Notes under the pieces: generated by a model
The model's database searches: none
What the model was told of the DNA's origin: nothing
What the model saw: only the letters and a program-made list of their open reading frames with translations
Part shown: positions 1 through 38,997 of the stretch, in pieces
Layout: every line of letters starts with the position of its first letter
How positions within the stretch are numbered: position 1 is the stretch's first letter
Program-made: the position numbers and the translations under genes
Source of the DNA: a bacterium
GTDB lineage: Bacteria; Patescibacteriota; Patescibacteriia; UBA9934
Direction of reading: 5' to 3'
NCBI GenBank assembly: GCA_027592325.1
Contig: JAQCKO010000010.1
Location: 1 to 38,997 of the forward strand
DNA length: 38,997 nt

Positions 1-920
1 AAGAACAGGACCACGACCGTGATCGGCTCGACCATGGCCGAGATCTGCTCCTTCACGCAGTCTGGCGCGAAGATGATCAGCAGGCATCCGCCGAGTACTG
101 GGTTCACTCCCATCCCAACGATGGCAATCGTCGAGAGCGCCATGATCGCCCACCAAAGCAGCACTGAATCGGCACGAATGATGTGCATGAAGTACTGCAC
201 TGGCTGACCCTTGATTTTAGTGTAATTCCCCCCTTCATCGAGACTAGCTACGAGCTGGACACGATTGGTGTAGGTCCCGCGCTCACCAATCATGTACGAT
301 AAGATCGTGAGCCCACCCCATAAAAAAAGAAGGGTGTAGCTCTCGAATGTCGTGTAGACAAGCGTCATGATCAGAAGACCTGCAACATCGTCTCCGATGC
401 CGAGACCTTCGAGCATGGACCCCTGGGTGTTCCGTTCGGTAGGCGTGCCGCCGGTACGGCTGATCTTCTGCGTCCCTACTGAGAAGGCAACATCGGTCGC
501 CATGGCAGGAATGCTGAGCGCTACGATGGCCAGCCAACTAACGTCCACGTAGCCGCCGAGCTTCGCCATCGTGAAGATGGCCGCTGTGAGTAGCGTCGGT
601 CCGACGACCCCCGCAAGCGTCATCGAGCCGAGCATATACCCCGACCGCTGAAGCTTGCTGATGGACACATGCGTCCCCAGGTGCGCGAAGAAGAACCAGA
701 GCATGCTATCTGCACCATGCTCGAGCAGTTCGACCCACTCATTGCCGTGCAGATGCACGTGCCAGATGTTCTCGATCAGATACCGCAACGGGACGCTGAC
801 CAAGAGCGCCACGAAGATCGACGGCATGTTCCTGTCGATGTTCACCAACCAGGAGCCGTTCGTCCCCCAGTACCGCTCAACCAATTTGCTTTCGGAACTC
901 AAGGGAACCTCCCTCCCCAT
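1..920 (-). CDS. NhaA-like Na+/H+ antiporter, partial (C-terminus runs off the window)
   Basis: Own translation of the minus strand gives ...WFFFAHLGTHVSISKL...IPAMATDVAFSVGTQ...GLGIGDDVAGLLIMTLVYTT..., matching the NhaA pattern (ATDIAF...; DD motif followed by AxxxIxLxYT). ATG at 920; a TTG at 902 behind GGGAGG is an alternative start. Open to the window edge. Confidence 0.7.
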   Translation of the reverse strand, partial: MGREVPLSSESKLVERYWGTNGSWLVNIDRNMPSIFVALLVSVPLRYLIENIWHVHLHGNEWVELLEHGADSMLWFFFAHLGTHVSISKLQRSGYMLGSMTLAGVVGPTLLTAAIFTMAKLGGYVDVSWLAIVALSIPAMATDVAFSVGTQKISRTGGTPTERNTQGSMLEGLGIGDDVAGLLIMTLVYTTFESYTLLFLWGGLTILSYMIGERGTYTNRVQLVASLDEGGNYTKIKGQPVQYFMHIIRADSVLLWWAIMALSTIAIVGMGVNPVLGGCLLIIFAPDCVKEQISAMVEPITVVVLF

Positions 921-990
921 CCTTTATGGACGAGACCGAAAAGAGGTTACGAGAAATGAACGCATTTGTCAATGATATTTTCGATGCGAT

Positions 991-1022
991 TCGTCATTCC
1001 TGCGAAAGCAGGAATCCATCGC
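991..1022 (-). repeat. REP-like palindromic repeat copy
   Basis: tcgtcattcctgcgaaagcaggaatccatcgc. Confidence 0.85.
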
Positions 1023-1190
1023 TTGTCGTTAGTATCTGTCATCTTGAACGAAGGCCAAAGGCCGGAGCTGAAGGATCTTTACATACGTTCCCACCTTCGC
1101 CTTTCAGGCTTCGCATGGGCAAGCGGAATTTACGAACTGACTATGCAGCGTCTGACCTCACACTTCCAACCTCAAACCTACAACTTACTC

Positions 1191-2246
1191 CTACTCATTC
1201 AAATCGAGTTCCGCCAACACCTTCCTCTGCTTTTTGCTCAGCTTTTTGGGCGTGACGACAGTTATAACGACGTATTGGTCGCCTGGGCGTGATCCTCGCA
1301 CGCCTTTACCGCGCATGCGGAGCTTCTCGCCGCTTTGAATTCCGGCCGGGATTTTCAGCTTTGCTTTTCCATCAAGGGTTGGTACTTCAATTTCATCTCC
1401 GAGGGCCGCCTGCGTGAAGCCAATTTTCACCTCCACAAACAAATCATTCCCATGCCGCACGAATTCACGGCTGCGCTCAATATGGACGATGAGATACAAA
1501 TCCCCCGCCTGTCCGCCTTGCACGGCCTCCCCTTCGCCGCGCACACGAATGCGCATCCCATGCTCAACACCAGCCGGAATATCAACACGCAAGGTTTTCT
1601 TTCCGTGTTCAATTCCCGCCCCATCACAATTCGAACAGGCTGTTTCTGGCACCTCCCCGGTTCCATGACAGGTCGAACATGTGACGCGCGTTTGCATATT
1701 TCCAAGCATGGTCCGCTGAACGCGTACCTCAAATCCTTGCCCATGACATGTCCCACACGTTTTCATCGAGCTTCCCGGCTCTGCACCAACACCGCCGCAA
1801 CGATTGCAGTTATTCTGCTTTGTGAGCGAAATTTCTTTCTCGGCGCCAAAAATCGATTCTTTAAAAGTCAGGCTGACGTCAACCTGAATATCTTGCCCGC
1901 GCTGCGTCCGTGTACGTGACCCACCAAAACCACCACCAAAAAAGTCTCCGAACATATCACCAAGGTCGTCAATATTAATCCCCCCAGCGCCAAAGCCTCC
2001 AAACCCAGCTCCGCCACCAGGAAAGCCACCAGCACCATCGAAGGTCTGGCCGTATTGATCATATTGCGCGCGCTTCTGTTCGTCAGAAAGCACCTGATAA
2101 GCCTCGTTGATTTCTTTAAATTTCGCCTCATCACCCGTTTCTTTATCGGGATGATATTGATGCGCCTTCTTTCGAAACGCCTTCTTAATCTCATCCTTCG
2201 AAGCGCCTTTTTCGATTCCTAGTATGTTGTAGTAGTTTTTAGGCAT
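1191..2246 (-). CDS. dnaJ: Chaperone protein DnaJ (type I)
   Basis: J-domain (YYNILGIEKGAS...HPDK), G/F-rich region, four CxxCxGxG-type zinc motifs. Confidence 0.97.
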   Translation of the reverse strand: MPKNYYNILGIEKGASKDEIKKAFRKKAHQYHPDKETGDEAKFKEINEAYQVLSDEQKRAQYDQYGQTFDGAGGFPGGGAGFGGFGAGGINIDDLGDMFGDFFGGGFGGSRTRTQRGQDIQVDVSLTFKESIFGAEKEISLTKQNNCNRCGGVGAEPGSSMKTCGTCHGQGFEVRVQRTMLGNMQTRVTCSTCHGTGEVPETACSNCDGAGIEHGKKTLRVDIPAGVEHGMRIRVRGEGEAVQGGQAGDLYLIVHIERSREFVRHGNDLFVEVKIGFTQAALGDEIEVPTLDGKAKLKIPAGIQSGEKLRMRGKGVRGSRPGDQYVVITVVTPKKLSKKQRKVLAELDLNE

Positions 2247-2310
2247 ATTTTGGTAGCTAGTAGCGGTTAGCTAGTAGCAAGTAGCTGAAGCTTATATCAT
2301 TCGCGTTTTT

Positions 2311-2340
2311 CGTCATACCTGCGAAGGCAGGGATCCATCG
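2311..2340 (-). repeat. REP-like palindromic repeat copy
   Basis: cgtcatacctgcgaaggcagggatccatcg. Confidence 0.85.
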
Positions 2341-2515
2341 TATGTCGACTCGACCTCGTTTTGATGAGTCCCTATCTGGCCTATTTCCACTATTTTCCGA
2401 TCGAACAGATCCTTCACTTCGTTCCCGGCAGAGCCGGGCAGGCAGGAATAAATACATTCTCGAGCGTAGCGAGAGATCTATACGTTCCTAGCAATGACGA
2501 GTTAGACGGCTCAAA

Positions 2516-2704
2516 CTATGATTCATTTACCACCTCCGCTTTGGCATCAACAACCTTTCCAGAATCGATATTCGATCCAGAATTTGATTGAGCCTTGCGG
2601 AAGGCGTCTTGCTGCTTTCGCAGCGCTTTTGTTAATCGCATAATCGCGAATGGAATGGTCGCAATCGCCGCGAGGGCGGAGAAGAAGCGGAGGATTCTTT
2701 TCAT
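2516..2704 (-). CDS. small hypothetical protein (62 aa), one hydrophobic segment
   Basis: MKRILRFFSALAAIATIPFAIMRLTKALRKQQ...; same strand, between dnaK and dnaJ. Confidence 0.45.
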   Translation of the reverse strand: MKRILRFFSALAAIATIPFAIMRLTKALRKQQDAFRKAQSNSGSNIDSGKVVDAKAEVVNES

Positions 2705-2720
2705 ATAGTGATTTTCTATT

Positions 2721-2750
2721 CGATAGATTCCTGCTTTCGCAGGAATGACG
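2721..2750 (+). repeat. REP-like palindromic repeat copy (3' side of the GIY-YIG gene)
   Basis: cgatagattcctgctttcgcaggaatgacg. Confidence 0.9.
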
Positions 2751-2799
2751 CGATCTTATTCGTCACCCCTGGCTTGACCAGGGGTCCAGCGTATTCCAA

Positions 2800-3084
2800 C
2801 TAGATAATTGATTCGTATAAATCTTTCCAGTCAGGATTATCTATTACAATGAGATCGATTTTCCATTTACGCTTCCATTTCTTTATTTGCTTCTCTCTTG
2901 TAATAGCATCTTCCATCGAATGATGAGCCTCGAAGTAAACAAGCTGGTCAACAGAATGTTCTTTTGTGAACCCGTCTACGAGTTTTTGTTTATGCTCCGA
3001 GACTCGTCGTAATAGATCAGACGTCACTCCCACATAAAGTGTACCGTAAGGCTTGCTCGATAGGATGTAGACGCATGGTTGCAT
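2800..3084 (-). CDS. GIY-YIG domain endonuclease (YhbQ/UPF0213-like)
   Basis: [29 protein letters not shown]... [36 protein letters not shown] is diagnostic of the small GIY-YIG family. Confidence 0.93.
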
Positions 3085-3085
3085 A

Positions 3086-3115
3086 CGATGGATTCCTGCT
3101 TTCGCAGGAATGACG
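3086..3115 (+). repeat. REP-like palindromic repeat copy (abuts the GIY-YIG start codon)
   Basis: cgatggattcctgctttcgcaggaatgacg. Confidence 0.9.
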
Positions 3116-3116
3116 A

Positions 3117-5021
3117 TTACTCATCACCCTTTTCCTCGTCCTTCACCTCTTCAAAGTCGGCGTCTTTTGCATCAGTTGTCTTTTCATCCGATGCAGAATC
3201 TGATGCCTCCGATCCTGCCGCTTGCTCGGCCTGGTACAGTGCAGCACCGACGTTTTGTGCGACTTCGGAAAGCTCCTCTGAAGCCTTTTTGATCGCCTCA
3301 ATATCGTCTCCATCTTTCACGGCCTTGAGCGCCTCGGTTTTTTCTTCAACCGCCTTTTTATCTTCCTCGCTGATCTTATCGGCATTATCTTTCAGCATTT
3401 TTTCGGTCGTATACACCATGGTATCGGCGACATTCTTCACTTCAATATTCTCACGCTTTTTCTTATCTTCATCAGCATGCGTTTCTGCATCCTTTTTCAT
3501 CTTTTCGACTTCCTCATCGCTCAGCCCTGAAGATGCGGTGATGGTAATCTTCTGTTCCTTTCCAGTTCCCTTGTCTTTCGCCGATACATTCAAGATTCCA
3601 TTCGCATCAATATCAAAACTCACCTCAATTTGCGGCACACCGCGCGGCGCTGGTGGAAGGCCCTGAAGAACGAATTGCCCAAGCAGCTTATTGTCGGCCG
3701 CCATTTCACGCTCTCCCTGATACACCTTAATTTCTACTGACGGCTGGCTGTCGGCAGCTGTCGAGAATACCTGCGATTTTGACGCTGGAATGGTCGTATT
3801 CTTTTCAATCAACTTCGTAAACACACCCCCAAGCGTTTCAAGCCCAAGCGAAAGCGGTGTGACATCAAGAAGCAGAACATCCTTTACATCTCCTTGAAGT
3901 ACACCCGCCTGAACCGCCGCTCCAAGCGCAACAACTTCATCTGGGTTAACACTTGCATTCGGCTTTTTCCCGAAGAATTCTTCCACCTTCTTCTGAATAA
4001 GCGGCATGCGTGTCATCCCACCAACCATGACAATTTCTTCAATGTCCTTTGCAGTAAGCTTTGCATCAGCAAGCGCCTGTTTTACCGGTCCGAAGGTGCG
4101 ATCTACAAGCGGCATCACAAGCTCTTCAAGCTTTGCACGCGTAAGTGTCATCACAAGGTGCTTTGGACCTTCTGCTCCGCTTGAAATGAACGGTTGATTA
4201 ATCTCGGTTTGCTCCGTAGAAGAAAGTTCAATCTTTGCGCGCTCTGCTGCATCTTTTACTCGCTGTAAAGCAAGGGCGTCTTGAGCAAGATCAATTCCTT
4301 CTTGCGCTTTAAACTCTGCAAGAATCCAATCAATAATCGCCCCATCAAAGTCGTCTCCTCCAAGATGCGTATCTCCATGCGTTGCCATAACCTCGACTGT
4401 TCCTTCAGAAACATCGAGAACAGAAACGTCAAACGTTCCTCCACCTAGATCGTAAACAAGAATTTGCTGACCAACGTTTTTATCGAACCCATAAGCAAGT
4501 GCCGCCGCTGTTGGTTCGTTAATAATGCGCCTCACGGTAAGCCCCGCAATTTCTCCTGCATCCTTTGTCGCTTGTCGTTGCGCATCATCAAAATAGGCTG
4601 GTACCGTAATAACAGCTTCTGTTATTGTTTCTCCTAATTTTGCTTCTGCATCTGCCTTTAATTTCTGCAATACCATCGCGCCAACTTCTTGCGGAGTAAG
4701 TTCTTTATCTCCGATTTTTACCGCAACGCCTTCTCCACGTTTTACAATTTGGTAAGGACTTTTTTTCATAATTTCCTGCACCTCTTTGTCTTCAAAACGG
4801 CGACCAAAAAGGCGCTTGATAGAAAAGAGGGTATCGGTTGCATTTGTTACCGCCTGGCGCTTCGCCGGAAGCCCTGCAAGTCGCTCGCCACTTTTTGTTG
4901 CGGCAACCACGGAAGGTGTTGTACGTGCTCCTTCTTTATTTTCAAGTATCTTTGGCTTCCCTCCTTCAATTACGGCCATCGCCGAATTCGTTGTTCCAAG
5001 ATCTATTCCGAGAATTTTCAT
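3117..5021 (-). CDS. dnaK: Chaperone protein DnaK (Hsp70)
   Basis: [21 protein letters not shown]..., [14 protein letters not shown], acidic C-terminal tail; 634 aa. Confidence 0.98.
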
Positions 5022-5057
5022 ATGTATGTTTTATGGGTATTGATGACTTATACAATG

Positions 5058-5588
5058 TTATGCCCCTTTCGCAACAATCACCTTTGCTGGTCTAATGAGA
5101 CGATCGCCGAGTCTCCAGCCGGTAGTGACAAGTTCGAGAATTTCTCCCTCCTTTTTTCCTTCCTCTTCGCGCTCCCCAACTGATTCATGCAAACTTGTAT
5201 CGAATAGCTCACCAACACTCTTTACCTGCTCGATGCCGAGCCCTTCAAATACTTGTTCGAATTGTTTTTGAATAAATGTAACGCCTGATAGCCAATTTTG
5301 CACGGTTGCACTATCAGATTCAGGAGCGAATTTCACCGCCTGATCGAAATTATCCATGACGGGCAAAAGAGATGTAGCGAATTCGATGCGGACCGACTCA
5401 CGCTCACGTGTTTTCTCTGAAGAAAGGTTTCGTTTCAGATTTTCATAATCAGCGAGCGCGCGTTTCCATCCTTGCAAATACTCTTCGCATGTTGCCTCAA
5501 GCGCTTTTTTTGAAAGACGCTTATTCGGTGCTTGTACATTGCTTTGCTCAGTATTTGAGCTTTGCGGTTGTTTTTTGTCCTCACTCAT
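5058..5588 (-). CDS. grpE: Nucleotide exchange factor GrpE
   Basis: [19 protein letters not shown]..., [38 protein letters not shown]; between hrcA and dnaK. Confidence 0.95.
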
Positions 5589-6288
5589 AGGATTGTTCTA
5601 ACAATTGTTTTGCTTCAGAGAGTAATTTTATATTCCGGCCATAATCCATTCTGATTGGCCCAACTAGCCCCAAGATTCCATGCGCCCGTTTTGCTGTTGT
5701 GTATTTGATCAGTACCGTTGAAAGATGTGGTCCAAAGGGATTGTCACCGCCTATCCAGACATTCACGTCTTGATCAATTCGCGGGGCAACCGATGCAATC
5801 GTGTCATCGAATGCATCGATAATCGACGATACTTCACGAAGCAAATCAACGGAATCAAATTCTGGTTTTCCGAGCAAATTTGAAATACCGTAGCGACGAT
5901 GAAACCCATCATCGAGCGATAAAAAAGTCGACTCACCCGAAAGCTTGGCTACAATTTTGGCAATTTCATGAACACGCTCTCGTTCATTTGGCTCACGCTT
6001 TGCAATCGCTATCAGCTTCACATGCATGCGCCTTGGCTTTTGCTTTCGACGGACGAATCGATCAAGGTAATACCGATACCCTTCTTCCGTTGGAATACGT
6101 CCAGCGGATGTATGCGGTTGACGCAAAAATCCAAGCTCTTCAAGATGAACCATGTCATTTCGCACCGTCGCTGGTGAGACATGAAGCGCGTACTTTTCTA
6201 CCAAGCGCTTCGAAGAAACCGGCTGTGCCTCGCTGACATAATCCTCAATAATCGCTGATAATATATATTCTTGTCGCTCATTTAACAT
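5581..6288 (-). CDS. hrcA: Heat-inducible transcription repressor HrcA (short form, about 235 aa)
   Basis: [33 protein letters not shown]...[39 protein letters not shown]...; C-term [14 protein letters not shown]. The track start at 6303 is a GTG inside CIRCE; ATG at 6288 is more likely. Confidence 0.94.
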
Positions 6289-6296
6289 AATGAAAA

Positions 6297-6323
6297 CTAG
6301 CACTCATGATTGTAGAGTGCTAG
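6297..6323 (-). promoter_or_regulatory. CIRCE operator (HrcA binding site)
   Basis: CTAGCACTC-N9-GAGTGCTAG, a perfect 9-bp inverted repeat with a 9-nt spacer. Confidence 0.96.
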
Positions 6324-6337
6324 TTTCATTTCGTCAA
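6309..6337 (-). promoter_or_regulatory. Sigma-A-type promoter of the hrcA operon overlapping CIRCE
   Basis: Minus strand TTGACG-17 nt-TACAAT; the -10 sits in the CIRCE spacer. Confidence 0.8.
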
Positions 6338-6342
6338 GAGTG

Positions 6343-7383
6343 TTACGCGGCCTTTAATCCCCCATTAATCTGAGCTTGAATCGCCCGAACGCGATCGGCA
6401 GCTTCCCTACGCTGTTTTTGCGCATCTGCAAAGTCTTCTGGTCGACCGGTTCCATTTTTTATCGCCGAAATTTTTGCGTCAAATTCCGCCATTCTTCGCT
6501 GCATCTTTTTCATTTCATCTACAAGTGCAGCACGATTTTTCTCTTCCATACCAAGCTCAAGTAGGCGCTTCATGACTTCTTTCGCAAGCACACGCCGATG
6601 GTCCGCTTCAGGAAGACGTCTCTTTTCGGTTGCTGTAATCATGGTATAGACCTCATCTTCAGTCATGCCAGCATGTAATCTTTCGCTATACGTATTCACG
6701 ATATAATCTGTCCATTGGTTCCATACCTCTTTATCCGATTCACGGATTTGGAGGATTTCACCCGATGATCCCGCTTTTTCCCGGCGAGCTGTCTCAGCTA
6801 CAGGTCTCGAAGCCATTGTCGGCTCACGATTCGGATCTAATTTCACCCTATCAAGCTGACCAGTGCGCGCCCCACGCTGCGCTGCTAAGTCGACAGTATT
6901 CGATTTTGAGCCAACCGTTCTGTCTGGAGCGTACATTTGCTCTGGCGCGCGTCGATACGGTGTTTCTTTTTCAGCTCTCCTAGATGGCGGAGTATCATTT
7001 GGATCTTCTGGACCACCTGGCTTGGTTGCATCAGGCGTCCATTTTTTTTCCGCGCCACCTCGCTTCGCGGCACGACGGGCATTTTCTTTGGCAAGCGCAA
7101 GAGCATCGACATCCCTTTGCGCCATAAACTCGGCTGTATTTGCTTTACCGTCTCTTGGTTCCTCTTTTTCTTGAAATGGCTTAGGTATTTCTCGAGCTTC
7201 ACCTGGCTTTGGCTTCCTTGGTGATTGTTCTATGACGCCTGCTGGTGTCTTTGATACACGAACCTCTGCTGGTAGTGATGGGCGAGCTTCAGTCGGACGT
7301 CGTTCAGGTCGTACCGCTTTTTCTTCCGGTTTCCCAATGCTTCCTCCATGTTCTGGAGTGAATTTCGGCGCTCTTTCTGACAT
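6343..7383 (-). CDS. hypothetical protein, charged/proline-rich N-terminus and helical C-terminus (346 aa)
   Basis: Long ORF in line with neighbours; contains two similar motifs (KANTAEFMAQRDVDALAL and KSNTVDLAAQRGARTGQL). Confidence 0.75.
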   Translation of the reverse strand: MSERAPKFTPEHGGSIGKPEEKAVRPERRPTEARPSLPAEVRVSKTPAGVIEQSPRKPKPGEAREIPKPFQEKEEPRDGKANTAEFMAQRDVDALALAKENARRAAKRGGAEKKWTPDATKPGGPEDPNDTPPSRRAEKETPYRRAPEQMYAPDRTVGSKSNTVDLAAQRGARTGQLDRVKLDPNREPTMASRPVAETARREKAGSSGEILQIRESDKEVWNQWTDYIVNTYSERLHAGMTEDEVYTMITATEKRRLPEADHRRVLAKEVMKRLLELGMEEKNRAALVDEMKKMQRRMAEFDAKISAIKNGTGRPEDFADAQKQRREAADRVRAIQAQINGGLKAA

Positions 7384-7385
7384 AT

Positions 7386-9062
7386 TTATACGATATTAAA
7401 TTGCTGCTTATCTTTATTCGCTGCCGCTGTCCAGCTTCGCTTTCGGGTCTGCTTTTGGTGCAAAAGTTCGGCGAAGTGAGCGCCACCAAGAATATTCGGC
7501 ACAATCACATAATTCGCACCGGCTTCATAAAGCTGCGCGGCCTCTGGCTTTGTGCGCGCCGTGACGACAACAACTCCTTTGAACTGATGATGCTTCAAAT
7601 AATGAAGTAGGTCTTCGTTTACGGCTGAATCGGGAATCGTAGAAACAACAAGTTTAGCCTTATGTGTACGTAAATACTTTAGCATGTCTTCATTCCCGGC
7701 GTCACCATACTCATGTGGGATATGTTTTTCTTGTAATTCATGAATAACATTCGGATCAATATCCACAACTAAATAATCTCTTTGCTCTTTATGCAAAATT
7801 GGGAGAATCGCTTCCCCAATGCGGTGATAGCCAAAAACAAGAACATCGTATTTTTTACTACATACTGCGTCATCACGTTCACGACCGTTTTCTAACCATG
7901 CAAATGCCCACCGAAAATGATGATAAATTTGTTCATTATATTTGATAAGATAAGTGCTGAGTGTAATAGTTGTGAGTGCGACAAGCGTTGCGAGCGGCAT
8001 GACTCCTTCTGAAATAAACCCAGCAGAAATTCCACCTGCAATCACGATGAAGGAGAACTCACTTACCTGCGCCATCGTGACACCAGTGAGGAATCCTGTG
8101 CGTGGGTGATATCCGAAGAAACGCAAGATCGCGAGTACAATTAAAGGATTCCCGATAAGAATGAACAAGCTGAAAATGATTCCAGGTACCAACGCCTCCC
8201 CAATGCTTCCGATAGACAAATGTGTCCCAAGAACGATGAAGAAAATGATCAAAAAGAAATCACGTAACGGTTGGATTTTCGATTCTATTTCACGCTGATA
8301 GTCCGTCCCAGCTAGGGTGATTCCTGCAAGCAGTGCACCTATTTCAATCCCAAATCCAATAAAATACAACGCTCCTGCAATAGCAAAACACCATCCAATT
8401 GAAACAAGGAACATAAGCTCTTGTGAACGCGCGACGGCATGCATGACTTTTGGCACCACCCAGCGCATAACAACATAGGCCGCCAAAATGACAAAAATGA
8501 CCTTGAGTGTTGATTCAAGAACAATCATGCCAATCTCATCCGCTCCTTGATCACGCATCGCCCCAATGAGGATAAGAATCACCATGGCGGCGATATCTTG
8601 AACGAGTAAAATTCCAACACTCAACCGGCCATAAAATCGTTCCAAATCTTCCTTGTCTGAAAGTAGTTTTACAATAACGATGGTGCTTGAGAACGCAAAA
8701 CCAACGGAAAGGAAAAGCGCCTCCATAATTTCAAAGCCGAGCGCTGTTGCAATCAAAAAGCCGATAATCGACGTGAATATGACCTGCCCCATTCCAGCTA
8801 GTGCAGAAATTGCTCCAACGTCTTTAACGCTTCGCCAATTAAGGTGAAGTCCAACCAAAAAAAGCAGGAAGGCAATTCCTACCTCACTCATAGCGGTGAA
8901 TAATTCAGGAGCAGAAGCGATATTCAATAAGCTTGGACCCACAATGAGTCCGGTTGCAATATACGCGATAATGAGAGGCTGTCGCAGTACATAGGTCACC
9001 ATTGAAAGTAACCCTGCGCCAACAATGATCACGGCTATCTCAATAAAGAGCGAATCAAACAT
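7386..9062 (-). CDS. Kef-type K+/H+ antiporter (CPA2) with C-terminal RCK/TrkA-N domain
   Basis: Multi-TM (LLFLVGLHLNWRSVKDVGA..., GVTMAQVSEFSFIVIA) followed by a Rossmann domain (VLVFGYHRIGEAILPIL...YLVVDIDPNVIHELQ). Confidence 0.93.
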   Translation of the reverse strand: MFDSLFIEIAVIIVGAGLLSMVTYVLRQPLIIAYIATGLIVGPSLLNIASAPELFTAMSEVGIAFLLFLVGLHLNWRSVKDVGAISALAGMGQVIFTSIIGFLIATALGFEIMEALFLSVGFAFSSTIVIVKLLSDKEDLERFYGRLSVGILLVQDIAAMVILILIGAMRDQGADEIGMIVLESTLKVIFVILAAYVVMRWVVPKVMHAVARSQELMFLVSIGWCFAIAGALYFIGFGIEIGALLAGITLAGTDYQREIESKIQPLRDFFLIIFFIVLGTHLSIGSIGEALVPGIIFSLFILIGNPLIVLAILRFFGYHPRTGFLTGVTMAQVSEFSFIVIAGGISAGFISEGVMPLATLVALTTITLSTYLIKYNEQIYHHFRWAFAWLENGRERDDAVCSKKYDVLVFGYHRIGEAILPILHKEQRDYLVVDIDPNVIHELQEKHIPHEYGDAGNEDMLKYLRTHKAKLVVSTIPDSAVNEDLLHYLKHHQFKGVVVVTARTKPEAAQLYEAGANYVIVPNILGGAHFAELLHQKQTRKRSWTAAANKDKQQFNIV

Positions 9063-9063
9063 A

Positions 9064-9387
9064 TTAATGACGGCGACGTTTAGCGGCTTTCATGCGGCCA
9101 ATTAATCGATCGTGTATGAGTTCGCCAATGAGCGAAATCCAGATAAGGACAATTGGAATGGTGAGGATCATGTACACCATGGTGAGGATTTTTGAAGCAT
9201 CATGTGACGGGACAACATCGCCATAACCAACCGTGGTTACTGTTGCTAGCACAAAATACAGGCTATCAATAAAAAGCCACCCTTCAAGCGCCGTGAATGC
9301 GCATGCGCCAATAACGACAAGAACCGCGAGAAGAAACGCTAGCTGCAAAACACGCGGATGAAACACAATTCGAGCAGACCTCCACAT
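9064..9387 (-). CDS. 2-TM potassium ion channel (Ion_trans_2)
   Basis: Selectivity filter TVGYGDVVPSH between two TM helices. ATG at 9387 (MWRSAR) preferred over the track start at 9405. Confidence 0.88.
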   Translation of the reverse strand: MWRSARIVFHPRVLQLAFLLAVLVVIGACAFTALEGWLFIDSLYFVLATVTTVGYGDVVPSHDASKILTMVYMILTIPIVLIWISLIGELIHDRLIGRMKAAKRRRH

Positions 9388-9395
9388 ATGAAAAA

Positions 9396-9425
9396 AGTAT
9401 AGCACGAGTATAAGCGGACTCTCAA
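9396..9425 (-). promoter_or_regulatory. Promoter of the K+ channel / Kef pair
   Basis: Minus strand TTGAGA-18 nt-TATACT; predicted start almost at the ATG (leaderless-like). Confidence 0.55.
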
Positions 9426-9669
9426 CGGACTGGACACGGGTGGCATCGTGTACATCGGCCAGCTCGTCCGGTGCACGGAAGCAGCACTGCTAAAGGTCAG
9501 AAATTTTGGTCGCAGAACCCTCTTGGAGATCGAGAGTTTCGTCGCGCTCCACGACCTGACCTTGGGCATGATCGTCCCTGGCAGTCAGGTCGCGGCGCAT
9601 GCGCATTTCAGACTGCCAGACCGCATGGTGACCTGCATGCGTAGCAGCGGTGTTCGCATCGAACAATAG
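9403..9669 (+). other. RNA polymerase alpha C-terminal-domain-like reading frame, no convincing start codon
   Basis: HEYKRTLNGLDTGGIVYIGQLVRCTEAALLKVRNFGRRTLLEIESFVALHDLTLGM resembles alpha-CTD (RSANCL..IxxIGDLVxRTExELLKxxNxGxKSLxEIxxxLxxxGLxLGM). The track ORF starts at GTG 9448, inside the domain; the frame is closed by TAG at 9400-9402. Confidence 0.65.
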
Positions 9670-9690
9670 TTGGGCGCGGACCAACTCTTG

Positions 9691-9717
9691 ACCCGGGCCA
9701 ATCCCCTGGGTTTTTCT
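9691..9717 (+). terminator. Rho-independent terminator
   Basis: ACCCGGG-ccaatcc-CCTGGGT followed by TTTTTCTT. Confidence 0.7.
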
Positions 9718-9757
9718 TATTGTCAGACCACCTTTTCTTTGCTAGTCTTCTATCATT

Positions 9758-10771
9758 ATGCGACTTCAATCGCTCGCCATTGGAAGCATTGGGGCACTCG
9801 TCACCCTCAGCGGCATTCTTTTTCCGCATCAGATTACGGGTTACCCTAATGTTTACAACGGTGCACTGCTCCCTGTGAGCGAACATCAGCAAGCTATCGA
9901 ACCCGTCACCCTTCTGTTTACCGGCGATGTTATGCTCGGACGTCATGTGGAGCGCCTGATGGCGGCAAATGGCGAGATGTATCCATTCGAGAATATCAAA
10001 GATTTGCTCTCTGATCCTCATTTGACCTTCGTGAATCTTGAAGGACCCATCGTGAAGAATCATCAACCAACGCCGGATTTTTCAACAAGCTTCTCATTTT
10101 CAGAAGACAAAGCTGAATTGATTGCCAAGCTTGGCATAGATGGCGTTTGGCTTGGAAATAATCATTCGCTTGACCAAGGGACAATTGGATACGAACAGAC
10201 AAAAGAGATTCTCACAAACAACAATATTCTCTTCGCCGGACATGCGACCGAAATGAGCCGCGATCATGCGATTGGTATTGAAACGGCACAAGGCAATATT
10301 ACCTTTCTTTCGTTCAATACGACCTTCCCGCAAAGCGATACACCTTCCGCCATCGAAACGGTTCGCGAAATACGATCAGCCCTCGATGATCTCATTATCG
10401 TGAATATGCATTGGGGAAACGAGTATGAACTTACTTCATCAGCCGCGCAGCAAGAACTCGCGCATAACCTGATAGATGCCGGAGCGGATGTCATTATCGG
10501 CCACCATCCTCATGTGACGCAGGAAATAGAGATATACAATGACAAGCCTATTTTCTACTCGCTCGGGAATTTTGTCTTTGACCAATATTTTTCAAAAGAT
10601 GTAGAGGAGTTTTACGCATTAAAGCTGACGATTCAAAACGGATCGATAGATTTTGAAATCATCCCCCTTGCGAGCGATCGTAGCCAAGTGCGTTTTATGA
10701 CCGATCAAGAAGCAGAGGTGTATTTACGTGCGCTAAAGGAGCGGAGTAACGCGCCAAGCAACTTTTTCTAA
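9758..10771 (+). CDS. CapA-family (poly-gamma-glutamate capsule synthesis-like) metallophosphatase
   Basis: LLFTGDVMLGRHVERLM...FVNLEGPI...WLGNNHSLDQGTIGYEQTKEIL...VNMHWGNEYE...IIGHHPHVTQ...YSLGNFVFDQYF. Confidence 0.93.
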   Translation: MRLQSLAIGSIGALVTLSGILFPHQITGYPNVYNGALLPVSEHQQAIEPVTLLFTGDVMLGRHVERLMAANGEMYPFENIKDLLSDPHLTFVNLEGPIVKNHQPTPDFSTSFSFSEDKAELIAKLGIDGVWLGNNHSLDQGTIGYEQTKEILTNNNILFAGHATEMSRDHAIGIETAQGNITFLSFNTTFPQSDTPSAIETVREIRSALDDLIIVNMHWGNEYELTSSAAQQELAHNLIDAGADVIIGHHPHVTQEIEIYNDKPIFYSLGNFVFDQYFSKDVEEFYALKLTIQNGSIDFEIIPLASDRSQVRFMTDQEAEVYLRALKERSNAPSNFF

Positions 10772-10931
10772 AGGCCTTCTGCAGAAACCGACCTGCTTTT
10801 TTTCTGCTCACGCTAGAAAAACCCCACTATCAATCAACTGACGATGTGTTGATGTTTTTTTACTGAACCATTAGGCTTCACATTGACGTTCACGCGAATT
10901 ATTGCTACCATTTCGGCACATTTTATGAGAC

Positions 10932-11006
10932 GGCCCCATCGTCTAACGGTTAGGACATCAGGTTCTCATCCTGGAAATCGGGGTTCGATTCCCCGTGGGG
11001 TCACCA
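10932..11006 (+). tRNA. tRNA-Glu (anticodon CTC), CCA encoded
   Basis: Cloverleaf ggccccatcgtctaacggttaggacatcaggttctcatcctggaaatcggggttcgattccccgtggggtcacca; anticodon loop TTCTCAT; upstream TTGACG-17-TACCAT. Confidence 0.95.
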
Positions 11007-11026
11007 TCGCCGAATCGGTGTCCAAA

Positions 11027-11052
11027 CAAAACTCCCTGAATGGGGAGTTTTG
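11027..11052 (+). terminator. Hairpin terminator downstream of tRNA-Glu
   Basis: AAAACTCCC-tgaat-GGGGAGTTTT. Confidence 0.65.
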
Positions 11053-11100
11053 GGTTATCGCTTCGACTTTCCGTCTACCAGTAAAATAGGTTTTTGCCAT

Positions 11101-11127
11101 TAATAAAACCTCGCCTAGTAGCGAGGT
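11101..11127 (-). terminator. Minus-strand hairpin terminator
   Basis: Minus strand ACCTCGC-tactag-GCGAGGT-TTTATTA. Confidence 0.5.
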
Positions 11128-11361
11128 GTCAAGACTCATGCGGCGATCAATCCTTCGTCTTTTGCCATTCCTGTTTCGTATAGCCAGGAATGCACAGGGC
11201 AAAAGCTCTGCAAGTACCAAGACGCCCATCAAGCTAACGATCCATCCAGTCGGTGGCGCAAACGGGAGTGTTGCGACATCACGTAGCAATACTCCTGCCT
11301 GCTAGATTGGTGATTCAGGTCCCATCTTCCCTCCCGCTCCACCCTATGCTAATCTGCCTTT

Positions 11362-12450
11362 ATGATGCAAGAGGACCTCTATATTGTTATTCTTGCTGGT
11401 GGCGTTGGAACACGTCTTTGGCCCATGAGCTCAAAAGAGCACCCAAAGCAATTCCATCCGCTCATTTCTGACCAGTCAATGCTTCGCGAGACCATGAATC
11501 GCGTTGATTTTATTGATCCTGCGCAGATATTTGTGAGTACCAATGACGATTATGTCCACATGGTTCGTGACCAGCTTCCTGAAGTCCCCGCTGAAAATAT
11601 TATCGGTGAGCCTTGTAGTATGGGCACAGGTCCTTGTATTGCTCTTGCCGCAAAAATGATTCAGAAAAAAAACCCCAACGCCGTCATGGCCCTTTTGAAT
11701 TCTGATCATCTTATTCGTGATTTACATGCCTTCAAAACACATTTGCTTGCTGCGGCAGAACACGCGCACACGAATCACCTTTTGCACCTCATCGGTGTAA
11801 AAGCACATTGGCCGAATACCACTCTTGGCTACATCAAAATGGGCGCAAAAGACGTGCACATAGCTGAAACACCCATACACTTTTTCGACGGCTTCAAAGA
11901 AAAGCCTGATCATGAAACAGCAAAGCGCTTTATCAAAGATGGAACGTACCTTTGGAATACAGCGTTCTTTGTTTGGCGCGTTGATCAAATTCTCAACCTT
12001 GTGGCCGAGCATCTTCCAAATACCCATCGCGCCATCTCTGCAATTGCGAATGGATCAGATATTCGTGAACAATATCCTCAATGCGAAAATATCGCTATCG
12101 ACACCGGCGTTATGGAACAAGTTGATACAAATCTTGTCCGCGTTATCCCAGCTGACTTCGGTTGGAATGATATTGGCACTTGGGGATCGTTACACGATGA
12201 GCTTGGAGGAGAGCACAATCTCACAAAAGGCAATGTTGCTTTACACGATTCCAGCAGAAATCTTGTATATAATTTCGGCAATCACCGTATAATTGGCTTC
12301 GGTATCGAGGATCTCATGATTGTTCATCATAACGGGAAAACATTAATTTGCCCGAAAGAAAAATCTGCCGAACTAAAAGATTTACTTGCGTACTTAAACG
12401 AAAAAGATCAGGAGCAGAATACCGAGAATAATTCTGTAGACACCGAATAA
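11362..12450 (+). CDS. manC: Mannose-1-phosphate guanylyltransferase (GDP-mannose pyrophosphorylase)
   Basis: YIVILAGGVGTRLWPMSSKEHPKQFHPL...NSDHLI...DFGWNDIGTWGSLH. Confidence 0.93.
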   Translation: MMQEDLYIVILAGGVGTRLWPMSSKEHPKQFHPLISDQSMLRETMNRVDFIDPAQIFVSTNDDYVHMVRDQLPEVPAENIIGEPCSMGTGPCIALAAKMIQKKNPNAVMALLNSDHLIRDLHAFKTHLLAAAEHAHTNHLLHLIGVKAHWPNTTLGYIKMGAKDVHIAETPIHFFDGFKEKPDHETAKRFIKDGTYLWNTAFFVWRVDQILNLVAEHLPNTHRAISAIANGSDIREQYPQCENIAIDTGVMEQVDTNLVRVIPADFGWNDIGTWGSLHDELGGEHNLTKGNVALHDSSRNLVYNFGNHRIIGFGIEDLMIVHHNGKTLICPKEKSAELKDLLAYLNEKDQEQNTENNSVDTE

Positions 12451-13200
12451 ATGGAAACTTGCGCGTTTTACAAATGCAAGTAGAAATTGAATTGCAACGA
12501 TTCCTGAAAGCATCGCTGCAAAAAACCCAGCAATGAGTGCTGAACCACTCGTTTGAAATCCTGTTGAGAGCGTTTCAATAAGGACATATGTCCCCGCTCC
12601 TGCAATCGCAGGAATCGCAAGAAGAAACGAAAACCGTGCAGCTGCATCGCGTGACAGTCCCAAAAATAACCCGGCGGTTATTGTCGCTCCTGAACGTGAA
12701 GTCCCTGGAATAAGAGCAATCGATTGAATCAGCCCAATAATAATTGCCTGCACCCAACTGACATGTTTTGCTTGTTTTACCACGAATCGTCTGGCGCGAA
12801 GTGCGCGATCAGCCGCCATAAGCAAAATTCCCCATACAATCAACATGACGGCCACCACTTGAATGGTGCGAATGCTATCAGTTGCATCTGACAAGAAAAA
12901 TCCAAGAACAAACACAGGAATTGATGCCGCAATCAGCTTGCGCGCGAGTTGCTTTTCTACCGATGCATGATGTTTGAAGAAAGCCGACATCATTTCGTGA
13001 ACATCGGAGCGAAAAACAAAAAGAATTGCCGCAAGCGTTGCAAGATGAATGATAACGTCAAAATCGTATGGCTGCAGATCCCAGCCAAACATTGCAGGTA
13101 TTGCAATTAAATGTCCCGAGCTTGAAACGGGAAGAAATTCTGTAATACCTTGAACAATGCCGAGTATGATTGCTTCACCAACTCCCATATTACTCATCAA
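12394..13200 (-). CDS. uppP: Undecaprenyl-diphosphatase UppP/BacA
   Basis: GIVQGITEFLPVSSSGHLI..., IPGTSRSGATITAGLFLGLSRDAAARFSFLLAIPAI. Confidence 0.97.
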   Translation of the reverse strand: MMSNMGVGEAIILGIVQGITEFLPVSSSGHLIAIPAMFGWDLQPYDFDVIIHLATLAAILFVFRSDVHEMMSAFFKHHASVEKQLARKLIAASIPVFVLGFFLSDATDSIRTIQVVAVMLIVWGILLMAADRALRARRFVVKQAKHVSWVQAIIIGLIQSIALIPGTSRSGATITAGLFLGLSRDAAARFSFLLAIPAIAGAGTYVLIETLSTGFQTSGSALIAGFFAAMLSGIVAIQFLLAFVKRASFHLFGVYRIILGILLLIFFV

Positions 13201-15577
13201 ATTTAATAATCTTTCCGGCTACCACTTTCGCTGGCATTGATGCATTCGTTTTTATACGGGGTTCGCTTCTTTGTGGTGCTGAAGAAGTATGAAGAGTTGA
13301 TTCATTCTGCTGACGGGCCTTTGGCATTCCTGCGGGATTCCCTTTGCTAGCGCTCGAACCCTTGGGTTCGGCTCCACCCTGCAATGAGCTATTCGTTTCG
13401 CTCGTTGTTTTGCTTCCTCGACGGCGACGCCTTCGACGTCGCTTATTCTGAGAAGTACCTTCGTTTGAAGTTGATGTGTTCTCTGTTGCGTTCAATCCAC
13501 TCTCTTCATTTGACCCTGTTTTCTTACGATTCTCTGGTTTTTCATCCACCCTCTCTCCCCTCTTTTTCTCAGTTGTTATTTTAAGATCTGAGAGCGATCT
13601 TTCTTCTGGCTTTCGCTGTTCATTCTCAGGTTTTGGCATTACTGTATTCTGACGATCCTCTTGTTTCTCTTCGATCTTCAACGCGAATGCATCATGTTGC
13701 GTTACAGGTTTAGCATGTTCTTCTTCCCGTTTTATAGATGTACGCAGTTGCCGATCATCACTCTTCGCATAATCACGGTTTTCTTCAAGAGCTTGCGAGC
13801 CTACTTGCTCAGCGACGTCAACCATTTCTTTTACCGTAGGAGCTTTCTGTGCAGGTAGCTTCTGCGGCTCAGAAACCTCATGTTTATCGGCAACAATGCC
13901 CTGTTCTGGACGAATCTTGTCATGTGGTGTTTTCGGGGTAAGCGCACGTAATGAAACAGTCTCCTCTGAAACATGCGCAACAACATCGCCTTCTTTTACC
14001 TTTGGTGCTTCTGTGACAGCAATCTTTTGCTCGTCACGCCTCTTTGTTTCATTCTTCCCTTTTTTCTTCCCTTTTTTCCGCTCTTCTTTTATGAGCGGCA
14101 TACAGTCTTCGCAATAAATCGGACGTGAACGATCGAGCTCAACAGGAAGCTGAAACTCTTTATTACAGCGCGTGCAATTGTAATCATGGCTGTACCTGGC
14201 CTTCTTTGCCAATTTTTTCTCATCTTTCACTTTTTGCATTTCCGCCTCTAAATCAACATCCTCCCCAAAGCCGCTCCATTTTGCGACCGTATCTTCGATT
14301 TCTGATCGATTCCCAGCATAACGAAGCCGTGACTGCTCAATCACCTTATCAGCGACGCCTGTCAGATGCCCGATAGGCGGAAGCGTTGCAGCAGAGAATG
14401 GCTGTGATGACACTCCGTCAATCATTAACTTCAAATAAATACTGAATTTTGGCAAATTGATGATATCTTCCGGCGTAAACCGAGGTTTGAATTCATCCTC
14501 CATGAAAATTGCGTCAGGAGAACCGACACGAAATGTGACCATGGTTCCAACGTTACCGAATACCGCATCGCGTACTTCTTCTGTAAGCTGCGCAATATAC
14601 TGATGTGCCATAATCAGGTTTAATCGGTACTTTCGCGCCTCGGAGAGAATTGATGCGAACGATTCAACGGCAAAGTTTTGAAACTCGTCCACGAATAAAT
14701 AAAAATCTTGACGTTCAGACTCAGGGATGTCAACGCGCTCCATGCCTGCCATCTGAATTTTCGTAATAATCATTCCACCAAGCAGTCGTGATGCATCCTC
14801 CCCTATACGTCCTTTTGAAAGGTTCACAATGAATATTTGCTGCCCGTCCATTATTTGACGAATATTGATCGTCGATTTTGGTTGAGCAACAATATTACGA
14901 ATAATCGATGCTGAAAGAAATTGACCAACTTTGTTTTGAATAGGTGCAACAGCCTCTGAAGCAAATTTATCCGCGTATTGCGCAAACTCTTTGACCCAGA
15001 ATTGCTTAACAATAGGATCTTTGACATTGAAGATGACTGCTTCACGATAGTCTTTATCTGAGAGCATACGATTAATCCCAAGTAGCGTTGTCCCAGGCGT
15101 ATCAAGAAGCGCCAAAATCGTGTTATTGAGAATGTATTCCATCCGGGCAGACCATACATTTTCCCAAATCTTTTTAAACACGCCCATCATGCCGGCTGCC
15201 ACAAGATGCTTCATTGAATCGTCAACTGATTCCAAAATATTAAACCCAACAGGATTATCAACATCTGCTGGGTTAAAATAGACAACATCATTAATGCGCC
15301 ACGATGGGATAAAGTTCAAAAACTTCTCCGCCGTGTCACCGTGCGGGTCAATATAACAACAACCATGACCAGCATACATATCAGAGAGAAACATGTTCTC
15401 AAGGAGGGTTGATTTACCCATCCCTGTTTTTCCTATGACATACATATGCCGACGACGGTCATCGGTTTTTATCCCGAATTTCCGAAGTGCATTACGAAAA
15501 TTTGTCTTCGCAAAATAGATGACATCATTTTCGTGATCATGTTCGTATTTCATTGCCATACTACTCGATTGGTTCAT
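13190..15577 (-). CDS. TraD/TraG/VirD4-like DNA-binding ATPase with zinc ribbon and basic C-terminal tail
   Basis: Walker A VIGKTGMGKST, Walker B YLFVDEFQNFA, CxxC...CxxC (CTRCNKEF...CEDCM), KRRRRRRRRG tail; 795 aa. Confidence 0.88.
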   Translation of the reverse strand: MNQSSSMAMKYEHDHENDVIYFAKTNFRNALRKFGIKTDDRRRHMYVIGKTGMGKSTLLENMFLSDMYAGHGCCYIDPHGDTAEKFLNFIPSWRINDVVYFNPADVDNPVGFNILESVDDSMKHLVAAGMMGVFKKIWENVWSARMEYILNNTILALLDTPGTTLLGINRMLSDKDYREAVIFNVKDPIVKQFWVKEFAQYADKFASEAVAPIQNKVGQFLSASIIRNIVAQPKSTINIRQIMDGQQIFIVNLSKGRIGEDASRLLGGMIITKIQMAGMERVDIPESERQDFYLFVDEFQNFAVESFASILSEARKYRLNLIMAHQYIAQLTEEVRDAVFGNVGTMVTFRVGSPDAIFMEDEFKPRFTPEDIINLPKFSIYLKLMIDGVSSQPFSAATLPPIGHLTGVADKVIEQSRLRYAGNRSEIEDTVAKWSGFGEDVDLEAEMQKVKDEKKLAKKARYSHDYNCTRCNKEFQLPVELDRSRPIYCEDCMPLIKEERKKGKKKGKNETKRRDEQKIAVTEAPKVKEGDVVAHVSEETVSLRALTPKTPHDKIRPEQGIVADKHEVSEPQKLPAQKAPTVKEMVDVAEQVGSQALEENRDYAKSDDRQLRTSIKREEEHAKPVTQHDAFALKIEEKQEDRQNTVMPKPENEQRKPEERSLSDLKITTEKKRGERVDEKPENRKKTGSNEESGLNATENTSTSNEGTSQNKRRRRRRRRGSKTTSETNSSLQGGAEPKGSSASKGNPAGMPKARQQNESTLHTSSAPQRSEPRIKTNASMPAKVVAGKIIKFDE

Positions 15578-17147
15578 CGTCTAAGGAAAGCCCTGGAGGA
15601 AGCGGCGCAGGAGCTCCTGGCTTTGGCATAAATGCCTCATCTGCCGGCGCTGGCTCAACAATCGATGCAGGGACGGGTGCATAATCGTCAGGCGTTTTAC
15701 CTGTTGGTGAGCTCACCGAAGGAACCGCAAGCGGTCTGCGCGGGCCAAAATCTCCATCATCTTTGGGCGACCGGACATGCAATGTCCCTGCGGAACGGTC
15801 AATATTCGGAAGATCGGGCACATCAACACCTGCAAAACTGAGCTCGCCAGGCGGCTCTGATTGTCTTGCGCCAGTTGCGCGCAACACCGGTGTACGTGCA
15901 TCGGCAGCTGGAAAGTGCCAAAGTGTTGCGAGTTCTTCGGTATTTAAAATATACGGATTCGCCGCATGCGAAAATGAACGATTCTTATACCGCGTGACTA
16001 AATCTCTTTGTACGCCTGGCATTTGCCATTCTAGCCAAAAATAATCGTCATTCGGAGTAGAAGGACCATGAAACCCAAGCTCATTCATACTCAAATGGCT
16101 ATACTGGCTAAACAATCCTTTTGACAAAGAAGCTGTTGGGCCTTTTTTGAACACCTCTTTGCGCGCAAGATACACAAAGCGAATCTTCGCAAGCCAGCCT
16201 ATTTTCGAAATTTTCATGCTCACAGCCTCAACCTGCTCACGTTCCTGCGGAGTCATCTTGAATGTGGCAAAATCATCTGCCTTTGGTGCATCTGTCCCAT
16301 TTCCAAACATTGTAAGCCCAACCGTTTGCTCCATAAGTCCATCGATCACCCAACCAAAATTATCTCCAATGATCCCTTTGCTGGCAGTCGGTGTATCAGG
16401 CTTTCCAAGCATCTTTTTAATGTAGGCCTCACCCGCTTTTGTCCAATCCTGCTCCACGAGCGGCATGGTAAGCAGCTGAATACAATAATACTCGCCTGGA
16501 CCCATTTTCCCCATGGCTTCCAGAATAGTTAGGAGTGGGTCTTTAAAACGTTGATCTTTCTCACCTGCATGTTCAAAAAGAGGCCACGTTTTGATTGGAA
16601 GATAATTTTCACGCTTGGTTTTTACTTCCGATCCCCATACATCCCAATCTTCTGAAGGAAATTCTGTATTGAAATTTTCGGTATAATCTTTCGCTTGCTC
16701 GACAATTTGTGCTTCAGGATACTGTGCATACAGCCCCGCCTCAACCATATTTCGATATTTCTCTACCGTGCGGATATAGAAATGGATTTCCCCTTCCAAA
16801 CTGACAATTTCAAAACTAAACCACGTTTGAAATTTTCCCTCTATCCACTGCTCTTTCCATGTATGTCCCGAACGACTTCCGGCAAGTGTCGCAAAAAAGT
16901 TCTCAATGCCTTTTGGAGTTTGTATCGCATCTTGCGGAACGAACACCTCAAGAAGGACCCATTTCATTTTGCTCGCATAAATGCCCTGCCGATTGTCCAC
17001 CCAAATCTGCGAAAGCCCCCAGGCAATCACACCAAAAATAGGAATCCAGCCAACCGTAAAGACCCCTTGAGCGATAATGACCTCAGTGGGAGTTGATTCA
17101 AAATAATTGATGATGGCATCGAGAAAAGATGCGTTGCCTAGCGTCAT
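15561..17147 (-). CDS. membrane-anchored conserved protein paired with the ATPase (528 aa)
   Basis: N-terminal TM, then HFYIRTVEKYRNMVEAGLYAQYPEAQIVE, which resembles the N-terminal region of HerA/VirB4-type ATPases; overlaps the ATPase ORF start by 17 nt. Confidence 0.7.
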   Translation of the reverse strand: MTLGNASFLDAIINYFESTPTEVIIAQGVFTVGWIPIFGVIAWGLSQIWVDNRQGIYASKMKWVLLEVFVPQDAIQTPKGIENFFATLAGSRSGHTWKEQWIEGKFQTWFSFEIVSLEGEIHFYIRTVEKYRNMVEAGLYAQYPEAQIVEQAKDYTENFNTEFPSEDWDVWGSEVKTKRENYLPIKTWPLFEHAGEKDQRFKDPLLTILEAMGKMGPGEYYCIQLLTMPLVEQDWTKAGEAYIKKMLGKPDTPTASKGIIGDNFGWVIDGLMEQTVGLTMFGNGTDAPKADDFATFKMTPQEREQVEAVSMKISKIGWLAKIRFVYLARKEVFKKGPTASLSKGLFSQYSHLSMNELGFHGPSTPNDDYFWLEWQMPGVQRDLVTRYKNRSFSHAANPYILNTEELATLWHFPAADARTPVLRATGARQSEPPGELSFAGVDVPDLPNIDRSAGTLHVRSPKDDGDFGPRRPLAVPSVSSPTGKTPDDYAPVPASIVEPAPADEAFMPKPGAPAPLPPGLSLDDEPIE

Positions 17148-17173
17148 TTCGTCTCAATTATAGCATGATTCTG

Positions 17174-17494
17174 CTATCGAAACGCGACGGCGGGTGCAAG
17201 TTCTTCTATATACGAAATTTTCTGTGCGGGTACAAGTTCGAGCATGCGCACACTTCGCGCAATTCTGCTCACCGATTCAAGCCTTGCGATTTCTGAATCT
17301 TGTTTAGAAACAGCACGGTCAAGCTGTTCAATACTCAATTCTAGTTCGCGAAATTGATATCCTTTCGCTGTCGCCCGATTAATCTCGGCAATATAACATA
17401 CGCCAAATATCATGGTTGCAATAAAGAGACCGATATGACCTATACGCCAAAGGCGAACTCTTTGTTGCTTGACTACCTCCTTAAACATTTTCAT
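17174..17494 (-). CDS. ftsL: FtsL-like single-TM division protein
   Basis: Short basic N-terminus, one TM, coiled coil; starts in an ATGA overlap with the rsmH stop. Confidence 0.6.
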   Translation of the reverse strand: MKMFKEVVKQQRVRLWRIGHIGLFIATMIFGVCYIAEINRATAKGYQFRELELSIEQLDRAVSKQDSEIARLESVSRIARSVRMLELVPAQKISYIEELAPAVAFR

Positions 17495-18375
17495 ATTTTC
17501 TTTACGATGCGTAATTTTGCGCTGCGAGCGCGACGATTTCTTTGTGTTTCCTGATACTGCGGCTTAATCACATGTTTATTTACCTTTTCAAGATCATGCC
17601 GTTTTATCACCAATTCTTTTACGAGCGCATCTTCAAGCGAATGAAACGTGATTATAGCCATTCTTCCACCGGGGATAAGCAAATCGGCCGCAGCGTAAAT
17701 ACCTTTTTCTATTTCTCCAAATTCATTATTGACGGCAATGCGAAGTGCTTGAAAAATACGCGTTGCCGGATGCGTTTTACCGCGGGATTTAATGGCACTT
17801 GCGACAATATCGGCGAGTTCGCTCGTCCGCGTTATACGATCCACACGACGCGCATCATGAATTGCTTTCGCAACGTCAGCTGACCGAGGTTCTTCTCCAT
17901 AGGTACGAAACAGTGACGCCATATTTTCGCGACTCCAACCATTTACAATGTCAGCTGCGGTTAATTCTTGACGTAAGTCGTACCGCATATCAAGCGGTCC
18001 ATCATTTTGAAATGAAAACCCTCTGCTTGCATCATCAACATGTGCGGAAGAATACCCAAGGTCAAAGAGAACTGCATCAACAGGTGCGTTCACAAATTCA
18101 CACATTCGCGCAAAGGATTCATTAACCAATTGCACGTTATCGCCAAACACATCAAGTCGACGTTCCGTCATGGCAAGGTTGCGCATGTCCCTATCAAATC
18201 CGATGAGTGTGCCTTCCGGTTGAATGCGTTCCAGCATCGCTTTCGCATGCCCTCCAAGCCCAACCGTTGCGTCGACAATACGCATACCCGGCTGCAATGC
18301 AAGACCATCCAGCACTTCATGAAGAAGTACAGGCACATGGGTCATTTGTGTATCATAAACAGCCGTAGGACTCAC
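17491..18375 (-). CDS. rsmH: 16S rRNA (cytosine(1402)-N(4))-methyltransferase
   Basis: HVPVLLHEVLDGLALQPGMRIVDATVGLGGHAKAML...DLGYSSAHVDDASRGFSFQNDGPLDMRYD...; downstream of mraZ. Confidence 0.97.
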   Translation of the reverse strand: MSPTAVYDTQMTHVPVLLHEVLDGLALQPGMRIVDATVGLGGHAKAMLERIQPEGTLIGFDRDMRNLAMTERRLDVFGDNVQLVNESFARMCEFVNAPVDAVLFDLGYSSAHVDDASRGFSFQNDGPLDMRYDLRQELTAADIVNGWSRENMASLFRTYGEEPRSADVAKAIHDARRVDRITRTSELADIVASAIKSRGKTHPATRIFQALRIAVNNEFGEIEKGIYAAADLLIPGGRMAIITFHSLEDALVKELVIKRHDLEKVNKHVIKPQYQETQRNRRARSAKLRIVKKI

Positions 18376-18395
18376 ACGATGTTGATTCTTGTTTG

Positions 18396-18827
18396 TTAGA
18401 TACCGAGCTCTCCTAATTGCTCAGCAATAGATTCTGCGTCAGCTTCTGTTTTTGCGCGGTACGTATTCCACGCATCGTGATCCCAGAGCTCTAGACGCGA
18501 GTGTACACCGACAACCACCACCTCCTTCTGAAGGTTTGCGTAGTCTCGAAGATAATCTGGAATAATGCATCGTCCCTGTTTGTCCAAACTCACATCCATC
18601 GCGCCCGCAAGCATAAGCCGGGCGAATGCACGAGAATTTGCTGCCCCTAGGGGCAAACTCGCAAGTTTTTCTGAAAGCTTACCCCACTCCTCCAAAGGCA
18701 GCAGGAACAATGCTTTATCGAGACCTCTTGTCACTACGGCACCCTCCGCCAGTCGGTGGCGGAATTTCGATGGAATGGCGAGTCGCCCTTTCGCATCGAG
18801 ATTATGATGATATTCGCCGATGAACAT
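18396..18827 (-). CDS. mraZ: Transcriptional regulator MraZ
   Basis: MFIGEYHHNLDAKGRLAIPSKFRHRL...DKQGRCIIPDYLRDYANLQKEVVVVG. ATG at 18827 preferred over the track start at 18851. Confidence 0.95.
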   Translation of the reverse strand: MFIGEYHHNLDAKGRLAIPSKFRHRLAEGAVVTRGLDKALFLLPLEEWGKLSEKLASLPLGAANSRAFARLMLAGAMDVSLDKQGRCIIPDYLRDYANLQKEVVVVGVHSRLELWDHDAWNTYRAKTEADAESIAEQLGELGI

Positions 18828-18972
18828 GTCGCTTGCTATTAAAAAAGGCAAGTGACGGAACCCTCACTCTCAGCCTTACGGATGAAAGAGATCTACCACA
18901 AATCGCATAGACGATTTCTGATAGGAGAAGTTTCCCGAAACTTGCTGGCACGGCGCTTTCGCGCACATAAGT

Positions 18973-19019
18973 CCCCACTTAGTGCCTCACACACCCACTC
19001 TACCCCACCGATTCCCCAC
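18973..19019 (-). promoter_or_regulatory. Candidate MraZ box: four GTGGGN repeats upstream of mraZ
   Basis: CCCAC-type hexamers at 18973-78, 18993-98, 19003-08 and 19014-19 on the plus strand (GTGGGG/GTGGGT on minus), spaced 20, 10 and 11 nt. Confidence 0.7.
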
Positions 19020-19160
19020 CCGCAAGGAAAATATGGGGATAAGTGGGATTAGATTTCAGGTTGGAGGTGTCGGGTTGGGGGTTTCGCATTGTAGGGGGAA
19101 TCGCCTTCGGCCCTCCCCTTTTTCAAGGGGGATCTGGAGGGGGTCTTTCGGATTCGATTC

Positions 19161-19230
19161 GCTGGATCCCTGCCTGCGCAGGGATGACGAAATACGCAAA
19201 TTCTCAAACGAATGTGAGAGATCTATGCGT
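19161..19230 (+). repeat. Composite REP-like repeat copy
   Basis: gctggatccctgcctgcgcagggatgacgaaatacgcaaattctcaaacgaatgtgagagatctatgcg... Confidence 0.9.
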
Positions 19231-19302
19231 CACCCAGGGCTTGCCTGCTCGTCCGTAGCTCAAAGAGTGAGGCGTGACCCTGGGTCTACCGTATTCCGAC
19301 AA

Positions 19303-19375
19303 GCGATGGATCCCTGCCTGCGCAGGGATGACGAAATACGCAAATTCTCGAACGAATGTGAGAAATCTGTTCGTA
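19303..19375 (+). repeat. Composite REP-like repeat copy
   Basis: cgatggatccctgcctgcgcagggatgacgaaatacgcaaattctcgaacgaatgtgagaaatctgttcg... Confidence 0.9.
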
Positions 19376-19486
19376 CGAACGGGCCGAAGGCCCATATACC
19401 TCGAACCCACCACCTACAACCTGACCCCTGTCCTCTGGAACCTGTCATTTCCTAAACCCTACGCTCTATGCTAACCTCCTCACAAT

Positions 19487-20032
19487 ATGGAAGAACGACT
19501 CGAACAAATAGAAAAAGACCTCCAAAAAAGCCTCCCAGAAGCAAAGCGAATTATCGGGCTCTTGAATGAATATGCTGAGCTTCATCCATCATCATATATT
19601 CCATCAGACTATTTTTTTCTTCTGAACAATGCCGTTAATCAGGTTGCCTTTGAATTACTCCCCTACAAAGTAGAAAATAATCAGCTGAGTGTTTATCTTT
19701 TAAAACGGCAGGACGATGATCCTTTCTATGCATCAACATGGCATTTCCCTGGTGGTATTCAGCGGTACAATCAAACAAAAGAAGAGAGTCTCAATAACGT
19801 TTTTTCAGAGCTGGGACTAGAAATTCAACCCATTGATGTCCTTGACACAGTTGTTTCTACAACAAAAAATCGCCGTCGAGGTCCTTGTAACCATATTTTG
19901 ATTGCATCTGATATGTCTGGATTGCAACCAAAAAATGGGACATGGTTTTCTGTGAATGATTTGCCGGATCAATTTTTAGATGAACATGTGCCATTTGTTG
20001 AGATCTTGAGTGCTAACGTCTCCGCTTCTTAA
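19487..20032 (+). CDS. NUDIX-fold protein with degenerate Nudix box
   Basis: WHFPGGIQRYNQTKEESLNNVFSELGLEI aligns to the Nudix box, but most acidic positions are replaced. Confidence 0.8.
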   Translation: MEERLEQIEKDLQKSLPEAKRIIGLLNEYAELHPSSYIPSDYFFLLNNAVNQVAFELLPYKVENNQLSVYLLKRQDDDPFYASTWHFPGGIQRYNQTKEESLNNVFSELGLEIQPIDVLDTVVSTTKNRRRGPCNHILIASDMSGLQPKNGTWFSVNDLPDQFLDEHVPFVEILSANVSAS

Positions 20033-21362
20033 GCGTTTTCACCACATTCACATTTCGCTTGCGGCGGAGTTCGCGGTGATACTTCACCGCAAAGCGATGG
20101 GCTTCATCGCGCACTTTTTGAAAGGTTTCTTTCCCACGGAGGGCAATCGCTGCTAAATCGCTATTCGATCGGTCAAAAATCATGCGGTCTTGCTTTCGGT
20201 CGGCTCCTTTTGCCAGCCCTAAAATCGGCACTGAAACGCCAAGCTCATCGAGTACCGTCTGCACCCTATTCACCTGCGGCTTCCCACCATCAATCACCAT
20301 GACCTCCGGAAGTGGCCACGCTTGCGGGTGAAGCTCGGCGCGGCGAAGACGACGACGTAACACTTCTTCCATCATGCCAACATCATTCGATCCGGTAACC
20401 GTCTTAATTTTAAACTTACGATAGTCTTTTTTACTTGGACGACCATCGACAAAAACTGTCATCACTCCAACAGCCGATGTTCCAGAAATATTACTGATGT
20501 CATAGGCTTCAATGCGACCATCAAGATCAATGCTCGAGCGGCTTGTATCTTCTGAAAATGGCAGCTCGACATCTTCTTTTGTAATGAGCGCAACATCACG
20601 AATATGTTCAAGCGCGAAGATTTTATTTCGAACCTCGGCTGCATGCTCGTATCGTTGATCTTTTGCCGCCGTTTCCATCTCTTTTTTCATCGAAGTCACA
20701 ATCCGTGTCTTCTTCCCTTCAAAAAAAAGCATCAAGTCCTGGATGATTTTTTTGTACTCAGTGCGATCAATTTCACCCGTACAAACGCCAGGACAAATAC
20801 GAATATGCCGGTAGAAGCATGGTCGTTTTTTCCCTGTCACCGACGGTGGATCGCATTCCGTCCAGGGAAAAATTTTCCTCAAATATTCCATCGATTTTTT
20901 GAGCGAATACCCACTCGTGAACGGACCATAAACCGCAATGAATTTTTCTTTCGTTCTTTTTGAAAGCGTTTTGGCGAATGGGTTCACGCCGAACTTTTTC
21001 AAATCGTGGCCACGAATATAAAGCGGTTTTGGGAACCCTTCATTCGTGAATGCAAGATAGAGGTAACTCTTATCATCGCGCATCAAAATATTGTATTTTG
21101 GCTTACGCGCTTTAATCTCATTTGCTTCAAGCACGAGCGCTTCAAGCACCGTCGGTGTTTCAATGTAATCAATACGAGCAATCTCCGCCACCAACTTCCC
21201 AATGCGATTATCATGCGCTTTATTGAAATACGATCCAACCCGTTTTTTGAGCGAAGTTGCCTTTCCTACGTAGAGGAGCGTCCCATCTTTAGCGTAATAC
21301 AAGTACACTCCAGGTTCATCGGGAAGCGTATTGTTTTTGATTTCAATTAAAGATGGGATCAT
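20013..21362 (-). CDS. uvrC: Excinuclease ABC subunit C (short, 449 aa)
   Basis: GIY-YIG N-term (PGVYLYYAKDGTLLYVGKATSLKKRVGSYF), UVR motif, VMVIDGGKPQVNRV. Confidence 0.92.
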   Translation of the reverse strand: MIPSLIEIKNNTLPDEPGVYLYYAKDGTLLYVGKATSLKKRVGSYFNKAHDNRIGKLVAEIARIDYIETPTVLEALVLEANEIKARKPKYNILMRDDKSYLYLAFTNEGFPKPLYIRGHDLKKFGVNPFAKTLSKRTKEKFIAVYGPFTSGYSLKKSMEYLRKIFPWTECDPPSVTGKKRPCFYRHIRICPGVCTGEIDRTEYKKIIQDLMLFFEGKKTRIVTSMKKEMETAAKDQRYEHAAEVRNKIFALEHIRDVALITKEDVELPFSEDTSRSSIDLDGRIEAYDISNISGTSAVGVMTVFVDGRPSKKDYRKFKIKTVTGSNDVGMMEEVLRRRLRRAELHPQAWPLPEVMVIDGGKPQVNRVQTVLDELGVSVPILGLAKGADRKQDRMIFDRSNSDLAAIALRGKETFQKVRDEAHRFAVKYHRELRRKRNVNVVKTLKKRRR

Positions 21363-21398
21363 AAGGACTGCAAATTCTTTGGCAACCCGGTTACCATG

Positions 21399-23915
21399 TT
21401 ATTTCAAATAAGGCCTTAGGTACTTCCCAGTATGGCTGGTCGTTGATTTGAGTGCAATCTCTTCTGGCGTTCCTTCCGCAACAATGGTTCCTCCTCCTGA
21501 ACCACCCTCTGGTCCAAGATCAACAATCCAATCCGCTGTCTTAATAACGTCAAGGTTATGTTCAATAACAAGGATAGAATTCCCTTTATCGACAAGTTGA
21601 TGCAACACTTCAAGAAGTTTACGTATATCTTCAAAATGGAGACCCGTTGTTGGCTCATCAAGTAAATATAACGTGCGACCAGTGCTTCGTTTCGCAAGCT
21701 CGGTGGCAAGCTTGACACGCTGTGCCTCCCCTCCTGAAAGTGTTGGCGCCGGCTGGCCTAGCTTCAAGTAACCAAGACCAACATCATTGAGCGTTTCGAT
21801 TTTATTGTTGATTGACGGAATATCTTTGAAAAACTCCACCGCATATTCAACTGTCATCTCAAGCACATCGTAAATCGATTTATCCTTCCACATCACCTCA
21901 AGCGTCTCACGATTAAACCGCCGTCCCTTACAAACATCACATTCAACATAGACCGTTGGTAGGAAGTGCATTTCAATAGCATTTTGTCCATGTCCTTCAC
22001 AATTCTCACATCGCCCCCCTGGACGATTGAAGCTAAAACGACCAGTTTTATATCCGCGAAAACGTGCTTCATCTGTCGAGGCAAATAGGTCGCGAATCGG
22101 TGTCCACGCCCCCGTATATGTTGCAGGATTTGAGCGGCTGCTTCGACCTATCGGCGACTGGTCCATCAAAATCATCTTGTCGATATACGATACCCCTCGC
22201 ACTTCTTTATGCGCGCCCGGTTCAGCCTTTGTCCCACTCAATTTCTTCGCGATCGTTTTGTACAAAATATCGTGCATGAGCGTTGATTTTCCTGAACCAG
22301 ATACACCTGTCACGCAAACGAAACGTCGAAGCGGAAATGAAGCGTTCACGTTTTTGAGATTATGCTCCGTTGCCCCAATAACTTCGATGACATCCTTTCC
22401 TGGCTTTCGACGCTCTTTCGGCACAGGTATTTTTGCATCTCCGCGCATATACGCGGCTGTCTTCGAAGTCTCATGCGCAAAAATCGCCGGAACTTCGCCT
22501 GCGGCAATGACAGATCCTCCATGTACTCCCGCACCAGGACCAATTTCAATCATATAGTCGCTCCGGCGAATAGTATCTTCATCATGCTCAACGACAAGTA
22601 CGGTATTTCCTAAATCACGCAATCCTTCAAGCGTCTTAATAAGCTGATCATTATCCCTTTGATGCAGCCCAATGGTCGGCTCGTCAAGGACATATAACGC
22701 CCCAACAAGCCGCGATCCAACTTGTGAAGCGAGCCGAATGCGCTGTGCCTCACCACCAGAAAGCGATCCAGCTTTTCGATCAAGCGTCAAATAGTGTAAC
22801 CCAACATCGAGCAAAAATGTGAGTCTATGCTCGATTTCTTTCAGAATCGTTCCGGCAATTTCCTGCTGACGTTCGGAAAGTTCAACATCTAAAATATACG
22901 ACGTTGCCCCCTGAATGGTCTCGCTGACGAGATCAACAATATTCTTATCGCCTATTTTGACAGCAAGAGCTTCTTTGCGAAGACGTTTACCTTCACAGAC
23001 ACCACAAATCGTTTCAGAAAAGAGTTCTTCGGTTCCAAGACCCGTACAGGCTTTGCAGTATCCATAAGGACTATTAAACGAAAAAAGTCGAGGCTCAATT
23101 TCTGGAAATGAAAACCCGCAAGAAACACAGCTAAATTTTGTTGAGAATAACCGTTCATCGCCATGTGGAAAGACGATTTGTGCAATGTCACCACCCCGAT
23201 CAACAGCCGTTTCAAGTGCCTCAGATAGTCGTTGCAATGCATCTTTATTTGCATCACGTAGCGCCGTCGCGGGGATGGTATCAATAACAACTTCAATTGT
23301 GTGCTGCTTGTAGCGCGAAAGCTCAATTTTTTCACTGAGTCGATACATGGTGCCGTTTACGCGTACTTTGGCAAAGCCAGAATTATACAAATCGTAAAGC
23401 AATTGGTAATAATTCCCTTTTCTACCGCGCACAATTGGCGCGAGAATAGTCACCCCTTCTTTTTCAACAGACGGATATTTTGCAAGCTGCGCCAGAATTT
23501 GATCGACAATTTCGTCAATGCTAAGGCGTTCAATCTTCTCTCCACAATCAGGACAATGGGGAATACCAATGCGGGCGTAGAGCACGCGAAGATAATCGTA
23601 AATCTCGGTCACCGTCGCAACGGTTGAGCGTGGGTTGCGAGAATGGGCTTTTTGATCTATCGATATAGCTGGCGAGAGTCCATCAATTTCATCGACATCA
23701 GGTTTTTGCATTTGACCCAAAAATTGTCGTGCGTATGCGGAAAGCGATTCAATATAACGGCGCTGTCCCTCTGCAAAAATCGTATCAAAAGCAAGAGAGG
23801 ACTTTCCTGAACCAGAAACCCCTGTAATACAAACAAGCTTATCGCGAGGAATTTCAAGACTAATATTTTTAAGATTGTGTTCTTTTGCACCTTTGATTGT
23901 GATGTTCTTTTTCAT
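21399..23915 (-). CDS. uvrA: Excinuclease ABC subunit A (compact)
   Basis: [50 protein letters not shown], two ABC signatures, zinc motifs. ATG at 23915 (MKKNITIKG) preferred. Confidence 0.97.
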
Positions 23916-23927
23916 ACACATGTATAT

Positions 23928-23956
23928 TTGATCGAATACTAGCAATATTTTACGAT
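23928..23956 (+). promoter_or_regulatory. Candidate promoter of a plus-strand unit in the uvrA-uvrB gap
   Basis: TTGATC-17 nt-TACGAT, followed by AGGAGG at 23965. Confidence 0.4.
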
Positions 23957-24343
23957 GGTAAGGCAGGAGGTTGCGTGACCAATGGCAAGTGAGCGACTTC
24001 GGTGTGGATATGGAGGACTGCGGGCACCTGTACGGCCTCCACCGTTCAAGTTCCCATCCGCCTTCACACCAACGAAGCCGTCACAACCGGCTCGCCCCGC
24101 AGGGGGTGTGCCGCGGGAACCGCTGACGTGGTCCCCAGTCGTAGCCGACGCCTAGCACAGTGTGCAAAGCAACGGAGACACTCGCAATGCTTATACGCGC
24201 TTTCGCAGGTAGAGTATCGCAAACCGGAGTTCAAGCTCCCAGGAGCTTCAAGCCGCGACGCATGGCCCTTCGCTCAACGATCGCGTGCATAAGTCTTGCA
24301 AAGCGTCAGTCCCGCATCTCAAACCTGCAAACATCGCCGCGGT

Positions 24344-24383
24344 CGCGGTCGAGGGCATTCCGAAAGGTTAGCTCTCGGCCGCG
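24344..24383. terminator. Strong GC hairpin closing the uvrA-uvrB intergenic unit
   Basis: CGCGGTCGAG ... CTCGGCCGCG, 10-bp stem with one G-U; weak U tract. Confidence 0.45.
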
Positions 24384-24390
24384 GCCATTT

Positions 24391-26427
24391 CTATTTTGCG
24401 CTATTCATACTCTTCAGCTCCTTCTCAAGCTCGTCAATTTCATCACGAAGCAATGCAGCCGTTTCAAAGTTCAAATTCGCCGCCGCCTTTTTCATCTCGC
24501 GTTGCTTCTCTTTGATCACCACCTTCAGCTCGTGCGGTTCTGCTTTCAGCTCGAGCTTCAGAATATTTTTTGTATCATTTTCATCCGTTTTCGATCCCAT
24601 CATTTCACGAATGTCGTGTATCTCGCGTTTTATTGACATTGGCGTAATCCCATGCTGTTCATTATGCGATACTTGAATGTTCCGGCGACGATCGGTTTCT
24701 TTGATTGCACGCTTCAGCGAACCCGTCATAACATCAGCATAAAGAATCACTTGCCCATTAATATGACGTGCAGCTCGTCCAATGGTCTGTACAAGCGATG
24801 TTTCTGAGCGCAAAAAACCTTCTTTGTCGGCATCAAGAATTGCAACAAGAGAAACTTCCGGGAGATCAAGTCCCTCACGAAGAAGGTTCACCCCAACAAT
24901 GACATCGTAAACACCCTTTCGTAAGTCGGAAAGAATTTCTATGCGCTCAATAGTTTTGATGTCAGAATGAATATACTGCACCGAGATGCCAAGATCATCA
25001 AGGAATTTCGTGAGGTCTTCGGCCATTTTTTTTGTAAGCGTTGTCACTAGCACACGCTCCCCACGTTGTATTCGCTCCTGTATACGCGGAATGAGGTCGT
25101 CAACCTGTCCCGGTATGCCGTCGACTTCCGTAACGGGATGAATCACAATTTCGGGGTCTACAAGACCTGTTGGGCGCACAATCTGCTCAACAATTTGATT
25201 TGACGCATCAAGTTCGTAATCAGCAGGCGTTGCGGAAACATACAATGTCTGACCTGTCACCCGTTCGAATTCATTATAGGTAAGCGGACGATTGTCTTTC
25301 GCAGATGGAAGGCGAAATCCATGATCAACAAGTGTTTGCTTACGAGCCTGATCGCCGTTATACATCGCGCGAACCTGCGGCACGGTCACATGTGATTCAT
25401 CAATAATCGTCAAAAAATCCTCTGGGAAATACGACATGAGCGTATGTCCCGGCTCACCAGCATTACGTCCTTCAAAATGCCTGGAATAATTTTCAATGCC
25501 ATTACAATACCCAATACTCCTAATCATTTCGAGGTCATAACGCGTTCTTCGCTTCAGCCGCTCATACTCAAGAACCTTCCCTTCTTTCTCAAGTTCCTTC
25601 AGTCGCTCATCGAGCTCCCACTCAATTGACTGTAAGGCTTTCTCAACCTTATCTGATCCAATGACATAATGCTTGGCAGGAAAGATCCAAATATCATTAA
25701 GTGTATCGAGTACACGCCGCGTTACAGGATCGAGTTTGAAGATTTCAACAAGTATTCCCTCTTCAAAAACCAGACGATACATGGCAATTTCTCCCCCACC
25801 GTCTCCTGAGCGCCCGGACATAGGAATAATTTCGATGACATCGCCCCGCGCGCGGAATTGACCGCGCTGTACCGCGCCTTGGTTTCGTTCGAAATACATC
25901 TCAATCAGCCGACGAATAAAGTCCGCGCGGTCTATGCGATCACCGACTTTGCCATAAAACACCGTATTCTCGTACTCCTTCGGTGAACCAAGGCCATAAA
26001 TACACGAAACCGAAGCGACAATAATCACATCACGGCGCGAAAGTAGGGCCTGAGTAGCTGCATGGCGAAGCCGATCAATTTCCTCATTAATTTGCGCCTC
26101 TTTTTCAATATACGTATCAGACCGCGGCATATACGCTTCCGGCTGATAGTAGTCATAATACGAGACGAAATACTCAACGGCACTATCGGGAAAAAACTGC
26201 CGAAATTCATTACAAAGCTGCGCGGCAAGTGTTTTATTATGGGCAATCACAAGCGTTGGCCGCTGCACTTGTTGAATGACATTTGCCATCGTAAATGTTT
26301 TCCCAGAACCTGTTACACCAATTAATGTCTGTTTTTCGTACCCGCGACTCAAACCATCCACAAGCCCTTCGATGGCTTTTGGCTGATCTCCTGCAGGTGC
26401 ATATGGCGCTTTAAGTGTGAATTTCAT
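24391..26427 (-). CDS. uvrB: Excinuclease ABC subunit B
   Basis: [26 protein letters not shown]..., [28 protein letters not shown]-terminal UVR motif. Confidence 0.97.
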
Positions 26428-26622
26428 AAACACGAATAGTTCCCGAACCTTGCCTTATATAGCAGTACTATACGCGATTCGGGATCTGGTTTGTTCGGTT
26501 TGTGTTCAGTGTATCAGAGTTAAAAAATGGTGCAAGCCTTGGGTGGATAAATAATCGCGTATTGACGAACTGCCCATTTGGAGATAAAACATTAACCTGT
26601 TCATTCCCTACATGGAGCTCAC

Positions 26623-27063
26623 ATGTCTCCTAAAGAATTTGACCCGTCGGCGCTTTGGAAGCGGATCTGCACGCTCTTCAATCCAGGTCGCCTGATCTAC
26701 GTTCGCTTAAGTCGACACGATGGTACGGTTACTGTCTACCAGCCAGAGAAGCCTGATCGAGTTATCAATGTCACCGACATATTGTCGCCAGCGAAACAGA
26801 GCACAAGCAACATCGTAAGGTTTCTTCATACCTACTTGTGCCTCAAGCATGCTGTACGTTCGTCTGATGAGCTAGATATCGCCTTTCGTGCGATTCTCTC
26901 CGCCGACCGCCAATACCTGCACTTAGCATCTCGATTTGTGGACTGCACGAGTAAAACCGATCAGCTCGCTTGCCGACCTGTTTCTCGCACTGAAGCAGAT
27001 GATGCGGCAATCCTCGTCGTCTTCGTAACATTACGAAAGACGAGAGCCCCCCAAGCCACTTAA
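26623..27063 (+). CDS. hypothetical protein (146 aa)
   Basis: ATG behind TGGAG; upstream TTGACG-17-TAAAAC; followed directly by a terminator hairpin. Confidence 0.55.
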   Translation: MSPKEFDPSALWKRICTLFNPGRLIYVRLSRHDGTVTVYQPEKPDRVINVTDILSPAKQSTSNIVRFLHTYLCLKHAVRSSDELDIAFRAILSADRQYLHLASRFVDCTSKTDQLACRPVSRTEADDAAILVVFVTLRKTRAPQAT

Positions 27064-27084
27064 CGCGCGGGGGGTCTTTCATTT
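27035..27084 (+). terminator. Terminator hairpin containing the stop codon in its loop
   Basis: GAAAGA..CCCCCC...(taa)...GGGGGGTCTTTCATTT. Confidence 0.65.
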
Positions 27085-27240
27085 GTTAGCAGACGTTGAA
27101 CATGTTGGAATCGTTGAAAGCGTTAAATACGTTGGTTTCGAACAGATCTCTCACATTCGTTCAAGAATTAACAAGATTGTGAGCAAGCGAATACGGTTTT
27201 TACCGATTCCAACATGCGAACAAAGTGTGCGATCCAACCT

Positions 27241-27714
27241 TTATTCTCTAGAGAGCAATTCTTCTAGCACATCAATCGTCCCCGCAGGCACCTTCGTACG
27301 CCACGCATAGTCTCGCGCCTCAATAAGAGCACGAATTTCATTACTATCATGCCCGGGTACAGGCGAAATTTTTTGCGTCATTTGGCCCGCTTCTTCAAAT
27401 ATCGTCAGGTCTTCTTCCCGTCCCGACCAAAACACCGCATCTTCTGGCCAATCTGCCGCTTCAAGGAGCTTATCGACCCACTCCTCATGATCATCACAAT
27501 TTTGCACCACTTTAATATGTGCATCCGCGATATCTGCTGCAAGGAGTCCGGCTCCAATCATTTCACGTACCTGTTCTGCATTGAATACCTGCACATCTTC
27601 ATTCTTGCAAATCACAATCACCACCTTTTCGCAAGCACGCATCATGCCTTGAATAACCATTAAATGACCAGTATGAAATGGTTGAAATGTTCCTGGAAAA
27701 ATACCTGTCGGCAT
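27241..27714 (-). CDS. Nicotinamide-nucleotide adenylyltransferase-like (nucleotidyltransferase superfamily)
   Basis: GIFPGTFQPFHTGHLMVIQGMMRACEKVVIVI (HxGH); 157 aa. Confidence 0.8.
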   Translation of the reverse strand: MPTGIFPGTFQPFHTGHLMVIQGMMRACEKVVIVICKNEDVQVFNAEQVREMIGAGLLAADIADAHIKVVQNCDDHEEWVDKLLEAADWPEDAVFWSGREEDLTIFEEAGQMTQKISPVPGHDSNEIRALIEARDYAWRTKVPAGTIDVLEELLSRE

Positions 27715-27807
27715 AGGGTAATTCGTTAGGTGTTAACTGTGAGAGATCTATTCTTAACCAACGCGAGAGTGTCATCAACGCTTCCAATGAGGAGCAATGC
27801 ACCCTTC

Positions 27808-28740
27808 CTATATTCTACCGTCTCCTTTCCAAGCGCTAAGTGCATGACGTGCGGCCATCGGGAGCGCAGCGTGAACTGTCATTTCGTGAATTTGCATAGG
27901 AGGAATATCGAGATGCGTTAGCTCGATTGTACCAGCCTGAGACTCCTGTAATTTCGACAAATACCCAATATCATGTGGATCAATCCCCATGAGCGACGCT
28001 GCAACGGCATCGACAGCAATGGCATCGAACCCAGCAAGCGTCACACCAAGTTGCAACACTGTTCCGTCGATTGGCCCCTCGCCCTCCATGATTTGCTGAC
28101 CATCAACCAGCGAAAAATGTATCGGAATAAGCTGATACAATTTTGCCATCAATTCGTGCTGCTCTGCCGGTGCAAGCATGGCAATAAATGGCCAACGTGC
28201 ATACACACGTCCCTCTACACTATTTCGATGCGGCACAATCCACGTTCCATAGACCCAATTTTTTATCGAAAGCGAGGTACCATGATCGGTATCAACCTTC
28301 ATACCCTGTACGGAGATGCGCACATCGGCATCTGTGGCAAGTTTTGACTGTCTGACAACCACGTTTTGCCCGCTAGAAAGTGTAATCGTTTGCTCTACCG
28401 TTTCATCATCTTGCAAATCAACAAGCTGCACCCCCGGATACTCCTCGAGCAATTGCGCGTACCCGTAGTGCTCAAGGGCTCGTTTTGTTGATGTATACGA
28501 AGCATCCCCGATGAAAATGTTTGCCGGCGAATGCATATGCAGGACATCTAATATGCCCCGGACGGTATCAATGTGTGTTACCGCTTTTTCATTTGCGTGA
28601 TGAACCAAATTCACTTTAAGCAAAATCGTTTTTGCCGATTTTGTCTTTTCGATAAGTTCATCAGAAAACTCCTCAAGCGCCAGTTTCGATGCTGTTCGTC
28701 TATTCGTTTCTTCAATGACGGCTACTTTTGTTCTTTGCAT
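27808..28740 (-). CDS. DUF362 domain-containing protein
   Basis: KTILLKVNLVHHANEKAVTHIDTVRGILDVL...IFIGDAS...; 310 aa, no 4Fe-4S cysteines seen. Confidence 0.75.
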   Translation of the reverse strand: MQRTKVAVIEETNRRTASKLALEEFSDELIEKTKSAKTILLKVNLVHHANEKAVTHIDTVRGILDVLHMHSPANIFIGDASYTSTKRALEHYGYAQLLEEYPGVQLVDLQDDETVEQTITLSSGQNVVVRQSKLATDADVRISVQGMKVDTDHGTSLSIKNWVYGTWIVPHRNSVEGRVYARWPFIAMLAPAEQHELMAKLYQLIPIHFSLVDGQQIMEGEGPIDGTVLQLGVTLAGFDAIAVDAVAASLMGIDPHDIGYLSKLQESQAGTIELTHLDIPPMQIHEMTVHAALPMAARHALSAWKGDGRI

Positions 28741-28800
28741 GGGTAAAGATTAGCATAATGAAGAGTTTTGGGTATAGGGGTGTGGATTTAGGGAATATTA

Positions 28801-28849
28801 GCTTCGCTCCCGCGTGCAAGCACGCTCCGCTCGCCAGGATCCCTGTCCG
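28801..28849. repeat. 49-bp direct repeat copy 1
   Basis: gcttcgctcccgcgtgcaagcacgctccgctcgccaggatccctgtccg, identical at 28942-28990. Confidence 0.95.
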
Positions 28850-28941
28850 TTTGATTTAAACAAAAGGATATGACCTCACTCCTTTGAGCAAGCTCAACCG
28901 TTCGGCCGGATCCCTGTATACCGGACATGCGAGGGATATTG

Positions 28942-28990
28942 GCTTCGCTCCCGCGTGCAAGCACGCTCCGCTCGCCAGGATCCCTGTCCG
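28942..28990. repeat. 49-bp direct repeat copy 2
   Basis: Same 49 nt as 28801-28849, offset 141 bp. Confidence 0.95.
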
Positions 28991-29007
28991 GTTTTCCTTC
29001 GGAAAAC

Positions 29008-29022
29008 AGCACCTTCGGTGCT
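29008..29022 (-). terminator. Hairpin terminator downstream of tRNA-Gln
   Basis: Minus strand AGCACC-gaa-GGTGCT-GTTTT. Confidence 0.6.
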
Positions 29023-29023
29023 T

Positions 29024-29070
29024 GAACCAAGAAAAATACACCGGTTGTGCCGATGTATTTTTCTTGGTTC
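29024..29070. repeat. 17-bp perfect inverted repeat overlapping the tRNA-Gln 3' end
   Basis: GAACCAAGAAAAATACA (29024-29040) / TGTATTTTTCTTGGTTC (29054-29070). Confidence 0.97.
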
Positions 29071-29138
29071 CCGGACAGGGATTCGAACCCCGATTCTCAG
29101 GACCAAAACCTGATGTCCTGCCTTTAGACGATCCGGGA
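29065..29138 (-). tRNA. tRNA-Gln (anticodon TTG), CCA encoded
   Basis: Minus strand tcccggatcgtctaaaggcaggacatcaggttttggtcctgagaatcggggttcgaatccctgtccgggaacca; anticodon loop TTTTGGT. Confidence 0.95.
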
Positions 29139-29219
29139 GTAATATGAGCGTCGTGACATGGAATCAATGTCGTTATCGAACGCTCGGTCTAGATCTGCTT
29201 ACAAATCTTCCGAATTAGA

Positions 29220-29400
29220 ATGAATCTGTGGCAAGATCATACGAAAAAACGGTCTCGTTGTCAATGCAGAACAAGTACATCAACACGATCCAGAACAGCC
29301 GCATATTACCGTCGCCATAATTCACGGGCGTCAAAAAGAGGGTCGCCGCAAATCTGAGCCGCCGCATGAGGTGAGCGATGCAATCCTACTTCCCTCCTAA
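29220..29400 (+). pseudogene. possible small reading frame interrupted at an A6 run
   Basis: ATG 29220 frame gives MNLWQDHTKK; the +1 frame after A6 gives NGLVVNAEQVHQHDPEQPHITVAIIHGRQKEGRRKSEPPHEVSDAILLPS*. Confidence 0.3.
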
Positions 29401-30114
29401 GTCTTTTTTGAGCATCTCGAGTGCCTGTTTCGCATGTTCACGCCCGCCGAGCCCAAACGAAAGTCCGCCCGCAAGCGCGACCATCGCGATGAATCCTGTG
29501 AAAAGCACTTGAATGAGCGATTCAGCAATACCTAATTGCACAAGCGCAGCCATAAAGCTAAATACAATCACTGCCCACTTAGCGAGCCCTGAAATAAATC
29601 CCACACTTCGTACTTTGGTTGCATCCATTGCTCCTTGAATGACATCATGAACGAAATTTGCAAGCACCATTCCAACAAGCAAGATTACAACAGAAATGAC
29701 AACATTCGGGATATAACTGACAACATCGTTCAAAAAGATCGTTACCTGCTCCCACTGCAAAATGTCAGCTGCTCCAATAAGAGCAAAAATGATAATGAAC
29801 CATTTAATCAACCAGCCAAAAAAGTGAGCGACATCGAGTTTAATAGACACCTTTTCAAAAAAATGAATGACCTCGATTTTTTCAAGCAACTCATTTACCT
29901 TGAGCGCCGTTATAATGCGAACAATCGCCGCCTGCAAAATCATACCGATTAATATTCCAAGTAGCAGAACAACAAAAGCCATCACAAGCTGCGGTAAAAA
30001 AAGTGTGATATCTGCCCAAAGCTCTACGAATGCTGAGCGGAGCGTTTCAATGGATTGATCAATGGTTGTATCATTCATAAATTGGGTATTAGGTTTAGGT
30101 GCTTGGGATGACAA
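29386..30114 (-). CDS. CmpX/TM_helix-type mechanosensitive-channel-related membrane protein
   Basis: Repeated amphipathic TM units (VVLLLGILIGMILQAAIVRIITALKVNELLEKI; VVILLVGMVLANFVHDVIQ); no MscS beta domain seen. Confidence 0.8.
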   Translation of the reverse strand: MSSQAPKPNTQFMNDTTIDQSIETLRSAFVELWADITLFLPQLVMAFVVLLLGILIGMILQAAIVRIITALKVNELLEKIEVIHFFEKVSIKLDVAHFFGWLIKWFIIIFALIGAADILQWEQVTIFLNDVVSYIPNVVISVVILLVGMVLANFVHDVIQGAMDATKVRSVGFISGLAKWAVIVFSFMAALVQLGIAESLIQVLFTGFIAMVALAGGLSFGLGGREHAKQALEMLKKDLGGK

Positions 30115-30135
30115 GTCATCGATTCTTTCAATTGT

Positions 30136-30546
30136 TTACCGCTTACGCCCCAGCGCATCCTTTTTTGATGCTGTTACCTTTGGGGCGCTTGAATACGCCG
30201 GCAAAATAATCGTTCCTGTATATACTACCGCCAATCTGTCTAATTGGTCGATAGCATGTTGATCCGAAAGCTCCAGTGGCTTTTCGAGCGTATAAATTTT
30301 CATCTCTAGGAAGGTTCGCCAAGTATTCGCGATTGTGAGCACGCTTCTCAGTGCCGTGGGCGACCCTGGACCTGTCACAAGATACAATGCGTCAACAGCA
30401 TGCTTTGATACACCTACCTGAGACACGTAGGCATCAATAGCGCCGAGCCATGTTTCAGGTGCGCCTTTGTGAACATGGAGAGTTTGTGTCTCTACATTCG
30501 CCAAAATAAGCTGCTGAATGTCCTGCCCGTTTATATACAATTTCAC
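30136..30546 (-). CDS. TsaB-like protein (t6A synthesis), truncated
   Basis: ALYLVTGPGSPTALRSVLTIANTW resembles the TsaB GPGSFTGLR motif; ATGA overlap with the upstream gene. Confidence 0.65.
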   Translation of the reverse strand: MKLYINGQDIQQLILANVETQTLHVHKGAPETWLGAIDAYVSQVGVSKHAVDALYLVTGPGSPTALRSVLTIANTWRTFLEMKIYTLEKPLELSDQHAIDQLDRLAVVYTGTIILPAYSSAPKVTASKKDALGRKR

Positions 30547-31217
30547 AGACGTTGATCGAGTTCGTTATGAAGAACAATTTTTTCTGCACCTAATAGCTCA
30601 CCTAAAAATCGATCTTGAACCTCCGTTCGATAGCGATACTCCTCGCGTGGCATGAAGGTGTAATTCACCTCACGGCCAATATCTTTTTCAAATCCTTCCA
30701 TGATTTCTGCCAACAATTCAGTATTGATTTCACCCACCACCAACAAATCAGACGGCAAATTTTTCTTATCCACAAATCGACCTGTAAGGAACACAAGATC
30801 AATTTTTCCAACACCGGTGAGTTTTTCTAACAACGTACGATTCATGAGCACCGTTGCCTTTTTCATAATACTGCGCAATTCGACAAAAAACAGAAAATGC
30901 TTATTTGCGCGATAGTATTTCTTCGCGGCCCCTTTTTTATCGGGCTTTTCCCCTTTAACAATCGCTCCATCTACTTCATCGATAATCCCAATATCAATGA
31001 GATTTTTTAACTCACGTCGCACCGAGTTCAATTGTGCATCTATGCGGCGAGTGACCTCGCGAACATAGAATGCACGGTCTGGAGACTCCAAAAAGAGACT
31101 CAATAACCGACTTCGAGTTTTTGACCCAAAAAGCTGCTCAATACGGAAATCGGGGGCATTTGGCCGTAAATCCGTGATTTGCGTTGTTACTTCTGGTAAA
31201 GTGGCTTGTACTTGCAT
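30543..31217 (-). CDS. winged-helix transcriptional regulator
   Basis: LFGSKTRSRLLSLFLESPDRAFYVREVTRRIDAQLNSVRRELKNLIDIGII. Confidence 0.75.
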   Translation of the reverse strand: MQVQATLPEVTTQITDLRPNAPDFRIEQLFGSKTRSRLLSLFLESPDRAFYVREVTRRIDAQLNSVRRELKNLIDIGIIDEVDGAIVKGEKPDKKGAAKKYYRANKHFLFFVELRSIMKKATVLMNRTLLEKLTGVGKIDLVFLTGRFVDKKNLPSDLLVVGEINTELLAEIMEGFEKDIGREVNYTFMPREEYRYRTEVQDRFLGELLGAEKIVLHNELDQRL

Positions 31218-31261
31218 AGAATAATCGCTAACCCCTGAGTTATCATTACATTTAGTGTAGA

Positions 31262-33424
31262 ATGACCGTGCGAATTCGTAAAGAGATGATGAAGAATTCG
31301 GAACTATTTTTTAAGGCATCAAGCACCAGTCCCCCAGGTGAGAATAGGCTCACAAGGGCAATTCTGCTTCAAAGTCGCAGCCACCCGGTGCGTGTTTTTG
31401 GCGTGATGCGCTTTCTTGGAAAAGCCACGAAAGGAAAGGCAGCCGTAGTAAAAGCTATTGAAGATGCTCTTCAGCAATTTTTTGACGATTTACTTCTTGA
31501 GGGGAATCGTATGAGAAAGTTCGAGCATATGCTCGGTGAGCTGAATAAACAGATACAGGACATAGCGAGCACGCAGACATTACCCTCCGCTGATACTGAT
31601 ATGGTCATTGGATTTTCTGACGAAGGACAAGTCTTTGCCACCGGAACAGGGAGATTGCAAGCGCTCTTTATGCACAAAACAGCCGCGGAGCGATATACGC
31701 TCTATGAACTTGGCCAGCAATTTCCTGAACTCCCTGAGTGGACAAAATGTTTCTCCGTGATTTTAGATGGAGAGTGGCATGCAAGCGATATTTTTTATAT
31801 TGCTCCACGTATTCCTATTCGATATCTATCAAATGAGAGTCTCCAAGAAACCCTTGTGACATTACAGCCAGCTGGTGCGCTTAAGCGGATTGAGCAATTT
31901 CTTCCGGCAACAATGGATTTCGGATCAATTTGTCTAAAAGCATTACAGCCGACAGCCATCCATAGTCCAAAAAAATTGAATCCCATTGCCTCGATTAAGG
32001 AATTAGCGGGAACAAAAGAAACCACTGCTGGACTTCTTGGCGAAACCTCATTACGGCCAAGTGTACTTTACACAGCATTGCTCGAGATGCTCAAAAAGCC
32101 AGGCACAAGTGGCCCAAGCGCTATTTTACGCCGCGGCGTATTTCTTGCAACAAAAGGGATTGGCTTTTTCATTTCAATCCTGTTTGAAACCATAAAAGTG
32201 CTCGTAGGAGTTGCAGAGTCAATGGGAAAATGGGCCTTCCGCCAATACACCAAACGTCACTCACATAAAGCTCGTATTGATAAAACGAAAGCCCGCATAC
32301 AAGATACCGCACGTGCGATTCGCCACATGCCGGTATCGACCCGATACGCAATTGCAACATTTTTGATCTTGATTATTGCTGCAAGCTTCGGGTTTCGTAT
32401 GAAGGCAAACAATGCTGCCCGATTTGCTGAACGGGAACGTATTCAAACACAGCTCACCTTTGCACGTGAGCGTATGCAGTCCGCAGAAGCAAGTCTTATT
32501 TACGGAGACGATAACCAAGCAAATACACTCCTTACCGAGGCATTACTTGCGCTAGATGGTATATCGCCAGCCGATGAAAGTTTGCAGTCAGAGAAAAATG
32601 AGCTCGAGGGACGTTTACGCAATATTTCAAACAGCGCCAAAGGTATTACCACCATCGAGCTCGCAGCGATTGGGTCACTAGACGCAGCACATGGTCTCGT
32701 ACGTGCGATTGCAACACAAACAGGAACACCGTCCGTCATAACCGCCTCAGGCGCCGTGTATGCGCTAAATAGTCTTAATGATCGGTTTGAGCTGCAATAC
32801 GAATCAACGATTCCAAATGCGGTAAGTTTCCTTGAATCAACAAGCGATGTACTGATTATCGATGATACGCAACAGCTCTATATGCGCGTAAATGATACGA
32901 CCATCCCTATAACAAGTGGAACGAATCGTCTCCCAAGTGCTGATGGCATGGAGCTTTATGGAGATAATTTATACGTGCTGACCTCGGAGCAAGGGCAAAT
33001 TTATAAAATGCGACCTCAAGGTAATGGCTATGAAGCAGGGACACTTTGGATTACATCGAGTACCACAGAAACACGCGGCGCTGTCTCGCTTGCCATCGAT
33101 TCCGACATTTATGTTTTGATGCCGAATGAACTTCTGCGCTTCCGTTCTGGTCGTGAGCAAGGTTTTGAGACTGAAACGCTTGATCCGCCGCTTACAGCTG
33201 CGGTGCAGGTTTGGACGAATATTGATAGCAGCTATTTATATGTGCTCGAGCCTTCCGAGAAGCGTATTATCGTTTTCAATAAAGATGGGTCGATTGAGCG
33301 ACAATATGTAAGCGACGCTCTTGAAGGCGCGATTGGATTCAGCGTCAATGAATCCCGCGCACGCATGTACGTGACAACAGAAACCGATTTCTTCCAATTC
33401 ACGCCAGAGCATTTAGTGCCTTAG
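31262..33424 (+). CDS. 720-aa protein: PP2C-like cytoplasmic region, central TM, extracytoplasmic beta-propeller-like region
   Basis: VILDGEWHASDIFYIAPRIPIRYLSNESLQETLVTLQPAGALKRIEQFL resembles the C-terminal part of PP2C-type domains; TM YAIATFLILIIAASFGF; repeated beta-rich segments afterwards. Real start may be about ATG 31286-31289. Confidence 0.65.
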   Translation: MTVRIRKEMMKNSELFFKASSTSPPGENRLTRAILLQSRSHPVRVFGVMRFLGKATKGKAAVVKAIEDALQQFFDDLLLEGNRMRKFEHMLGELNKQIQDIASTQTLPSADTDMVIGFSDEGQVFATGTGRLQALFMHKTAAERYTLYELGQQFPELPEWTKCFSVILDGEWHASDIFYIAPRIPIRYLSNESLQETLVTLQPAGALKRIEQFLPATMDFGSICLKALQPTAIHSPKKLNPIASIKELAGTKETTAGLLGETSLRPSVLYTALLEMLKKPGTSGPSAILRRGVFLATKGIGFFISILFETIKVLVGVAESMGKWAFRQYTKRHSHKARIDKTKARIQDTARAIRHMPVSTRYAIATFLILIIAASFGFRMKANNAARFAERERIQTQLTFARERMQSAEASLIYGDDNQANTLLTEALLALDGISPADESLQSEKNELEGRLRNISNSAKGITTIELAAIGSLDAAHGLVRAIATQTGTPSVITASGAVYALNSLNDRFELQYESTIPNAVSFLESTSDVLIIDDTQQLYMRVNDTTIPITSGTNRLPSADGMELYGDNLYVLTSEQGQIYKMRPQGNGYEAGTLWITSSTTETRGAVSLAIDSDIYVLMPNELLRFRSGREQGFETETLDPPLTAAVQVWTNIDSSYLYVLEPSEKRIIVFNKDGSIERQYVSDALEGAIGFSVNESRARMYVTTETDFFQFTPEHLVP

Positions 33425-33665
33425 AGGTATCGGACAGCAAGTAGGTAGTGGCTTTTGGTATGTTATTGCGAGAAACGATTGGGTATACAGCGCCCACGAT
33501 GAAACGGTAACTTGCCGGTGCCTCGATTCGCCTCCGAAGCTCATCGAGCATCGGGGGCTTTCGTGTTTATAGGTAACTCGGTTACCGTTTCCAAATTTGG
33601 GGATAAATGCGAGCGCTAGCCAAAAAATACTCTATACTACATGCATAATTTGCTAACGTACTATT

Positions 33666-33887
33666 ATGAAGGGAGGGAATAATTCGCTACACATGCTCGC
33701 ATTTCTCCTCGTTATTGTCGGCGGACTTAACTGGGGTCTTTACGGTGCCTTCAATTTTAATCTCGTGGAAGCTATTTTTGGGGGCATGCCTTGGCTTGAA
33801 TCGTTCATTTATATTCTTGTTGGACTTGCAGCCATTTACAAGCTGCTCACTCATGGGAAGCACTGCAAGAGCTGTAAGATGGGATAA
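33666..33887 (+). CDS. DUF378 family small membrane protein
   Basis: LHMLAFLLVIVGGLNWGLYGAFNFNLVEAIFG...SFIYILVGLAAIYKLL. Confidence 0.92.
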   Translation: MKGGNNSLHMLAFLLVIVGGLNWGLYGAFNFNLVEAIFGGMPWLESFIYILVGLAAIYKLLTHGKHCKSCKMG

Positions 33888-33910
33888 CATCCCCAAAAAA
33901 CATCTTACAC

Positions 33911-33948
33911 AAATAAAAAAGAGGCTCTTGCGAGTCTCTTTTTTATTT
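33911..33948. terminator. Bidirectional terminator between the DUF378 gene and rplL
   Basis: AAATAAAAAAGAG-gctcttgcgagt-CTCTTTTTTATTT, perfect 13-bp arms. Confidence 0.9.
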
Positions 33949-33952
33949 GAAA

Positions 33953-34357
33953 CTATTTAATCGTTACTGACGCTCCAGCTTCTTCAAGCTGTTTCTTCAG
34001 CTCTTCAGCCTCTTCCTTTGAAGCACCTTCCTTTACCATGGTTGGAGCACCATCGACCATGTCTTTTGCTTCCTTAAGACCTTGTCCTGTAATGGCACGT
34101 ACAGCCTTGATCACATTGATCTTGCTGTCTCCTGCAGCAGTAAGTTCAACATCGAATGTTGACTTTTCTTCTTCTTCTGCACCTGCAGCACCTGGAGCAG
34201 CAGCCATCATCATTGCTGGAGCAGCTGCGCTCACGCCAAATTTATCTTCAAGTACTTTTACAAGTTCTGAAAGATCGATAACAGACATCTTTTCGATCTC
34301 TTCTACGAGGGCCTTGAACTTTTCAGGGACCTCAACAATCTTTGTTTCTTCTGACAT
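33953..34357 (-). CDS. rplL: 50S ribosomal protein L7/L12
   Basis: [23 protein letters not shown]...[33 protein letters not shown]. Confidence 0.98.
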
Positions 34358-34415
34358 AGGATTGATTATGATTTATGGGTTTTGATTAGTGAACTCGGCT
34401 AATTGCTAACAGCTA

Positions 34416-34946
34416 TTAAGCCTCTTTTTGATCACGGATCGCGCCAAGCGCGGTAACAAGTCCACGCAAATTTCCTGCAAGAACGTTCACGAATCCAGAA
34501 ACTGGAGCGTTGATCGATCCAACTAGCTGTGCGTAGAGCTGCTCCTTCGATGGAAGAGCCGCGAGCTTATTCACTTCATCGGCACTGATTGCCTTTCCTT
34601 CGAGTACACCTGCAACGGCGGTAAGCACATCATTGTTTGCTGTACCGAACTCTTTTACAAGTTTTGCCGCAGATACTTCATCGTCCATTGAGAAGGCAGT
34701 AAGGATTGAGCCTTGAAGCACTTTTGCATCGAAATCTTCAATGCCAGCTTCCTTCGCAGCGATTGCAAGAAGGGTCTTCTTTGCAACCATCACCTCTACA
34801 CCTTGCTCTTTGGCCTTTTGACGAAGCTCGTCAGATTGAGGCATGGTCAGTCCCGATACTTGAGCAAATGCCGCTGCTTTCATTGAACCGAATTTCTCGG
34901 TCAGAGATGAAGCGATTTCTGCTTTTTGCGCTCGGGATTTTGCCAT
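34416..34946 (-). CDS. rplJ: 50S ribosomal protein L10
   Basis: MAKSRAQKAEIASSLTEKFGSMKAAAFAQVSGLTMPQSDELRQKAKEQGVEVMVAKKTLL; upstream of rplL. Confidence 0.95.
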   Translation of the reverse strand: MAKSRAQKAEIASSLTEKFGSMKAAAFAQVSGLTMPQSDELRQKAKEQGVEVMVAKKTLLAIAAKEAGIEDFDAKVLQGSILTAFSMDDEVSAAKLVKEFGTANNDVLTAVAGVLEGKAISADEVNKLAALPSKEQLYAQLVGSINAPVSGFVNVLAGNLRGLVTALGAIRDQKEA

Positions 34947-35156
34947 AAGCGTTTATTAATGAGTCACCAAAATGGCAACTTCTTTTTAAGTAAGGGTCGA
35001 TTTATAAATAAAACGACCTCCGGTCTAAAAACCGCAGGCGGATGCCAGCTTCCAGAACATTCTGGAGTGAACCTCGGCAAGACTTACCCCATGCGGGAAC
35101 TTGCGTTCTTCGGTTTCAGACGGTGGAAGAATATCACGAGAGGCTAAAAATGTCAA
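34947..35156 (-). promoter_or_regulatory. rplJ promoter and structured 5' leader (candidate L10 leader)
   Basis: Minus strand TTGACA-17-TATTCT (35156-35128), then about 175 nt with hairpins CCAGAA-tg-TTCTGG and CCGC-ct-GCGG. Confidence 0.65.
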
Positions 35157-35345
35157 GAAATCGTACAGGTTTCAGTTTTCAGGTGTCAGATAACGTGGCT
35201 GTTCTGTAACCTGTTACCTGTGAGCTGAAACCTGAATCCCCTTGCCCTCTCATGGTAATCATGGCACGCTTTATATGATCGCAATCCGGCGGTTACGTTA
35301 AAAATCAGGCCCTGGAGGCCAATGGCAAATTCTTAGGAGGAAGCC

Positions 35346-35564
35346 GTGCAGTTCATTCTCATCGAAACAAGATATAACCTATTACTACAGGCCGTCCGTC
35401 AGAACGGTGTTGTGCGAGGCACACTCGTTCTACTGAACGAAGATCAGATCTTCAGCAGCCGTACACGAACATTCATTCTTAATCACTCTCTCGGGTGGAC
35501 AACGAATGAAGACCTCGTGCGCATTCTGCTGCGGGCACATGCCCAATGCTCTGTAGCTATGTAA
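35346..35564 (+). CDS. hypothetical small protein (72 aa), GTG start
   Basis: AGGAGG at correct spacing before GTG; MQFILIETRYNLLLQAVRQNGVVRGTLVLLNEDQIF...; terminator follows. Confidence 0.6.
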   Translation: MQFILIETRYNLLLQAVRQNGVVRGTLVLLNEDQIFSSRTRTFILNHSLGWTTNEDLVRILLRAHAQCSVAM

Positions 35565-35573
35565 GCTCTCCGT

Positions 35574-35606
35574 CCCCCTCGGCCTCTGCCGGGGGTGTAC
35601 TCTTTT
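35574..35606 (+). terminator. Rho-independent terminator
   Basis: CCCCCTCGGC-ctct-GCCGGGGG followed by TGTACTCTTTT. Confidence 0.7.
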
Positions 35607-35641
35607 ATATCGTTAATTTATACAGAAGCCCTTCTCTGCCC

Positions 35642-35670
35642 TTGACATAAATATGAAAACACGCTAATCT
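35642..35670 (+). promoter_or_regulatory. Strong promoter without a downstream ORF
   Basis: TTGACA-17 nt-TAATCT. Confidence 0.7.
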
Positions 35671-35676
35671 TTCGTC

Positions 35677-35746
35677 GGGCAGGCAAGCCTACAAAAAAAA
35701 CCTCCCTCCCTCCCCCGCGTATGAGAATGCGCGGGGCCCTTTTTTT
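35677..35746 (+). ncRNA. candidate small RNA (about 70 nt) with CCTCC-rich tract and intrinsic terminator
   Basis: Promoter at 35642-35670; A8 + CCTCCCTCCCTCC at 35693-35713; hairpin CCCCGCGTAT-gaga-ATGCGCGGGG then CCCTTTTTTT. Confidence 0.5.
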
Positions 35747-35764
35747 ATTATAGACAGGTAAACG

Positions 35765-36277
35765 TCAAGCAATAGATCTAAACCACTCTGGCTGATGGTA
35801 GTCCGGTACTCTCCCTGGCACCTCGAACGCAGCCAGATAACGACGATTTTCGCTCGAACCATGAATAGCGTAAGCATTTCCTATCCATGGCGCTTTTGGT
35901 AGCCAAATGAGCGGCACGTTTGCTTTACCCATCCATCGATTACCCTCAATCTTTGCCTCATATTTTACAAATGGAATTGGGTCGCCACTGCGCTCGCGCA
36001 CCCCATCAAATTTCAGAAAGAGATAGTGCCCATGCGGACCAAATTCAAACTCAACATACTGTTCCCGCGCTTCTTGATTCGCCAAAAACAACTCCACTAC
36101 TTCAAACTCCCAAAGCCCGTCCATTGACCCTGCCTGTGCAGCAGGAGCCGGATCGTTGTGAAAAGGCGCGTCGATACGAATTTCAAGATTTATCTCGGTC
36201 AGATTCAGTTCGATCGAAACATGCTCGTCTTGCTCAATAGGCACACCGTCCCAGGTTTTGTGTATTTTGATGGTCAT
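35765..36277 (-). CDS. UPF0462 (C4orf33)-like, CBM9/DOMON-like protein
   Basis: TWDGVPI...APFHNDPAPA...LWEFEVVELFLAN..EQYVEFEFGPHGHYLFL...AIHGSSENRRYLAAFEVPG..PDYHQPEWFRS. Confidence 0.7.
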   Translation of the reverse strand: MTIKIHKTWDGVPIEQDEHVSIELNLTEINLEIRIDAPFHNDPAPAAQAGSMDGLWEFEVVELFLANQEAREQYVEFEFGPHGHYLFLKFDGVRERSGDPIPFVKYEAKIEGNRWMGKANVPLIWLPKAPWIGNAYAIHGSSENRRYLAAFEVPGRVPDYHQPEWFRSIA

Positions 36278-36960
36278 GAAAGAATTGTTCCCTTGAAGTC
36301 CTCCCCTTCAATAAGTCCACGGATATTCTCTAAGTCATCTCCATTTACAATCGCGACGGAAATCCCCTCTTCATCACAAAGCTTAGATGCAATAGGGTCA
36401 AATGGCGCCGACATTCCCGGATCCCATTCTTCACCCACCATTGTTCGATACTCTTCCCAGCTCATAACTTCTCGTTTTTCTGCATGAGGATTTTTCCGCG
36501 GATCGTCGGTATACACGTAATCAATATTTGATGCATTGATGACCATTCCCGTATCAAGATTTTTTGCCATCACGCTTGCTACATAATCAGTTGACCATCC
36601 TGGCTTCCATCCAGCCGCTATAAGTACATCGCCATCCCACTCCTCTGGTATATGATGCGGATTCTTAATCACAACCGAATGTGCAATGTCTCTCAAAATG
36701 GTTCGCACCAGATGTCCATTCAGGCGTGTTGAGTGAATCCCGAGCCAGTCTAAATCTTCCGGATGCAGCGAATCAACCACCTCACTCGCAGCAGAAATAT
36801 AGTGACGCGCTGTTTTTCCTCCTCCACAGACCAAAATCAATCGCTTCCCCGAATTCACAACTTGCTCAGAGAATAGTTTTAAAGCCGAAAGAAACTTCAC
36901 GCTTGGTCCCCCATTTGGCACAATCATTGATCCTCCGATAGATATTATCACTGTCTTCAT
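36274..36960 (-). CDS. pyrH: UMP kinase, short archaeal-like form (amino acid kinase family)
   Basis: IISIGGSMIVPNGG...LILVCGGGKTARHYI...IDYVYTDDPRKNPHAEK...; 228 aa. Confidence 0.8.
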   Translation of the reverse strand: MKTVIISIGGSMIVPNGGPSVKFLSALKLFSEQVVNSGKRLILVCGGGKTARHYISAASEVVDSLHPEDLDWLGIHSTRLNGHLVRTILRDIAHSVVIKNPHHIPEEWDGDVLIAAGWKPGWSTDYVASVMAKNLDTGMVINASNIDYVYTDDPRKNPHAEKREVMSWEEYRTMVGEEWDPGMSAPFDPIASKLCDEEGISVAIVNGDDLENIRGLIEGEDFKGTILS

Positions 36961-36975
36961 ACATTTCCTGTTTAT

Positions 36976-36998
36976 AAAAAAAGAAGGCTTTCGCCTTC
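36976..36998 (-). terminator. Terminator of the phage-holin-family gene
   Basis: Minus strand GAAGGC-gaaa-GCCTTC-TTTTTTT. Confidence 0.85.
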
Positions 36999-37001
36999 CC
37001 T

Positions 37002-37361
37002 CTACCTGTTTACATGGGGTTTCTGTTTTTTAAGCATGGCATTTGTGAGCACACTTGTTGCCCAGAGAATAATGGCTGCAGCGAGCGCCGGCACAAACCC
37101 ATCGACGGTAAATCCTTCTAGGAATGTGCTTGCAACCCAGAGAATGAGTGCGTTTATCGCAAGCACAGATAGTCCGAGCGTAAGAACAGTAATCGGCAGT
37201 GTTAACACGATTAGCAGCGGACGGACAATCGCATTCAAAAGCCCAACCACGAGGGCAACAATGAGGGCAAAGTAGAAGCTCTCCACAACGAAACCAGGAA
37301 TGATCTGCGTTATTGCGAGAAGCGCCGCGCTATTGATAATCCATCTTGCAAATATTCGCAT
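37002..37361 (-). CDS. phage holin family 4 / YvlD-like membrane protein
   Basis: IVALVVGLLNAIVRPLLIVLTLPITVLTLGLSVLAINALILWVAS. Confidence 0.85.
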   Translation of the reverse strand: MRIFARWIINSAALLAITQIIPGFVVESFYFALIVALVVGLLNAIVRPLLIVLTLPITVLTLGLSVLAINALILWVASTFLEGFTVDGFVPALAAAIILWATSVLTNAMLKKQKPHVNR

Positions 37362-37400
37362 AATTGACGTCAGGATAGCAACTCACACAATAGGCGTCAA

Positions 37401-37619
37401 CTATGATTCATCATCCGTAATCTGTTGAAACTCCGCCTTGAGCTCGGTAACTTTGTGCTCAACTTCCGCAAGCTTTTTTTTACAGATTTGCGCGAGTTTA
37501 AGACCGCGTTCGAATTTCTTAATGCCTTCATCAAGATCAACATCTTCACGTTCGAACCACTCCGTCAGCTCTTCAAGTTCTTGAAAGGCTGCAGAAAAAT
37601 TTGGGGATGTTTTTGGCAT
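37401..37619 (-). CDS. xseB: Exodeoxyribonuclease VII small subunit
   Basis: FQELEELTEWFEREDVDLDEGIKKFERGLKLAQICKKKLAEVEHKV; next to xseA. Confidence 0.93.
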   Translation of the reverse strand: MPKTSPNFSAAFQELEELTEWFEREDVDLDEGIKKFERGLKLAQICKKKLAEVEHKVTELKAEFQQITDDES

Positions 37620-37668
37620 AGGATATAAAGGAAGAATTTAGTGATTAGGATTGGATCTTTGATTTCCA

Positions 37669-38946
37669 CTACAACAATTGCTCTTGCGCTCGCCGTCCTG
37701 TCACGGCTTCGATTTCTCCTCCAGCGAGCTGAATCCGTATATCGGCTCCGTCTGAAATAGCTACAGGGTCTGTGACGATATCTGATCCTTTGCGGACGAT
37801 GGCAAAACCACGGCGAAGTGTATGCTGTACGTCAAAACTTGAGAACAGGCGCATGAGTGCCTCGGTCTTTGCCTTCCTATACTGCCACAGCGCATCGAAC
37901 CTGGCGAGTAACGATTTTTCCCGCGCTTCAATATGCGTGCGCGTTTGAATGAGGCTGAGACGAAATCGATCAAAGGCATAAACAAAGCGCTCAATGGTCA
38001 TTCGTAGCGTATGCATGCGTTCTGAAATGAACCGCTCTAAAATCATTCTCGTGCGATCGATGCTTCGCTGCCGACGTGTGAGTTCAAAACGCAACTGATC
38101 CTCCATGCGTCGCACCGACATGTAAAGCTCACGGTGAATATCTTCCTTATCTGGCACCACACGCTCTGCGGCATTACTTGGCGTCGATGCACGAACATCT
38201 GCGACAAAGTCGGCCAATGATTCATCACGTTCATGTCCTACCCCAACGACGACTGGAATTTTTGAAGTAAAAATAGCGCGCGCAACTTGCTCGTTATTGA
38301 AGGCATGTAAGTCTTCGAGTGAACCCCCTCCACGCGTAAGCACAATGACGTCTGGTCGATTCGCTTCATTGAGGTGATTGAAACGCTCGAACGCCCCAAG
38401 AATATCATTTACAGCATGCTGACCCTGCACATGCACATGTGCGTGTACAACCTCAACCCCGCTCCAACGATTCGTCAAAATGCGCATGAAATCGCCATAC
38501 GCCGCTGCCTCACGCGAGGTGATGAGACCGATTTTTGCCGGAAAGCGTGGAATAGAACGTTTACGCGCACCATCAAATAATCCTTCACTGTCCAGTTTTT
38601 CTTTCAGAAGAGCATACGCCTTTGCAAGCGCTCCCTCCCCCACAAGCTCAATTGTCTTAACTGTAAGTGAAAATTTTCCAAATCGTTCATACACCTTTGC
38701 TTGCCCCATCACCTCAACCTTCATCCCTGCATCGAGTGGAATGTGAACGGAATATGTCGTCGTAAAACAGGAAATCTTTACATCTTTGTCTTCGTCTTTC
38801 AAGTCAAAATTAATCCACTTTCCTTGGCTCACCCTGTATTCAACAATCTCTCCTACAACCCGAATACGCTCTGCCGGAATGGTCGCAAGGGTTCCATTTA
38901 CAAGGTCAACATATTCCGAAACAGTGAATTTTTGCGCGTCTTCCAT
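37669..38946 (-). CDS. xseA: Exodeoxyribonuclease VII large subunit
   Basis: OB-fold N-term; IGLITSREAAAYGDFM, DVIVLTRGGGSLEDLHAFNNEQVARAIFTSKIPVVVGVGHERDESLADFVADVRASTPSNAAE. Confidence 0.97.
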   Translation of the reverse strand: MEDAQKFTVSEYVDLVNGTLATIPAERIRVVGEIVEYRVSQGKWINFDLKDEDKDVKISCFTTTYSVHIPLDAGMKVEVMGQAKVYERFGKFSLTVKTIELVGEGALAKAYALLKEKLDSEGLFDGARKRSIPRFPAKIGLITSREAAAYGDFMRILTNRWSGVEVVHAHVHVQGQHAVNDILGAFERFNHLNEANRPDVIVLTRGGGSLEDLHAFNNEQVARAIFTSKIPVVVGVGHERDESLADFVADVRASTPSNAAERVVPDKEDIHRELYMSVRRMEDQLRFELTRRQRSIDRTRMILERFISERMHTLRMTIERFVYAFDRFRLSLIQTRTHIEAREKSLLARFDALWQYRKAKTEALMRLFSSFDVQHTLRRGFAIVRKGSDIVTDPVAISDGADIRIQLAGGEIEAVTGRRAQEQLL

Positions 38947-38997
38947 ATTGGGTAGGTTAGCATAGGTTGTAGGTGGTCGGTAGTGGGTTGTATGTGG

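Follow-up and report, generated by a model that had tools for sequence, protein, structure and literature searches.

How does an RNA polymerase alpha C-terminal domain (alpha-CTD) come to be encoded in a reading frame that has no start codon, and is such a frame still a gene? The frame lies at positions 9403-9669 of the forward strand of the window, by which we mean the whole 38,997-nucleotide stretch of DNA that was analysed. It consists of 88 codons and a stop, and is bounded by an in-frame TAG upstream (9400-9402) and by the TAG at its end (9667-9669). Translation of 9301-9720 (+) reads ...HMKKV*HEYKRTLNGLDTGGIVYIGQLVRCTEAALLKVRNFGRRTLLEIESFVALHDLTLGMIVPGSQVAAHAHFRLPDRMVTCMRSSGVRIEQ*, and the frame includes the peptide stretch HEYKRTLNGLDTGG... 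Its sole listed start is GTG 9448, and an ATG at 9388 precedes the upstream TAG. The original prediction had described the in-frame string ATG AAA AAA GTA TAG and had noted that no usable start exists, and both descriptions held: we found none of seven known bacterial start codons (ATG, GTG, TTG, CTG, ATT, ATC or ATA) between TAG 9400-9402 and the CGG codon at 9415, which encodes the first conserved residue of the domain, and ahead of the conserved domain there is no start codon paired with a ribosome-binding site. As set out below, we consider the frame likely to be what remains of an accessory alpha-CTD gene after loss of its 5' part, and it is probably untranslated.

The encoded domain is a genuine alpha-CTD, far beyond chance. 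The helix-hairpin-helix core gave a significant match to the Pfam profile RNA_pol_A_CTD (PF03118; E 3.5e-11, 43.1 bits against a cut-off of 23.8). The match spans residues 5-45 of the frame (9415-9537, +), corresponding to profile positions 23-63 of 67, and begins exactly at the CGG codon; the first 22 profile positions, including the segment before helix 1, are missing. An AF2 model built with 26 relatives had a mean pLDDT of 78 (~87-93 over residues 11-60) and showed four helices in the alpha-CTD order, the first at residues 3-12. Its best matches among solved structures were all RNA polymerase alpha-CTDs (9zum, 3n4m and 1lb2), with a TM score of ~0.6 and 43-48% identity over ~50-60 aligned columns to the domains of Caulobacter (9zum) and E. 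coli. The frame shares with these domains the fold and the DNA-contact positions, numbered here as in E. coli alpha: R265, N268 and G296 align with R5, N8 and G36, K298 aligns with R38, so that a basic residue is kept, and S299 aligns with T39. As predicted, the R265 and N268 equivalents lie upstream of GTG 9448. Unlike the E. coli and Caulobacter domains, the frame has no attached alpha N-terminal domain (NTD), lacks the first 22 profile positions and a start, and adds an unrelated tail (after LGM: IVPGSQVAAHAHFRLPDRMVTCMRSSGVRIEQ, stop). The domain end and tail occupy 9541-9669 (+), where third-position GC is coding-like at 74%; for the tail, no relatives could be detected.

We asked whether the frame had been coding DNA. 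Openness taken alone is unremarkable and weak evidence, as the frame stays open in 8.6% of dinucleotide shuffles. However, its GC content is 58% (72% at third positions) against 46.6% for the window, and codon periodicity is strong through to the stop. Because the frame is both GC-rich and codon-periodic to its end, we conclude that it was coding DNA; it is possibly of foreign origin and acquired. No close orthologue was found, the best relatives being paralogues that are ~35-50% identical. A search of viral contigs yielded no relatives, and the matches in phage and plasmid records, where annotated, were ordinary rpoA genes, all at <60% identity. We dropped an RNA gene as a reading of the segment because a search of Rfam returned no match. 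The window holds further GC-rich stretches at 23911-24407 and 271-937, and the small frames tested within them had no Pfam match.

The missing start is explained by the divergent neighbour. Positions 9064-9387 (-), of which the start may differ a little, encode a two-TM potassium-type ion channel (PF07885, E 1.7e-19), and this gene adjoins a Na+/H+ antiporter gene both here and in four relatives. No alpha-CTD frame was detected beside the antiporter-channel pair in those four. The motif TGnTAYAMT occurs shortly before the start in all eight channel genes, namely the gene in the window and the seven homologues examined, where ~0.002 would be expected per region; in one homologue (L160) it falls just outside the scanned stretch and is visible in the upstream sequence. 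In the window this extended -10 element is TGCTATACT at 9404-9396 (-). The amber TAG at 9400-9402 (+) lies within the -10 hexamer TATACT of the minus strand and is the complement of its CTA, and ATG AAA AAA GTA (from 9388, +) corresponds to the channel leader TACTTTTTTCAT read on the opposite strand. ATG 9388 has no Shine-Dalgarno sequence ahead of it; the GACCTCC found upstream reflects, on the opposite strand, the GGAGG of the channel gene. A -35-like hexamer, TTGAGA (9420-9425, -), is located 18 nt from the -10 box and inside the R-T-L-N codons, although such hexamers were not above chance counts in the promoter scan, and on the plus strand the scan gave no promoter-like site within 370 bp upstream of the frame. 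We conclude that the ATG-to-amber string is the opposite strand of the channel promoter and leader and does not represent a damaged start, and that the frame has no start codon because the DNA 5' of ~9405 belongs to the channel gene. Stop readthrough and non-canonical initiation, which the original prediction had entertained, are accordingly unlikely.

Homology to the alpha-CTD stops abruptly at 9405-9414, beside the conserved channel promoter, as in a pseudogene fragment, and composition shifts sharply at the same place. When the alpha-CTD homologues were compared, the other strong hits in the order began at profile positions 2-15, against 23 here, and none started at the GTG. The simplest reading is a junction at ~9405-9414 that joins the channel promoter to the 3' end of another gene. 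A frameshift was rejected as the cause of the lost 5' part, since the other two frames upstream of 9415 contain no LELSV-like segment and the DNA there is that of the channel gene. We also observed a perfect 14-nt inverted repeat (9296-9309 and 9594-9607) around the palindrome GCGCATGCGC, which is present at only these two places in the window; at least two copies were seen in 1 of 100 shuffles. Inversion through this repeat was discarded as an explanation, since the channel gene, as it is now oriented, runs unbroken across one arm.

The original prediction had named a degraded rpoA fragment among its possibilities; a full-length rpoA was located on another contig. The genome's own rpoA (L095) is intact on contig C12 between rpsD and rplQ, within what we take, from reading the translations, to be the order rpsK, rpsD, rpoA, rplQ, rplM, rpsI. 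Its 274 codons end with an acidic tail, and a CTD is absent. Because this gene is complete and stops short of a CTD, like every other RpoA frame examined in the order, the frame at 9403-9669 is not a piece of it, and the frame is neither fused to nor beside an alpha NTD (PF01000). Thus, a degraded fragment is the best supported reading, but the genome's own rpoA is excluded as its source. RpoA was found in 58 of the 60 relatives sampled from the order, in frames of 230-300 codons and in one genome split in two pieces, and no alpha-CTD hit coincided with an RpoA frame among those examined. The tails of these proteins (L095 and L124-L153) are short, often acidic and free of an alpha-CTD. Across a sample of the phylum, the listed RpoA frames are for the most part longer, mainly 300-360 codons, and carry the CTD, whereas in the host's class 16 of 23 genomes had no alpha-CTD hit at all and the RpoA frames listed for its members measure 239-303 codons. 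Loss of the CTD has already been published for Parcubacteria (PMC8321222); the loss from RpoA itself is not new.

Where, then, could an alpha-CTD have come from? Proteins other than RpoA carry the domain in 26 of the 60 relatives of the order (E <= 0.01, the weakest hits being uncertain). Six are fusions to sigma70 region 4 (L002, L005, L009, L012, L013 and L115), which are 417-617 residues long and are possible DNA-binding regulators. One (L006) has the alpha-CTD at the end of FtsK, and others have uncharacterised N-terminal parts. The genome under study has one other copy, which is apparently intact (L020, contig C18) and whose structure model was too poor for use (mean pLDDT 54). Many of the accessory genes are GC-richer than their flanks, and the set is probably a loose and laterally acquired one. 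Like the frame, the accessory proteins of the order or class are sporadic and unlinked to rpoA, several are encoded by genes GC-richer than their surroundings, and the domain stands at or near the C-terminus (L020, L004, L162 and the fusions L005, L009, L012 and L013). These same seven have N-terminal parts and a complete start of the CTD, whereas the frame has neither.

At least two other accessory loci look disrupted. In L119 (1060-1662; genome G008, of the same family), the N-terminal part and the alpha-CTD are separated by an in-frame TAA located exactly at their boundary. L166 (1214-1737; genome G646) is a GC-rich island (58.6% against 45.4%) in which an apparent N-terminal frame of ~57 codons overlaps the alpha-CTD frame in a different frame, an arrangement that reflects either decay or frameshifting. 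As at 9403-9669, the alpha-CTD frame is cut off in both from an N-terminal coding part; in L119 and L166, however, that part is still present ahead of the domain, either cut by a stop codon or lying in a different frame, whereas here it is gone.

Our favoured model of a 5'-truncated remnant would run as follows. The source would have been an accessory gene for a protein with an alpha-CTD at its end, one of the sporadic and diverse genes of this kind in the order, and the copy would have arrived GC-richer than its surroundings, as if acquired. Recombination or insertion would then have joined the 3' end of the gene, at ~9405-9414, to DNA just upstream of the channel's extended -10 element, with loss of the N-terminal region and of the beginning of the CTD, namely the LELSV segment that precedes R265. 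We infer both the truncation by insertion or recombination and the absence of expression or translation. The frame would be a decaying member of the accessory set, its decay further advanced than in L119 and L166 because the N-terminal part is gone. Against this model, the 88 codons are still open, and codon periodicity and the DNA-contact residues are intact, features also compatible with a gene that is young or still in use; in addition, a terminator-like hairpin follows the frame.

We weighed several other explanations against the truncated remnant. Translation could begin at GTG 9448, which is in frame, has a weak GGTGG a few bases upstream and is followed by codon periodicity up to the stop; the product would be a 73-residue, truncated helix-hairpin-helix peptide that binds DNA or protein. 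Such a product would lack helix 1 (residues 3-12 of the model) and the R265 and N268 equivalents, no homologue was found to start at the equivalent position, and the scan gave no plus-strand promoter for it, so we consider it improbable. We regard as slightly less probable still a full alpha-CTD microprotein, translated from ATG 9388 through the amber codon or initiated at an unusual start, that supplies the missing CTD of RpoA in trans. The CTD-less RpoA of this genome, the preserved fold and contact residues, and the TAA of L119 at the equivalent junction between N-terminal part and alpha-CTD would suit it. However, its ATG and TAG lie opposite a conserved promoter of the other strand, it has no Shine-Dalgarno sequence at ATG 9388 and no known start codon before R265, the disrupted relatives are broken in differing ways, and an apparently intact alpha-CTD protein (L020) is encoded elsewhere in the genome. 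The least probable of the readings extends this idea to the whole class: the alpha-CTD would have left RpoA to act in trans on dispersed accessory proteins, some with sigma70 region 4, and the frame would be a minimal and unusually initiated microprotein of that system.

An assembly or sequencing error, with the true 5' part missing or a chimeric junction, could also give rise to the sharp change in composition, and the draft genome, of which the window is a single contig, is in 21 contigs. Yet both flanks are coherent, with the channel gene and its conserved promoter on one side and the start of a PGA_cap gene on the other, a chimera would need an insert of only ~300 bp, and a similar GC-rich alpha-CTD piece is present in another genome (L166). 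Further, since the DNA upstream is that of the channel gene, correcting one miscalled base would still leave the frame without a start region. We consider an error about as unlikely as initiation at the GTG. The segment might instead have been retained as non-coding DNA that serves as a promoter or terminator of the flanking genes, given the -35-like TTGAGA inside the frame and a hairpin with a U tract at 9690-9712. The original prediction had placed a terminator at 9691, and a hairpin with an 8-bp stem and a U-rich tail does exist there (9690-9712, +), but it is no better than chance (1 found against 1.1 expected in shuffles; fold z-score 0.24). The TTGAGA likewise did not exceed chance, Rfam gave no match, and non-coding retention leaves 88 open codons with alpha-CTD homology unexplained. 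We therefore give it as little credence as the microprotein, although it may coexist with a remnant.

Taken together, the frame itself is probably ordinary and needs no unusual biology, and its missing start has an ordinary explanation that is visible only through the channel homologues. The frame is interesting mainly because the polymerase of the host's lineage is without the alpha-CTD module, while ~40% of the sampled genomes of the order retain, on unrelated, sporadic proteins, alpha-CTD domains in which the DNA-contact residues are intact. This dispersal of the domain on accessory proteins, together with its absence from RpoA, is a better lead than the fragment. The accessory alpha-CTDs could replace the missing CTD at promoters, or they could be DNA-binding modules on mobile genes, a distinction that bears on how transcription works in bacteria with tiny genomes.

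Follow-up and report, generated by a model that had tools for sequence, protein, structure and literature searches.

Does the short gap between two convergent genes encode a small RNA aimed at ribosome binding sites, or does it hold a transcription terminator and nothing more? The question arises in an 826-kb Candidatus Uhrbacteria-like metagenome-assembled genome, whose contig 7 constitutes the window, i.e., the whole 38,997-nt stretch of DNA analysed here. The putative RNA unit sits between a 72-aa plus-strand ORF (35346–35564), for which relatives were sought and none found, and a convergent 170-aa minus-strand gene (35765–36277). The original prediction had described TTGACA-17-TAATCT, an ORF-free stretch, A8, the tract CCTCCCTCCCTCC, a 10-bp hairpin and T7 in this gap, and all of these are present where it had placed them.

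The proposed promoter combines a perfect TTGACA −35 box (35642–35647, plus strand) with the −10 box TAATCT (35665–35670) after a 17-nt spacer. Since TAATCT matches TATAAT at three of six positions, a standard scan misses the promoter at 35642–35670; applied to 25000–38997, such a scan returned two other TTGACA-17 sites, one ahead of a tRNA gene and one ahead of the L10 leader and gene. The same hexamer serves as −10 box in several other TTGACA-17 promoters of this genome. Genome-wide, TTGACA-N17-TANNNT was matched 74 times vs. 4 times for the reversed control. In a 204-kb sample with 88 TTGACA hexamers, TANNNT followed after 17 nt in 19 cases, whereas the other spacings between 8 and 27 nt yielded about 1.3 each on average, neither 16 nor 18 nt being enriched. 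From the genome-wide and spacing counts we estimate that ~93–95% of TTGACA-N17-TANNNT sites exceed what composition would produce, i.e., a false rate of the pattern of ~5–7% in this genome. On these statistics the TTGACA-17-TAATCT promoter is very likely real. Further examples of the rigid 17-nt signature occur at 29236–29264, 35128–35156 and 944–972 of the window, all on the minus strand, and the signature offers a simple way to locate other noncoding transcription units in the same genome. The L10 ribosomal protein leader itself (35000–35131, minus strand) contains an attenuator-like hairpin and scored 25.8 bits against RF00557, below the curated cut-off of 44.

Transcription from this promoter would yield an RNA of ~70 nt (35677–35746, plus strand), the probable first base being G 35677, and no plus-strand ORF of at least 40 aa lies within it. 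It would begin with the G-rich sequence GGGCAGG (35677–35683) and continue into A8 (35693–35700), which is unpaired in the predicted fold and reads as T8 on the minus strand. The adjoining CCTCCCTCCCTCC tract (35701–35713) is complementary to GGAGG-type ribosome sites and occurs once in the 826-kb genome; being a 4-base repeat, it could have arisen by slippage. The hairpin CCCCGCGTAT-GAGA-ATGCGCGGGG (35713–35736; 10 bp including one G-U, GAGA loop) is separated by CCC from the T7 termination tract (35740–35746). Folded alone it reaches about −19 kcal/mol (z −4.6) and ranks seventh by energy in a sample of 946 T runs examined. When 73 distinct promoters of the genome were traced for up to 600 nt, the promoter at 35642 had the nearest strong ORF-free terminator of them all.

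The hairpin is asymmetric with respect to strand. On the plus strand it folds with −18.6 kcal/mol and lies 3 nt from T7, whereas the minus-strand stem is weaker (−12.7 kcal/mol) and separated from T8 by 12 G-rich bases. Its sequence thus appears well suited to plus-strand termination and poorly suited to minus-strand termination, and the unequal distances (3 vs. 12 nt) differ from those of a symmetric bidirectional terminator, in which a U tract directly follows the hairpin on both strands. The presence of a promoter, an ORF-free gap and a terminator favouring the plus strand makes an RNA of ~70 nt probable. Its own promoter, its own terminator and the lack of an ORF, as expected of an orphan intergenic sRNA gene, are thus all found at the level of sequence, and a separate ~70-nt unit is the simplest reading; we consider it likely to be transcribed.

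The same hairpin could nevertheless be a mere terminator in a convergent gap, acting as a second terminator for the plus-strand gene at 35346, as the terminator of the minus-strand gene at 35765–36277, or as both; the promoter match would then be due to chance and the C tract would be a functionless, slipped 4-base repeat. Flanked by A8 and T7, the hairpin would be followed by a U tract in either direction, and the gap holds no other obvious terminator for the minus-strand gene. A first hairpin beyond the upstream ORF (35576–35595, plus strand) is probably that ORF's own terminator but has a weak T tract ~7 nt further on, and the absence of detectable conservation among relatives (see below) also fits. 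Against this explanation stand the low false rate of the promoter pattern and the 12 G-rich bases between the minus-strand stem and T8, which are unusual for an intrinsic terminator, and we regard it as rather unlikely.

Those G-rich bases could themselves have a function: on the minus strand GGGGGAGGGAGGGAGG, which precedes T8, might form an RNA G-quadruplex that, together with T8, either terminates the minus-strand mRNA or stabilises its 3′ end. Four G runs, each separated by a single A, lie directly upstream of T8; the final run, however, comprises just two G, and an ordinary hairpin is present just upstream. The fold tools used do not model quadruplexes, and no second case came to notice. 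Overall we consider a quadruplex at this position very improbable.

A short RNA might instead act locally, either as an antisense RNA against the 3′ end of the mRNA from the convergent minus-strand gene or through transcriptional interference with that gene, leaving the C tract unused in trans. If that mRNA ends at T8 (35693–35700), the RNA would overlap most of its 3′ UTR, but it stops short of the coding part of the gene. Furthermore, no similar element was found downstream of relatives of the minus-strand gene, though contexts differ there, and we deem local action improbable.

We tentatively favour, at less than even confidence, a small orphan gene for a ~70-nt noncoding RNA that would block G-rich Shine-Dalgarno sequences in a small number of mRNAs. 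Sequence statistics back the promoter and the terminator, whereas transcription, pairing and repression are inferred as follows. The housekeeping sigma factor would initiate at ~35677 and the RNA would end after the hairpin and U7 at 35746; the segment composed of A8 and CCUCCCUCCCUCC would then pair, without Hfq, with its mRNA targets, and ribosome binding to these would be blocked. Whether the tract is exposed, as had been claimed, depends on the start base in the predicted fold. With a start at 35679 the tract is open (mean unpaired probability of 0.97), whereas with a start at 35677 it is partly paired (0.60), the first CCUCCC repeat being covered by the G-rich 5′ end.

Several characteristics of the genome bear on such a role. 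The 16S rRNA tail GGATCACCTCCTTTC retains CCTCC, so CCUCC in a small RNA could imitate the sequence with which the ribosome itself pairs. GGAGG is present in 11% of start regions vs. 1.3% of coding controls, and Hfq was looked for in the genome and not found. An RNA acting on Shine-Dalgarno sites would be plausible in this setting. The gene at 35346, which the original prediction had suggested as a target, was rejected as a special target: its leader pairs with −13.8 kcal/mol, no better than the average leader (mean of −13.5 kcal/mol). Of the earlier idea of a ~70-nt sRNA, the unit itself is thus supported by the promoter statistics, the lack of an ORF and the orientation of the terminator; its anti-Shine-Dalgarno role is plausible, and its suggested target is not supported.

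Better candidates emerge from exact complementarity. Apart from the tract itself, GGAGGGAGG is found at five sites in the genome, two of which are ribosome sites that precede the start codon by exactly 5 nt and follow closely on a TTGACA-17 promoter. One (C9:21150) belongs to a 111-aa ORF of unknown family; the other (window 908–916, minus strand) precedes TTG 902 and is part of GGGAGGGAGGTT (906–917, minus strand), which lies at the ribosome site of a Na+/H+ antiporter-like gene and is the window's best target candidate. This sequence is a perfect 12-base complement to sRNA bases 35699–35710. The gene, located at the left end of the window, starts at TTG 902–900 or ATG 920–918, and its match to the Na+/H+ antiporter family PF06965 is weak, although above the cut-off (24.7 vs. 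23.5 bits). The 12-base complement was reached by none of 300 plain shuffles, but by 18 of 1500 (1.2%) and 15 of 400 (3.8%) controls that keep CCTCC; roughly a quarter of the genome was covered by these exact-complement counts. Any C-rich sequence will match Shine-Dalgarno sites, and this accounts for part of the target signal. The antiporter-like leader is a suggestive candidate from a post hoc target search, and this leader may also fold over its own ribosome site.

The inferred RNA had no Rfam match at the gathering score nor at E up to 5; a ClpQY_promoter match of 16.8 bits (cut-off 42) covered the hairpin only and was dismissed. In Bacillota, C-rich regions of RoxS/RsaE, FsrA and CsfG pair with mRNA targets, and Hfq has no global role there (PMC8216469). 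The candidate has a C-rich region that may pair with mRNAs, its unpaired probability depending on the start base as described, but carries three overlapping CCUCC units in a single linker and one terminator hairpin, belongs to another phylum and is not recognised by the RoxS/RsaE covariance model. The Cuckoo or alpha-r14 RNAs of Rhizobiales (SmelA075, SmelA099, NfeR1) consist of three or four hairpins, each with an unpaired CCUCCUCCC (PMC3927594, PMC10746234). They share with the candidate an anti-Shine-Dalgarno motif that is repeated where the RNA is predicted to be unpaired; here, however, CCUCCUCCC is absent, and the repeat, CCUCCCUCCCUCC with its CCUCCC units, occupies one linker beside one GAGA-loop hairpin.

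Homologues of the intergenic region were found neither in 59 relatives nor in the other 22 genomes of the family, which gave chance-level matches of 15–27 bases only; no relative was detected in the family or order. Likewise, no viral contig carried the 19-base core. A search for the promoter plus CCTCCNNCC in the leader in 73 genomes of the order returned 11 matches vs. 2 for the reversed control, and most of the 10 outside this genome lead into protein genes. Among the 72 other genomes, a single match, in another genus (L150; G041:C1, minus strand, ~1561–1450), reaches a terminator without an intervening gene: located between enolase and a tRNA-Ser gene, it comprises a promoter, CCTCCATCC, A5, a hairpin and T6. 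Its part order and sequence differ and its hairpin may be no more than the terminator of the enolase mRNA; we rejected it as a homologue and regard this loosely similar unit as an analogue at best. The unit at 35677–35746 may be genus-specific, or it may reflect chance plus a terminator.

In its broadest form the proposal is doubtful: an Hfq-independent anti-Shine-Dalgarno sRNA of Patescibacteria with repeated CCUCC would repress the antiporter-like gene and a few genes with GGAGGGAGG leaders, and would possibly be among the earliest trans-acting riboregulators known from these bacteria. A narrow literature search turned up no work on trans-acting small RNAs of Patescibacteria, and a candidate that can be tested on a named target would make riboregulation in their minimal genomes a question open to study.

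Other promoter-led loci of the genome were also noted. A ~250-nt highly structured stretch (L083; G000:C1, minus strand, promoter 2307–2335; −119 kcal/mol) ends in a strong terminator, has no Rfam, tRNA or tmRNA match and represents a candidate noncoding RNA. A second short promoter-terminator unit of ~85 nt (L117; G000:C9, minus strand, promoter 29169–29197) is ORF-free and has no Rfam match above cut-off, while a further presumed noncoding unit (L115) turned out to be a tRNA gene.

Some observations concern the flanking genes. The 170-aa protein (L050) has no Pfam or NCBIfam match, and its relatives are present in part of the order; no near relative was found among the genome contigs with the neighbouring protein that were examined. 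Its best relative found derives from a Myxococcales metagenome-assembled genome (48%), closer than the ~28–36% that this search gave for Uhrbacteria, a pattern suggestive of gene transfer. The UMP kinase encoded at 36274–36960 (minus strand) scores above the cut-off of the archaeal-type model TIGR02076 and does not fit the bacterial one. Degenerate, seven-base-spaced spacers (AACCTGAAACCTGAA, CCTCCAACCTC) occur between genes at 35165–35240 of the window, at G000:C18:29183–29208 and at L035.
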